Assembly (NCBI GenBank): GCA_002729315.1
Contig: PBTW01000096.1
Span: forward strand, 1-52,822
Source of the DNA: Gammaproteobacteria bacterium
Lineage (GTDB): Bacteria; Pseudomonadota; Gammaproteobacteria; Pseudomonadales; Pseudohongiellaceae
Length of the DNA stretch: 52,822 nucleotides
Direction of reading: 5' to 3'
Positions 1 to 52,822 of this stretch are shown here, piece by piece. Made by a program: the position numbers and the translations under genes. Position 1 is the first letter of the stretch. Every line of letters starts with the position of its first letter. The notes under the pieces were generated by a model. That model was not told where the DNA came from. It ran no database searches and worked only from the letters and a program-made list of their open reading frames with translations.

Positions 1-212
1 GTTGTAGTCAAAGGCAGCAAAAGTTGCATCTGGTAGCTCGCTGCCACAGTAAGCATGAGGCTACCGCCGAACGTTATTATTCTAGCCAGCCTAGGCCTAG
101 AGATGGGCGCAGCTGCGCGCTGATCTGGCTGCACAGTCAACGCCTGCGTCGGCATCGCCATGGCCGCCGCAGGTGGAGTAGCGATCAAACAAGATGATAA
201 TGGCAGATTCAT
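1..212 (-). CDS. opgH: OpgH glucosyltransferase, N-terminal fragment (runs off the left edge)
   Basis: Partial gene, about 70 codons before the window ends. OpgH is the inner-membrane glucosyltransferase that makes the beta-1,2 backbone of osmoregulated periplasmic glucans from UDP-glucose and works with OpgG. The ATG at 212-210 overlaps the opgG stop (ATGA), as expected for the opgGH operon and for translational coupling. The visible peptide has a polar, Ala/Pro-rich N-terminus followed by RRLAR-like basic residues (seen as RPRLARIITFGG). A hydrophobic stretch then ends in SYQMQLLLP, matching the cytosolic tail plus first membrane helix of OpgH. The catalytic domain lies outside the window. 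The assignment rests on position after opgG plus this topology; the fragment itself is short. Confidence 0.75.
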   Translation of the reverse strand, partial: MNLPLSSCLIATPPAAAMAMPTQALTVQPDQRAAAPISRPRLARIITFGGSLMLTVAASYQMQLLLPLTT

Positions 213-1795
213 CTTGTCCAGCGATACAGCCAAGTTTCACCCCACTGCATGCCTCCGAGTTCCAAAGCGACACGAAGTTCGATGAGATCCGCGTCGCCTG
301 GATCGAGCTTTACGTAAACGCGATAATTCCCACTAGCTTCAACGAGTGTCGCACTAACGTCAGTGATTTTCCCAGCACTACTAAACGTATTGACCTGAAC
401 GGCATCAGGATCAGAGGGCGAATTCGGGATACTGTTGCCATCACTGAAGTCGATAACAAAAACACGCTCACCCGAGCCTGCGGCGCCAAACGCAGGTATG
501 CCGGCCGATGTTTCTAAGACTCGACCCGACTGCATTGAGCTAGATGGCTCAGCCCCCCAACTCATCCTGTAGGCAAAGGAGTAATCTTGATCTGTCCTGA
601 ACCCTCCGGTTGGTTGCCAGTAGGCAACGATGTTGTCGTTTGTCTCTGTGGAACTGGGGATCTCCACAAGTACAACTTCTCCTTCACCCCAATCACCTTG
701 TGGCTCGATCCACAAAGAGGGGCGTTTATCGTAGCGGGCTTCGGCATCCTGAAATTGCTCGAATGCCTGATGGCGCTGCAACAGGCCGAAGCCCAAGGGC
801 CTAACTTTCCCAAAACTTGAGACCTGAAACTTTGCGGGATTGGCTAATGGGCGCCACAGGGTTTCGCCATTGGCCTGCTGAATGAGCAGGCCTTCAGAAT
901 CATGCACTGCGCGGCGGAAGTCATCAAAAGCACTTTCGTTTGTGGCGTCGAACAGAAACATGGAGGTAAGGGGTGCGATACCCACTCTTTCGATGTCCCG
1001 ACGTAAGAACAACGACATTTCAACATCAACAACTGTCGGCAAACCTGGCTGCACCAGAAAATGGAAGGCACCGGTAAGAGAAGGACTGTCTAGCAAGGCA
1101 TGTAGCTTTATATCCACCGCGTCGGATGTTGGGGTTTCAATCCAGAACTCGCTGAAGCGGGGAAACTCCTCACCATCCCGCCCCTCTGTGTTAACTGCCA
1201 GACCGCGGGCTGACAATCCGTAGAACTGATTTTTTCCAACCCCGCGAAAGTAACTGGCACCCAGAAAAACCAGAAACTCTTCGAATCGCTCATGTGTGTT
1301 AATTGGATTATGAATTCGAAACCCGGCATAACCTCCAACAGCGTCCGCATCCACTTCATCCATAGCTTTGGGGTAATTGAATACAGCCGGGGTAAAATTG
1401 ATTTTTTGAGCTTGACTGGCTGTCACGAGGTTTAACCGCACCAGTGAATTAGCAAGAAAGCCCGGGTGAAATAATTGCACCTGGAACGGGGCGTCTAGTC
1501 CCCGCCAAAGTGCGGCCTCAGGCTTGAACACGATTCGCCGGTAATCATCGTAGTCGAGCTGCCGCAGGGGGTTGTTTGCCGCCATATCTGCAGATTGATA
1601 AGGCTCCCGCGAAAGCTCCTTCGCATATTCATCGAGCCAATCAGAGTCAAAAAAGCTTGTTGATGCTGAGCTATCTGCGCGAGATTGAGCGAGAATTGCC
1701 TGGCTAACTAGCAGAGAGAATATCAGTGCGAAGGCGCAACTATGTCGGCCTGGCTGGCCATTCGCTACCTGTCCTGATCGACTACCAATCGTCAT
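209..1795 (-). CDS. opgG: Periplasmic glucan biosynthesis protein OpgG/OpgD family
   Basis: A 528-residue protein of the MdoG/OpgG family, the usual size for these periplasmic proteins that act on the osmoregulated periplasmic glucan backbone. A hydrophobic export signal sits around residues 20-37, ending near AQS. It is preceded by an unusually long polar N-terminus, so the start could be somewhat downstream. Family hallmarks include the early DYDDYRRIVFKPEAALW segment, QLFHPGF, the FLVFLGASYFRGVG segment with YGLSARGLA, and FPRFSEFWIE. It lies 98 nt downstream of the sulfatase-like gene and overlaps opgH at its end, so the three probably form one operon. OpgG and OpgD are paralogues that are hard to separate by eye; the opgH partner favours OpgG. 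Confidence 0.92.
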   Translation of the reverse strand: MTIGSRSGQVANGQPGRHSCAFALIFSLLVSQAILAQSRADSSASTSFFDSDWLDEYAKELSREPYQSADMAANNPLRQLDYDDYRRIVFKPEAALWRGLDAPFQVQLFHPGFLANSLVRLNLVTASQAQKINFTPAVFNYPKAMDEVDADAVGGYAGFRIHNPINTHERFEEFLVFLGASYFRGVGKNQFYGLSARGLAVNTEGRDGEEFPRFSEFWIETPTSDAVDIKLHALLDSPSLTGAFHFLVQPGLPTVVDVEMSLFLRRDIERVGIAPLTSMFLFDATNESAFDDFRRAVHDSEGLLIQQANGETLWRPLANPAKFQVSSFGKVRPLGFGLLQRHQAFEQFQDAEARYDKRPSLWIEPQGDWGEGEVVLVEIPSSTETNDNIVAYWQPTGGFRTDQDYSFAYRMSWGAEPSSSMQSGRVLETSAGIPAFGAAGSGERVFVIDFSDGNSIPNSPSDPDAVQVNTFSSAGKITDVSATLVEASGNYRVYVKLDPGDADLIELRVALELGGMQWGETWLYRWTR

Positions 1796-1893
1796 ATCTC
1801 GGCTACGATGGAAGCGGGCTTGCGGATCAGCCTAATGCAACGCAACAGCAGACAATGTGAATATCGTCTTTCGGCCGCGACGACACCGCTGCA

Positions 1894-3432
1894 TCACAAG
1901 GTCTGGAAAGTAAATGCTTCTATAAAACGGTTTCTTAGCTCGTCCATGCGCCACACTGGTGCATCGCTTTCGGGCAGAAGGCCTGGCTGCCATTGCCAAT
2001 GAGATACAGCCTCAATAACTTTAGGATCTCTTGCGATCAAATGAACCGGAACCTGGTTAGCGTCAGGATCACCGGAAACCATCGGTGCCGGCGGATGATC
2101 TCCCAATAGGAGCAGAACCAAGTTTTCATTTCCATATTTCAGCACATAGGAAATCATCGTTGAAAGCATGTACTCAATAGATTGACGATAGTGGGAGCGA
2201 ATGGAATCAACTTCACGCCAAACAGCTTCTGGTGTCGGCCCTGCTCGTGCCTGGCTGTTGAATATACGACCATCACCCACCTGATCCCAGGGCACCAATT
2301 TTGCGATGGGTGTCCATGGTGCGTGTGAGGATATCAACGCCACCTCTGCCATGATTGGTGAACGCTCTTGGCTGCTAAGCTCCCGTTTTTGTAATGCAGA
2401 CATTACATATTGGTCAGGCATTGTAACCCAATTAAAGGGTTCGCCCTTGTAGCCAAAATTATGTGCGTTGTAGATATGGTCGTAGCCAAAGTAAGCCCCT
2501 TCAGGCCAGGCCATCGTGATACCAGGCATCGCTGCTACAGTTCGCCAGCCCGAATTATGGAACAATTGATTTAGAGTCAGCCGCTCGCTCATAATTAGTG
2601 TCTTAAAGCGAGTTTCACTATCGATCCAGGCACCGGAGAGGACCGATGCGTGAGCGAGCCAACTTAGACCACCCACTACCGGAGAAGTAAGAAAGGCACT
2701 ACGAGTCTGCACGCCTTCAGCAGCCAAGGTTTCCTCTGCGCTGGCGAGCGCGGCAGAAACAGCCCCCGCGAATGGCTCCCGCTCCAGCAACACTCGACCA
2801 TATGATTCGGCAAATACAATTAATACGTCTTTCCCCTGCAGTCCATTTAATAGATTCGAGTCCCCACGGGCTAACAGCGTTTCTTTTTCTACAGTCTCGG
2901 CGAATGACCGAATATCGCGAATGCTGTTTAATGTATCACGCCCATGCAATACCAACTGATCTAGTGTGAAGGAACCACTGCGAGGTGAGTCGAAGATTCC
3001 AAGAACGGTCCAGATCGCGAGCAACACAGACAGAACTGCTGCCGAAGCGCGCACATTTATTAGCAGCATCCGCTGCATTCGGCCAAGCAGGACAAAGATC
3101 AATAAACACAATGCTAGGCTCAGCGTAACCAGCAGCAGGCCAATCCCTAATGAGACAGATTTCCCCATCGCTCCGCTAAGAACGTTACCACCATCAGCAA
3201 GCAAGTGAGCATCAAAGATCAGGTCGAAGGGCCGACCAAGAACTTCATGACTAATAAGATCTGCCACTCGCAGCAGTATCGCAGTGACTAGAATTAGCGC
3301 CAGAACCACTTTAGTGAATTTGCCGAGGCGACCCGGCAAAAGCAATAGCAGTCCAATTAGTAAAATTTCTAGGGGAAAATAGACAAATGCCGCCGGACTA
3401 ATCCAGGCCAGCCGATTTGGCACGCTAAGCAC
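1894..3432 (-). CDS. Membrane-anchored AlkP-superfamily (sulfatase/phosphoglycerol transferase-like) protein
   Basis: A 512-residue protein with four or so N-terminal membrane helices followed by a periplasmic alkaline-phosphatase-superfamily domain. That is the architecture of LtaS and OpgB phosphoglycerol/phosphoethanolamine transferases. Visible motifs are DVLIVFAESYG (metal ligand Glu), GGLSWLAHASVLSG (likely nucleophile region), SSHAPWTP, and LLLLGDHPPAP (Asp-His metal ligands). Placed directly before opgG-opgH, it may decorate periplasmic glucans in an OpgB-like way; this is inference from context. The chosen start is a GTG at 3432 with no good ribosome site. The frame stays open upstream to a stop at 3543-3541 and encodes another hydrophobic segment, but without an ATG, GTG or TTG. 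The true start is therefore uncertain. Confidence 0.82.
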   Translation of the reverse strand: MLSVPNRLAWISPAAFVYFPLEILLIGLLLLLPGRLGKFTKVVLALILVTAILLRVADLISHEVLGRPFDLIFDAHLLADGGNVLSGAMGKSVSLGIGLLLVTLSLALCLLIFVLLGRMQRMLLINVRASAAVLSVLLAIWTVLGIFDSPRSGSFTLDQLVLHGRDTLNSIRDIRSFAETVEKETLLARGDSNLLNGLQGKDVLIVFAESYGRVLLEREPFAGAVSAALASAEETLAAEGVQTRSAFLTSPVVGGLSWLAHASVLSGAWIDSETRFKTLIMSERLTLNQLFHNSGWRTVAAMPGITMAWPEGAYFGYDHIYNAHNFGYKGEPFNWVTMPDQYVMSALQKRELSSQERSPIMAEVALISSHAPWTPIAKLVPWDQVGDGRIFNSQARAGPTPEAVWREVDSIRSHYRQSIEYMLSTMISYVLKYGNENLVLLLLGDHPPAPMVSGDPDANQVPVHLIARDPKVIEAVSHWQWQPGLLPESDAPVWRMDELRNRFIEAFTFQTL

Positions 3433-3540
3433 AATGTAGAGACCAATAACAGCCGCTAGGTTAATCGCGTTATGGACAATAAATCTATAGAAAAAAATTG
3501 TTATCAGTGCCTCTGAGCAATAAAGGTTACAGCTTGAAAG

Positions 3541-4041
3541 CTAACAGATATTTGTTGCAATTACCGATTTCTCATGCCGACGAAGCCCGCAGGGCGGTGG
3601 TTATTTCTCGGAAACATAAAGGTTACCATAAGTGAAGGGTGTACAGCGGACCGAAAAAACGTAGATATGGCAAGGAATATGTGGCCGACCAACAAGGACG
3701 GCGGAGGCTGCGATTTTTATTTCGTCAGTCATCCTTCAATTCAAAATATAGGATCAATGCTAACCAGTTTTACAACTTTTTGATTCGATGATGTGATTTT
3801 TTCCAGTATGCATCAGCAACTTCACCAGCCCAGAAGCGCATAGTATCAGCCAGTAGCTAGCCAAAATTCAGTGCGATGTTGCGCGCATATCTCAACTCTG
3901 GCCGCCAGGCTAGCTAGATGCCTTCGAGCCCGCGGTGCAGACAACCCATTGACAGCTTGCCGCCAGTCCCGACATTAGATAGCTTTGATCCTCAGGCCAT
4001 TTGATTCTGTATGATGGTCTCACAGCGCCGGAGAAACTAAT
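3541..4041. other. Intergenic region between divergent opg operon and S9 peptidase
   Basis: About 500 nt of AT-rich sequence between divergent genes. It should hold the promoters of both, but I could not pick convincing -35/-10 pairs. A 69-codon plus-strand frame at 3574-3783 has no recognisable features and is not called. The peptidase ribosome site (GGAG, about 4029-4032) lies at the right end. Confidence 0.4.
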
Positions 4042-6474
4042 ATGACCACCAAAGTCCTGCACCCGAATTTTCTTTCGCCTTATTTGTTAATCCCCTTGCT
4101 GTTGCTGAGCAGTTTCAGCACCGCACAGAATGTTGATCAAAACTATCGCACACCGCCGTTGGATATCGCGGACATCGTTGATGCTCAACCCACACCGTCA
4201 GTTTCAATTGATCCCGCAAAAAACTGGATGCTGCTCTTGGGTCGGCCGGGCTTGCCTACCATCACCGAGCTGTCGCATCCAGAGCTGCGCATCGCCGGCA
4301 TGCGCATCAATCCGACCAATAACGGCCGCAGCCGCAGCACCTATTACAATAGCCTTACCTTGCAGAGCCTTAAAGACGGCAGCAGCAGGGCTATAACTGG
4401 GCTTCCAATCAACCCCAAGATTCAGCACATTAGCTGGTCTCCTGACGCCACCCGCTTCGCCTTCACCCTCGACCAAGAGGACCACATTGAACTATGGCTT
4501 GCGGACATAGCCACCGCCTCAGCAAAGCGGCTTATCCAAAGTAACATGAACGCGATCTTCGGCTCGCCATACAGCTGGATGTCCGACTCCCTGCGCCTGC
4601 TCGTCAAGGCAGTACCTGATTCACGCGAACCAGCCCCCCAAGAGCCAGTGGTCCCACTTGGACCGGTAATCCAGGAATCTACCGGTCGGCCAGCCGCCGC
4701 AAGAACGTATCAGGATTTGATGGTAAACGGCTACGATGAAGATCTGTTCGAATATTACGGCCAGGTGCAGTTACTCATGGTGGACGTAAGCGGCTTTGTC
4801 CAGGAATTGGGAACGCCTGACTTTATACGCCGCGCAGTTCCATCACCAGGCGCTGATCACTTGCTGGTAGAAACCGTTCAGCGCCCGTTCTCTTACCTTG
4901 TACCGCAATATCGATTTCCGCATCGGCTGGAAGTCTGGGATAGCTCGGGAGACCTGCTGAAAGAAATTGCCAGCTTGCCGCTGGCAGAAGAAGTACCTAT
5001 CGGGCGCGGCGCAGTGCCGACTGGTCCGCGTTCAATGAATTGGCGTGCCGATGCGCCGGCAACTCTTTTCTGGGTCGAAGCACGGGATGGGGGTGATCCC
5101 CGTGCAGATGCAGACGTTCGAGACGCATTGCTCACCTTGAGCGCGCCGTTCCGCGATGATCCGGAAACGCTGATCGAACTTGAAATGCGCTATGTCAGCA
5201 CAATTTGGGGCGACGGAGAACTCGCCCTGATAAGTGAATCCTGGTGGAGCGACAGGCAGACCCGAAGCTGGATAGTATCACCTGATGGCAACGCCAATCC
5301 GGAATTGCTGTTCGATCGCTCTACCGAAGATCGGTACAACGATCCAGGATCTCCAATCACCGAATACAACGAGTACGGTAAACGTACACTATTGACTAGC
5401 GAATCTGGTGTCATCTATCTATCGGGCACTGGGGCTTCACCCGAAGGCGACCGCCCCTTTCTTGATCGGCTTAGCCTTGGCAGCAAAGCCAGCGAACGAC
5501 TGTGGCGCTCAAAAGCGCCAAACTACGCTGAGTTTATGGGATTCCTAAATAGCAACCAGCAAGCACTGCTAATCCGCCAGGAATCACCCACTGAGCCGGG
5601 CAATTATTTCCGGGTCGATTTAGGCTCGGATCAGCAGACGGAGCTAACGGCATTCGCCCATCCGTATCCGCATATGCAGGATGTATATAAAGAAGTCGTG
5701 CGCTACGAACGAGACGACGGTGTCATGCTGACCGCAACCCTTTACCTGCCACCGAGCAAGACCAAGGAAGACGGACCATTCCCTATGTTGATGTGGGCAT
5801 ACCCGCGGGAGTTCAAAGATGCGAGTTCCGCGGGTCAGATGCGTGGTTCACCCCATCGCTTCAACGCTATTAGTGTGAATGGGCCGCTGCCTTTCCTAGC
5901 GAGTGGTTACGCAGTATTAGATGGTCCTACCATGCCTATTATAGGCGAGGGAGAGACCGAGCCAAACGATGCCTATGTGGAACAGCTGGTGAGTAGCGCA
6001 GCCGCCGCTGTTGAGACCGTGGTAAGCATGGGCGTGGCCGAACCGAACAAGATTGCGATCGGCGGACACTCATATGGAGCATTCATGACTGCAAATCTAC
6101 TGGCCCATTCCGATCTCTTTGTGGCAGGACTGGCGCGCAGTGGCGCCTATAACCGCACCCTTACACCATTTGGTTTCCAGGCTGAGGAACGCACCTTCTG
6201 GGAAGCACCGGACATATACTTTCGCATGTCACCCTTCATGCATGCTAGCCAGGTGGAAGAGCCAATCCTGATGATTCACGGAGAAGCCGATAACAATTCA
6301 GGCACCTTCCCACTGCAGAGCCGTCGTTTCTACAATGCCCTCAAAGGACATGGCACAAAAACAAGGCTGGTGATGCTGCCCCACGAGTCCCATGGATACC
6401 GTGCGCGGGAATCGGTGATGCATACCCTCTGGGAGATGAATAGCTGGCTCAATCGCTATGTCATTGGTGAATAA
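4042..6474 (+). CDS. Exported S9-family (prolyl oligopeptidase-like, S9C/D type) serine peptidase
   Basis: An 810-residue exported peptidase. The N-terminus carries a signal peptide (hydrophobic LLIPLLLLSSFSTAQ). A long beta-propeller-like region follows, with WSPDATRFAF-type repeats. The C-terminal alpha/beta-hydrolase domain has the nucleophile motif GGHSYGAF (Ser677), HGEADNNSG (Asp750) and the catalytic HESHGY (His784), so the triad looks complete. The closest type I recognise is the glutamyl-endopeptidase-like or acylaminoacyl S9 group common in Bacteroidetes and marine Gammaproteobacteria. A GGAG ribosome site eight or so bases before the ATG supports the start. It is monocistronic and convergent with the DoxX-like gene. 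Substrate is presumably periplasmic peptides. Confidence 0.92.
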   Translation: MTTKVLHPNFLSPYLLIPLLLLSSFSTAQNVDQNYRTPPLDIADIVDAQPTPSVSIDPAKNWMLLLGRPGLPTITELSHPELRIAGMRINPTNNGRSRSTYYNSLTLQSLKDGSSRAITGLPINPKIQHISWSPDATRFAFTLDQEDHIELWLADIATASAKRLIQSNMNAIFGSPYSWMSDSLRLLVKAVPDSREPAPQEPVVPLGPVIQESTGRPAAARTYQDLMVNGYDEDLFEYYGQVQLLMVDVSGFVQELGTPDFIRRAVPSPGADHLLVETVQRPFSYLVPQYRFPHRLEVWDSSGDLLKEIASLPLAEEVPIGRGAVPTGPRSMNWRADAPATLFWVEARDGGDPRADADVRDALLTLSAPFRDDPETLIELEMRYVSTIWGDGELALISESWWSDRQTRSWIVSPDGNANPELLFDRSTEDRYNDPGSPITEYNEYGKRTLLTSESGVIYLSGTGASPEGDRPFLDRLSLGSKASERLWRSKAPNYAEFMGFLNSNQQALLIRQESPTEPGNYFRVDLGSDQQTELTAFAHPYPHMQDVYKEVVRYERDDGVMLTATLYLPPSKTKEDGPFPMLMWAYPREFKDASSAGQMRGSPHRFNAISVNGPLPFLASGYAVLDGPTMPIIGEGETEPNDAYVEQLVSSAAAAVETVVSMGVAEPNKIAIGGHSYGAFMTANLLAHSDLFVAGLARSGAYNRTLTPFGFQAEERTFWEAPDIYFRMSPFMHASQVEEPILMIHGEADNNSGTFPLQSRRFYNALKGHGTKTRLVMLPHESHGYRARESVMHTLWEMNSWLNRYVIGE

Positions 6475-6551
6475 TTTGGTCATATTCACGTTTAAGTGCC
6501 CTCCTCAAAATAGCTATCTGCGGGAGCAGTCTTAACTCACTAGAGAGTAGT

Positions 6552-6589
6552 GTCAGAGTAGAAATAAACTGCAGGAGATTTACTCTGAC
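6552..6589. terminator. Candidate bidirectional hairpin between convergent genes
   Basis: Inverted repeat GTCAGAGTA (6552-6560) / TACTCTGAC (6581-6589), extendable inward by an AAAT/ATTT pairing with one bulge. It lies between the convergent S9 peptidase and DoxX-like genes, 78 nt after the peptidase stop. There is no clear T-run on either side, so it is only a possible terminator. Confidence 0.35.
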
Positions 6590-6611
6590 CTCTCTGGTCG
6601 CTGTTAGACAG

Positions 6612-7037
6612 TCATGGATAAGCGTCATGACCAGATGATCTAAACCTCCACACCCAAAGACTTAGTAGAACGCCAAAAACCTGTAGTAGAAACCGAATAA
6701 TATGACCTCCCGCCGAAAGTGAACTTCCGTCTCCAAGCTCGAGACCGTACATCCACATGTAGATATTTGCGGGGTAAACGCAAATTAGAAAAATTGCACT
6801 GGCCAGTCCAGTGATTGTCTTTAAGCTTGGTAAAATGAATCCGACTGCTAAAGCTAATTCTGCACCGCCACTGAGATATACCCAAAACCTTGCTGAACCG
6901 GGGATTGGAGGAACTATCGGTTCAAACCATCCGGGATCAGTGAAATGCAAAATTCCAGCATAAAGCCAGAAAAAAGCGGCAGCCAAGCATACGAAGTGCC
7001 AGATAAGAGCTTTCATTCGATGTACCGAGAGGGTCAA
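6612..7037 (-). CDS. DoxX-like small integral membrane protein
   Basis: A 141-residue protein with four predicted membrane helices, as in the DoxX/DoxD-like superfamily (FFWLYAGILHF, YLSGGAELALAVGFILP, AIFLICVYPANIYMW, FLLQVFGVLLSLWVW). The segment with a central SGGAELALA and a following proline-bounded helix is typical of the family. The more natural start is probably the eighth codon (MKALIWHF, at 7016), since the first seven residues are polar. Function is not known beyond a general link to redox or sulfur stress in relatives. It stands alone, separated by about 245 nt from the upstream PQQ dehydrogenase and convergent with the peptidase. Confidence 0.8.
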   Translation of the reverse strand: MTLSVHRMKALIWHFVCLAAAFFWLYAGILHFTDPGWFEPIVPPIPGSARFWVYLSGGAELALAVGFILPSLKTITGLASAIFLICVYPANIYMWMYGLELGDGSSLSAGGHIIRFLLQVFGVLLSLWVWRFRSSGHDAYP

Positions 7038-7203
7038 CCTTTAACTGCAAACGGTGTAAAACGCTATCCGGAATTGAAACATTTAATCTAGGCAAACCGT
7101 GACTAGACTGACAAACAAGCTTGAGTTGATACGCGCGGCCTGGGATGCATCTACAAGAGTTTAAATGTTGCTGTCGGCGATTTGGATATTTACTGGGGAT
7201 GGC

Positions 7204-7221
7204 AGCCCGGGAACCCGGGCT
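7204..7221. repeat. Strong GC hairpin (AGCCCGG/CCGGGCT)
   Basis: Perfect inverted repeat AGCCCGGG-AA-CCCGGGCT in otherwise AT-rich DNA, able to form a seven-pair stem with a GAAC-type loop. It lies 61 nt past the stop of the PQQ dehydrogenase gene on the minus strand. No U-tract follows on either strand, so it may be a rho-dependent or mRNA-stabilising structure rather than an intrinsic terminator. Confidence 0.45.
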
Positions 7222-7282
7222 AGCCTTCAATCAATGCCAAATTTTGGCTCTTCATGCCTTCTCTAATCACTGTGGCCTGGAC

Positions 7283-9124
7283 TCAATCATCGGCACTCTC
7301 AGCGAGCTCTGACGGCAGTTTGAACACATAAAGTTGGCCACCCTCGGGGACAGACACGTCGGCCCCAGAAAAAGCAGCGATACCCTGAAAATTCCCAGAG
7401 GCTATGGCCACATATGCTTCGCCGTTCAACTCATATGCTATCGGCTGGCTTCGCACGCCACCGCCAAGCCTTCTCTTCCAGACCACTTGACCCGTTGACG
7501 CATCTAAGCCAAGCGCATGGCCGGTTTGACTGCCAGTGAAAACCAAGCCGCCCGCTGTGCTTAGGGTTCCAGCCATCATTGGCTGAGGGTCATGGTATCT
7601 CCACGCAATCTCGCCCGTGTGGTAGTCAACGGCTGAAATGTGACCATATGCAGGAACATTCCCCTCACTGTCTTCCACGCCATCCACTGATATTGGCAGC
7701 CCGCCAGTGAAAAGATTGCCCTCCACATGCATGCTAATCCCCTTTTGCATTAATTGGCAGCTTTCTATCACAGGAATAAAGGCAAAACCTAGATCAGGGT
7801 TCAGCGAACCTGCAACTGCTCCATTCATACCTCCCAACGCACCTGGGCAGACTCGCATGGTCGGCTCTTCACTCGGCATCGCTTCAATGTTTACTACAGG
7901 TCGACCGTCAGTCTCCATGGAATCAGCCCAATTAAGTTGCTCCATGTAACTAGTAGCCCTGATGAATTCACCGTTTTCTCTGTTAATAGCGTAAAAGAAC
8001 CCATTCCGATTCGCCTGGACTATGGCTTTCGTCGGCTCTCCATCAACTACCATGTCTGTCTGGAACAGATGAGAGTTGCCATCATAATCCCACACATCAT
8101 GAGGGGTGAATTGGTAGTACCACTCCCGCTCGCCAGTGTCTGGCCTTATAGCAAGCACACTGTCTGAAAAAAGGTTATCACCAAGTCTTGCGTCTCCGTT
8201 CCAGTCAGGCGCCGGGTTTCCTGTAGTCCAGTAAACTAAATCAAGCTCTGGGTCATAGGTTCCGATCGTCCACGCCGGGGCGCCCCCGGTTTCGTAAGAA
8301 TTGCCAGACCAGGTTTCGTAACCCGGCTCACCTTCCGCGGGTACCGTGTAATGTCTCCAGACCCGATCCCCAGTATTTACGTCATATGCGTCGAAGAAAC
8401 CCCTTACGCCGAATTCTCCGCCACCAACACCGATAATTGCTAGATCTTTTACGATTAATGGAGCGGAAGTAGCACTGAATCCTTTGAAATACTCGATGAT
8501 TTCGGTATCCCATAACAATTGTCCCGATAACCGATCAAATGCCAATATTCGAGCATCCAGGGTCGCCATAAGAATCTTATCCTCATGGATCGATGGGCCC
8601 CGATTCGCTGGCCCACAGCATAGACGCAAGTCAGTGGGTAGTTGATGGTCATACCTCCAGAACATCTCTCCCGAAGTAGCATCCAGAGCAATCAAACGGT
8701 TGTAAGATGTTGTGACATACATGATGCCATCGTAGACAACTGGAGAGACAGCGAATTGCCCAGTGGTTCCTGAAGGAAAGCCCCAAGCAAACTGCAAGTC
8801 GTCAATATTACTCGGAGAAAGCGAAGTTATGGGACTATGCCTGTTGTTTGAATAATCGCCCCCGTACTGAAGCCAAACATCAGACCTAGATGACTGGGGC
8901 TCAAGGAGCATCTCTGCAGACACCGGGCCAGATCCGTAACCGATCTCACTATCATTCGTCCAATGTGTGGTAGAGATAACGATTGTTTCGCCCACATCGT
9001 CTGGCTCCATGCCGGCAGAACTTGAGTCTGTTGCTTCAGCTGGAACATTTGCCACGTTCGGGCTTTCATTGGTTGGCCCGCAAGAAACGAGTAACAATAG
9101 CAAGGCAAAACTTAGAACTCTCAT
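7283..9124 (-). CDS. PQQ-dependent (quinoprotein) dehydrogenase, lipoprotein
   Basis: A 613-residue eight-bladed-propeller PQQ dehydrogenase of the alcohol dehydrogenase type, oxidising an unknown alcohol or aldehyde in the periplasm. The N-terminus is a lipoprotein signal with lipobox LVSC (Cys15). Visible family features are the vicinal disulfide Cys169-Cys170 (RLCCGPANRG), PQQ/metal ligands Glu237 (GGGEFGVRG) and Asn303 (TGNPAPDW), and catalytic Asp346 in HDVWDYDGN. Asp348, two residues further on, matches the extra aspartate used as a signature of lanthanide-dependent enzymes. There is no cytochrome domain. The small c-type cytochrome gene 77 nt upstream in the same direction is the probable electron acceptor. 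PQQ synthesis genes are not in the window. Confidence 0.93.
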   Translation of the reverse strand: MRVLSFALLLLLVSCGPTNESPNVANVPAEATDSSSAGMEPDDVGETIVISTTHWTNDSEIGYGSGPVSAEMLLEPQSSRSDVWLQYGGDYSNNRHSPITSLSPSNIDDLQFAWGFPSGTTGQFAVSPVVYDGIMYVTTSYNRLIALDATSGEMFWRYDHQLPTDLRLCCGPANRGPSIHEDKILMATLDARILAFDRLSGQLLWDTEIIEYFKGFSATSAPLIVKDLAIIGVGGGEFGVRGFFDAYDVNTGDRVWRHYTVPAEGEPGYETWSGNSYETGGAPAWTIGTYDPELDLVYWTTGNPAPDWNGDARLGDNLFSDSVLAIRPDTGEREWYYQFTPHDVWDYDGNSHLFQTDMVVDGEPTKAIVQANRNGFFYAINRENGEFIRATSYMEQLNWADSMETDGRPVVNIEAMPSEEPTMRVCPGALGGMNGAVAGSLNPDLGFAFIPVIESCQLMQKGISMHVEGNLFTGGLPISVDGVEDSEGNVPAYGHISAVDYHTGEIAWRYHDPQPMMAGTLSTAGGLVFTGSQTGHALGLDASTGQVVWKRRLGGGVRSQPIAYELNGEAYVAIASGNFQGIAAFSGADVSVPEGGQLYVFKLPSELAESADD

Positions 9125-9201
9125 TTCACTACCCTCTCTCGAAATTTTTTCGAAAATTTTGGTTTTAATACAAGCATTTGATTGATGAATTGAAGATCTG
9201 G

Positions 9202-9576
9202 TTAGACGCAGGATTCTCTCTTAGATTTAAGGAAGGCAATTATCTTCCATAAATCGTTTTCGCCTTCAGGGAAATTTGTACCGAACCCTACCATTCTTGT
9301 ATTCGACACTCCATTGGTAATCGTGTTGAAGATTTGTTGGTCTGAACCGCCATGTTTCCATTCACAATCAAACAAATAAACGGCGTCGACTCGCTCTGGA
9401 GTAAGTTTATGGCAGTAGCCGGCACAAGTTCCAACAAACAGCGATCGCCCGCGCGAAAGCGCATTGGAGTCGGCAAGCAACGCGTCAGCCGGACTACCAA
9501 CCTCCCGAGCGTCTCCGCACGCCACCATAACTGAGGAAACGACCGCAAAAACCGTCGATTTCAATCGAACCACCAT
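9202..9576 (-). CDS. Small lipoprotein c-type cytochrome with a CX3CH heme site
   Basis: A 124-residue exported monoheme cytochrome. A lipoprotein-type signal ends in VMVAC (lipobox), placing it on a membrane face in the periplasm. The heme site reads GTCAGYCHK: three residues, not two, lie between the cysteines (CX3CH); the codons at about 9410-9427 confirm this. A plausible sixth ligand is the Met of NTRMVGFG. Two extra cysteines (FDCEW and the C-terminal ESCV) are present. The position directly upstream of a PQQ dehydrogenase without its own heme domain suggests it takes electrons from that enzyme. I believe similar small proteins occur beside PQQ dehydrogenases in marine Gammaproteobacteria, but I cannot search for them. 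Confidence 0.85.
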   Translation of the reverse strand: MVVRLKSTVFAVVSSVMVACGDAREVGSPADALLADSNALSRGRSLFVGTCAGYCHKLTPERVDAVYLFDCEWKHGGSDQQIFNTITNGVSNTRMVGFGTNFPEGENDLWKIIAFLKSKRESCV

Positions 9577-9746
9577 TCTGATATTCCCTTTAATTCGGAC
9601 CGGGTTCCTACTACAAAAATGGACTTTTTGTATCTACCAGTCAATACCTTAATCTCTTAACTTGATACCAAATTCAGCCATAATTCATAGATATCTACGC
9701 GCACTGATTTTGTGCATGAACATATTCCTCGCAAACAAGACTAGGC

Positions 9747-9766
9747 TTGAATCAAGCTTGATTCAA
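9747..9766. repeat. Perfect 20-bp palindrome, possible operator
   Basis: A perfect 20-bp palindrome with arms TTGAATCAAG/CTTGATTCAA, centred on AAGCTT. It lies in an AT-rich intergenic stretch (9577-9870), 171 bp upstream of the CX3CH cytochrome start and downstream of the CIA30 gene. Its size and symmetry fit a dimeric regulator site for the cytochrome-PQQ dehydrogenase operon; no cognate regulator is nearby. Confidence 0.4.
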
Positions 9767-9870
9767 AATTACGCAGGAGGAAGAGCTTACTCGAAAGGAT
9801 TTCAGGGTTTGGAGCAGCACCGAGAAACTCGCGCGAACGCCACGACGAAATTGTTGTGCAAAGTGATGCG

Positions 9871-10461
9871 CTAGTGACCTTCGGCGTAGGCCTCAACTCT
9901 GATGAGGCGAAGTTTGAACGGGCCATCCGTCTTATCGTACTGATAGAGCGCGAACGCTCTGATGTTACCAATGTCCAGTTTCGGCCCGTCCAGCTTGAAT
10001 CCGCGAAATTGCGGCAGAAAGCGCTCAAACGGAACATCGATCACGTTGACTTCACCCGAGACCGTTTCAAAATCTGCCCAGTAGTTGATTTTTCGGCCAC
10101 GCCAGCGTGCATCGGTCTGCAGCGACCAGGTATAGCGTCGGCCATCCGCTTTCACCGTGAGCCGGATCCCATCGTAGTCAGCCAGGTCCAGCTCAAGGGG
10201 CTGGGAGCGAATTGAGCTGAAACCGCCACCGTTGGTGTTGGTACTCCCGGAGAAAACCAGTCCAGACGCATCGATGCTGAAAGCGCCCTCACTCTGGCCC
10301 CCCATCACATTATCGTTTTGGACATACCAGCCGACGTCAGGACTGTCCTGTTCGAAGGCAGTAAGCAGCAAGGGTTTCACAGGGTCTGGCTCCTCAGCCG
10401 TCAACGACTTACTCAGCAGGAGGCAGGCTGACAGACCAGTTAAGACTATCTTTCGCCACAT
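9871..10461 (-). CDS. Exported CIA30-domain protein
   Basis: I take the start at the ATG beginning MWRKIVLTG (10461), giving 196 residues with a clean signal peptide (LTGLSACLLLSKSLTAEE). The frame is open further upstream to 10557, but that part is polar. The mature protein is a CIA30-type (complex I intermediate-associated protein 30) beta-sandwich. Evidence is the conserved W/N/D-rich start VGWYVQNDNVMGG, SGSTNTNGGGFSSIRS, and LADYDGIRLTVKADGRRY, then the closing RAFALYQYDKTDGPFKLRLIRVEAY. Eukaryotic members help complex I assembly; exported bacterial copies are better seen as carbohydrate-binding-like domains of unknown role. There is no obvious operon partner. Confidence 0.85.
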   Translation of the reverse strand: MWRKIVLTGLSACLLLSKSLTAEEPDPVKPLLLTAFEQDSPDVGWYVQNDNVMGGQSEGAFSIDASGLVFSGSTNTNGGGFSSIRSQPLELDLADYDGIRLTVKADGRRYTWSLQTDARWRGRKINYWADFETVSGEVNVIDVPFERFLPQFRGFKLDGPKLDIGNIRAFALYQYDKTDGPFKLRLIRVEAYAEGH

Positions 10462-10733
10462 AGCAGTTTCGGGGACCATGTGGGTAAAACGCCAGTAACT
10501 GAAAGATAGTTCAAACCGGAAATTAGACGTGTCACCGCGCCTGACGCGCGGTGTCAAGGCAGTTATTACACGACTCGCTTATCTCTTATCGCATGAAGAA
10601 GCACAAGTATCAGCGTTCACACAGCCGCCGCACGCAGTGATTGTTTTACTGCAACAGACTGATTTCTGCTTACCACTGTACTGCCTTTTCATTTTAGCAA
10701 AGAATCAATCGTCTCACGCATCAATAGAGAAGG

Positions 10734-11714
10734 TCAGTTACTGGATTGCTGTCTGTCCCGGGCGCGCCCGGCGCTGAGGATGTTCTCAATGGCATAGTTC
10801 CCCTCGTGGCAGGCGTATTCATACATTACGTAGTCATGATCCTGAGTCAGGGGCATTGAGATAGTAAAGGGCCTGGTCAGGTTCTCCGGGTCAGTCACCC
10901 GCGCTTCCCAAATAATTGTATCCGCGTTGACCCGGGTGAAGCGCTCAAGCACGTGAAAATCTTCGGAGATCGGCACGCCCTTGAGGCGTCCTCCCGCCAT
11001 GCTGTTGGCCAGCATGCCCCGGTCATTGAAATTGGTCGTCTCTATCTCCAGCGTGTCACCATCCCAGCGCGCCACTGAATCCCCCATCCATAGCTTCACC
11101 TTGTCATCGATGTGTGCGCTCTTGGTCAGCGAGATGGTGCGCACGTCATGGATCATCTCATAGACGATGGTGAAGCTCTCGTCGGTCTGCAGGAAACGAT
11201 AGGCATTGTTATAGCCTGCCGGCAGCATGGAGCCCGGCACCCCTCTCGTGATGCAGCGATCCCAAACCGTGTGAAAGATGTAGTCATTCTCGACGCTGGC
11301 AAAATAGAAATCCCGCGTCGCCAGCGCAGACTCGCGAATAGGCGCACGCCCGTTCGGGGGATCAACTATCATAGACGTCTGACCGGTCGAGAGAACGGTA
11401 TCTCCGGAATCAAGCCAGACCTGATTATAGCCGCCAACGCTGCCGCCCGCTTCAACCACAATATTGTTGTCGTTACGCTCTCGCCGCTGCGCGATGTTCC
11501 GCTCCATCAAGGCAATTTCATCCTCGCTGAGAAATGCTCTGCCTGACAACGCAGCCGGTCGCTCGATAGGCGTGATAGTGTCGTTTGTCCATACGCCCGA
11601 AAAATCAGGCTGACCATTCGCAAGCCGGGGCACCAGATAATCCTGCGCACTGACGGCAGAGCAGGCGAGGACGGCATAAGCCGCCAGTGTTTGGGAGAAA
11701 GACCGTCTTCGCAT
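10734..11714 (-). CDS. Exported protein of unknown function
   Basis: A 326-residue secreted protein: signal peptide with basic start (MRRRSF) and AVSAQ cleavage region, followed by LANGQPDFSGVWTND. That phrase (PxLxNGxPDFSGxW) is common at the start of mature exported proteins in Acidobacteria and marine Gammaproteobacteria that lack a known function. Also visible are MIVDPPNGRAPI and WDGDTLEIETTNFNDRG. The latter recurs in this same group and may be part of a small beta-barrel. A strong ribosome site (GAGGAGA, seven bases before the ATG) confirms the start. It is divergent from the PhoD-like gene. I do not assign an activity. Confidence 0.8.
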   Translation of the reverse strand: MRRRSFSQTLAAYAVLACSAVSAQDYLVPRLANGQPDFSGVWTNDTITPIERPAALSGRAFLSEDEIALMERNIAQRRERNDNNIVVEAGGSVGGYNQVWLDSGDTVLSTGQTSMIVDPPNGRAPIRESALATRDFYFASVENDYIFHTVWDRCITRGVPGSMLPAGYNNAYRFLQTDESFTIVYEMIHDVRTISLTKSAHIDDKVKLWMGDSVARWDGDTLEIETTNFNDRGMLANSMAGGRLKGVPISEDFHVLERFTRVNADTIIWEARVTDPENLTRPFTISMPLTQDHDYVMYEYACHEGNYAIENILSAGRARDRQQSSN

Positions 11715-12124
11715 GATTTATCTCCTCACAGTGACAATGGGCGCGAACCGCAAGCCTTCAGCATACACCTGAGGTGGTTTTTGTCGCAAATCGCCTGGCG
11801 GACGTTCCGTAAACATAGCGTTGCCAGACTCAGACAACAAATTTACTGACGAAGAATCCGACAATGTTCCATGGGCGCCCTCAGATGTTCGCTGCGAATG
11901 CCTCAGAATCACCGGCGCACCGAATTACCAACACCCTCCTCGTAAAGCTCGCCGCCCGAGCCCGCAGCGCGATCTGTACTCAGACCAGTCGCCGTGGCGC
12001 GACACTTACGGTAGGATGCGGTCAGTCGTCAAGAGGGTCCGGCTAACGTTGAACAATATGAGAGTCTGTTGGTCGAGGGTTGTGTCGGCCAGGTCAGGTT
12101 GCAGGATCTCACCTGGAGAAATTC
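11715..12124. other. Intergenic region between divergent genes
   Basis: About 410 nt between the exported unknown protein (minus) and the PhoD-like gene (plus). It presumably holds both promoters. Several short frames cross it on both strands, but none shows protein-like features. I see no clear operator or RNA structure. Confidence 0.35.
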
Positions 12125-13789
12125 ATGAAGAATAAAAACAACAAGGAAATGTATCTGTCTTCTCGCGGGCGTCGTAAGTTCTTGAGAACAGGCGCTGGCA
12201 GCATGGCAGGCGCCTGGCTATCAGCTTTGCCCTGGCAAGACCTCATGGCTCAGCAGGATCTTAACCCGATTGAAGAAAACTGGGATGCCGGGATCGTCAG
12301 ACATCTTCTGCCGGCTGTAAATCATTCGACCTTCTTAATCAAAGCCTCGTTCAACCGTCCTCTTGAGTCAGCACCGACCCTGCAGATCCGAGAAGGATCA
12401 AACCGCCTAGAGGCAGTCGGTATCTTGAACGACACTGCAGGCGAATTCTGGCAGTTCTACACCACCGATCTGCGTCCGGATACGCAGTACGAACTCACGC
12501 TCCGGGACGGCGTCGGTAATTCGCTGTGTGAATCCTGGCCGCTCTCTACCTTTCCTTCACCACAGCAAAATCCTGACAGGGTAAGAGTCCTGTTCTACAC
12601 CTGCGCCGGTGGCCGTGAAGGGGAATATTTCGGCATAGGAGACCGTCGGGACAATTTGCCCGTGTCGATTCGCAAGAGAATTTTACAAAGAGGCCTGTCC
12701 TTTGCACCCCAAGTCGCGGTTGCCAATGGTGATCATATTTACTGGGATCTGCACACCTGGCAGGGAGAACAGGCGGGCGAACTGAGTGCGCAGGGACGAC
12801 AGTCAAACTTTGACTTCGCAAACAGAGTGCTCGGTGGTAGCAATGAAATAGCCCTGAAGCTCGCCGCGGGCCCGCAGATCGTCCCCCTTTACGGCACGAC
12901 CTTCCGGTCAACACCAGTCTATTTCCTGCAGGACGATCATGATCATTGGGAGAATGACTCGCCACTGACCTATCCGGTGCCCTGGTTCCAGCTGCAACTG
13001 GCCCGCACAACTCAACAGCTGTATTACCCAGAGTTTCTCTCCGATGCCAATCGCTCTGTCGGTCTGCCCTTTTCTTCCAGCTCGGAACGCGGAGAGCTCT
13101 CCGAGAGCTTTGGCACACTGCGTTATGGAGATTTACTGGAGGTTCTCCTGTATGACGTCAGGCGCACTCTCAATGTGGGAGATTTGAACTCGGTGTTTCT
13201 GGATCGAACCGTTGAAAACTGGCTTGCCGAGCGGACCGCCTCAACAGACACGCGGCATCTGGTTCACGTTCCGTCCAATCCACCTGGCTGGACAGCAGGA
13301 AAGTGGGGGGAGTGGTATCCGGATGTCTTGCATCCTGAAACCGGTGAGCTGACCACTCAGATTCCGAAGCCACACTGGCGCCGGGGCTGGGCTGAACAGC
13401 ACGACAGAATCATGCAGTCTCTGGCGGACATGAAGCACCGCAACCCGATGGTAATTTCCGGCGATCTTCATGCGACAGGGGTGGGCGCCATGCTCGGCTC
13501 CGGCAACCGCAGTTTTGCCGACAACCCGATAACCACGGTCTTATGCGGCCCTGTCAGCACCGCTGAGTGGGGATTCCCCTCCAACGTAAGAGGGGTTGCG
13601 GCAGCGCCTTCAGCATATCTAGATTTTCAGGAGCAAATTCCACCCATTGAGGAGCATGGTTTCAGCATTGTCGATTTCGGGCGGGATCGCATTGAGCTCA
13701 AGCTGTTCAAGTGGGACGTCAACTCACAGCCCCTGAGCGCCATCGATTCGCTGGAACCCTATCATGCATTTGCAGTGGAGCGCCCCTAG
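12125..13789 (+). CDS. Tat-exported PhoD-like metallophosphatase
   Basis: A 554-residue protein. The start is the ATG at 12125, preceded by CTGGAGAAATTC (GGAG ribosome site); the longer frame from 12080 lacks one. The N-terminus is a twin-arginine signal (RGRRKFLRTGAG) with a hydrophobic Ala/Gly/Trp region ending near MAQQ, so it is exported folded. A fibronectin-like N-terminal domain is followed by a PhoD-type calcineurin-like phosphoesterase domain. Metal-site motifs are VANGDHIYWD, LQDDHDHWEND and VISGDLHATG. Relatives hydrolyse phosphodiesters or phosphomonoesters in the periplasm using Fe/Ca. The long insert between the GDH and GDLHA motifs is usual in the family. It stands alone; no pho-box was recognised upstream. 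Confidence 0.9.
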   Translation: MKNKNNKEMYLSSRGRRKFLRTGAGSMAGAWLSALPWQDLMAQQDLNPIEENWDAGIVRHLLPAVNHSTFLIKASFNRPLESAPTLQIREGSNRLEAVGILNDTAGEFWQFYTTDLRPDTQYELTLRDGVGNSLCESWPLSTFPSPQQNPDRVRVLFYTCAGGREGEYFGIGDRRDNLPVSIRKRILQRGLSFAPQVAVANGDHIYWDLHTWQGEQAGELSAQGRQSNFDFANRVLGGSNEIALKLAAGPQIVPLYGTTFRSTPVYFLQDDHDHWENDSPLTYPVPWFQLQLARTTQQLYYPEFLSDANRSVGLPFSSSSERGELSESFGTLRYGDLLEVLLYDVRRTLNVGDLNSVFLDRTVENWLAERTASTDTRHLVHVPSNPPGWTAGKWGEWYPDVLHPETGELTTQIPKPHWRRGWAEQHDRIMQSLADMKHRNPMVISGDLHATGVGAMLGSGNRSFADNPITTVLCGPVSTAEWGFPSNVRGVAAAPSAYLDFQEQIPPIEEHGFSIVDFGRDRIELKLFKWDVNSQPLSAIDSLEPYHAFAVERP

Positions 13790-14014
13790 GGCACTCTGAC
13801 AACAGTTCCACCAAATGGCCGCACAGGCACAGCGCTGATTTCTGCGGGATACTGCTTAGACTGGCGATGGGAATCGAATCCTACTCGCTAATCAGCAAGA
13901 GAGAATTTTGCTGCCCGCAAGCATATTTTCCATTACCATCGCGCCAATAGCAGCGCTTCAGTGAATACAGCGCTCCAATCCTGAAGCCACATTCAATCAG
14001 AGAGCAAATAGCAC

Positions 14015-15439
14015 GTGTCGCAAGTAAAATCCTTCAGCAAAAGCGTCGATCTTATGTTCGATAGAGCCGCCGATCTGGTGAGCATTTCACCGGGCCTGCG
14101 AGAAAAAATCCGAGTCTGCAACGCGACCTACACCACCCGATTCGGGGTACGCCTGCGCGGTGAAGTTCAAACCTTTACCGGCTATCGGGCAGTTCATTCG
14201 GAGCACATGGAACCGGTGAAGGGTGGCATCCGCTACGCACCATCGGTTAATCAGGATGAAGTCGAAGCGTTGGCCGCGCTGATGACTTACAAGTGCGCGC
14301 TGGTTGACGTGCCTTTCGGCGGATCCAAGGGCGGGCTATGCGTTGATCCCGGAGATTACAGCACAGAGGAATTAGAGCAAATCACGCGCCGTTTTGCGGC
14401 AGAACTGATCAAAAGAGATCTCATCCACCCTGCGCAAAACGTCCCCGCCCCAGACATGGGGACAGGTGAGCGTGAGATGGCGTGGATAGCGGATCAATAT
14501 TTGCAAATTCAGCCAACCGATATTGATGCAAAGGCTTGTGTCACTGGCAAACCGGTGTCAATGGGAGGAATTGCCGGCCGCACCGAGGCGACGGGCCGCG
14601 GAATCCAATACGCGCTCAGAGAATTTTTCCGAGACAATGAAGATGTCGCCCGAGCCGGCCTGACCGGCTCACTTGACGGCAAAAGAATACTCGTCCAGGG
14701 ATTGGGTAACGTGGGCTACCATGCAGCAAAATTCCTCAGTCAGCAGGATGGCGCGATTATCACTACAGTGGTTGAGAGAGACGGAGCGGTTGCTGCGGAA
14801 TCTGGTATCGATGTGGAAGCGCTCAAAAGCTGGATTCAGGAGAAAGGCGGGGTCACCGGATTTCCCGGCGTGCAAGCTGTGGGTTCACCGGAGACGGCGC
14901 TAGAGCTGGAATGCGATATTCTGATTCCAGCTGCCACCGAAGGGGTGATCCATGCCGGTAACGCTGCGAAAATCCGTGCACCGCTGATCATTGAAGCCGC
15001 GAATGGCCCGGTGACTGCTGAAGCGGATCATATACTCCGCGAGAAAGGCTGCGTCATCATTCCTGATCTTTACGCCAACGCAGGCGGCGTGACCGTATCC
15101 TATTTTGAATGGGTCAAGAATCTCAGTCACATGCGCTTCGGTCGCATGCAGCGCCGGGAGCAGGAGGCGCGCAACGAGCTGATTGTAAGGGAGCTGGATG
15201 CCCTGTCGGAATCCCTGGGTAACGCGTGGGCGCTTTCGGAAAGTTTTCGGGACGAGTTCAAAGCCGGCGCAAATGAAATCGATCTGGTGCGCTCAGGTCT
15301 TGATGACACCATGCGTAAAGCCTTTCAGGAGATGCGGGCGGTGCTGAAGGAAAAAGATGGCGTCAGCGACTTCAGAACCGCAGCCTATCTGGTGGCCATC
15401 GAGAAAATCGCAGAAAGCTATCGGATAAGAGGACATTAA
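14015..15439 (+). CDS. gdhA: Glutamate dehydrogenase (Glu/Leu/Phe/Val dehydrogenase family)
   Basis: A 474-residue cytosolic dehydrogenase interconverting glutamate and 2-oxoglutarate plus ammonia. Substrate-site motifs are VKGGIRYAP, MTYKCALVDVPFGGSKGG (catalytic lysine region) and APDMGTGEREMAW; the dinucleotide site is VQGLGNVGYHAAKFL, of the NAD-type GxGxxG form. The ELECDILIPAATEGVIHAGNA and PDLYANAGGVTVSYFEW stretches complete the family pattern. The start is a GTG at 14015 with AGAGAG ahead of it. Length is slightly above the 410-450 usual for the small hexameric enzymes, because of a longer C-terminal helical part. NAD rather than NADP use is an inference. The gene stands alone. Confidence 0.93.
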   Translation: MSQVKSFSKSVDLMFDRAADLVSISPGLREKIRVCNATYTTRFGVRLRGEVQTFTGYRAVHSEHMEPVKGGIRYAPSVNQDEVEALAALMTYKCALVDVPFGGSKGGLCVDPGDYSTEELEQITRRFAAELIKRDLIHPAQNVPAPDMGTGEREMAWIADQYLQIQPTDIDAKACVTGKPVSMGGIAGRTEATGRGIQYALREFFRDNEDVARAGLTGSLDGKRILVQGLGNVGYHAAKFLSQQDGAIITTVVERDGAVAAESGIDVEALKSWIQEKGGVTGFPGVQAVGSPETALELECDILIPAATEGVIHAGNAAKIRAPLIIEAANGPVTAEADHILREKGCVIIPDLYANAGGVTVSYFEWVKNLSHMRFGRMQRREQEARNELIVRELDALSESLGNAWALSESFRDEFKAGANEIDLVRSGLDDTMRKAFQEMRAVLKEKDGVSDFRTAAYLVAIEKIAESYRIRGH

Positions 15440-15785
15440 GCGCAGCAAGAAGTCAGACAGCGCCGCCTAGCAATCTCGAGACTTTTCTCCGGGATCTTGA
15501 GCAGCGTTCTGACCCGATTCCCGGCTGACAACGCCGGCAATCTGCCTGCAAGCAGCTACATCGGATATGCTTGCTAGAACTGACCACTTCCGGTCGGTCA
15601 TGTGCGATTCCGTCGACGCGAGGCCGACTCTCGGCTTGTCCCGAAATCCAGCCGAGAGGTCACTACCCGTCGCACGGCTCGGGCGTGTATTTTTGGCGCA
15701 TCCGTGATTAACTGAGTCGGGAACAGGCAGCAGAACCCTTAGCTACACCTGATCATTCAGTCAAAAGAACAAGAAGCGGAACATC
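15440..15785. other. Intergenic region with hairpin
   Basis: 346 nt between gdhA and the sterol-desaturase-family gene. The main structure is a 9-bp inverted repeat CTCTCGGCT (15628-15636) / AGCCGAGAG (15650-15658) with a 13-nt loop. It has no T-run. It may act as an mRNA structure or a protein site. Nothing else stands out. Confidence 0.4.
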
Positions 15786-16880
15786 ATGATTGACAATTTT
15801 TCTCTCAAACCGATGATTCTGGTCATTCCCGTCCTGCTGGCTCTAGTCTTTATCGAGTTGGGCTTTGCTTACCTCAAAGGCCGGAAAGTCTATAACTTTC
15901 AGGATTCGATAACTTCTATCAACATCGGTCTGCTCAGCCAGTTCGTCAACTCCACCGGCGCAGTCTTTGGCGCGGTTATGTATGCCCTGATTGAGGCACG
16001 CTATGGCACCTTTGAATGGTCCACTGCAAGCCCATTCACCTGGATCTTCGCCTTGCTCTTGTATGACTTCCTCTACTACTGGGTGCACCGGACCGGGCAC
16101 ATGGTGAATATCTTCTGGGCGGCTCACATCACTCATCACAGCAGCGAAGAATTTAATCTGTCCACTGCAATGCGACAGGCTTCAACGGGCTTCTACTTCA
16201 AATGGGTGTTTTACCTCCCTCTGGCGGTTCTCGGCATTCCCGTTGAAGTTTATGTCATTGTTGGCCTTGTCGATTTGCTGTATCAATTCTGGGTGCATAC
16301 CCGCTTGATCGGCAGACTCGGCTTTCTGGAATGGTTCCTCGTCACCCCTTCAAACCATCGGGTACATCACGGGCAGAACGACTACTGCATTGACCGAAAC
16401 TTCGGCGGAATCTTCTGTCTGTGGGACAGGCTGTTTGGCACCTATGCCGATGAACGCGAGGAAGAGCCCATTGTGTACGGAATCAGAAAGCCGCTCGAAA
16501 GCTGGAGTCCAGTATGGAGTAATCTCCACTACTACAAAACGCTCTGGCTGAAGGTAAAAAATGCCAGGAGCTGGCGCGAAGGACTGATGTTCATCGTAGC
16601 CGAGCCGGATTGGTCGCCGGCAGATACAGAGAATACGTCAACAAAATCCCCAATGGTCGATTCATACCAAAAGCACAGATCTCATGCGCCGACCTCAATC
16701 CGGCTTTCAGGTATCGCCACCACGCTAGTGGCCCTGACGTTGTTAATACTTTATCTGGGCACGCGAGATCAGATACCGCTTGCCCGGCAGCTCATATTCG
16801 TCGCGATTGTGATCGGGCTGTTCGCAGGTATCGGAAAAGTCTGGAGTCTAGAGAAATTTCAGGCGCCACAGCATGACTAG
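15786..16880 (+). CDS. Sterol desaturase / fatty acid hydroxylase-family membrane oxygenase
   Basis: A 364-residue integral membrane di-iron oxygenase. The histidine clusters of the family are all present: HRTGH (101-105), HITHH (114-118) and HRVHH (191-195), with His171 also available. Membrane helices lie before the first cluster, between clusters two and three, and at the C-terminus (LSGIATTLVALTLLILYLGT and a following helix). The C-terminal helices beyond the catalytic part resemble the alkylglycerol-monooxygenase-like subgroup. The substrate (a lipid, sterol-like or ether-lipid) cannot be told from sequence. The ATG lies shortly after an AAGAAGCGGAAC stretch. The next gene overlaps its last eight bases, so the two are probably translated together. 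Confidence 0.92.
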   Translation: MIDNFSLKPMILVIPVLLALVFIELGFAYLKGRKVYNFQDSITSINIGLLSQFVNSTGAVFGAVMYALIEARYGTFEWSTASPFTWIFALLLYDFLYYWVHRTGHMVNIFWAAHITHHSSEEFNLSTAMRQASTGFYFKWVFYLPLAVLGIPVEVYVIVGLVDLLYQFWVHTRLIGRLGFLEWFLVTPSNHRVHHGQNDYCIDRNFGGIFCLWDRLFGTYADEREEEPIVYGIRKPLESWSPVWSNLHYYKTLWLKVKNARSWREGLMFIVAEPDWSPADTENTSTKSPMVDSYQKHRSHAPTSIRLSGIATTLVALTLLILYLGTRDQIPLARQLIFVAIVIGLFAGIGKVWSLEKFQAPQHD

Positions 16881-17454
16881 CCTGGCTATTACCGACGGCC
16901 TGCTGTGCCTGGTTGCCGCGGCGGCGGTAGCCAACTCCAGACTACCACTGGCGTTTCGCATGGGGTCGGCGCTTCTTGCCGTCACCGCTGGCCTGGGGGT
17001 TCTGAGATTCAGCGACTTGCTGCCGCTGCCCACGCTGCACGGTTTCTTCTCAGCTTTTAGTGCCTCTTCCGCCTTCCTGCTGATGGCAGTCAGCACCATC
17101 TGGACGAGCAGTGCCGGAGCCACCCGGGCCAAGTATGCTTCGATCCTGCTGATCGTTTCAGGTGCTGTTGGATTCATGATGGCAGATTTATTCGAACTGA
17201 CCCGGTTCGGACAAGTTGTGGCGGTGCTGTGCGTGCTACAGATTATCGTTTACGCAGCCAGACACAGACTGCTGAGTGCCTTAGTGGGGGCGGTCGCACT
17301 GGAATTGGGGTTCATCCTGTTTGCGACGGGCCAGCGCGTTTCGAACCTGCTACAGCCGGGCGACTTTCTCCATCTGCTGACTGCGGCTGGCCTTTCGCTG
17401 CTAGTGTGGTACCACCGGCGTTCGCCGCACGCCAGCTCGGTGCGGTCACGCTAG
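16873..17454 (+). CDS. Small integral membrane protein coupled to the desaturase-family gene
   Basis: A 193-residue, very hydrophobic protein with about six membrane helices (for example ITDGLLCLVAAAAVA, LLMAVSTIWTS, ILLIVSGAVGFMMADLFEL, VGAVALELGFILFATGQ). The ATG at 16873 lies inside the end of the upstream gene, an eight-base overlap that implies translational coupling. I recognise no named family. The coupling to a membrane di-iron oxygenase suggests a partner or accessory role, which is inference only. Only 21 nt separate its stop from the stop of the convergent quinohemoprotein gene. Confidence 0.72.
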   Translation: MTSLAITDGLLCLVAAAAVANSRLPLAFRMGSALLAVTAGLGVLRFSDLLPLPTLHGFFSAFSASSAFLLMAVSTIWTSSAGATRAKYASILLIVSGAVGFMMADLFELTRFGQVVAVLCVLQIIVYAARHRLLSALVGAVALELGFILFATGQRVSNLLQPGDFLHLLTAAGLSLLVWYHRRSPHASSVRSR

Positions 17455-17475
17455 TACCGCCAGGCTCGCCACAGT

Positions 17476-19509
17476 TTACCGGAAATTTCGATTCTGAATG
17501 CCGCGGTTAAGAGTGCGAACGTGCTCGGCAATCGCCCTGATCTGGGCCGGCCCGAACGTTTGTCCAAACGACGGCATGTTGTTCTGGCCGTTGGTAATTA
17601 TGTTGGCCACGTAGTTTGTTGAAAATGCAGCAAGACCCTCCAGAGGCATGCCGTTATGACCGCCCTCGCCTCGGAGCCCGTGACAGAAAACGCAGGTGCT
17701 TCGATACAGACCAAGGCCTTCTGTGTTGGCCTGCGGTGGGGTCACCTTCTCCAGTGCAATCGCCGTTTCCTCTCCCTCTTCGAGCAGCTTGAACATCCAG
17801 ATGCTGTCACCTCGTGCAGAGCCGGCCAGTAAATTACCGGCAGACAGCACAGTCACATATTGCTCGCCTTTGTGTTCGAAAACAGTCGGGGGCGCATTGA
17901 CGCCGGCATCGGTCATGAACTCCCAGAGCTTCTGACCGGTCGCTGCATCCATGGCGGTAAATCGTCCGTCATTGCGGCCTGCGAACAGCAGATTCCCCGC
18001 GGTTGCGACCAGTCCACTATAGCAGCGGCCTGGCCACCGCTGCGACCACAGGCGTTTATTGGTTCGCAAGTCCATGGCCGCGACAATTCCTGTAACCGCA
18101 ATGGGGGCAAAACGCATGTTACCGCCTGTGTAGCGATCACCCGGCTCGGCTGAATCGGTATCCGCATTGGTCGTGTAAGCCGCTTGGCGGTCACCTGCGC
18201 AGACATAAATCACGCCCTTGTCAGGATCAACGGCACTCGGTGGCCAATTCGCCTCCCCCCGCCGAAGCAGCACCGGATCATCCCAGAAAGGTGTGAAGAT
18301 ATTGCCATCGTTCACCATTCGAAATCCTTCCGGAGCGATATCGAGCGTATGCGTCACGAAAGCATCACCGACCGGATAGGGCTGGGTAGCTGCGGTAGCC
18401 TGTCGCTCTTCCTGCGGAACATGGCGTTCTTCGATGCCAACTAGTGGCTCTCCGGTGACCCGATCAAGGATATACACCCATCCCGTCTTGCCTGCCTGTG
18501 CAAGCCCTTTTCTGAAGACACCCTCATAGTCCAAGTCGAACAAAACAACAGGATTCGGCGCATCGAAATCCCAGATGTCATGGTGAACCTGCTGGAAGTG
18601 CCAGCGGTATTCACCAGAATAGGCGTCAAGGGCAACAATCGAGGCTGTAAACAGATTGTCGCCGGGCCTGATTGCACCGTTGTAGTCAGGGCCAGGATTA
18701 CCGGTCGAGAAGTAAATCAGACCTAGTTCAGGATCCACCGCTGGCGTGTGCCAGACTGTACCACCGCCGGTTTCCCAGGCATCACTGTCAGCAGGCCAGG
18801 TATCCGAACCAAATTCGCCCGGTGCCGGCACGGTATAAAACGTCCAGAGCAGAGAGCCATCCGCTGCATCATAGGCCTTCACCCGACCTCGCGCAGCGAA
18901 CTCAGCGCCAGCAAACCCGCTGATGACCATGCCGTCAAAGTACAACGGTGCGCTGGTAATGGTGTAGCCCTCCTCCCAGCTTTCCGCCTGAATCGACCAC
19001 ACCTGCTCTCCGGTTTCGGCATCCAGTGCCTTCAGTACACCATCTAGCTGGCCTACAAAAATTTTGTCTTCGCCATAACCCACGCCTCGACTTGTCCAGC
19101 CACAGCAAATGGTTGAGATTTCACTGCTGAGTTGGGCTTCATTCGACCAGAGCATTTCTCCGGTCTCGACGCTGAGCGCGAAGACATCATCGGCACCGGT
19201 GATGATATACATGATGCCATCAATGATCAGGGGCTGTGCTTCGCCCGAGTATTTCGCTCCCAGACCTGAACCATTAAGGTGTGTGCGCCAGGCGGGCCCC
19301 AGGCGACCGACGTTGTCGGTGTTAACCTGATCAAGCGGAGAAAAATTCCTGTTGTAAAGATCTCCCCCGTTGGTCAGCCATTCGTTTACCGGCAGCTGCA
19401 TCAGGGCATCGGCATCCGGTCGCACCTGCGAAAATTCCGCGGCCTGGCCCTGCGCGAACAGCACCATGACCCAGGTCAGTACGAGAGTGTTGCAGCGTGA
19501 GAAGCCCAT
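17476..19509 (-). CDS. Quinohemoprotein (PQQ plus cytochrome c) alcohol dehydrogenase
   Basis: A 677-residue exported protein: signal peptide (VLTWVMVLFAQGQAAEF), PQQ propeller at about 30-580, and a C-terminal cytochrome c domain with CVFCH (606-610) and a likely Met ligand in NNMPSFG (Met645). The propeller has vicinal Cys135-Cys136, Glu203 (GFAGAEFAARG), Asn271 (STGNPGPDYNG) and catalytic Asp314 with Asp316 two residues on (HHDIWDFDAPN). The second aspartate again fits the lanthanide-type signature. Substrate would be an alcohol or sugar-like polyol oxidised in the periplasm, with electrons passed internally to heme and on to a terminal oxidase. Unlike the PQQ enzyme at 7283-9124, it is not a lipoprotein and carries its own heme. 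Confidence 0.94.
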   Translation of the reverse strand: MGFSRCNTLVLTWVMVLFAQGQAAEFSQVRPDADALMQLPVNEWLTNGGDLYNRNFSPLDQVNTDNVGRLGPAWRTHLNGSGLGAKYSGEAQPLIIDGIMYIITGADDVFALSVETGEMLWSNEAQLSSEISTICCGWTSRGVGYGEDKIFVGQLDGVLKALDAETGEQVWSIQAESWEEGYTITSAPLYFDGMVISGFAGAEFAARGRVKAYDAADGSLLWTFYTVPAPGEFGSDTWPADSDAWETGGGTVWHTPAVDPELGLIYFSTGNPGPDYNGAIRPGDNLFTASIVALDAYSGEYRWHFQQVHHDIWDFDAPNPVVLFDLDYEGVFRKGLAQAGKTGWVYILDRVTGEPLVGIEERHVPQEERQATAATQPYPVGDAFVTHTLDIAPEGFRMVNDGNIFTPFWDDPVLLRRGEANWPPSAVDPDKGVIYVCAGDRQAAYTTNADTDSAEPGDRYTGGNMRFAPIAVTGIVAAMDLRTNKRLWSQRWPGRCYSGLVATAGNLLFAGRNDGRFTAMDAATGQKLWEFMTDAGVNAPPTVFEHKGEQYVTVLSAGNLLAGSARGDSIWMFKLLEEGEETAIALEKVTPPQANTEGLGLYRSTCVFCHGLRGEGGHNGMPLEGLAAFSTNYVANIITNGQNNMPSFGQTFGPAQIRAIAEHVRTLNRGIQNRNFR

Positions 19510-19678
19510 GTTTTATCCCTATCGAAGAAAGTCATGAAAACAGTAGTCGCTGGAGATCGACCCTCTGCCCGGCCCGCAGGCTAGTGTCAGTCCCGGCAGG
19601 CTGAAGCATTTCGTCTCACTTCCAGATCAATTACCATGGATCTTGTTATTGACCAGACTTTACCGCGAAGGCCACTCA

Positions 19679-21748
19679 ATGCGCCACCCCAGCTTCCAGA
19701 CTCTGCTGCTCCTGCTGAGCCTGACATGCCTTGCACAGAGCAACTATGCGCAGATTGCTGCGGAGCCATCCCCGTTTGCATCCGATAACCCCAACGCGGT
19801 GGTGCCGGGTGAACTGTTCACCGAACCGCCCACGCTAATCAACCTTGGTTTTGAGTGGTTAATTCAGGGCGATGAGAATCGCAATGCCCGGGTCGATTTG
19901 TGGTATCGAAAGACCGGAGAAGCAACTTGGCAAGATGCCCTACCCATGCTGAGGCTGAATGGCGAGCGCATCTACAGTGAGTCCCGACTCGACGTCATCA
20001 CACCCAACATGTTTGCCGGCAGTGTGCTAAACCTGGATGCAGACACACGGTATGAAGTGAAGTTCAGTATCAGCGATCCCGACGGTGTAGTGGGCAACTC
20101 TGAACGGCTTGCCACGGTGAGCACCCGGGCCGAACCGGAACCCTACACGGGCGGTCGGGAATTCCATGTCTATCCGCACGGGCATGAGGGTGAAAAACAG
20201 GAGCCGGCCTTTGAAGGACTCATGTGCGCCTACAATTACTGGTGCGCCGGCACCGACTGGGCAACCTCGGGCCGACCCCGGGTTCGGGCCGGCGACAAAA
20301 TCATCGTGCATGCGGGGACCTATCAGTACGACCGCTACGAGTATACCAATGATGCAACAGTGAATCGCACAACCCCGCTCGACGGAACCTACTACCTGAC
20401 CGCAGATGGAACGGCCGAGCGACCCATTGCCATCGTAGCGGCCGGTGATGGCGAGGTGATCTTCGACGGCAACGGCAATTACGCGCTGTTTGACGTACGC
20501 GCTGCCGACTACACCTACTTTGAAGACATCACTTTCAGAAATTCAGAGATTGGTATTCTGGCAGGCACCCAGTTCATCGCGGGCGCTCAGGGCCTGACCG
20601 TAAAACGCAGTCGCTTCGAAGACGTCGGTGCCGGCGTATTCACCAATTACTCGGGTTCCCGCGGCTTTTATATTGCCGACAGTCACTTTGTTGGCCGAAA
20701 TGATCCAAACCACCTCATCGGTTGGCGTGGCGAGCTGTGGGCGCAGTTCGAAGGCGTGGACAATCAGATCTTCCCTCCGCCAATGCGCTCTTATGTCGCG
20801 GTCAAAATTTACGGTCCCGGTCACATCGTGGCCCATAACTATATCGCCAACTTTCATGATGGCATCAACATAGAAACCTACGGCAACCCTGACGGTTCGA
20901 CCCCCTCGGGCCCAGATATACCCGACGGACCCAAATATCCGACCCGGGATTATTGGGACCGACGTTCAGTGGCTATAGATTTTTATGGCAATTACATTAC
21001 TAACAGCCACGACAATCCGATTGAAGCTGACGGTGGGATGCACAACATCCGCATCATGAACAACATGCTAATCAATCACCCCTCCCATGCCTTTTGTAAC
21101 CAGCCTGCTTTGGGAGGGCCTGTCTACTGGATCAGGAACATCGCCTATCACCTACCTGGCGGTTCAACCCGTATCACAGCGGGCTCCGCGGGTGTGGTGT
21201 TTTACAACAACACGATTCTTTCGGAAACGTCCGTCGCAAGCGCCTCGAACGCCCACTGGAGAAACAACCTGTTTTTGGGTGAGGAATCACAGGACATGAT
21301 TTTCAGCGTGACGTCCCTGACTGATTATTCAAGCTCTGACTTCAATGGCTTTCGCCCGAACCCTGCCGCGGCGACTGCATTTTCATGGCGCTCACCCTCG
21401 ACTGCTTCTCTGGCAGACATTACCGATCCGGATTACGAAGAGCAGCTGGAGTCTATAGAGGCGGCAAGTCTGGCAGATTATTCGTCACGTACGGGGCAGG
21501 ACCGTAACAGTATCCTGGTGGACTACGACATTTTCGTTAATGTCCCTCAGCTCAGCGCCAAGAATATCGATACCGTCCAAACGCTCTATGACGCGGAATC
21601 ACTTGATTTCCGCTTACGTGAGGGGGCGAGCGCTATCGACAGAGGTATGCCGCTCTCCACCATCACAGAGGATTTCAACGGCGACTCTCCAGACCTAGGC
21701 GCACTGGAATACGACGCACCGATGCCGCGCTACGGTCCCCGGCCGTAG
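19679..21748 (+). CDS. Exported right-handed beta-helix protein
   Basis: I take the start at the ATG of MRHPSFQT (19679), which gives a compact signal peptide ending near SNYAQ; the frame is open from 19643. The mature protein (about 690 residues in all) has an N-terminal beta-sandwich-like region (RVDLWYRKTGEATW, LDADTRYEVKFSISD). A right-handed parallel beta-helix region follows, with characteristic short repeats such as DYTYFEDITFRNSEIGIL, GLTVKRSRFEDVGAGVF and IRIMNNMLINHPS. The end (RLREGASAIDRGMPL, FNGDSPDLGALEY) is typical of exported beta-helix proteins with polysaccharide-lyase-like folds. Catalysis is not shown; a role on polysaccharide is possible. It lies divergent from the quinohemoprotein gene. 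Confidence 0.82.
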   Translation: MRHPSFQTLLLLLSLTCLAQSNYAQIAAEPSPFASDNPNAVVPGELFTEPPTLINLGFEWLIQGDENRNARVDLWYRKTGEATWQDALPMLRLNGERIYSESRLDVITPNMFAGSVLNLDADTRYEVKFSISDPDGVVGNSERLATVSTRAEPEPYTGGREFHVYPHGHEGEKQEPAFEGLMCAYNYWCAGTDWATSGRPRVRAGDKIIVHAGTYQYDRYEYTNDATVNRTTPLDGTYYLTADGTAERPIAIVAAGDGEVIFDGNGNYALFDVRAADYTYFEDITFRNSEIGILAGTQFIAGAQGLTVKRSRFEDVGAGVFTNYSGSRGFYIADSHFVGRNDPNHLIGWRGELWAQFEGVDNQIFPPPMRSYVAVKIYGPGHIVAHNYIANFHDGINIETYGNPDGSTPSGPDIPDGPKYPTRDYWDRRSVAIDFYGNYITNSHDNPIEADGGMHNIRIMNNMLINHPSHAFCNQPALGGPVYWIRNIAYHLPGGSTRITAGSAGVVFYNNTILSETSVASASNAHWRNNLFLGEESQDMIFSVTSLTDYSSSDFNGFRPNPAAATAFSWRSPSTASLADITDPDYEEQLESIEAASLADYSSRTGQDRNSILVDYDIFVNVPQLSAKNIDTVQTLYDAESLDFRLREGASAIDRGMPLSTITEDFNGDSPDLGALEYDAPMPRYGPRP

Positions 21749-21995
21749 TCGGCGCAAGCGGAAGGCCTTGCAGCAGCGGTGCAGAAAGCTAAACCGGCAT
21801 CACAGTGCGCTGGCAAGCGGTACACATCCTTCTTTATACTCAAACGTATTACAGCAACAATTCCTGCGGCTCAAGAGCCCGCCAAGGGAGGACCACCAGC
21901 ATGATAAAAATACCGATTACGCGCTGAGTGTCAGTCTACCACCGCATTAAGGGCCAGCGACCCGTGCTACACAACGCCACCGGGCGGACAATCGA

Positions 21996-23150
21996 ATGAT
22001 AGATGATGGCTTCGTTTTCCTGACAGCAATAGTGATCTTATGCGCATCACTGCTGGCGATGGAACGGGCTTTCACTGTAAGGCTTTTTACCTTGTTTCCT
22101 CCCATTGTGCTGATCTTGTTTGGCGCGATGCTTGGCTATACTTTCGGCATCTGGGAGTTCACAGAATCGGTTCGAGCAACGAGAGAATCGACCCGGGATT
22201 TGATGATCCCGATGATGCTGTTTCTGATGTCGCTCAAATTCAGTATTACGGAACTGAAAAAACTTGGCCTCAAAACAATACTGTTGTGCCTGGTGTCGGC
22301 CGCAACCATCGTCGCTGGCTTTGTGATTACCCATTTTCTGATGCGCGGTTTTCTGGGAGAAGAAAGCAGCCAAACGTTTGGCGTCATGGCTGCAGGCTGG
22401 ACCGGAGGCACCCAGAATTTTGTTGCAGTCAAGGAGGCGCTCCAGGTGACTGACGGTGCCATGAGCTATACGCTGTTGATGGGCGCCCTGTGCTACTCGG
22501 TCTGGTTGGTGGTTGTCCTAGCGATGAAGCCGCATCGGCTGGCGATTAACCAGAGGTTCGGCGTGAAGACCGCAGCAGACGAGGCCATATGCAGTGCAGA
22601 CCCGGAGCAAGAAGGCAAACCTATTGATGCGTCTGCGCTGATGACCTGTCTTAGCATCTCACTGCTGGCAGCCTCTATCAGCTCCTCTCTGGGGTCAAAA
22701 ATTGCGTCACTCGGATTGCCCTCGGCAATGTTATGGACAGTGATTCTGTCCACCGCTTTGGGCACTCTCGCCGCACATACCCCGTTGAGAAAATTGCCTG
22801 CCGCAGAAGAGGTTTCGGGAGTGATGCTTTACATCATCGTCGCTCTGATAGGAGCCGAAGTAAGCCTGGCTGCCATTCTGGATGCACCTCTGTATGTACT
22901 GTCTGGATTTCTCATCCTCAGCATACATGGCGCCGCCATGATTGCAGCGGCAAAGATTCTCAAAATCGATATAGCTCTAGCGGCACTTGCCTCAATTGCG
23001 AATGTCGGCAGCGCACCCTCTGCCACTTTGGTTGCCGCCACCTTTGAACAACGACTTATTCCGACAGCGATCCTGATGTCGCTTCTCGGGTCACTGCTGG
23101 GTTCATTCCTTGGCCTGCTTACAGCGGAAGTGCTTTACCGTCTGGGCTGA
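21996..23150 (+). CDS. DUF819-family integral membrane protein (putative permease)
   Basis: A 384-residue protein with about ten membrane helices in two similar halves. Family features of DUF819 (YjcL-like) are the N-terminal helix with LLAMERA, RDLMIPMMLFLMSLKFSITELKKLG, and FGVMAAGWTGGTQNFVAVKEAL. Later LASIANVGSAPSATLVAATFEQ and the glycine-rich LMSLLGSLLGSFLGLLTAE are also seen. The glycine-centred broken-helix motifs resemble those of sodium-coupled transporters, so a transport function is likely, but no substrate is known. The central polar loop (about 190-215) is short. Ribosome site is weak (GGCGGA). It is followed after 266 nt by the PqaA-type gene in the same direction. Confidence 0.85.
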   Translation: MIDDGFVFLTAIVILCASLLAMERAFTVRLFTLFPPIVLILFGAMLGYTFGIWEFTESVRATRESTRDLMIPMMLFLMSLKFSITELKKLGLKTILLCLVSAATIVAGFVITHFLMRGFLGEESSQTFGVMAAGWTGGTQNFVAVKEALQVTDGAMSYTLLMGALCYSVWLVVVLAMKPHRLAINQRFGVKTAADEAICSADPEQEGKPIDASALMTCLSISLLAASISSSLGSKIASLGLPSAMLWTVILSTALGTLAAHTPLRKLPAAEEVSGVMLYIIVALIGAEVSLAAILDAPLYVLSGFLILSIHGAAMIAAAKILKIDIALAALASIANVGSAPSATLVAATFEQRLIPTAILMSLLGSLLGSFLGLLTAEVLYRLG

Positions 23151-23416
23151 ATAAGCATCTGATTCCTGTTTATCAGGAGCATTTGTAGCATCACCCTGCC
23201 TGCGCTCCTGCAACTCGTCAACCAAAAGCGTGGCCAACGACTTGCACCAGTGAGTTGCCTGTCACGCCCCGCTTCGTATTGTGCTAAGGTGAGGCGAAGC
23301 ACGCTCAGGTGGATCAGGGCAGGGTCGCGCACTTGTGCAAGGCGGCAGCAGGGCCAGCAGTAGCTTTTTGCAGAGGGTCCTTAGCCTCGAGCCGATATCG
23401 GAAAGGAGACGACGAA

Positions 23417-24838
23417 GTGACAGACATCATCAGAATACTCAGGCGGATTTCTCTCGGGCTGTTCATCACTCATTGTACGGTCGTTCTGGCAAATGGCCTG
23501 AGCTATACGGCCTTGGACGAATATGTGAATACCGCAGACGAGAATTACGCCTACACCGTTGCCGACACCGTTTTGGGGCCGGGATACAGGACACTGATAT
23601 TAGAAATGACCTCGCAAAAATGGCTGACCGAGGCCGAAGTCAACGACCCGATCTGGCAGCACTACATGACCGTGACCATTCCGGATACTGTCAACAGCGA
23701 CATCTCTTTTCTGTACATCACCGGAGGCAGCAAGTCGAACAGTCTGCCTGAGGCGGCGCCTGAAAACGATATCGCCCGAGCACTCAGAACTCAGACCGTC
23801 GTCAGCACTCTTTATATGGTTCCGAATCAACCTCTTCGCTTTGCTGACAGCCCGGATATTAGGCGAACTGAAGACGCGATCATTGCTTACACCTGGAACA
23901 AATATCTTCGCACCGGTGATGAAAAGTGGCCGCTCAGGTTGCCAATGACAAAATCTGCCGTCAGGGCCATGGATACAATCACCTCTGTGGTGTTGGGCAC
24001 ATCTGGTAATGCGCTGACCGTGGACAAGTTTGTTGTTGCAGGCGGTTCAAAGCGCGGTTGGACTACATGGACAACCGCTATCGTAGATCCGAGAGTCATT
24101 GCGATCGCACCGATTGTAATAGACATGCTCAATGTCAGTAATTCGTTCAAACATCACTACTCCGTGTACGGAGCCTACTCCCTAGCCGTTATCGATTATG
24201 TCACAAGCGGCGTGGTCAACTGGATAGACACGCCCGAATGGGATGAATTAATGGATATGGTGGAACCCTATGAATACCGGGACCGACTCACCTTACCCAA
24301 ATATATCCTGAACTCTACGGGAGATGAGTTTTTCCTGCCCGATTCCTGGCAATTCTACTGGGACGATCTTGTCGGAGAGAAGCACCTGCGATACGTGCCC
24401 AACTCCAATCACAGCATGGCCGATACCGATGTGATCGACAGCCTAGATTCCTGGTATCACTCAGTCGTCTACAACGTGTCATTGCCGCGCTACTCTTGGC
24501 GCGTTTCCGACTCAGGGACTATCACCTTGTTTTCACTGGACGAGCCGACAAAAGTCCTGCTCTGGCAGGCCACTAACGAGTCCGAAAGAAACTTTACTCA
24601 GGCAAAAATCGGTCGTGCCTACAGCAGCACCGAAATCCGTGCCACGACCCCAGGCGTCTACGAAATCCAGATGGAACAGCCCGATTCAGGATACGTGGCC
24701 TACTACCTCGAAGCAGAGTATGAAAGCGGCATAGCCGGTGTTCCGTTCAAGTTCAGTTCCGGCACCAAAGTGCTGCCAGACCGCTATGAGCATCAGTGGG
24801 AGAAAGCTCCCGAAAGCGCGCGGAACCGGTCAAGGTAA
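23417..24838 (+). CDS. PhoPQ-activated pathogenicity-related (PqaA-type) exported hydrolase
   Basis: I choose the GTG at 23417, preceded by AAAGGAGACGACGAA, a strong ribosome site; the frame is open from 23309 but that part has no such site. This gives 473 residues with a signal peptide (ISLGLFITHCTVVLANG). The protein belongs to the PhoPQ-related family (PF10142), an alpha/beta-hydrolase fold. The nucleophile region is VVAGGSKRGWTTW, the acid region is LNSTGDEFFLPDSWQFYWDD, and the histidine region is VPNSNHSMAD. Family members were named for PhoP/PhoQ-controlled genes in Salmonella, but their substrates are unknown. A C-terminal beta-rich domain follows. No PhoP box was recognised upstream. 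It is convergent with tetR. Confidence 0.9.
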   Translation: MTDIIRILRRISLGLFITHCTVVLANGLSYTALDEYVNTADENYAYTVADTVLGPGYRTLILEMTSQKWLTEAEVNDPIWQHYMTVTIPDTVNSDISFLYITGGSKSNSLPEAAPENDIARALRTQTVVSTLYMVPNQPLRFADSPDIRRTEDAIIAYTWNKYLRTGDEKWPLRLPMTKSAVRAMDTITSVVLGTSGNALTVDKFVVAGGSKRGWTTWTTAIVDPRVIAIAPIVIDMLNVSNSFKHHYSVYGAYSLAVIDYVTSGVVNWIDTPEWDELMDMVEPYEYRDRLTLPKYILNSTGDEFFLPDSWQFYWDDLVGEKHLRYVPNSNHSMADTDVIDSLDSWYHSVVYNVSLPRYSWRVSDSGTITLFSLDEPTKVLLWQATNESERNFTQAKIGRAYSSTEIRATTPGVYEIQMEQPDSGYVAYYLEAEYESGIAGVPFKFSSGTKVLPDRYEHQWEKAPESARNRSR

Positions 24839-24904
24839 AAACGGCACAGATCCCGTCGCAGAACTGATCGGTATCGTTATGCTGCCAGGCAGGTGTCGGA
24901 CCAA

Positions 24905-25483
24905 TCAGTCCTGCGTTGTTTGCAGCAGATTGGTGATAGCTGCAATCACTTCCTCAAGTTGGCTGAGATCTTCTGTTGAGCGTTTGACCAGCAGCGAGCC
25001 TTGCAACGAATTGAAAATCATCCGTGACAAAAGTTCCGGCGAGTCGATGGACGAAAATTCACCGCGCCCAGATCCTCTAAGCAAGATTTCCTCCAGCCAT
25101 TGCTGATGCGATTCCATGAATTGCCTCACTTCAACGCGCATGGTTTCCGGCAAAGCAGGCATCTCACCCGCCAGGGCGCCGCAAAGACACACTTTATCCG
25201 GTGTGGAAGCAAAAAACCGGTAGGGTGAGAAGTAGGATTCCAATGCATCCCAGGAGGACTTGGCGGGATCCTCGCTTATCTCCTGCAGTTGGGCAGCAAA
25301 AGTGCCCCGGTACCGACGGATAATCACAACACCCAGTTCCGCTTTGGTGGGGAAGTGATGGATGATGCTAGGCTTTTTGATGCCAACTTCAGAAGCGATG
25401 TCCTGAAAGCTCATCGCCGAGAATCCTCTGGTTTGAATTAGCTCCTGACCAACATCAAGAATTCTGTCTGCTGTGGCATTCAT
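24905..25483 (-). CDS. TetR-family transcriptional regulator
   Basis: A 192-residue regulator. The N-terminal helix-turn-helix is typical of the family (TADRILDVGQELIQTRGF, then SFQDIASEVGIKKPSIIHHFPTKAEL). The C-terminal part is an all-helical ligand and dimer domain; CLCGALAGEMPALP is a stretch often seen in this regulator subgroup. Its ATG overlaps the stop of the upstream hydrolase gene (TGATG), so it is translationally coupled. It probably binds the palindrome at 26619-26636 upstream of the hydrolase, controlling its own operon and possibly the divergent NhaC gene. The ligand may be a substrate or product of the hydrolase; this is inference from the arrangement. Confidence 0.92.
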   Translation of the reverse strand: MNATADRILDVGQELIQTRGFSAMSFQDIASEVGIKKPSIIHHFPTKAELGVVIIRRYRGTFAAQLQEISEDPAKSSWDALESYFSPYRFFASTPDKVCLCGALAGEMPALPETMRVEVRQFMESHQQWLEEILLRGSGRGEFSSIDSPELLSRMIFNSLQGSLLVKRSTEDLSQLEEVIAAITNLLQTTQD

Positions 25484-26595
25484 CAGTTAAGCGGAGGCGT
25501 ATGCGCCTTCACAAACGGAACCAGCGCCTCCAGTATTTGCGGAAGCGCTCTGCCAAACGCAAACGTGGAATTATCAATCAGCGTCGTGGCAGCTCTCGAG
25601 TTCGTGATCGGGTGCAGGTTATCGCTGTACTGATCGTGATGCAGCAGCAGAGTCGCAGGAACCCTGATCGCGGCCAGCTCTTCATCCGGCATCCCCAGCG
25701 CCGTCTGAAAGCGAGTCGCCTGCAGATGTTCTCCCGAGGTTCGCATCGCCGCCAGGAAATCTGACACATTGGCACTGAAGAATCGCGCTCGCCGCTCCGG
25801 AGTATTACGGTCCAGATAAGCGCTCCAATATTCCGTTTCAGCAACGTCTTGCATCGAAGTGAGAGGCAAATTGTCGAGATGTTCTCTAGTCATGAGAGTT
25901 TTATTTGGAAGGTATTTAAAGAAATAATCCTCAGACAGACGCGCAGCCGCATACGTACCGCCAGTGAGCGGCGCAATGATGAGCGCTGCGATGTCTTCCG
26001 GATAGCGCGACGCCAATATCATATTGGAACGCCCGCCAGAGGACATGCCATAGAATGCGGCAGGTGCCACCCCAAGGCGTTGAACCAGGATGTGCAGGTC
26101 CTCACCCTCCTCTACCATCTGTGGCTGGCTGCCGAACGTGACTTCTGACAGGCCGATGTTTCGGCGGTCGTAAATGATCACTCTGAAATCTGGCTCTGCT
26201 GCAGCAACGTTTCGGGCAAAACCGCCGAACCCATTGGTATCTCCGTTCCCTCCCGGCGTCATAATAAGGGGAATCGACCCCTCAGGATTGTAAATCTCGA
26301 CGTGGAGAGTCACGTCTCTTTCCGGTCGCAAATTGATTTCCCGGATTTCGACGGGCACGTCTTCAGCGCCCGGTTCAGGCTCGGCGTTGAAATATACGGG
26401 AAACCAGGAGTTGTTCGCAGCTCCGCGAAAGAGCGTCACATCACTTTCGTCATTCTCGAATGACCCGCCGAACTGCGCATTGGGCTCGATATTTGTCTGG
26501 GGGGCTGTTTGCGCCCAGGCTATCGCTGAGTTCAACAAGACAAGTGAAGAGAGCGACAGTCGGAGTATGGTCCGCGTATGATTTCTATTTTGCAT
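25483..26595 (-). CDS. Exported alpha/beta hydrolase, co-operonic with tetR
   Basis: The start is the ATG at 26595, preceded by CAGGAGACAAACTT; the upstream part of the frame overlaps the operator and the divergent gene and is not coding. The 370-residue product has a signal peptide ending near AIAWAQ. It carries an alpha/beta-hydrolase core: oxyanion region MTPGGNGDTNGFGG, YDRRNIGLSEV, and nucleophile elbow FYGMSSGGRSNM (Ser). The late PATLLLHHDQYSDNLHPITNSRA region probably bears the acid residue. Similar exported hydrolases act on esters or small amides; the substrate is unknown. It overlaps the regulator gene, so the pair likely forms a self-regulated detoxification or scavenging unit. 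Confidence 0.88.
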   Translation of the reverse strand: MQNRNHTRTILRLSLSSLVLLNSAIAWAQTAPQTNIEPNAQFGGSFENDESDVTLFRGAANNSWFPVYFNAEPEPGAEDVPVEIREINLRPERDVTLHVEIYNPEGSIPLIMTPGGNGDTNGFGGFARNVAAAEPDFRVIIYDRRNIGLSEVTFGSQPQMVEEGEDLHILVQRLGVAPAAFYGMSSGGRSNMILASRYPEDIAALIIAPLTGGTYAAARLSEDYFFKYLPNKTLMTREHLDNLPLTSMQDVAETEYWSAYLDRNTPERRARFFSANVSDFLAAMRTSGEHLQATRFQTALGMPDEELAAIRVPATLLLHHDQYSDNLHPITNSRAATTLIDNSTFAFGRALPQILEALVPFVKAHTPPLN

Positions 26596-26618
26596 AAGTT
26601 TGTCTCCTGTAGACAAAA

Positions 26619-26636
26619 ACCTACCGACCGGTAGGT
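26619..26636. promoter_or_regulatory. Palindromic operator, probable TetR binding site
   Basis: Inverted repeat ACCTACCG-AC-CGGTAGGT: perfect 8-bp arms around a 2-bp centre, followed by a further GGTAGG-like repeat unit. Its sequence and size resemble TetR-family operators built on ACCGACCGGT-type cores. It lies 24 bp upstream of the hydrolase ATG and 74 bp upstream of the divergent NhaC ATG, so binding would block the hydrolase-tetR promoter and could affect both directions. Confidence 0.7.
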
Positions 26637-26709
26637 AGGCCGTCAAGCATGTTTCCAAAACTTTTCCCACCGGCTTGAAATAGTCGTTTTTTCGGTATTT
26701 ACTGCGCCG

Positions 26710-28224
26710 ATGCCCGGGCCAGACGCCAGCTCTCTCCTCCCTCTCGTCATTACCCTCTTGCTGTCTCTCTTCACCCGCAATGTCATTGTCGGCCTTTTCA
26801 GTGGCGTTTTTGTCGGGGTAATGATGCTGCACAGCGCAGGTCCGCTGGCCGCAATGAGCCAATTGGTAATCGAGCACCTCATTCCGGAACTCACCGATTC
26901 CTACAATGCCGGTGTGCTCGTACTGCTAGCATTCATCGGTGGCTTCGTGGCTTTGATGGAAAGAAGCGGCGGCGGCGCAGCCTTTGCCCAATCCATCAAT
27001 TCCCGGGTCAAATCGCGCCTCCAGGCTCAGCTGGCCGCCTGGCTCGGCGGGATTGCCATTTTCTTCTCCGATCTCGGTACCCCACTCATCATCGGGCCCG
27101 CCTTTCGGCCTCTGACTGATCGCCTGAAAATCTCCCGCCAGAAACTGGCATTTATCGTCGACTCAACTTCTTCTCCAGTCGCAATCCTGGTGCCTTTTAT
27201 TGGATGGGGGGTTTATATCATGGGCCTAATAAGTCAGGAGTTCGCAGCTCTGGGGCTGAACCAGAATGAGTTCGCCGCGTTTGTTCAAACCATTCCCTTC
27301 CAGTTTTATGCCTGGCTGGCGGTAGGCATGGTGCCTCTGATGACCGTGCTGAAGATGGATTTTGGCCCCATGCAAAAAGCTGAAATTTCTGCCCGTCTAT
27401 ACACACATTCATCACCCGCACATGCCGAATCTGACGGCAGCGAGATCAAAGGCTTCACACACGGCAACGCCAGACCAATGCTGGTCTGGGTGCCGCTGGC
27501 CGTACTCGCGGGTGTGCTCTGCTGGCAACTGGTCCCACTGGGATTCCCTCTTAACCCGGTGTCCGGCTCACGGTTTCGCGCCGGGCTCTCTAGTGGCTAT
27601 TTCAGTGCAGCCGTCACCCTGATCTCTTTAATGGCTTTTCTCAGAGTCAGGCCCATCCTGCAGAGCATAGACATATACCTGAAAGGCATGACAAACATGA
27701 CGCTGGTAGCAGTGACCCTGCTTCTCGCGTGGGCGCTCTCTGATATCGGTCGGAGTCTTGGCGCCGCTGACTTTATCTCCGGAGTCACCGAAGCTGCCCT
27801 GCCTGTCTGGTTACTGCCGGCAGTCATCTTTGTGCTCTCAGCCATGCTGAGTTTTGCCACGGGCTCGTCATGGGGAACCTTTGCCATCATGTTTCCATTG
27901 GTCATTCCCACGGCAAGCCTCGTGGGGGCGCCGCTGTACGCATGTATGGGCGCAGTGCTCTCGGGAGGGCTGTTTGGTGATCACAGCTCGCCAATATCTG
28001 AAACAACAATCCTTTCCTCAAGTGGTGCCGGATGCGCTCAGATCGAACATTTCAGGACCCAGCTGCCCTATGCACTTTTTAATGGAATGATCAGTTTAGT
28101 CGGATTCTTGCTGACCGGAATGCACAGTGAGCACTGGATACTTTTGATGCTTATCGCTCTGCAAATCACCCTTCTGATGAGCCTGCAGCGACTGATCACA
28201 CGCGGAGGTACGATCGGCGTCTGA
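26710..28224 (+). CDS. NhaC-type Na+/H+ antiporter family protein
   Basis: A 504-residue transporter with about eleven to twelve membrane helices. Recognisable NhaC-superfamily segments are NVIVGLFSGVFVGVMML, VLLAFIGGFVALMERSGG, SDLGTPLIIGPAFRPLTDRLKISRQKLAFIVDSTSSPVA, MLSFATGSSWGTFAIMFPLVIP, and GGLFGDHSSPISETTILSSSGAGC. The last is the signature stretch with acidic and polar residues in the transport path. It probably exchanges sodium for protons, or an organic ion as in some members (malate/lactate type). The gene is divergent from the hydrolase-tetR pair across 114 nt that contain the TetR operator, so it may share that control. It has only a weak ribosome site. Confidence 0.88.
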   Translation: MPGPDASSLLPLVITLLLSLFTRNVIVGLFSGVFVGVMMLHSAGPLAAMSQLVIEHLIPELTDSYNAGVLVLLAFIGGFVALMERSGGGAAFAQSINSRVKSRLQAQLAAWLGGIAIFFSDLGTPLIIGPAFRPLTDRLKISRQKLAFIVDSTSSPVAILVPFIGWGVYIMGLISQEFAALGLNQNEFAAFVQTIPFQFYAWLAVGMVPLMTVLKMDFGPMQKAEISARLYTHSSPAHAESDGSEIKGFTHGNARPMLVWVPLAVLAGVLCWQLVPLGFPLNPVSGSRFRAGLSSGYFSAAVTLISLMAFLRVRPILQSIDIYLKGMTNMTLVAVTLLLAWALSDIGRSLGAADFISGVTEAALPVWLLPAVIFVLSAMLSFATGSSWGTFAIMFPLVIPTASLVGAPLYACMGAVLSGGLFGDHSSPISETTILSSSGAGCAQIEHFRTQLPYALFNGMISLVGFLLTGMHSEHWILLMLIALQITLLMSLQRLITRGGTIGV

Positions 28225-28431
28225 AGTCATACAGGCTCGATCGCCGCGGCCGGTTCACCCTGACAGAAGCAACAGACAGCAAGGCGGCCCTTTATTCGGC
28301 GGGCAGTTATCCTCCCCCCCCCAGAAATGATACGCCATGACGTCTGGGTAAGAGCCTGTCTTTAGGCTGAGTACCGGCCAACGGGCCTGTGTCACTTCAT
28401 CCTAGGACTTGTCGAGAAGGCGACACTTGGA

Positions 28432-28860
28432 TCAGAGCGCACTGCGGGCAATGGATTGAATACGCGCCACCATGGCGCGCAGACCATTGCCTCTGGAGGC
28501 AGAGAGATGATTGAGCAACTCCAGTTCAGCAAAGTACGCGTCGATATCAAAATCCAGAATATCCTGAGGAGTGCGGTTATTGTAGGCCGCAAGAATGATG
28601 CACAGCAGCCCTTTTACGATAAAGGCATCGCTGTCGACGGCGAGCTGAACCTTCCCTTCTTCAACGTGTTCGTCAATCCACACCTGGCTCTGACAGCCTC
28701 GCACGAGCCTGTCCTCGGTGCGTTTGGTGTCGGGCAATTCAGGCAGGTCTTTTCCCAGATCTATAATGTACTTGTAGCGCTCTTCCCAACTGTCAACGAA
28801 ACCCAAAGTGGCCTTGATGTCATCACTGCTGATCGAGTGCCCGAAAGGGTGATTGCTCAT
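28432..28860 (-). CDS. sufE: SufE sulfur acceptor protein
   Basis: A 142-residue cytosolic protein of the SufE/CsdE family. It takes persulfide sulfur from SufS and passes it to the SufBCD scaffold. The acceptor cysteine is Cys56 in RLVRGCQSQVW, the family signature; the N-terminal WEERYKYIIDLGKDLPELP helix is also typical. It is the last gene of the SUF operon, 70 nt after sufT, and convergent with the NhaC gene across about 207 nt that contain a run of nine cytosines. Having SufE rather than SufU indicates the gammaproteobacterial form of SUF sulfur transfer. Confidence 0.95.
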   Translation of the reverse strand: MSNHPFGHSISSDDIKATLGFVDSWEERYKYIIDLGKDLPELPDTKRTEDRLVRGCQSQVWIDEHVEEGKVQLAVDSDAFIVKGLLCIILAAYNNRTPQDILDFDIDAYFAELELLNHLSASRGNGLRAMVARIQSIARSAL

Positions 28861-28930
28861 GTGGTTTACAACTTACTGTAGCGGGGTGGAAGCTGGAGGC
28901 GGAGAAGTATAACTAAAAGAAAAGGCGACG

Positions 28931-29473
28931 TCAGAAGAACATGCCGGTTTCTAGCTGCGCCTCTTCAGACATCATCTCCCGACTCCAGGGCGGATCCAGC
29001 ACTAGATCAACACTGACTTTCTTTACATTGGGTACACGCGCAAGCCGCACTTCAACATCACCCACCAGAACTGGCCCCATACCGCAACCCGGTGCGGTCA
29101 GGGTCATATCAATCTCGACCAAACCCTCTGATTGGCTGATCACTACTTTGTAAACGAGGCCTAAGTTCACAATATCCACGGGTATTTCGGGGTCATAGAC
29201 GGTGTGCAGGGTCTCCCAGACCTGCGCCTCATCAATTTGGCCGTCCGGGCGGGAGTCAAACTTCAGCCTAATCGGCTCCAGACCCAAAGCATCGGCGTCA
29301 GTGCCATCGACACGAATCATATTGCCCTGATGAGTCACCGTATAAGTGCCGCCGAGAGACTGCACCAGAGTGACAAAGGTGGCTGCCGGAATCGTCACCG
29401 GGTCACCAACAGGCACCAGACGGCCAGGGCAATCCCGTAAGGTGGTGAGAATCGTGCGTTCTTTGCTTTTCAA
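28931..29473 (-). CDS. sufT: SufT, MIP18-like (DUF59) Fe-S maturation protein
   Basis: A 180-residue protein of the SufT type. It carries an N-terminal extension (residues 1-85) that includes VPVGDPVTIPAATFVTLVQSLGGTYTV, followed by a DUF59/MIP18 domain with DPEIPVDIVNLGLVY (DPEIP at 94-98) and MTLTAPGCGMG (Cys130). SufT acts as an accessory factor in Fe-S protein maturation; in the studied Gram-positive case it matters under high Fe-S demand. It lies 11 nt after sufA in the SUF operon. Its linkage to SUF here supports the SufT rather than the PaaD or Mrp-type assignment. Confidence 0.92.
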   Translation of the reverse strand: MKSKERTILTTLRDCPGRLVPVGDPVTIPAATFVTLVQSLGGTYTVTHQGNMIRVDGTDADALGLEPIRLKFDSRPDGQIDEAQVWETLHTVYDPEIPVDIVNLGLVYKVVISQSEGLVEIDMTLTAPGCGMGPVLVGDVEVRLARVPNVKKVSVDLVLDPPWSREMMSEEAQLETGMFF

Positions 29474-29484
29474 AAACAGGGACT

Positions 29485-29856
29485 CTAGGACGCCGAGATA
29501 TCAAAACTTTCGCCACAACCGCAGGCGACACTGACATTCGGATTGTTGAAGTGCAGCGTTCGATTCACTCCCTGCTGCACCATATCGAGTTCAGTCCCGC
29601 GCAAGTACGGCAGAGAGCCGACATCGACATACACTGTCAGATCATTTTCTGCACTAACCGTCAGATCACCGCTCTGCGGCGCGTTGACCTCTTCCATGAC
29701 ATACATATAGCCGGTGCAGCCACTCTCTTTGACGCTCAGCCGCACCGCTGACATGCCTTTCAGCTGAACCTGTTTAAGCAGATGCGCGGCGGCCGCTTCT
29801 GTGACAGAGATGACAGATTGCGGATCATGGTTCACGTCAAAAATTTCTACACTCAT
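29485..29856 (-). CDS. sufA: A-type Fe-S carrier protein (SufA/IscA family)
   Basis: A 123-residue A-type carrier that holds and delivers Fe-S clusters or iron. The three conserved cysteines are Cys47 (KESGCTGY) and Cys112/Cys114 (ACGCGESF), with the usual 64-residue spacing. It lies 49 nt downstream of sufS and 11 nt upstream of sufT. In E. coli sufA opens the operon; here it follows sufS. Placement within SUF favours SufA over IscA or ErpA, which cannot be separated by motif alone. Confidence 0.92.
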   Translation of the reverse strand: MSVEIFDVNHDPQSVISVTEAAAAHLLKQVQLKGMSAVRLSVKESGCTGYMYVMEEVNAPQSGDLTVSAENDLTVYVDVGSLPYLRGTELDMVQQGVNRTLHFNNPNVSVACGCGESFDISAS

Positions 29857-29905
29857 ATTCCTACTCCAGCGAATTCGTCTCTTCGCAATTCAGCTGCCTG
29901 CCGGT

Positions 29906-31126
29906 TCACGCGAATAATTCCTGAATCTTTTCCAGTCCGGCGAACAAGGCTTCCACCTCGTCCAGCGTGTTGTAAAGGCTAAAGGACGCACGTGCCGTAC
30001 CCGGCACCTCAAATCGGGACATCAAGGGTTGAGCGCAATGATGTCCCGTCCTGATGGCGATGCCCTGCTGATCAAGCAAAGTACCAAGATCTTCCGGATG
30101 CGTGCCCTCTAGTAAGAAGCTGAACACACCGACCCGATTTCGCTCGGGACCGAGGCGCCTTAGACCCCGCACCGAATCAGCCAGCTCGTCACAGCGTCGC
30201 AGCAACAGCTGTTCATGCTCCTCAGCTGCCTCTCGGTCCAGACCTTGCAACCAGCGCACAGCAGCACCTAATCCGATCACTCCGGCAATATTGGGGGTGC
30301 CGGCCTCAAATTTGAAAGGAAGGCGATTGAACGTCGTACCGTCAAAGCTAACCCGATCAATCATTTCCCCTCCGCCCAGAAAGGGCGGCATGGCTTCAAG
30401 CAGCGCTTGGCGTCCCCAGAGCACGCCAATGCCGGTCGGGCCAAATAGCTTGTGTCCGGAAAAGGCATAAAAGTCACAGCCCAGTTGCTGCAAGTCCAGC
30501 GGCCAATGGGCGATGGCCTGAGCACCGTCCACCATGCAAAGAGCACCGACGGCGTGCGCTTTAGCTGCAATCTCCTGCACTGGATTGATGGTGCCCAGCG
30601 CGTTGGAAACGTGATTAACCGCGACCATTTTTACGCGCTCATTGAGCAGAGCATCCAGGGCTTGCAGGTCAATCTCGCCTTCATCAGTCACCGGGATGGG
30701 GATAACTTCAGCCCCTCGCTCGGCGCAGATCAGCTGCCAGGGGACAATATCGGAATGATGTTCCATGGCCGAGACCAGAACCTTATCACCCGCGGCTAAA
30801 TTGCTGCGCCCCCAACTCGCGGCAACCAGATTGATCGCCTCGGTCACGCCCCTGACCCAAATAATCTGCGCGAGGTTGGAGCATCCCAGAAATTCAGCGG
30901 TTACCCTACGGCTGTCCTCGAAAGCTGACGTGGCGCGGCCGCTCAGGGCGTGGGCCGCCCGATGCACATTGGCGTTATCATGCTGATAGTAATGCACAAT
31001 CGCGTCGATCACAGCCTGCGGTTTTTGCGTGGTCGCCGCGCTGTCCAGATAAACCAGCGGCCTGCCGTTCACCTCCTGCTTCAAAGCAGGAAACTGCGCA
31101 CGAATCTCCTCTACATCGAAGCTCAT
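29906..31126 (-). CDS. sufS: SufS cysteine desulfurase
   Basis: A 406-residue PLP enzyme, the same length as E. coli SufS. It takes sulfur from cysteine for Fe-S assembly and hands it to SufE. Motifs are VYLDSAATTQKPQAVID near the N-terminus, the PLP-lysine region YAFSGHKLFGPTGIG, and the active-site cysteine Cys364 in RTGHHCAQPLM. The short active-site loop of group II desulfurases is seen. It is 48 nt downstream of sufD. Start ATG at 31126 follows a GACAAG stretch. Confidence 0.96.
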   Translation of the reverse strand: MSFDVEEIRAQFPALKQEVNGRPLVYLDSAATTQKPQAVIDAIVHYYQHDNANVHRAAHALSGRATSAFEDSRRVTAEFLGCSNLAQIIWVRGVTEAINLVAASWGRSNLAAGDKVLVSAMEHHSDIVPWQLICAERGAEVIPIPVTDEGEIDLQALDALLNERVKMVAVNHVSNALGTINPVQEIAAKAHAVGALCMVDGAQAIAHWPLDLQQLGCDFYAFSGHKLFGPTGIGVLWGRQALLEAMPPFLGGGEMIDRVSFDGTTFNRLPFKFEAGTPNIAGVIGLGAAVRWLQGLDREAAEEHEQLLLRRCDELADSVRGLRRLGPERNRVGVFSFLLEGTHPEDLGTLLDQQGIAIRTGHHCAQPLMSRFEVPGTARASFSLYNTLDEVEALFAGLEKIQELFA

Positions 31127-31174
31127 AAGCTTGTCCTGGTATATCGACGCACTGGCGACCTACCTTCCGGCACA

Positions 31175-32473
31175 TCAACCCGCCGCATCGTCAGAGCCCA
31201 CAGCTAGGGCCGCACCGAAATAATCTGCCAGCAGGGGCTTGAGGTAGCCTCGCAGGGAATCAAGCCTTTGCTTTTCCACCAGCGCATTGACAAAGCCATA
31301 ACTCAATAACACCAGCGCCTCATCAGCAGGGATTCCCCGGGTTCGCAGATAGTGCAGCATGGACTCATCCAGCTGCGCCACGGTGGCACCGTGCGCACAC
31401 CGCACATCATCAGCGTAAATTTCCAGCTCAGGCTTGGTATTTACTTCCGCCGTCGCGCTAGTCAGCAGGTTTTTATTACTCAGTTCAGCCCGGGTCTTTT
31501 GCGCATCAGGATGAATATGAATCCTACCGTTGAATACCGCGCTCGCTTTGTCTCCGACAATGCCACGAAAAGTTTCATCGGTCGTGCAGTGTGGCACTGC
31601 GTGTTCAATACATGTGTGATAGTCCACATGTTCTTGCCCACGCAGCAAATACATACCGTCCAGCTGACAGTGGGCGCCGCGACCCTGATGATTGATCACG
31701 ATGTCGACCCGCTTGAGTTTGCCCCCGAAGGCGACATGGAAGCTGTTGAGTGTTGCGTCCCGCTCGAGAGCCGCATGTAGACCACCGATGTGCAGCGCTT
31801 CCGCGCTCTCGAGATGAAGTCGGCTATGGTTCAGCGTGGCGCCTGTCTCCAAAATCAATTCACTAAGTCCGTTTGTGAATGAGTGTCCCTGTCCGCTGAA
31901 ATGCTCCACGACTGTGGCTTCACTGTGCTGTTCTGCCAGCACCAGTAAGCGTTGCGAGTTAATAGCGGCGTCCGCTTGATGGCTGTTGTGCCAGACGAGC
32001 TGAATTGGACAAGCGGCTTTGCTACCCTTCAAGATCCTGAAGAAAACTCCATCGGCTAAAACCGCATCATTCAGAGCGGAAAACGGATGCTTGTTGCCGG
32101 TTACAACCGACCCGAGATGCTGCACAATCAATGCGGCTTGTGTTGGATCAGCTTCTGAAAAACGCACCAACTCAATCGCTGCATCGGGCAAAATGTCAGA
32201 CAGATCTTCGCGCCAGAAGCCATTGACGAAAACCAGCCTGCTGCCTTCCAGCTGCGGCAGCTCGAGACCAATCTCTTCAGCACTTTCTGCGGTTTCGCTC
32301 GCCGCCATGAACGGCTGCTGCAGCGCAAAGAGACTAGTGTATTTCCATTCCTCAGTCTTGCGCGTCGGCAGGTCGCTGCTTTCCCAGGCAGCAAGGCCGG
32401 CAAGACGACGGGCCTGAAGCCAGTCGGAGACCGGAGTCTCTGCGTTTAACTGCGGCGTAAGCAGGTCAGCCAT
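31175..32473 (-). CDS. sufD: SufD, Fe-S scaffold subunit
   Basis: A 432-residue SufD-family protein that forms the SufBC2D scaffold complex. The C-terminal beta-helix region shows the family pattern: FNGRIHIHPDAQKTRAELSNKNLLTSATAEVNTKPELEIYADDV appears in pieces, with DDVRCAHGATVAQLDE and RGIPADEALVLLSYGF. His of RCAHGA corresponds to the residue implicated in cluster or iron binding with SufB. The ATG overlaps the sufC stop (TGATG), implying coupled translation of the two subunits. Confidence 0.94.
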   Translation of the reverse strand: MADLLTPQLNAETPVSDWLQARRLAGLAAWESSDLPTRKTEEWKYTSLFALQQPFMAASETAESAEEIGLELPQLEGSRLVFVNGFWREDLSDILPDAAIELVRFSEADPTQAALIVQHLGSVVTGNKHPFSALNDAVLADGVFFRILKGSKAACPIQLVWHNSHQADAAINSQRLLVLAEQHSEATVVEHFSGQGHSFTNGLSELILETGATLNHSRLHLESAEALHIGGLHAALERDATLNSFHVAFGGKLKRVDIVINHQGRGAHCQLDGMYLLRGQEHVDYHTCIEHAVPHCTTDETFRGIVGDKASAVFNGRIHIHPDAQKTRAELSNKNLLTSATAEVNTKPELEIYADDVRCAHGATVAQLDESMLHYLRTRGIPADEALVLLSYGFVNALVEKQRLDSLRGYLKPLLADYFGAALAVGSDDAAG

Positions 32474-33225
32474 CAGGCTACCTTACCTTCATCAAGCCAG
32501 CTATAGCCTTTCGCTTCGAGCTCGAGAGCCAGTGACTTCTCACCTGACTTGATGATGCGGCCACCTGCCAGCACGTGCACAAAATCCGGTTCAATATAGT
32601 CGAGTAAGCGCTGGTAATGGGTCACCAGCAGAAAGGATCTCGATTCGCTGCGCATGGCATTTACGCCATTGGCCACCACCTGCAGCGCATCGATATCGAG
32701 ACCACTGTCAGTTTCGTCCAAAATACACAGTCTGGGTTCCAGCAGCATCATTTGCATGAGCTCGTTACGCTTCTTCTCTCCACCTGAAAAGCCTTCGTTC
32801 ACGCCCCGCTTGAGAAAGCCCTGATCCAGATCAACCGCAGCGCAGGCTTCACGGGCCCGACGCGTAAAACTGACGGTGTCGTAAGCCGATGCGCCCTGAC
32901 TCTCGCGCACCGCATCCACCGACGCCTTGAGAAACTCCATGTTGCTGACTCCGGGGATTTCAACGGGGTACTGGAATGCCAGAAACAGGCCTAAATGGGC
33001 GCGCTCCTCGGTATCTAAATCCAGCAGATCTTTGCCTAGAAATTCGACGTTTCCCTGAGTGATTTCATAGCCGGGGCGGCCGGAGAGTACATGCCCCAAG
33101 GTACTTTTCCCGGAACCGTTAGGCCCCATGATGGCATGGACTTCACCCTCACGGATTTCGAGATTAAGCCCTTTGAGAATATTCTTGGCCTCGACTTCAG
33201 CGTGCAAGTCCTTGATGCTGAGCAT
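32473..33225 (-). CDS. sufC: SufC, ABC-type ATPase of the SUF scaffold
   Basis: The start is the ATG of MLSIKDLHAE (33225), preceded by GGGAGATTGAACGAC; a frame open to 33246 adds seven unlikely residues. The 250-residue protein has Walker A GPNGSGKST, the Q-loop LAFQYP, the ABC signature FSGGEKKR and Walker B LCILDETDSGLD, with the switch histidine in LVTHYQRLL. SufC powers the conformational changes of SufBC2D. It lies 68 nt after sufB and overlaps sufD. Confidence 0.96.
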   Translation of the reverse strand: MLSIKDLHAEVEAKNILKGLNLEIREGEVHAIMGPNGSGKSTLGHVLSGRPGYEITQGNVEFLGKDLLDLDTEERAHLGLFLAFQYPVEIPGVSNMEFLKASVDAVRESQGASAYDTVSFTRRAREACAAVDLDQGFLKRGVNEGFSGGEKKRNELMQMMLLEPRLCILDETDSGLDIDALQVVANGVNAMRSESRSFLLVTHYQRLLDYIEPDFVHVLAGGRIIKSGEKSLALELEAKGYSWLDEGKVA

Positions 33226-33293
33226 GTCGTTCAATCTCCCGATCAAAATAGTCTAAGTTTGATATAACTAAAAATTGCTGATTATCAGCGCGG

Positions 33294-34733
33294 CTACCCC
33301 ACTGATCCTTCAAGGCTAACTTCGAGCAGCTTGCCCGCTTCTACCGCGAACTCCATGGGAAGCTCCTTGAAAACTTCCTTGCAAAACCCGTTCACAATCA
33401 TAGAAACCGCTTTTTCAGGATCGAGCCCACGCTGCTGGCACAGATACAGCTGGTCATCACTCACTTTAGAGGTGGTGGCCTCATGCTCAATGATCCCCGT
33501 CGGGTTCTTACTTTCGATATAGGGAAAGGTATGCGCCGCACACTGATCACCGATAAGCAACGAGTCGCACTGGGTGTAATTACGCGCGCCTTTTGCCGTT
33601 GGTCCTACCCGCACCAGACCTCGATAGGCATTGCTACTATGGCCGGCTGAGATTCCCTTGGAGACAATCGTCGACCGCGTATTTTTCCCCAGATGAATCA
33701 TCTTAGTCCCGGTGTCGGCCTGCTGCAGATTATTGGTCAGGGCGACTGAGTAGAACTCGCCCACGCTGTTATCCCCGCGCAGGATACAGCTCGGATATTT
33801 CCACGTGACCGCTGAGCCGGTTTCCACCTGGGTCCAGGATATCTTGGCATTGGTATGCGCCAGACCCCGCTTGGTGACAAAGTTGTAGATACCACCCTTG
33901 CCTTCAGCATCTCCCGGATACCAGTTTTGCACGGTTGAGTATTTGATCTCGGCATCATTCAGAGCAACCAGTTCAACCACCGCCGCATGCAGTTGATTCT
34001 CATCACGCATAGGCGCGGTACACCCCTCCAGATAGCTGACATGACTGCCCTCATCGGCGATGATCAGAGTGCGTTCGAATTGACCAGTATTGGCCTCGTT
34101 AATTCTAAAGTAAGTGGAAAGCTCCATAGGACAACGAACGCCTTTGGGGATGTAAACAAAAGAACCGTCACTGAAGACGGCACTGTTCAAAGCCGCATAG
34201 AAATTGTCTTTGCGCGGCACGACGCTGCCCAGATGTTTTCGTACCAGATCAGGATATTGTTGCACCGCTTCCGATATGGAGCAGAACAGCACACCCGCTT
34301 CCGCCAGTTTTTCGCGGAATGTTGTCGCTACGGAGACCGAATCAAACACGACATCAACCGCCACACCGGCAAGCGACTCCCGCTCATGGAGCGGGATGCC
34401 CAGTTTTTCATAGGTCGCCAGCAGCTCCGGATCGACTTCATCGAGACTTTTAGGGCGGTCTTCCATACTTTTCGGCTGGGAGTAGTAGGAAATCCTCTGA
34501 AAGTCAACTTCAGGATAATTGACGTGCGCCCAATCGGGGCCCGCCATATCACGCCAAACCTGAAATGCCCTCAGACGCCATTCAAGAAGCCATTCCGGCT
34601 CATTCTTTTTTTCCGAAATAAAACGGATAGTGTCTTCGGTCAGGCCGGGCGGCAGCGTATCGGATTCTATGTCAGTGGTGAATCCGGCCTTGTAATCCTT
34701 GGCGATGGCTCGATTAATTTGTTCTTGCGACAT
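33294..34733 (-). CDS. sufB: SufB, Fe-S scaffold subunit
   Basis: A 479-residue SufB, close to the usual 480-495. Features are [21 protein letters not shown] near the N-terminus, [38 protein letters not shown] and the C-terminal [23 protein letters not shown] with [22 protein letters not shown]. The cysteine in QCDSLL and the glutamate stretch near the C-terminus are the residues linked to cluster assembly. It is the first scaffold gene after iscR (38-nt gap) in the operon. Confidence 0.96.
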
Positions 34734-34771
34734 GGTCTGTTCAATTTCCTGAAGTTAACTGACAGCGAACG

Positions 34772-35266
34772 CTAGTGGGAATTGCCCATCAGCGTCAGCG
34801 GCACGGTTTCCTGGTCCATTCGGCCGGGTACGCGAGTATCCTGATTTTCTGAGATAGCTTTGACTTCCTGCCGACGCATCAGGTCTCCCAATGAGATCTC
34901 CGCGAGAAAAGAGCGAATTTGCTCACTCAGGTCCATCCACAGATGATGAGTCAGGCAGGTCTCCCCATGCTGGCAATCGCCGGCGCCACCGCAGCGAGTT
35001 GCATCTGAAGTTTCATTAACGGCATCTATTACCTGAGCCACACTGATTTCAGAAGCTGCGCGACTCAGATTATATCCTCCGCCTGGGCCCCGAACACTTC
35101 TGACAAGTCCCTTTTGGCGAAGGGCGCAGAACAATTGCTCGAGGTACGACAGTGAAATATCCTGCCGCTGAGAAATCGCAGAGAGCGGGGTCGGTCCTTC
35201 ACAATGGTGGAGCGCGAGATCCAGCATGGAAGTCACGGCATACCGCCCCTTCGCAGTCAGTCGCAT
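34772..35266 (-). CDS. iscR: IscR, Rrf2-family Fe-S cluster regulator
   Basis: The start is taken at [11 protein letters not shown] (35266), the conserved N-terminus, giving 164 residues; the open frame reaches 35368 but would overlap the regulatory site. The winged-helix part reads [13 protein letters not shown], then [29 protein letters not shown]. Cluster ligands are Cys92, Cys98, Cys104 and His107 ([17 protein letters not shown]), the same positions as in E. coli IscR. It binds [2Fe-2S] when iron-sulfur supply is sufficient and represses type 1 sites. Here it heads the SUF operon rather than an ISC operon and has a type 1 box at its own promoter. Confidence 0.95.
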
Positions 35267-35307
35267 GGGAATACCTGAGTAATTTAATAAGGATTGTAAA
35301 GTTTTCC

Positions 35308-35332
35308 ATACCCGACTATTTAAGTCAAGTAT
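35308..35332 (-). promoter_or_regulatory. Type 1 IscR box overlapping the suf operon promoter
   Basis: A 25-bp site reading ATACCCGACT-ATTTA-AGTCAAGTAT on the plus strand. It matches 24 of 25 positions of the E. coli type 1 IscR consensus (ATASYYGACT-RWWWY-AGTCRRSTAT) as I remember it. On the minus strand it contains TTGACT (35328-35323), a good -35 for the iscR-suf transcript, so IscR binding would block the polymerase. The site begins 41 bp upstream of the iscR ATG. This implies that holo-IscR represses the operon and that it is induced when Fe-S supply falls. Confidence 0.88.
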
Positions 35333-35457
35333 ACGCGAAAGAACACTAGCGGGATTAGCGGGCAGCAACTAAATCAGAGTACCCAATTCCAAGGCATATC
35401 AAGGCGAGAAAATTGCATCTGACTCTCATTCAAAATCCTCTGTAAGGTGGTATTCTC

Positions 35458-36930
35458 ATGAGGACCAAAGAGAAATCGAGACCTGCTTTTCGGTCTTTAA
35501 GAGCAAAAAAGAACAACAAAAAGAAGGTCAGGATGATGTCAACTTCAGAATCTTCAGAAAGCTCCGCTTCGGCAGAGAGTAACAGCCAAAGCATTCCCTA
35601 TCCCTCCGAGCGCTATGCCTGGTACGTGGTCATAGTTCTGATGATCGTCTACGTCTTTTCATTCGTCGATCGCCAAATACTGTCACTGCTGGTTGATCCG
35701 ATTAAGACAGATCTGGGATTCTCAGATACTCAAATCAGCTATTTGGGTGGCTTTGCTTTCGCACTCTTCTACACGTTCTTCGGCATACCGATTGCTCGCT
35801 GGGCGGACAGCAAAAACCGGGCCATGTTGATTGCCGTCGGTCTCTCAGCATGGAGCTTCTTCACCATGCTGTGCGGCACCGCGAGCCGCTTCTGGACGTT
35901 TGCTTTCTATCGCATGGGGGTCGGAGTGGGCGAGGCAACGCTTTCACCGTCAGCTTACTCAATCATTACCGACATGTTCAGGCCGGAGCGACTGGCCGTT
36001 GCCATCAGCCTGTATTCCGCCGGCATCTACATCGGCAGCGGACTGGCGCAGGTTTTTGGCGGCATCGTAATCGGCTTTGCGATCTCAGCCACAGAACTGA
36101 CCGTGCCCTTTGTGGGCCCTGTGGCACCCTGGCAGTATGTCTTCTTCGCGGTTGGCTTTCCCGGCCTGCTCTTCACGCTGGCTTTATTGACTGTCAGAGA
36201 GCCGATTAGACGCAATCGCAGCAAATCAGACCAAAGCAAAGTGATTCAGCCTCCACCAATCAACGAGGTGGTTATTTACATAAGAGCTAACATCAAGACT
36301 TTCCTGTTTCACAATCTCGGTATTGCATTCACCTCCTTTGTGTCATACGGCGCGGCTTACTGGGTGCCTTCTTACCTGATAAGGGTCCATGGGCTCAGCG
36401 CGCAGGAAACAGGCATCTACTACGGCTGGGTGGTAGTCGTATTCGGAACCGCAGGGATCGTGCTGGGAGGCTATCTCGCCGACGTGCTGACGCAGCGCGG
36501 CAGAGCTGAAGCGAAGATGCAGATCGCTATGTGCGGTGCATTGCTGGGTGTCCCTTTCTCCATACTCTACCCCTTAATGCCAACCCCTACTGCCGCACTG
36601 CTGGCACTCTGCCCGGCAGCTTTTGCCGCAGCCATGCCGCTTGGCGTCGCCGCAGCTGCCATTCAGCAGATTATGCCTGCCAACATGAGAGCCCAGGGCT
36701 CGGCGCTTTATCTGTTCGTCATCAACCTGGTTGGGCTGGGGCTCGGCCCGTCGGCGGTAGCCTGGTGCACCGACTATATTTTTCAGGATCCCAACAAAGT
36801 CAATCTGTCATTGATGTGGGTGGGCACCTTATTTGGCCTGCTCTCTGCGCTGCTGTTGTACTTTGGCAGCAAACATTATCAGTCCACGTTGAGCTATCTG
36901 GAGGCGTACAATGAAAAACAGATGGCGTGA
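35458..36930 (+). CDS. MFS transporter
   Basis: A 490-residue (or about 465) major-facilitator protein with twelve helices. Motifs: FVDRQILSLLVDPIKTDLGFSDTQISYLGG in the first helix region and the loop 2-3 motif GIPIARWADSKNR. Next comes FAFYRMGVGVGEATLSPSAYSIITDMF and the second-half loop GGYLADVLTQRGRAEA. These resemble the spinster-like/hexuronate-type MFS group. Two starts are possible: ATG at 35458 after GTAAGGTGGTATTCTC, which adds a lysine-rich N-terminus, or the ATGs at 35533/35536. The next gene is a fatty-acyl-CoA-ligase-type enzyme 75 nt downstream, so a carboxylic-acid substrate is possible, by context only. Confidence 0.9.
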   Translation: MRTKEKSRPAFRSLRAKKNNKKKVRMMSTSESSESSASAESNSQSIPYPSERYAWYVVIVLMIVYVFSFVDRQILSLLVDPIKTDLGFSDTQISYLGGFAFALFYTFFGIPIARWADSKNRAMLIAVGLSAWSFFTMLCGTASRFWTFAFYRMGVGVGEATLSPSAYSIITDMFRPERLAVAISLYSAGIYIGSGLAQVFGGIVIGFAISATELTVPFVGPVAPWQYVFFAVGFPGLLFTLALLTVREPIRRNRSKSDQSKVIQPPPINEVVIYIRANIKTFLFHNLGIAFTSFVSYGAAYWVPSYLIRVHGLSAQETGIYYGWVVVVFGTAGIVLGGYLADVLTQRGRAEAKMQIAMCGALLGVPFSILYPLMPTPTAALLALCPAAFAAAMPLGVAAAAIQQIMPANMRAQGSALYLFVINLVGLGLGPSAVAWCTDYIFQDPNKVNLSLMWVGTLFGLLSALLLYFGSKHYQSTLSYLEAYNEKQMA

Positions 36931-37005
36931 CACGCTCGCGGGCATGGCGATGTTCTTTGACCTTACTTGGCTTCGTTTTCTCTAGCCCCACAGGAGTCCT
37001 GACTC

Positions 37006-38568
37006 GTGTTATTACATAACTTCATGGAATTTTTTGGCCGCGAATATCCTGATCAACCGTTTGCGGAATATCAGGGACAGACCCTCACCTATGGAGAAGC
37101 CGACGCCTGGGCTAACCAATTCGCTAACAGTCTGCTGGTAAGCGGGCTTGTCAAGGGAGATAGGTTTGCCTGGCTGTCCAAAAACAATCTGGAAATTTGT
37201 CTGATGTTCTTCGGCGCTTCGAAGGTAGGCATTATTCCGGTACCGCTGAACTATCGCCTCGCACCAAGGGAATGGGCATACATCGTTAGTGACGCAGAGA
37301 GCCTGGCGCTGTTTTGTGAGAGTGAGTACGCGAGCGGAATTGATTCAGTAAAATCTGAAATTCCCTCGGTCAAACGTTTGGTCATTCTGGGCAGCGACAA
37401 TAAGCCAGAAGGATGGCAAACGCTGTCCGACTGGTTAGAGGACGACCCCACCAAACCTGCAGCAACTATTTGCGAGTCAGACCAGTGTTATCAGATGTAC
37501 ACCAGCGGAACTACAGGATTGCCGAAAGGCGCCATGATCAGTCAGGGTAATGTCACCAACAACATTCAGATGGCCCATCTCGCTTCTAGCATCACTCCTC
37601 GACAGGAACGGAACCTGATTGTGGCTCCGGTTTTTCATGCTGCCGCAGCTTTGAGTATGATGGCGATGGTGGCCAGCGGCTCGACGCTGGTTATCCACCA
37701 CGAGTTTGTTCCGACTCGGGTCGTGCAAAGCCTTGATGAAGAAGCCATCACCATGACCACGATGGTGCCTGCGATGATTCAGGCCTGCCTGGTTGCTGTT
37801 CCCGATCTTGCAACCCGGAAATTTGAAAAACTCCGGCTGATCTCCTACGGCGCGAGTCCGATTGCTCAAGAGACTCTGCAGAAAGCCATGACAGTGTTTG
37901 GATGCGGATTTGCTCAGGGCTTCGGGATGACCGAGCTGACCTGTATTGCCACCAATATGACTCCTGCTGTCCATGAGCGAGCCGCTTCAGGCGAACCAGG
38001 ACTGCTGCTTTCCGCCGGCCGACCGCAGATGGGAACTGAGATAAAAATCGCTGACGAAAATGACGACGAACTGCCTCGTGGCCAGGTTGGCCAGATTCTG
38101 GTGCGTGGCCCTCAGACCATGATGGGCTACTGGCGATTGCCCGAAGCGACTGATAGCGCGCTGAAAGGCGGCTGGATGCATACAGGCGACGCTGGCTATA
38201 TGGATACAGAGGGGTTCATTTACATACAGGATCGGATCAAAGACATGATCGTCTCGGGCGCGGAGAACATTTATCCGGCAGAGGTAGAGCGAGCCATCTT
38301 CGAACACCCAGCTGTCGCCGACACGGCGGTTGTAGGCATCCCCGATGAACAGTGGGGCGAGACTGTCCTGGCATTTGTCGCACTCAAACCCGAGCAAACG
38401 CTTGCGCTCGAGACTCTGCAGGCCTTCTGCCGTGAGCGGCTGGCGGGTTACAAGATTCCCAGCAAGCTGGAAATTGTTGATGCCATCCCACGCAACGCCA
38501 GCGGTAAATCATTGAAGACAAAACTGCGCCAGCCTTACTGGGAAGGAAAACAGAGACAAGTAAGTTAG
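37006..38568 (+). CDS. Acyl-CoA synthetase (AMP-forming)
   Basis: A 520-residue adenylate-forming ligase that would activate a carboxylic acid to its CoA thioester with ATP. The P-loop-like motif is YTSGTTGLPKG (165-175). Further motifs are APVFHAAAALSMM, GFGMTELT, the A5-A7 region GQILVRGPQTMMGYWRLPEAT with MHTGDAGYMDTEGF, and the hinge and catalytic lysine regions DRIKDMIVSGAENIYPAEVE and PRNASGKSLKTKL. Start is GTG at 37006 with a CAGGAG site. Such ligases often serve fatty, aromatic or steroid-acid breakdown; the MFS gene just upstream may bring in the substrate. The downstream membrane-protein gene starts 6 nt after its stop. Confidence 0.93.
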   Translation: MLLHNFMEFFGREYPDQPFAEYQGQTLTYGEADAWANQFANSLLVSGLVKGDRFAWLSKNNLEICLMFFGASKVGIIPVPLNYRLAPREWAYIVSDAESLALFCESEYASGIDSVKSEIPSVKRLVILGSDNKPEGWQTLSDWLEDDPTKPAATICESDQCYQMYTSGTTGLPKGAMISQGNVTNNIQMAHLASSITPRQERNLIVAPVFHAAAALSMMAMVASGSTLVIHHEFVPTRVVQSLDEEAITMTTMVPAMIQACLVAVPDLATRKFEKLRLISYGASPIAQETLQKAMTVFGCGFAQGFGMTELTCIATNMTPAVHERAASGEPGLLLSAGRPQMGTEIKIADENDDELPRGQVGQILVRGPQTMMGYWRLPEATDSALKGGWMHTGDAGYMDTEGFIYIQDRIKDMIVSGAENIYPAEVERAIFEHPAVADTAVVGIPDEQWGETVLAFVALKPEQTLALETLQAFCRERLAGYKIPSKLEIVDAIPRNASGKSLKTKLRQPYWEGKQRQVS

Positions 38569-38574
38569 ACTTCT

Positions 38575-39006
38575 GTGGAAGCTGAATTACTTATTTTAGG
38601 ACTAGCCGCCTTTCTGGCCGCCACCCTAGTTCCAGTTTCATCCGAAATTGTTTTCACGGGATACCTGGCGCTAGGTTATAGCAAAAGTGCCTGTCTTATC
38701 ATTGCATCGCTCGGCAATTGCTTGGGGACTTCCGTCAATTATGTAATTGGAATGGCCGGATTGCTTGCCGCCAGAAAATATCTGGGGCTGACGCCAGCTA
38801 CAGAAGCCAAATTGCAGACTCTGAATCAGCGCTACGGGGCGTGGGCTTTGTTGCTGGCATGGATGCCGGTCATTGGTGATCCGGTCACGGTACTGGCAGG
38901 GGCTGCGCGTACCCAATGGTGGATATTTGCACTTATTGTGTTTGGCGGACGAATAGCGCGCTACATGATCATACTCACGCTGTTTCAGGCTAGCAGCCCG
39001 GCCTGA
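38575..39006 (+). CDS. YqaA-family (DedA/SNARE-associated-like) membrane protein
   Basis: A 143-residue inner-membrane protein of the YqaA type, a short member of the DedA/VTT-domain superfamily. Supporting features are FLAATLVPVSSEIVFTGYLALG, ASLGNCLGTSVNYVIG (re-entrant helix type), then LNQRYGAWALLLAWMPVIGDPVTVLAGAARTQWW. The last is the family core with a proline and Gly-Asp-Pro turn. The start is a GTG at 38575, only 6 nt after the acyl-CoA ligase stop. Superfamily members move lipids across membranes; a defined role for YqaA is not established. Convergent with the porin gene 22 nt away. Confidence 0.85.
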   Translation: MEAELLILGLAAFLAATLVPVSSEIVFTGYLALGYSKSACLIIASLGNCLGTSVNYVIGMAGLLAARKYLGLTPATEAKLQTLNQRYGAWALLLAWMPVIGDPVTVLAGAARTQWWIFALIVFGGRIARYMIILTLFQASSPA

Positions 39007-39028
39007 GTTAGGGCCGAAATCAGGCGCC

Positions 39029-40399
39029 TTAAAGCCTCAGGATGGTTTGTGCATAAAAATAATGGCTGTGCCCTTTGTTAATCAGGTCCATATATGCGCC
39101 GGGCGCAATATACACATACCCGCTATCAAGCGTGAGTTTGCCAGAGAATAGATGCCACCGGACTCGCGTCTCCAGCTGATCGCCGAGATGCCTTTCCCCC
39201 ATACCGCCCTCATGCCGATAGCGCGTGATGCGCCAGCCCTGTGCGGGAGCGGCAAGCGAGGGTCTCTGCCATCGGATGTACGCATCCACGTTGCTGGCTG
39301 GCTGCAGATCCAGCATCAGACCCGGAGAACTGGTATTGACCCGCTGAAAAGCGCGGAATGATCCAGTCGGACCGAAGTCGGGGCGGGGCACGCCGAAAAG
39401 GTGATCCAGCTCGTTGGATTCGTTATCTAGTGGATCCTTATCACCGCTGCCATAGTGATAAACAAAACTGAGACGTGGCTGCCAGCTTGTCTGAAAGCTG
39501 TAGCCTAACGAGAGATGATAGTACCGCGCCTCATGATCCCGCAGTGGTTCTGATGCGTCCAACGCCGGCGCATCGCCGACTTGATACACGGCTTCAGCAT
39601 CATAATGCCACCGGCCTGCAGCTGGGCTTCTGAACAGACGGATGCCGGGATTCAAAACATCGAAACGCTGGTTGGCCGGACGATCCCGTCGCTCATCGGC
39701 TCCCAGAAAGTAGAACTGAAGGAAATCTCCCTGAGAGCCCAGTGCTGTAGTGACGTAAGCACCCCAGAAGAAGTCACTCGACTGTTTGTCGGGACGGGGT
39801 TCGTTGTCGATCCAGTCGCCATCTACCAGTCGCATTGTTGGCCGGGTGTAGAACATTTCTATGGTCGTTCCGTCTGACTCGAGACCAGCATGAACGCCTG
39901 CGAAGGAATTTATGGTGTTGCGATACCGATTACGGGCAACAAAACGCCGGCTACCCTGATCCATTGTAAACCGGCCTACCTTGACGAATCCGCTGTCGCC
40001 CTCACGAAAAACGTCTTTGATCGGGAAACTCACATTGGCCTGCAGTATATCCAGAGGATTGGCGAAAAAGCTGTCCAGCGGCGAACCCTCATCCGTCAGA
40101 TAGGTCCGCATATCGGCAAATTCAGCAGTCAGAGAGAACCTGTCGAACCTGGCCTCTGTCTTTATCAGATTGCGCCACTCAAAACCCTGATCGCTCCCCT
40201 CAAGGCCGTTGCGAAACTGCCCGTCCAGGAACTGGATGCGGCTTTGCTGCTCGAACCCAACGGACAGCCAATCGGGCAGCTCATCATTCTGTTGAGCATG
40301 AGCTGATCGGGGGACCGTCAACGCGAGGATCAACGACATAAGAGGAGCAGAAAAATGCTGAATCATGCGCACAAGGTTCATTCGAGAGTAATGAGACAT
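39029..40399 (-). CDS. Outer-membrane alginate-export-family porin
   Basis: A 456-residue protein with a signal peptide (LMSLILALTVPRSAHAQQ) and alternating beta-strands throughout, ending in YFYAQTILRL, a C-terminal strand fit for the outer-membrane insertion machinery. It matches the alginate_exp family (PF13372) that includes AlgE: GFEWRNLIKTEARFDRFSLTAEFADMR, KVGRFTMDQGSRRFVARNRYRNTINSFAG, and DAYIRWQRPSLAAPAQGW. No alginate genes are nearby, so a general anionic-substrate porin is more likely than a role in alginate export. The ATG of MNLVRMI (40381) is an alternative start; neither has a good ribosome site. Confidence 0.87.
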   Translation of the reverse strand: MSHYSRMNLVRMIQHFSAPLMSLILALTVPRSAHAQQNDELPDWLSVGFEQQSRIQFLDGQFRNGLEGSDQGFEWRNLIKTEARFDRFSLTAEFADMRTYLTDEGSPLDSFFANPLDILQANVSFPIKDVFREGDSGFVKVGRFTMDQGSRRFVARNRYRNTINSFAGVHAGLESDGTTIEMFYTRPTMRLVDGDWIDNEPRPDKQSSDFFWGAYVTTALGSQGDFLQFYFLGADERRDRPANQRFDVLNPGIRLFRSPAAGRWHYDAEAVYQVGDAPALDASEPLRDHEARYYHLSLGYSFQTSWQPRLSFVYHYGSGDKDPLDNESNELDHLFGVPRPDFGPTGSFRAFQRVNTSSPGLMLDLQPASNVDAYIRWQRPSLAAPAQGWRITRYRHEGGMGERHLGDQLETRVRWHLFSGKLTLDSGYVYIAPGAYMDLINKGHSHYFYAQTILRL

Positions 40400-40583
40400 A
40401 GGGTAGACAGATCCGTTTAATTGACCCGAGCTCTAAACCGCAACCAGCACTCGGACTATTTTTCTGGGCATTATAGGTAAATAGCGCACGTATGGAAAAA
40501 GCAAGTAGCTGGCCTCTGGCCCAGATGTCAACACGTAGTAGGGTAGTGATCGAAAGCGGGGGCTTCGATTGGCAACCTTTTTA

Positions 40584-43151
40584 TCAGAAGTTTGAAAGGG
40601 ACAGAAGACGCTCGGCGCGAAACAGGGTATCCGCGGCCTGCAGAATTTTCAGCCGCAACTGTCGGTTGTAATCCGGACGCTGAGCCAGAAACCCTCTGAC
40701 GTCAGCTGCCGCCGCCGGTGAGTTGTGTCTGCCAAGTGTGGCTTCCAACCATCGCATCGGGAAGAAAATGTCGCCGGTGATCTGTATCTCCTCCAGCAGC
40801 TCAAGGCTGGATAGTATATACGCTTCAGCATCACCTCTTCTCAGGGGGTGATGCAGCGCATCAAGTGCGCCAATTACCCAGGACTCAACGGCCCGGTTGT
40901 CTTCGTCGGCAAGCGTTTCAAAAAAAGCCTTTCGGGCAAGCGGATCGGGGGAAAGTGCCGGGCGAATCCAGTCGAAGCGGCGCTGCCGGTCTGTATTGGC
41001 GATCTGCGCCAGTTGCCGGGTCACAATCTGGTCTGCCTGCTCCGGTGATTTAATCGCCAGAACGGTGGCAAGCGCAATTCGATCAGTTTCAGCAAGGATC
41101 AGCCCCTCAACCACGATCTCTGAGCGCCACACCCGTAGCAACTGACCGAGCCCCCCATCGGTCAGCACCAGATCACGGTACGCCTCAAAGAATATCTTTT
41201 TGCTGCTCGGGCTGTCCGCGGTCAGCATCAGTGCCCACAGCGATTCTTCAAAGCTGCCAGCAGCGTTAGCTCGCGCTTCCTCACTGAGAAAATTCCAGTA
41301 GAGAATGCGGACCTGACGCAACATCAGATTGAGCAGCAGTTGATTGTCTTCAAGCTCGATGATAGGAATCAGTCGATTGAGATACTCATCAGCGGATAGT
41401 CGATTACCTTCCAGCAGATTTTCAAACAGTGAAACCAGCAAACTGCCCTGCTGAATGTCGTCGAGACTTTCCCATTCGGACAGCAACTCCGGATCAGCGG
41501 GGAACAGACCATATCCGCGGCCGTCCGCGTTCAACAAGACCGCAGATGCCTCGGAATCGAAAACCGCAATCTCCGTCCGCCCGCTATCAACCGAGTCAAG
41601 CCGCCAACTACCTTCGATCCGCCTACTCACAGAAAACTGCTGGGGCCAGACGCGGCCTGTCCCCTTTGGGTCGACTTGTCGCAGGCCTGTGTTTCCTGCC
41701 AAATCTGCTAGCAAAAAATGCGGGCGGCCCGGCGTGTTTACCCACACCTCACTCCAGCTTCGCAAATCAACTTCCGTTTTACGTTCCAGAATGCCAATCA
41801 AATCCTGCCAGGTGGCATTTCCATAAGCAAAGTTGGCCAGATACTCCCGAATGCCTGCGCGAAACTCAGCCTGGCCGGTCAGAGTCTCCAGCTGCTGCAT
41901 CATAATCGGCGCTTTGTTGTAAATGATATTGCCGTAAAGCGTCCCAGCCTCGTTCAGATTATGCAGGTCCTGACGAATCGGGTTGGCGCCCTCCGTTCGG
42001 TCGACGCCGTAAGCACTGGGAAAATGCCGGATCAGAAAATTGAGATCATGGTTTATCCCGGGAAAGCTCGGATTGACGATCTTGGCAGCCAAGAAATTTG
42101 CGAATACTTCTTTAGTCCACACGTCATTGAACCATTCCATAGTCACCAGATCGCCGAACCACATGTGTGCTGTTTCATGGGCGATCAGACTTGCTCTGCT
42201 CAGCAGCTGGGCCTGACTCGGTTGCGCATTCAATAACAGACTGTCCGCACGATACTGAATCGCCCCGACATGCTCCATGCCTCCGTACTGAAAGCTGGGA
42301 ATCAGTGCAAAATCCAATTTCTGGAAGGGATAGTCAATCGCGGTGTACTCTTCCAGCCAATTCAGTGCGGCGCCGTGTAAGTCAAAAATGGCATCCAGAT
42401 TGCGCGCGACTTTTTCCCGGTCGCTCTCTCGGTGCAGCATCGTCATTTGACGACCGTTTATCTGGCGAGTCTCGCGCTGAAACTTCCCGGCGACAAAGGA
42501 GAACAGGTAGGAGCTGATCAACTCCGTGGGCGCAAAGCTCAGGCGTTTTCTCTCCCCCAGAGCTTCAAGCTGCTGGAGCGGCGCATTGGCAATGGCCTCC
42601 CAATCGGCGGGCATAGTCAGCGTCAACGTGTAACGTGCCTTCAGGTTTGGCTGATCAAACAGAGGAAAGGCTGTTCGCGCCCGATCCGGGACAAAAAGTG
42701 TATAGAGAAACTCCGGGTTGCGATTGAGTGAGCTATCTCCGGCCGTGAATTGCACGCTTATTATGTTTCGGCCGAGGCGCAGCTCTCGTGCGGGGATAAT
42801 AAGATGCTCAGATTCAAAGCGATAATCCGACTGTTGACCGTTGACTTCGACGGCGCCGATCTTTTCTGCCGATTCCTTAAAATCCAGCACCAGCGACTCA
42901 TCGGTGTCCGAGAGATCAAACTCAATGACAGACGACGCCGTAATGCTTTGACTACGGCTGGCGGGCAGATCGAAGCTGAGGTCATAGCTCAGTCGGCTCA
43001 GGACTGATTTTCGATGCTCGGCGAGTTGCTGTGTCACTCCTGGCTTCAGTGTCTCGGCCAGCGTCGATTGCCCCACCACCGCGCCCAACAGAAACAGGAC
43101 TGTCAGGAAGGTCAGCTCCTTTAACGATCTGCAGCGCGGCCTGAAATCCAT
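40584..43151 (-). CDS. Exported M1-family aminopeptidase
   Basis: An 855-residue zinc metallopeptidase. A signal peptide (FLTVLFLLGAVVGQSTLAE) sends it to the periplasm. The catalytic motif is HETAHMWFGD (HEXXH at 325-329) with the third zinc ligand Glu348 in FNDVWTKEVFANFLA. The exopeptidase loop, usually GAMEN or GGMEN, reads GGMEH (290-294), and the usual WLNEGFA reads WTKEVFA. Both differences mark a subfamily. The rest fits the M1 four-domain structure, including a long helical C-terminus with an ERAP1-like fold. It probably trims N-terminal residues from imported peptides. Start at 43151; no operon partner. Confidence 0.93.
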   Translation of the reverse strand: MDFRPRCRSLKELTFLTVLFLLGAVVGQSTLAETLKPGVTQQLAEHRKSVLSRLSYDLSFDLPASRSQSITASSVIEFDLSDTDESLVLDFKESAEKIGAVEVNGQQSDYRFESEHLIIPARELRLGRNIISVQFTAGDSSLNRNPEFLYTLFVPDRARTAFPLFDQPNLKARYTLTLTMPADWEAIANAPLQQLEALGERKRLSFAPTELISSYLFSFVAGKFQRETRQINGRQMTMLHRESDREKVARNLDAIFDLHGAALNWLEEYTAIDYPFQKLDFALIPSFQYGGMEHVGAIQYRADSLLLNAQPSQAQLLSRASLIAHETAHMWFGDLVTMEWFNDVWTKEVFANFLAAKIVNPSFPGINHDLNFLIRHFPSAYGVDRTEGANPIRQDLHNLNEAGTLYGNIIYNKAPIMMQQLETLTGQAEFRAGIREYLANFAYGNATWQDLIGILERKTEVDLRSWSEVWVNTPGRPHFLLADLAGNTGLRQVDPKGTGRVWPQQFSVSRRIEGSWRLDSVDSGRTEIAVFDSEASAVLLNADGRGYGLFPADPELLSEWESLDDIQQGSLLVSLFENLLEGNRLSADEYLNRLIPIIELEDNQLLLNLMLRQVRILYWNFLSEEARANAAGSFEESLWALMLTADSPSSKKIFFEAYRDLVLTDGGLGQLLRVWRSEIVVEGLILAETDRIALATVLAIKSPEQADQIVTRQLAQIANTDRQRRFDWIRPALSPDPLARKAFFETLADEDNRAVESWVIGALDALHHPLRRGDAEAYILSSLELLEEIQITGDIFFPMRWLEATLGRHNSPAAAADVRGFLAQRPDYNRQLRLKILQAADTLFRAERLLSLSNF

Positions 43152-43493
43152 CGTCTTGTTCCTTAATGAATTGATTCACTTGTTTTGGGGCCAGCCAGAT
43201 ATACCTTTCAGCAAATCAATAGTGTCCCTGAAAGGATTACTATGAAACGACCGCAGTGCAAAACAGCAAAGCCTCACATGGCGCTATGCGCGCAGAACAG
43301 ATGGCTACATACTGACACAGCGTAAAGTAATAACCCTTTTATAACGCCCGCTTTCTGGGGACGCACCGAGCACAGACAATGTGGCACAACAAGCCCCCAG
43401 ATAATACTCATAAGGGCTCTGAATTCAATTCCTTGCCCGCGCTGATTTTAGTACCATGTAGCGACGTTAAAGTTTTCAAAGAGAGCAACTCCT
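43152..43493. other. Intergenic region between divergent M1 peptidase and oxidase operon
   Basis: 342 nt. It should contain the promoter of the fused oxidase operon. A TTTTATAACG stretch at about 43336-43345 could serve as a -10. I looked for an Anr/Fnr box (TTGAT-N4-ATCAA) and found none by eye. A GAGAG ribosome site at 43481-43485 serves the TTG start. Confidence 0.4.
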
Positions 43494-46187
43494 TTGTCTG
43501 AAGTACTCGACGCCAATGCGGGAAGCGAACCGCGACCTTCCACTGTTCCCGAAGGTCAAAACAATCCATTGCAAAAAGCGATTACCCATAACGCCCTAAT
43601 TCGCGCCCACGGGATCGCCGCATTTACCATGCTTCTGCTGGCAGTTACCTTCGGAATCGTCGCTTCCTTGCAGTTTTTCCTGCCCGAGGCGACCAGCGCG
43701 ATAGCCAGCTGGGGCCGACTCCGCTTCGCCCACACGCAGGGCATCATGCTGGGATGGCTGGGCAATGCGTTTATAGCGTTTCTATATCTTGCTGTACCGA
43801 TATTAAGTGGGCGACCTGTCACTAGCGAAAGGCTTGGCTGGTATCTGTTTGGCCTTTGGAATTTAGGCGTTCTTCTGCCTGGATGGCTTTTGGTGCTAAA
43901 CGGCTACAGCCAGCCACTGGAATGGGCAGAATTTCCGCTGCTGGTCGATGCTGCCATGATTGGTGGTCTCATTCTTGCGGCGATTCAATTCTTACCACCT
44001 TTTTTTAAGCGCGGGTTTGAAAATCTGTATGTCTCAAGCTGGTACATCATCGGTGGACTGGTGTTCTCGCTGATGAGTTTTCCAATGGGCAACATCATTC
44101 CGGAATTTATACCCGGTGCTGCGGGTGCCGCCTTCAGTGGGCTCTGGATTCATGATGCTGTGGGCTTGTTTGTGACACCAATGGCCCTCGCGATTCTCTA
44201 CTATGTAGTTCCTGCCAGTACGGGCCGCCCGATCTTCAGTCATTTCCTGTCAATGTTAGGGTTCTGGGGTCTATTCTTTCTCTACCCCTTAAACGGAACC
44301 CACCACTACATTTATTCGGTCATCCCCATGGCCACCCAGAACATCGCGATTCTTGCCTCGACCATGCTGGGACTGGTGGTAGTAATTGTTGTCAGCAATC
44401 TTGTGCTTTCTCAGCGCGGCGCCGGCAGGCTGGCGAAAGATCCTGCGCTGCGCTTTGCCTCAACGTCTGTGTTGTTCTATCTCATCGTCAGCCTGCAAGG
44501 CTCCGCGCAGGCCAACATGGGATTCAGCGAGACAATTCATTTCACCGACTATGTCATCGGACATTCCCATCTCGCAATGCTGGGTTTCGCGACCTTTGCC
44601 GGCATTGCGGGAATCCTCCATGCCTGGCAAAAAATGGCGGATGCGCCGTATCACGCCGGAGCCATTGACGCCGCGTACTGGCTGACCACGGTCGGCGTAA
44701 TCGTAATGGTCAGTGACCTGACGCTCGCTGGCCTAGCGCAGGGAGAACTCTGGAAAGCCGGGGCGCCATGGGTCGTCTCGCTGCGAGCCTCCGAACCCTA
44801 CTGGTTGATAAGAACACTGTCAGCCATTCCGATCACCGCCGGCTTCGGGCTGTTGTGCTACGGCTTACTCAAAGGGCCAAGAGGAGCCGGCGCACGAGCG
44901 CTCGCCGAAGCCAGGGCAACGATCAGTCAAGCCGGACCATCTGGCACCGACCAAAATCATCAGAATCCGGTTAAAGCGCTGCGGATGTCGTACATTGCAG
45001 CCTCAGTCGCAGGGGTCACCTTCTTCATATTTTCGGTTTCGCTGCTGGGGCTGCTGCCTCAGTCAACCCTGAATGATCAGATCGCGTTACTGGCACCGGC
45101 AGCCAACTTAGAACTTACCGCCTCCGAGCACCGGGGCCGGCAAATCTACGCTAGAGAAGGTTGCGCCTATTGTCATACGCAGCAGATCCGGTTCATCGAG
45201 TCTGACATCGAACGCTTCGGTGCTGCAACCATGGCATGGGAAGACAGCATGGAAACTCCTCACATGCTCGGGACACGGCGGATTGGGCCGGATCTGTCCA
45301 GGGCGGCGAATACCCGAACAGATCAGTGGCACTTCGCTCATCTGTTCGCGCCTCGGAGTGTTGTACCAAGATCAATCATGCCCTCTTATCCCCAATTTTT
45401 CGATGGCACACCCACTCAGCCCCGCCAGGAGGCACTGGATCTGGTTGCCTACCTCAACACGCTGGGTAGAAGTCGGGAGTTGGCGTGGCCGGAAGGAGAG
45501 ATCGCCATGCGCGAGGCTGCAGGGGACGATCAGTGGACTATGATGTCGCTAGACGCCGACCAGCTTAACGCGCATCCGGCGCGCACTCGCCCTCGTGGCA
45601 ATGCCCCCAGCCTGAGGGGTCAGACACCTGCCCGGCAAGGCCGCAGGCTGTGGGCACAAAACTGCGAAGGCTGCCATGGCGAAGACGGCGCCGGTGATGG
45701 CCCTGCCGCAGCCTGGCTCAAGCCTGCCCCAGTCAATCTGACGGAGCATGAATACCGCGCTGATTTGCTAGCTGACATACTCTATAACGGGGTATACGGC
45801 AGCTCGATGCCGGGCTGGCGCGACCACAGCCCTGCGCAACTGGCCGCGCTAGTTCAAGTCATCCAGAGCTTCAGCAGAGTCGAGCCGATCATCAGGGACA
45901 GCAGCACCGCACTCGGTGCCGAAATTTTTCAGACACACTGCGCCGAATGCCACGGCGAGGCGGGTGATGGTAACGGCTTTGCGGTCGCGAATTTGCCCAT
46001 TCCAATTCCACCCACCGACTTCACCCGTGAGCGACTCAGCATGGCCGCCAGCCTCAGGGTTCTGAATCAGGGCGTTGCCGGAACCACCATGGCGCCCTGG
46101 GGAAACCGGCTCAGCGATTCTGAGATCATGGCCGTCGCCAGCTATCTGCAAACGCTTTATGAGCCTGAAGCAGGAGCCGGCGAATGA
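43494..46187 (+). CDS. Fused cbb3-type oxidase: CcoN + CcoO-like + two cytochrome c domains
   Basis: An 897-residue single polypeptide. Residues about 30-470 are CcoN with roughly twelve helices. Metal and heme ligands align: His80 (RLRFAHTQG) and His359 for heme b, His357 for heme b3 (GHSHLAMLG), His220, His270 and His271 for CuB, and the cross-link Tyr264 (FLYPLNGTHH). Residues about 497-660 are CcoO-like: a single anchor helix, then GCAYCH (557-561), TRRIGPDLSR and VVPRSIMPSYP. Two more cytochrome c domains follow with CEGCH (724-728) and CAECH (816-820), in the place of diheme CcoP. The start is TTG at 43494 after a GAGAG site. The stop overlaps the next ATG. No ccoGHIS genes are adjacent. 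Confidence 0.93.
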   Translation: MSEVLDANAGSEPRPSTVPEGQNNPLQKAITHNALIRAHGIAAFTMLLLAVTFGIVASLQFFLPEATSAIASWGRLRFAHTQGIMLGWLGNAFIAFLYLAVPILSGRPVTSERLGWYLFGLWNLGVLLPGWLLVLNGYSQPLEWAEFPLLVDAAMIGGLILAAIQFLPPFFKRGFENLYVSSWYIIGGLVFSLMSFPMGNIIPEFIPGAAGAAFSGLWIHDAVGLFVTPMALAILYYVVPASTGRPIFSHFLSMLGFWGLFFLYPLNGTHHYIYSVIPMATQNIAILASTMLGLVVVIVVSNLVLSQRGAGRLAKDPALRFASTSVLFYLIVSLQGSAQANMGFSETIHFTDYVIGHSHLAMLGFATFAGIAGILHAWQKMADAPYHAGAIDAAYWLTTVGVIVMVSDLTLAGLAQGELWKAGAPWVVSLRASEPYWLIRTLSAIPITAGFGLLCYGLLKGPRGAGARALAEARATISQAGPSGTDQNHQNPVKALRMSYIAASVAGVTFFIFSVSLLGLLPQSTLNDQIALLAPAANLELTASEHRGRQIYAREGCAYCHTQQIRFIESDIERFGAATMAWEDSMETPHMLGTRRIGPDLSRAANTRTDQWHFAHLFAPRSVVPRSIMPSYPQFFDGTPTQPRQEALDLVAYLNTLGRSRELAWPEGEIAMREAAGDDQWTMMSLDADQLNAHPARTRPRGNAPSLRGQTPARQGRRLWAQNCEGCHGEDGAGDGPAAAWLKPAPVNLTEHEYRADLLADILYNGVYGSSMPGWRDHSPAQLAALVQVIQSFSRVEPIIRDSSTALGAEIFQTHCAECHGEAGDGNGFAVANLPIPIPPTDFTRERLSMAASLRVLNQGVAGTTMAPWGNRLSDSEIMAVASYLQTLYEPEAGAGE

Positions 46188-46354
46188 TCAGCGCACTGAT
46201 TGTTTATGGGACCATTGCTGCAGTTGTGAGCTATAGCCTGCTTTACTGGCTGAAGCCGGGGTGGCGCCAGAGTATTGAGCAGCCAAAGCACATTTTCCAG
46301 CGTCAGCTGGACGGGTATGATAGTCAGCAAAAAACAGACAAGAGCGACCCGTGA
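46184..46354 (+). CDS. Hidden 56-residue single-helix protein, CcoQ-like in position
   Basis: A 56-codon gene that overlaps both neighbours: its ATG overlaps the oxidase stop (ATGA) and its TGA overlaps the GTG start of the downstream cytochrome (GTGA). The product begins MISALIVYGTIAAVVSYSLLYWLKPG, one membrane helix, then a polar tail (HIFQRQLDGYDSQQKTDKSDP). Size, topology and place in the operon match small cbb3 subunits such as CcoQ/FixQ, though I see no clear sequence identity. The exact four-base overlaps on both sides argue that it is translated, with tight coupling of all three genes. Confidence 0.75.
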   Translation: MISALIVYGTIAAVVSYSLLYWLKPGWRQSIEQPKHIFQRQLDGYDSQQKTDKSDP

Positions 46355-47304
46355 ACCAAGATCGAGCCCTTCACTTACAGCGTGGCGCGGCGCAGGCCGC
46401 ACTGCTGATTACCAGCGCCATCGGCCTGTGCGTGGTTCTGGGAACAATGTGGCTACAGAGCGACCGGCCAGCAGAGCGCTATACCGAGCCTAACGTGGAG
46501 TACGGACGTCAGCTCATTCGTGACACCGCGCGAAATATGGGCCCGGCCCATGAAGACCCGGGTATGCGATATACTGGCACCTTCATGGACTGCGCCTCAT
46601 GTCACCTCGACACCGGTACCCGACCCGGCACGCTGTCGCTGTTACAGGCTGCCCAGCGCTATCCGCGATTTTCCGGCCGCGACGGCAAAGTGGGAGATCT
46701 GAGGGACCGCATCAATGGTTGCATGACGCGCAGTATGGATGGCAAAGAGCTAGATCGAGATAGCGTCCAGATGCGCTCCATGGAAATGTATATTAGACAA
46801 CTTAATAAGCAGTACGCCGTCATGGGAGAGAGTCGCCAGTTGCCGGACGAGCCCCCCGCGTTTTCAGAGCCCGATCGGGCCGCCGATGTAACTGCCGGCG
46901 AGCGGGTCTTTGAAGCGAATTGTGCGGTTTGTCACGGCACCAACGGTCAGGGCTTGCTAGCTGCGATCGATAAATCAGAGGGCTATCTGTTTCCTCCGCT
47001 GTGGGGGCCGGACAGTTTCAACAACGGCGCTGGCATGACGCGTCTTCTGACTGCGGCGCGCTTTATTAAGGCGCGGATGCCTCTGGGCAAGCCAGATCTG
47101 ACTGACGACGAAGCCTACGATGTCGCAGCGTACATGAATTCCCACGAAAGACCACAGCGACCAAATTTGGAAGTCGACTATCCTGATCTGAAGAATAAGC
47201 CTGTCGACAGCCCCTATCCGCCATACGCTGATGAATTCCCGATCGAACAGCATCGGCTGGGGCCGTTCCAGCCCATCCGTGAGTTTTACCGCGGGCTGGA
47301 GTAA
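46351..47304 (+). CDS. Membrane-anchored diheme cytochrome c, thiosulfate dehydrogenase (TsdA) family
   Basis: A 317-residue diheme cytochrome: N-terminal anchor helix (AALLITSAIGLCVVLGTMW), heme sites CASCH (81-85) and CAVCH (191-195). TsdA-family stretches are FMDCASCHLDTGTRPG, RINGCMTRSMDGK, and LFPPLWGPDSFNNGAGMTRLLTAARFIKARMPLG, then YDVAAYMNSHERPQ. Cys124 in NGCMTRSM lies where TsdA has the unusual cysteine axial ligand of heme 1, and Met243 is a likely heme 2 ligand. TsdA oxidises thiosulfate to tetrathionate (or the reverse). Start GTG at 46351 overlaps the small upstream gene. Co-translation with a cbb3-type oxidase suggests direct electron delivery. Other SoxA-like or sulfur cytochrome roles are possible. 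Confidence 0.85.
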   Translation: MNQDRALHLQRGAAQAALLITSAIGLCVVLGTMWLQSDRPAERYTEPNVEYGRQLIRDTARNMGPAHEDPGMRYTGTFMDCASCHLDTGTRPGTLSLLQAAQRYPRFSGRDGKVGDLRDRINGCMTRSMDGKELDRDSVQMRSMEMYIRQLNKQYAVMGESRQLPDEPPAFSEPDRAADVTAGERVFEANCAVCHGTNGQGLLAAIDKSEGYLFPPLWGPDSFNNGAGMTRLLTAARFIKARMPLGKPDLTDDEAYDVAAYMNSHERPQRPNLEVDYPDLKNKPVDSPYPPYADEFPIEQHRLGPFQPIREFYRGLE

Positions 47305-47367
47305 TACAGGCTAAATTCCAAAGCAGCAAATTAAGAAAAACTCCGGAACAAGATTGGCTCCCGGGCG

Positions 47368-47381
47368 CCCTGAATTCAGGG
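47368..47381. repeat. 14-bp palindrome after the oxidase operon
   Basis: Perfect palindrome CCCTGAATTCAGGG, able to form CCCTG/CAGGG with an AATT loop. It lies 63 nt after the TsdA-like stop and before the end of the convergent pseudogene. It might help terminate transcription in either direction, but no T-run follows. Confidence 0.3.
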
Positions 47382-47427
47382 GCAGTTCGACATTAGGGTG
47401 GGGCTCAGGCTAAACGTTAAGGCCTGA

Positions 47428-48130
47428 CTAGCCTGCGTACAGCAGACTGTAGCCACACTCCTGCGACCGGGTGGCCGCCATGACGCCGGCAGGCACAAAC
47501 CGACTGTTTTTGATGTTTTCCTGAATCAGTTCCATATAGTGGCTGGCTGCAGACTACCCGGTGACCGCAGAGAGCCTGCGGGGCATGGTGTGCGTCGCGC
47601 GATTGCAGATGGCGAAGTGAGCACTGCGCCCGCGGACATGATCAAGCGTATTGCCGATGTTGCCAAAATCTGCTCCTTCGAGGTTCAGCGGATTTACCTC
47701 AAGCGGACTGTCCCCATCGGGAACAGAAAGTCTGGTCACACTGCTGAACACTTCTCCGTATTTCTGCGCCATGGCATCGGTATAGCAAAGAGCCGTCGCC
47801 GCGTGTCGGAAACAGACAATTATCTCGTACTCAGCATCTGCGCCAGCGTAGTCTTCCCGATGTACGGACAAAATGTTATTCGCATAAAGCACGGCGGTGA
47901 CGCCCCCTCACTAAATCGATGCAAACCCTGAGGTCCTTGTCGGCAGCCAGACTGCCCATCCGGGCGTCCCTGTCGAGACGAGATGGTCGAAACCCTTCGC
48001 CATCCAGACCCTGCGCCGCGGCTGATTAGCTGCCGGCAGCCATAGCGCCAGCGGTTGCAGACATCCCGACACCCGCGAGAAAGCGCCGCCGATGGGTCCG
48101 CTGTGCGTTCCGGCTCTGGTCCTCACTCAT
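47428..48130 (-). pseudogene. Decayed Tat-exported DsrE-like protein gene
   Basis: Reading from the ATG at 48130, the product begins MSEDQSRNAQRTHRRRFLAG, a clear twin-arginine signal (RRRFLAGVGMSATAGAM). The frame is then interrupted by TAA at 48028-48026. It continues in frame (SAAAQGLDGEGFRPSRLDRDARMGSL in part) to 47876, and shifts frame near a run of five C at about 47903-47907. The second frame (47892-47554) includes EIIVCFRHAATALCY, MAQKYGEVF and FAICNRATH. A TAG at 47556-47554 interrupts it, and the remaining frame ends with RFVPAGVMAATRSQECGYSLLYAG and TAG at 47430-47428. These pieces fit a Tat-exported DsrE/F-superfamily protein. With two in-frame stops and one shift it is almost surely inactive. 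Family assignment is from memory of the pattern. Confidence 0.75.
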
Positions 48131-48161
48131 CGCTCTTCCCCCTTGACAGTGAAGCTGATTC

Positions 48162-48746
48162 CTACTGGTTGGAATATTCCGTGCCGTTAACAGGAATCAT
48201 TAAATGCGCACCCGAAGTTCCGGATCGCATCATCCAAGGAGTGCCCTGGCCTGCAAGGGAATTGTCTCGCTGCGAGCCGGTCGGCATGCCCAGTTGCTCC
48301 GCAGTGGCGTTGGGAAGCGACACCACGAACAAATACTGGATGCGATCTGCGGTATCAAAGCGTCGATAGCTCAATGCACCGAACTGGCGCGTAGGAATGT
48401 CACCGGCATCTTCAGCGCGTTGCAGCGCCATCTGAAGTTCCTCGCCTCCCAGGCCCTGCGCAGATAACTTGGCCTGCAGGTCACGTCTCGCGCGCTGAGA
48501 AACAGCGCCGCAGCGGGTGAAACCCTCTTCGTCAGTGGGCTGGCATTCAACGTGGTTACCGCCGACTTTAAGAGTCACGCGATTACCTTCATCGTCATAG
48601 GTATAGACGGTCGCATCAGCGCGAAGATCCATTGGCAGCGGCGAGAGCGCCTTTTCAATGATCGCCTGATCAGTTTGCGCGACAGCGCCTGTGGAACAGA
48701 GCAAGCCCGCCGTAATCAAGACAGCAGTGTGTCTTATTCTTTTCAT
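48162..48746 (-). CDS. Exported protein of unknown function
   Basis: The start is the ATG of MKRIRHTAVL (48746), preceded by ATGGGAGATTGCT (GGAG site); the frame is open upstream to 48923 but that part has no ribosome site. The 194-residue product has a signal peptide (HTAVLITAGLLCSTGAVAQTD). The mature part includes a basic-acidic mix, two cysteines that could form a disulfide (NHVECQPTDEEGFTRCG) and a helical segment (RRDLQAKLSAQGLGGEELQMALQRAEDAG). I do not recognise a family. It is downstream of no clear operon partner; the broken DsrE-like gene follows 31 nt after it on the same strand. Confidence 0.72.
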   Translation of the reverse strand: MKRIRHTAVLITAGLLCSTGAVAQTDQAIIEKALSPLPMDLRADATVYTYDDEGNRVTLKVGGNHVECQPTDEEGFTRCGAVSQRARRDLQAKLSAQGLGGEELQMALQRAEDAGDIPTRQFGALSYRRFDTADRIQYLFVVSLPNATAEQLGMPTGSQRDNSLAGQGTPWMMRSGTSGAHLMIPVNGTEYSNQ

Positions 48747-49119
48747 AGCAATCTCCCATGAGCTATCCTGTAGAGCTGTCTTGTTACTCAGCATCATTGT
48801 TATGTTCAGATACGCACAGGCCTTTGCGTCGTCGTCGCCCGTCACGTTATGGACTTCTAACATAACTGCTCTGCCAGGGAGTGAAAAGTCATTATCTGTT
48901 ACAGCGATGCCACCCGGCACCAACCGCAGTCTGATGCTGTGCAGCAGTAAAGTGACCCGCCCGTCTTACCGCACCTCGGAACTCACACCCATGCCCGCAC
49001 GCGCGTCGTTATTAACTCCGTAAGCCGGATTATCGATACGCGCATCGCCAATCCGGCCTGGTCTGTTCATACTGCCTGGCTCTTGGCCTGACAGGCATCC
49101 GGAAGCTCACCCTGGTCAG
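48747..49119. other. Intergenic region with a stretch of interrupted open frame
   Basis: 373 nt between the exported unknown protein and bacterioferritin. On the minus strand, in frame with the exported protein, an ATG at 49070 opens a frame. It is stopped once by TAA at about 48968-48966 and then stays open to the real ATG at 48746. It could be a leader peptide or decayed coding sequence, or chance. No terminator or promoter is clear. Confidence 0.3.
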
Positions 49120-49608
49120 TTAGGCATGGAGCTTCACCTCGCCGAGTTGTGACTGGGTGTAAAGCTCTATGCCCAGACGCTTGATCATATCAAGCTGCTG
49201 CTCTAGCCAGTGAGCATGGTCCATTTCGGTATCATCGAGTAATGGGACCAACGCATCCTTGGTTACAAAATCTCGTTCCTGCTCGCACAGCGCAATCGCA
49301 CTCCTAAGGCGGCTTGCCACCTCGTATTCAACGCGCAGATCGCTTTCCAGCATAGATTTGATATCAGAGCCCACCTTGAAGCCTTCGCGCGTCACCATAT
49401 CTGGCAGACCTTCGAGAAAGAGCATGCGCTCAATAAGGATGGTGGCATGGCCTTTCTCATCATCGAATTCATGGCTGATACGGTCGTACAGTTTTCGTAA
49501 TCCCCAATCCAAATACATTTGAGAATGAATGAGATACTGATCCATTGCAGCCAACTCCATCGCCAACAAGCCATTCAACGCGTCAATAATTTTCTGATTG
49601 CCCTTCAT
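49120..49608 (-). CDS. bfr: Bacterioferritin, ferroxidase-type subunit lacking the heme methionine
   Basis: A 162-residue bacterioferritin subunit (four-helix bundle plus C-terminal helix). Di-iron ferroxidase ligands are all present: Glu18, Glu51, His54, Glu94, Glu128 and His131 (one-residue offset to E. coli at the end). The position of the heme-ligating Met52 is lysine (DDEKGH), so this subunit alone should not bind heme in the usual way. It would oxidise and store iron in a mixed shell with the neighbouring heme-type subunit. It starts 2 nt after that gene ends. No bfd gene is next to it. Confidence 0.92.
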   Translation of the reverse strand: MKGNQKIIDALNGLLAMELAAMDQYLIHSQMYLDWGLRKLYDRISHEFDDEKGHATILIERMLFLEGLPDMVTREGFKVGSDIKSMLESDLRVEYEVASRLRSAIALCEQERDFVTKDALVPLLDDTEMDHAHWLEQQLDMIKRLGIELYTQSQLGEVKLHA

Positions 49609-49610
49609 GC

Positions 49611-50087
49611 TCAGTCTCCATCAATAGTTTGAGATTGGATATAGTTCTGAATACCCATTTGTTCGATCTGGTATTCCTGAGCCTCCAACCAGTCAATGTA
49701 GTCTTCTTCCGCTTCTAGTATGTCACCCAGCAACTCACGACTGACATAATCTTTCTCAAGCTCACAAAGAACGATTGCCTCTTTCAGCGCGGGAATTTGC
49801 TTAAGCTCGAACTGCTGATCCAGACTCAGCATCTCGGCGGTGTGTTCGCCGATGAAAAGCTTGCCAAGATCCTGCAGATTCGGAAGACCTTCCAGAAAGA
49901 GAATTCGATTCATCAGTGAATCAGCCTGTTTCATGTCCTTGATAGACTTGTTGTAGCACGCCGCATTCAATCGAGTGATACCCCAGTTCCGGTACATCCG
50001 CGCATGGAGAAAGAATTGATTGACCGACGTCAGTTCGAGTTTGAGTATATTGTTCAACGCCGAAACAACGTTTTTTTGACCCTGCAT
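49611..50087 (-). CDS. bfr: Bacterioferritin, heme-binding subunit with a degenerate ferroxidase site
   Basis: A 158-residue bacterioferritin. The heme ligand Met52 is kept (KDMKQ), and the heme-site region NRILFLEGLPNLQDLGKLFIGE is standard. The ferroxidase centre is broken: Glu51 is Asp, His54 is Gln and His130 is Tyr, while Glu18, Glu94 and Glu127 remain. This is the mirror image of the next gene. The pair thus resembles the alpha/beta bacterioferritins of Neisseria, Pseudomonas-type and magnetotactic bacteria, which build mixed 24-mers. First gene of the operon; ATG at 50087. Confidence 0.92.
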   Translation of the reverse strand: MQGQKNVVSALNNILKLELTSVNQFFLHARMYRNWGITRLNAACYNKSIKDMKQADSLMNRILFLEGLPNLQDLGKLFIGEHTAEMLSLDQQFELKQIPALKEAIVLCELEKDYVSRELLGDILEAEEDYIDWLEAQEYQIEQMGIQNYIQSQTIDGD

Positions 50088-50167
50088 GCCTGATTCCTCA
50101 AGACAGTTGATAACGGGTGAAGTGTACTCGGAATTGCAGGAATATGCTATTTTTTTTAATTAATTCA

Positions 50168-50186
50168 ATAACTTATGAATACGAAT
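50168..50186. promoter_or_regulatory. Weak Fur-like site upstream of the bacterioferritin pair
   Basis: An ATGAATACGAATCATTGCG-like stretch (approximate coordinates) matches about 10 of 19 positions of the Fur consensus (GATAATGATAATCATTATC), with the central AATCATT intact. It lies about 80-100 bp upstream of the bacterioferritin ATG in an AT-rich region. The match is modest and could be chance. Confidence 0.2.
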
Positions 50187-50298
50187 CATTGCGATTTGCG
50201 ATTCCATTTACCCGTGAGTCGGCCGGCAATGCAACCAACGCGTCACACGGTGCGGTATAACACATCAGATGCGCCGTAAGAGTCACCCGCGTTCGAGC

Positions 50299-50589
50299 TC
50301 ACGCTTTCTGTTTGGCCACCCAGGCAAAATGGCGCTGCAGTGACTCATCACTTCGCAGCAGTTCAAGGCTGTTGAAATGCTTGGCGAGAGCCATTTCATC
50401 GAAGCGCTTATGAATGCCCTTGTGGCATAGCCGGCAAATCCAGATGCCCGCGTTAAGAATGCGCTTGTCCACGTGCTTGCGAAAATATGTACGGCGATGA
50501 ACTTTGCGCGGTATCAGGTGATGAAAGGTCAAATTAACCCTCCGATCACATAATCTACAGCGTTTGGGTGTCTCCGATTTTTTACGCAT
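50299..50589 (-). CDS. Small HNH-type nuclease-domain protein
   Basis: I place the start at MRKKSETPKRC (50589), giving 96 residues; the frame opens at 50625. It has the layout of a compact HNH/zinc-finger domain: first zinc pair CRLC, then FHHLIPRKVH, an Asn in KRILNAGIWIC, and a second pair CRLC followed by HKGIHKRF. The pattern CxxC...HH...N...CxxCH..H is that of small free-standing HNH proteins related to YisB. Nuclease activity is plausible but not shown. It is divergent from the ADP-ribosylglycohydrolase gene and downstream of no operon partner. Confidence 0.8.
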   Translation of the reverse strand: MRKKSETPKRCRLCDRRVNLTFHHLIPRKVHRRTYFRKHVDKRILNAGIWICRLCHKGIHKRFDEMALAKHFNSLELLRSDESLQRHFAWVAKQKA

Positions 50590-50794
50590 AAAACCTGTTA
50601 CGCAATGCCCAAGGTTACGGGTCAATGATCCATGACATCAGGGCACTGCCAAACGACAGCGTAGCGAAGATCCGCCAACGCACTCACAGTGTTGCACTTC
50701 AGCGGCCAGGTCGCGGACGTGAAAGCGCGGTTGATCTGTGCAGATGGGCAGAGCGTTTTTTTGTCATCACCCCAGACCAGACAGGATCGATCAA

Positions 50795-51898
50795 ATGCCA
50801 TATCTACCGACCAAACAGCGTGCGGCGGCCGCACTAAAATCGGCATTCGTCGGCGATGCCCTGGCGATGCCGGTCCACTGGTACTACAACCCAATGGACA
50901 TTTTTCGCCAGTTTCCGGGCGGCATTACCCAATTCGAAGCTGCGCCCGATTATCACCCTTCGTCTATTATGTCGTTGCACTCGACCCGTAAAGGTGGCCG
51001 GAGTGGTCGCGGAGCGGCCGACACACAGCGGGAGGTCGTCGGAGATGTCATTCTCAAGGGGCGCAAAAAGTTCTGGGGGAAAGCGAATCAGCATTATCAT
51101 CACGGCATGCCGGCAGGGGAGAATACGCTGAATGCCTACTGCTGCCGTGCCCTGCTTCGCGTGCTGGCGGAGGACTGCGGCCACTATCACCGCGACAGCT
51201 TCCTGGACGTCTACATCGAGCTAATGACGGCCGAGCCTCCTCAGCATCCAGACACCTATGCTGAATCTTACCATCGCGGTTTTTTTGCAAATCTGGACCG
51301 GGGACGGCCGGCTTATGAATGCGGTGCGGTGACTCATGACACCGCATCCATCGGCGGGCTGGTGACAATAGCGCCGATCGTTTTTGCTGAACGCCTGGCA
51401 GGCACCCCACTGGAACAGGTAACCCAGCATTGCCTCGATCATCTGGCGCTCACGCATCCTGATCCGTATCTGGCAAAAGTGTGCGGCGATTACATCGGGC
51501 TGCTGAACGACTTGCTTTTTCGGGACCCAGAATCAGACGCGAAGGCGCTGATCAGCACGTGGAGTAAACGCAGTGTCAGTCTGCAAATGTCAGAGATCTC
51601 TGACAGAATTCACAGCGACAACGAGGTGGTTGGTGGAATGTTCTCTTCCGCCTGCTACATCACGGATTCCTGGCCTTGCATACTGTATCTCGCCTACAAA
51701 TATTGCAACACACCAGAATCCGGGCTGCTCGCCAACACCAATCTGGGAGGCGACAATGTACATCGGGGCACCATACTCGGCACACTATTGGGCCTGAGCA
51801 ACGGAGCGACGATTGATACCTTGTTCACGCAACTTCGACACAGCGACGAGATCGAAAAGGAAATTGACGATTTGCTGTTGGCTGTGGCCGAAGCCTGA
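50795..51898 (+). CDS. ADP-ribosylglycohydrolase-family protein
   Basis: The start is the ATG of MPYLPTKQ (50795), with ACAGGATCGATCAA ahead; the frame opens at 50738. The 367-residue product belongs to the ADP-ribosylglycohydrolase/DraG superfamily. It has an all-helical body with the N-terminal GDALAMPVHWYYNP and the C-terminal metal-site motif ANTNLGGDNVHRGTILGTLLGL. In the usual GDxDT form an aspartate pair holds two metals; here it reads GGDNVHRG, a variant found in a fungal/bacterial subgroup. The loss of the second Asp and Thr may change the reaction or metal. Substrate is unknown: it may remove ADP-ribose from protein or act on a small molecule. Confidence 0.85.
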   Translation: MPYLPTKQRAAAALKSAFVGDALAMPVHWYYNPMDIFRQFPGGITQFEAAPDYHPSSIMSLHSTRKGGRSGRGAADTQREVVGDVILKGRKKFWGKANQHYHHGMPAGENTLNAYCCRALLRVLAEDCGHYHRDSFLDVYIELMTAEPPQHPDTYAESYHRGFFANLDRGRPAYECGAVTHDTASIGGLVTIAPIVFAERLAGTPLEQVTQHCLDHLALTHPDPYLAKVCGDYIGLLNDLLFRDPESDAKALISTWSKRSVSLQMSEISDRIHSDNEVVGGMFSSACYITDSWPCILYLAYKYCNTPESGLLANTNLGGDNVHRGTILGTLLGLSNGATIDTLFTQLRHSDEIEKEIDDLLLAVAEA

Positions 51899-52018
51899 CT
51901 GTGCCTCCATTCGTCAGAGGAGCGGCGCCCGACTCCCAATCAGGTTTCGGGTAAGTTACACTTTAGCTTACGTAGAAGAATGACTTTTTAGAAATTCCGC
52001 AAATTACAGCAGCCCGCA

Positions 52019-52465
52019 ATGACACACGAACGCCACTTATTCTGGTTTGCTGCCGCACTAGGTTTATTGGCAAGCCCTTATCTGAACGCTGAGCGTGAAG
52101 ACGCTTCACCGCTTGAAAATACATCCTGGCAACTGGTCGAAATCAGGAGCAGCTCAGGCGCCGTCCAAACGCCCGACAATCCCGAAAGCTATTTGCTGCG
52201 ATTTCGCATTAACGGCCGTGCTCAGATAACCGCCGACTGTAATGAGGCAGGCGCCACCTGGGATCATGAAGGAAATTCCTTGCGTTTAACCGAACTGGTG
52301 ACCACCCGGAAACTCTGCGTTGCCCCGTCGCTGTTCAATTTCTACATCATGAATCTGCAGAACACACAACAGGCAGAGCTGGGCAATGAGCGTCTGAAAT
52401 TAAGCACAGAAAATAGGTTGGCGGAACTCATCTTCGAGCCCTACGTATTCACTCCGAGGTTCTGA
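52019..52465 (+). CDS. META-domain exported protein (HslJ-like)
   Basis: A 148-residue exported protein. The N-terminus is a signal peptide (LFWFAAALGLLASPYLNAE). The mature part is a META domain as in HslJ: LENTSWQLVEI at the start, then YLLRFRINGRAQITADCNEAGATWDHEGNSLRL in pieces, and TTRKLCVAPSLFNFY. The pair of cysteines (ADCNEA and KLCVAP) is the usual disulfide of such domains. META proteins are linked to heat-shock or antibiotic tolerance, without a known mechanism. Ribosome site is weak. It is separated from the upstream gene by about 120 nt. Confidence 0.83.
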   Translation: MTHERHLFWFAAALGLLASPYLNAEREDASPLENTSWQLVEIRSSSGAVQTPDNPESYLLRFRINGRAQITADCNEAGATWDHEGNSLRLTELVTTRKLCVAPSLFNFYIMNLQNTQQAELGNERLKLSTENRLAELIFEPYVFTPRF

Positions 52466-52558
52466 GGCGCGAGCATACCGCTGACAGCGGTTCGCCCCCT
52501 GGCAGACTCCAACCCCTGTGCCAAAATTGCATGCAAATGGATTTTGAGGACAGAGAAA

Positions 52559-52699
52559 ATGACTTTTCGATTCAGAGCATTCGAGCATGCCGAAGGTCGA
52601 CTTCCGGTGGTGTGTCCTCTCGCACTCAGTGCGCTGGACTTTATCCTGTGCTTCAAAGTGTCTAACCCCCAACTGTTGGGCCTTTGTTTCTTGCCATGA
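52559..52699 (+). CDS. Candidate 46-residue small ORF
   Basis: ATG at 52559 preceded by GAGGA (52546-52550), a well-spaced ribosome site. The peptide starts MTFRFRAFEHAEGRLP and carries a moderately hydrophobic C-terminal half (LALSALDFILCFKVS). I recognise no family. It is short enough to be chance; the ribosome site is the only support. Confidence 0.22.
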   Translation: MTFRFRAFEHAEGRLPVVCPLALSALDFILCFKVSNPQLLGLCFLP

Positions 52700-52771
52700 T
52701 TGTTCCGAAATAGCAAATCTGCGCCATAAATTATCACCATCAGCATGCGCCACCTTTCCTGCGAAGCAGCC

Positions 52772-52813
52772 TTAACCGACTGCTCGAATTCTTTTATGCT
52801 TTGCACACAGGAG
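52772..52813 (+). promoter_or_regulatory. Candidate promoter and ribosome site for a gene beyond the right edge
   Basis: A possible -35 TTAACC (52772-52777) and -10 TATGCT (52795-52800) are separated by 17 bp. An AGGAG ribosome site (52809-52813) follows, with nine bases to the end of the window. A start codon would be expected at or immediately after position 52823. Confidence 0.4.
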
Positions 52814-52822
52814 TTACTACCA

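Follow-up and report, generated by a model that had tools for sequence, protein, structure and literature searches.

The locus described here, from a marine bacterium, raises the question of what an oxidase ordinarily assembled from three proteins is for when carried on a single long polypeptide, and from where it draws its electrons. It lies in a window (the whole stretch of DNA analyzed, 52,822 nucleotides) of contig PBTW01000096.1 from assembly GCA_002729315.1, a gammaproteobacterium of the Pseudohongiellaceae. Based on its predicted gene content, we consider the chain likely to be a five-heme C-family (cbb3) O2 reductase coupled to thiosulfate oxidation. The reading frame (positions 43494 to 46187, forward strand) is uninterrupted over 897 codons, the first of which is TTG, and five near relatives (L028, L030, L031, L032, and L104) repeat this start together with the sequence that precedes it. 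The features on which the argument draws are as follows.

43494..46187, forward strand: single-chain C-family oxidase, CcoN-CcoO-c-c (897 aa, TTG start)
43590..44873, forward strand: CcoN part, aa ~33-460 (12 membrane helices; hemes b, b3, CuB, and Y264; Pfam COX1, AlphaFold2 model, fold 3mk7)
44970..45473, forward strand: CcoO-like part, aa ~493-660 (one anchor helix, CAYCH, Met629; Pfam FixO, 3mk7_B, 9g6b_B)
45591..45878, forward strand: first extra cytochrome c domain, aa ~700-795 (CEGCH, Met772; Pfam)
45891..46163, forward strand: second extra cytochrome c domain, aa ~800-890 (CAECH, Met866; Pfam)
46184..46354, forward strand: small protein, 56 aa, with one hydrophobic stretch (overlaps the oxidase stop at ATGA and the TsdA start at GTGA)
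46351..47304, forward strand: TsdA-type thiosulfate dehydrogenase, 317 aa, with two hemes and a hydrophobic N-terminus (PDB 4v2k, 5lo9; Pfam SoxA-TsdA)
47554..47892, reverse strand: truncated copy of a conserved Tat-exported neighbor protein (cluster 2; three of six tested members weakly resemble NF052225)

The first-pass annotation of this DNA read the frame as CcoN, CcoO, and two cytochrome c domains in one 897-residue protein, and both the open frame and Pfam (COX1 at residues 37 to 444, FixO at 510 to 637, and two cytochrome c stretches) agree. Among solved structures, 3mk7_A resembles the CcoN part (1e-36) and 9g6b_B the CcoO part (4e-27). An AlphaFold2 model built from 35 sequences (mean pLDDT, 79; pTM, 0.80) has 12 membrane helices, one CcoO helix, and the cytochrome domains in that order (helices counted by hand), with pLDDT values below 50 at residues 481 to 498, 578 to 586, and 660 to 665, as well as at 212 to 215 near the CuB His. 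No helix longer than 17 residues follows the CcoO helix in the model, and thus no separate CcoP membrane helix is seen. The CcoO-like part had been described as an anchored monoheme domain with a CAYCH motif, a description that the FixO match, C557, and the single model helix bear out.

Ligands for hemes b and b3, for three hemes c, and for CuB are encoded in this one chain, as is the active-site Tyr. The residues assigned to these roles earlier (H80, H220, Y264, H270, H271, H357, and H359) are all present and do not vary across 35 aligned rows of fused relatives; neither do E143 and E146, the three c-heme motifs (CAYCH at C557, CEGCH at C724, and CAECH at C816), and the candidate Met ligands of these hemes (M629, M772, and M866). 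Across 102 CcoN rows, the six His residues for hemes b, b3, and CuB are kept, with the sole exception of a gap at H80 in one row, and Y264 is found in 102 of 102. Read by hand, the alignment places Y264, S253, Y236, and H220 at Y251, S240, Y223, and H207 of P. stutzeri. We take S253 and Y236 to be proton-path residues of the cbb3 oxidase, and both are retained, with Y264, in nearly all 102 rows. According to a review (PMC8780969), the Tyr that ends the proton path is cross-linked to a CuB His.

How widespread the fused arrangement is was gauged by scanning a genome collection with the CcoN-part alignment. The best 80 of 200 relatives plus L009 and L010 gave 82 loci, with near relatives overrepresented among the 80 because the set was not thinned. 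A single frame holds both CcoN and CcoO in 43 of the 82 (including L033 and L100, both of which are cut and end after the first c-heme motif), and 41 carry CcoN-CcoO-c-c with all three c-heme motifs in that frame, so the domain order first described in the window recurs across genomes. CcoN is separate in 35 of the 82, with a three-motif CcoO-c-c in 33 (L081 and L083, both cut, are counted as split); four loci were placed in no group (L087, L093, and L099, which are cut, and L096, with broken frames). Wherever CcoO-c-c is seen whole, in fused and split loci alike, it is one protein. In 25 same-genus genomes (the window's own included), the gene occurs in 10 and is nearly full length and uninterrupted in 7 (again with its own included); G005, G011, and G023 hold pieces of it. 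The layout is identical in OX638378.1 (L059), a 6.6-Mb single-chromosome record that is itself a metagenome-assembled genome (MAG). A mis-assembly or frameshift that joined separate genes might be suspected from the presence of the window on one contig of a 136-contig genome and from the separate genes in 35 related loci. However, the one-frame fusion, which recurs in other assemblies (43 of 82 loci), and the uninterrupted gene in seven same-genus genomes both refute this reading, to which we assign a negligible probability; the concern raised earlier about the domain junctions is thereby removed.

A search of 398 Pseudomonadota genomes at 1e-50 gave 91 matches (the window's genome included), nearly all with a stop between CcoN and CcoO; besides the window, only L010 is uninterrupted over the whole chain. 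On viral contigs, 38 stretches matched a pattern, and none encodes a relative. In the tree, a gammaproteobacterial group (38 rows, 36 fused and 2 cut; SH-aLRT, 97) nests among acidobacterial lineages of the split form; within the window family, four changes between the two states are required. The simplest reading of this topology is a single fusion event in the gammaproteobacterial group. Outside that group, the tree cannot tell fusion from separation. The trees omit L002 to L008, six of which are copies of named loci; L008 is no copy and was omitted alongside. A full three-subunit cbb3 fusion is already known, and the earlier suggestion that such a fusion is unusual needs correction: that of Nitrospina gracilis was published in 2013 (PMC3578206; also PMC10839748).

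We next ask to which oxidases the chain belongs. In a tree of 37 hand-chosen rows rooted on nitric oxide reductase (NOR), the window family (19 rows) forms one clade (support, 100/100) next to that of canonical cbb3 (11 rows, 100/100), and L010 and L119 form a third; the 37 exclude L127 and L128, which are other COX1 genes, and L130, which is short. A long branch separates the window family from canonical cbb3. The chain falls below the cut-off of TIGR00780, the canonical CcoN equivalog (160.1 bits versus 583.15). It is likewise not a member of NF011053 (CcoN/CcoO bifunctional; 274.6 bits versus 1080) or of NF011054 (CcoO/cytochrome c bifunctional; 149.3 bits versus 447), as its scores lie below their cut-offs; each of these NCBIfam models describes part of its domain order. 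Judged from sequence, the window oxidase belongs to a clade of its own among C-family oxidases and not a canonical CcoNOP joined by chance. A single clade for all CcoO-c-c oxidases is not rejected by the AU test (p 0.53), which does not amount to proof, and long branches meet at that point.

The assignment to the cbb3 type made in the first-pass annotation is upheld by the tree, the ligands, and the nearest solved folds and sequences. A nitric oxide reductase, or another non-oxygen reductase of the C/NOR group, is what the fold search might suggest at second glance, as NOR chains are the next family (6e-11) behind the top Foldseek match of the CcoN part, cbb3 CcoN 3mk7 (3.5e-18). We consider this very improbable: Tyr264 is present in 102 of 102 rows, and the four NorB-like sequences (identified by eye through their motif) make up a clade apart, with the C-family oxidases, including the window family, split from NOR at 100/100.

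The window family does depart from canonical cbb3 at P. stutzeri position 203, which is Gly in every window-family row and Trp in 17 of 17 canonical rows. This exchange is one argument for reading the enzyme as a protective sink for O2 or sulfur compounds that does not conserve energy, since the loss of Trp203 for Gly may alter or abolish proton pumping. A further, separate COX1-family oxidase gene (G000:C56) is present in the genome, which therefore need not rely on the window oxidase. Against a sink speaks the retention in nearly all rows of the cbb3 proton-path residues Tyr264, S253, and Y236, and we regard this reading as distinctly unlikely. The same exchange is described in N. gracilis, where the three cbb3 subunits are fused in one protein of 954 aa and Trp203 is lost for Gly (PMC3578206); the three-subunit fusion is also described in PMC10839748. 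The window chain resembles that protein, as published, in having CcoN, CcoO, and the diheme part in one chain and Gly for Trp203. The published Nitrospina pattern is His202-Gly203-Tyr205-Tyr208 (His202 and Tyr208 are reported in Nitrospina and Sinorhizobium [PMC3578206]), whereas the window reads SGLWIHD near the first CuB His, with S215, G216, W218, and D221 at these positions, so that Gly alone is shared. L010 and L119 carry the Nitrospina-type pattern, and the window family does not. The accessible text of PMC3578206 mentions no link to a thiosulfate dehydrogenase, whereas the window oxidase is found with TsdA.

It is this neighbor that points to an electron source. The oxidase, the small protein, and the TsdA-type gene are three overlapping reading frames, and the TsdA-type product matches Allochromatium TsdA (4v2k; E, 7e-36) and the TsdBA fusion 5lo9 (E, 1e-37). 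The first-pass annotation overlooked both operon partners, TsdA and the small membrane protein, although its description of the oxidase chain stands. Window TsdA has C124 as the Cys heme ligand, R110 and R120 as the substrate Arg pair, and K240/M243 at heme 2, the Lys presumably being a heme 2 residue of TsdA. Both CxxCH motifs, the Cys ligand, Arg120, and Met243 are found in 57 of 57 TsdA rows, and Arg110 and Lys240 are found in 56. The hydrophobic N-terminus, which could be an anchor or else a signal that is cleaved off, is common to all 57. The counterparts in A. vinosum TsdA are Arg109, Arg119, and Cys123 (PMC4423706). The true substrate of the window enzyme is presumably thiosulfate; TsdA enzymes are described as capable of both reaction directions.

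The linkage of TsdA to the oxidase was evaluated at 67 of the 82 loci, those informative by having at least 1.5 kb of downstream flank. TsdA adjoins the oxidase in 64 of these 67, in at least two phyla: 61 have it downstream on the oxidase strand, no more than 2 kb away, and 3 (Acetobacter, Komagataeibacter, and Paraburkholderia) have it immediately upstream. L098 and L101 are without TsdA and have, upstream, a molybdopterin sulfite-dehydrogenase-like gene and a monoheme cytochrome, and L107, cut at its 5' end, shows neither. The sulfite-dehydrogenase-like gene is also found in L009 and L100 (outside the 67) and, alongside TsdA, in L057. Within the flanks of canonical ccoNO loci (at most 1.5 kb, mostly ccoP), TsdA occurs in 0 of 17. 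A SoxA/TsdA domain is present in six of seven same-genus genomes with the fused oxidase and in none of nine without (Fisher, 0.0009), which adds little because it reflects one linked locus and is not independent evidence. In the exception (G005, with the oxidase and no SoxA/TsdA match), the oxidase ends at a contig edge. Genes for DsrE and rhodanese recur near oxidase loci.

A tight operon with a thiosulfate-oxidizing enzyme suggests a dedicated wire from thiosulfate to O2, and the two C-terminal cytochrome c domains are the natural place to look for its entry point. Their CEGCH and CAECH domains had been proposed to stand in place of CcoP, and a profile of this diheme part does align colinearly, over both domains, with three Pseudomonas CcoP chains (best CcoP E, 5e-18). 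A Kuenenia cytochrome (6h5l_B) outscores CcoP against the same profile (E, 8e-31). An origin of these domains from TsdB is unsupported, as the Kuenenia cytochrome and the CcoP chains score higher. The earlier suggestion that the C-terminal hemes could form an electron wire of fixed stoichiometry is plausible.

In the mechanism that we favor, TsdA, probably held to the membrane by its hydrophobic N-terminus, would oxidize thiosulfate to tetrathionate at its Cys-ligated heme. Electrons of TsdA are described as passing from the catalytic heme to the second heme and then to a partner (PMC4423706). In the window, the second heme would deliver them to the oxidase at its two C-terminal cytochrome c domains, which would act in the role of TsdB or CcoP; by analogy, TsdA may reduce this built-in diheme unit directly. 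From there they would pass to the CcoO-like heme c, to heme b, and to the heme b3-CuB-Tyr264 site, where O2 would be reduced to water, with proton uptake by a cbb3-type K-path (Y236, S253, and Y264 are kept). The small one-helix protein would probably be a structural subunit that takes the place of CcoQ or of the CcoP helix that was lost. We also entertain, as a tentative extension that may well prove too strong, that the oxidase, the small protein, and membrane-held TsdA make up a single stable complex, a thiosulfate:oxygen oxidoreductase, with electrons going directly from TsdA to the diheme unit and bypassing quinones, bc1, and soluble cytochrome c. Such a complex would be spread over Pseudomonadota, Acidobacteriota, and probably other phyla, with variants linked to sulfite dehydrogenase.

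Alternatively, the chain could be a general cytochrome c oxidase supplied mainly by bc1 via soluble cytochromes, with TsdA as one input among several. The resemblance of the C-terminal diheme domains to CcoP, which accepts electrons from cytochrome c, fits this, as does a separate diheme cytochrome that precedes TsdA in Paraburkholderia and Acetobacter. We nevertheless think it unlikely, as 66 of the 67 informative loci have a TsdA or sulfite-dehydrogenase-like gene beside the oxidase, and only the 5'-cut L107 does not. The two cultured relatives carry their operons on plasmids. In Paraburkholderia fungorum, the order is diheme cytochrome, TsdA (33% identity to window TsdA), CcoN, CcoO-c-c, and small protein, with 4-base overlaps among the first four genes and with DsrE and sulfur-transport genes adjoining. 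The Acetobacter ascendens plasmid has the same gene order, a DsrE gene nearby, a CcoO with three heme motifs, and a TsdA with 41% identity to window TsdA over 201 residues. The separate diheme cytochrome could be the real acceptor in these two genera.

The small protein accompanies the oxidase in most loci. Of 73 loci, 65 carry its motif right after CcoO-c-c (50 when the motif is made stricter), and none of the 73 has it on the reverse strand over these stretches; the counts are not independent because the motif was built from the same loci. Residues R28, E32, P34, K35, and F38 are invariant in a 19-row alignment. L043 has a small protein recognizable by eye, and L101 has a similar one without the Lys. 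Across the 19 rows, Pfam gave no convincing match at E values up to 10 (best, 0.003 in one row; FixQ in two rows, with E no better than 0.04), nor did NCBIfam. Profile comparison with hhalign matched CcoS (P 5.5e-4; 4 rows) and CcoQ (3e-3; 9 rows), next to a CcoQ-versus-CcoS control of 1.6e-3 that the CcoS value betters by little; these scores are too weak for an assignment to either.

Several known systems share parts of this arrangement. CcoNOQP of P. stutzeri (3mk7) has the same cofactor ligands, active-site Tyr, CcoO-like heme, diheme domain, and C-family branch, whereas the window oxidase is one chain with no CcoP helix seen, Gly for Trp203, and a long separating branch. TsdB is described as a diheme His/Met cytochrome that takes electrons from TsdA and has been proposed to feed a cbb3 oxidase (PMC9237845). 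The window likewise pairs TsdA with a putative diheme acceptor that has His and Met candidates, but its diheme unit is built into the oxidase chain, and its profile is not specially TsdB-like. In the tri-heme CcoP of Neisseria, a cytochrome domain attached to a cbb3 subunit by fusion is described as altering its partners; there, however, the fusion is within CcoP, and ccoN, ccoO, ccoQ, and ccoP are separate genes (PMC2924362). Among the papers listed by a literature search of limited coverage, in which absence weighs little, none dealt with a fused cbb3 oxidase linked to TsdA, the separate clade, its thiosulfate dehydrogenase operon, the conserved small protein, or the repeated change between fused and split forms. 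If our reading is correct, one cbb3-like branch serves specifically as an exit for thiosulfate electrons, wired in at the level of both protein and operon, instead of acting as a general terminal oxidase. Its gene might then be a marker of thiosulfate oxidation in unexpected bacteria, such as marine Pseudohongiella relatives and Acidobacteriota, and a single chain with five hemes offers a simple system for studying C-family electron transfer and the role of Trp203.

The remaining genes give some context. No SoxB match over the cut-off was found in 12 same-genus genomes; a Sox search of 16 gave SoxB-like matches in 9, none over the cut-off (own genome, 45 versus 550 bits). None of the 16 same-genus genomes searched has FixS or PF12156, which do occur in six of seven other genomes. 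A lack of CcoS and CcoI was considered as a mark of the window oxidase and rejected, as it is not specific: three of the 16 (G009, G011, and G012) carry canonical ccoNO. The window has no exact FNR box, with one loose match at 41340, away from the operon. Close to the operon, cluster 2 shows weak matches to the NCBIfam thiosulfate dehydrogenase NF052225 in three of the six members tested.

The genes around the fused oxidase in the window include two that encode conserved proteins belonging to groups of homologous neighbours at oxidase loci (clusters 2 and 4), along with a ferritin-like pair and an outer membrane protein.

47554-47892, minus strand: cluster 2 protein, conserved, Tat-exported, downstream of TsdA; a partial open frame in the window
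48162-48923, minus strand: cluster 4 protein, conserved, recurring around oxidase loci
49120-50087, minus strand: adjacent ferritin-like gene pair (Pfam for the first gene; bacterioferritin-like by eye)
39029-40399, minus strand: alginate-export-type outer membrane protein (PF13372, by Pfam), adjoined by an M1 peptidase gene

The cluster 4 gene lies close to the oxidase, on the opposite strand, at 16 loci; a Pfam search with its protein gave no match. The M1 peptidase gene is close to the oxidase in 7 loci. Among near relatives of the window, the cluster 2 gene is likewise broken in L028 and L032 and whole in L030, L031, and L104. The NCBIfam thiosulfate dehydrogenase model NF052225 matched three of the six cluster 2 members tested weakly (best E value, 1e-7) and the other three not at all.

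Neither CcoS (FixS) nor the CcoI N-terminal domain (PF12156) was found in any of the 16 same-genus genomes (G000-G015), and canonical ccoNO is nevertheless present in three of these (G009, G011, and G012). In another, G004, a COX1 gene appears in three separate pieces (G004:C6:7165-9184), reflecting either a broken gene or sequencing errors.

Two further oxidases of the CcoN plus CcoO-c-c type occur in other Pseudomonadota, at loci L119 (genome G254) and L120 (genome G148). Around the first CuB histidine, the former carries HGLYIHY, resembling the motif of the fused cbb3 oxidase of Nitrospina gracilis, and the latter QGFFMHN, a third type.
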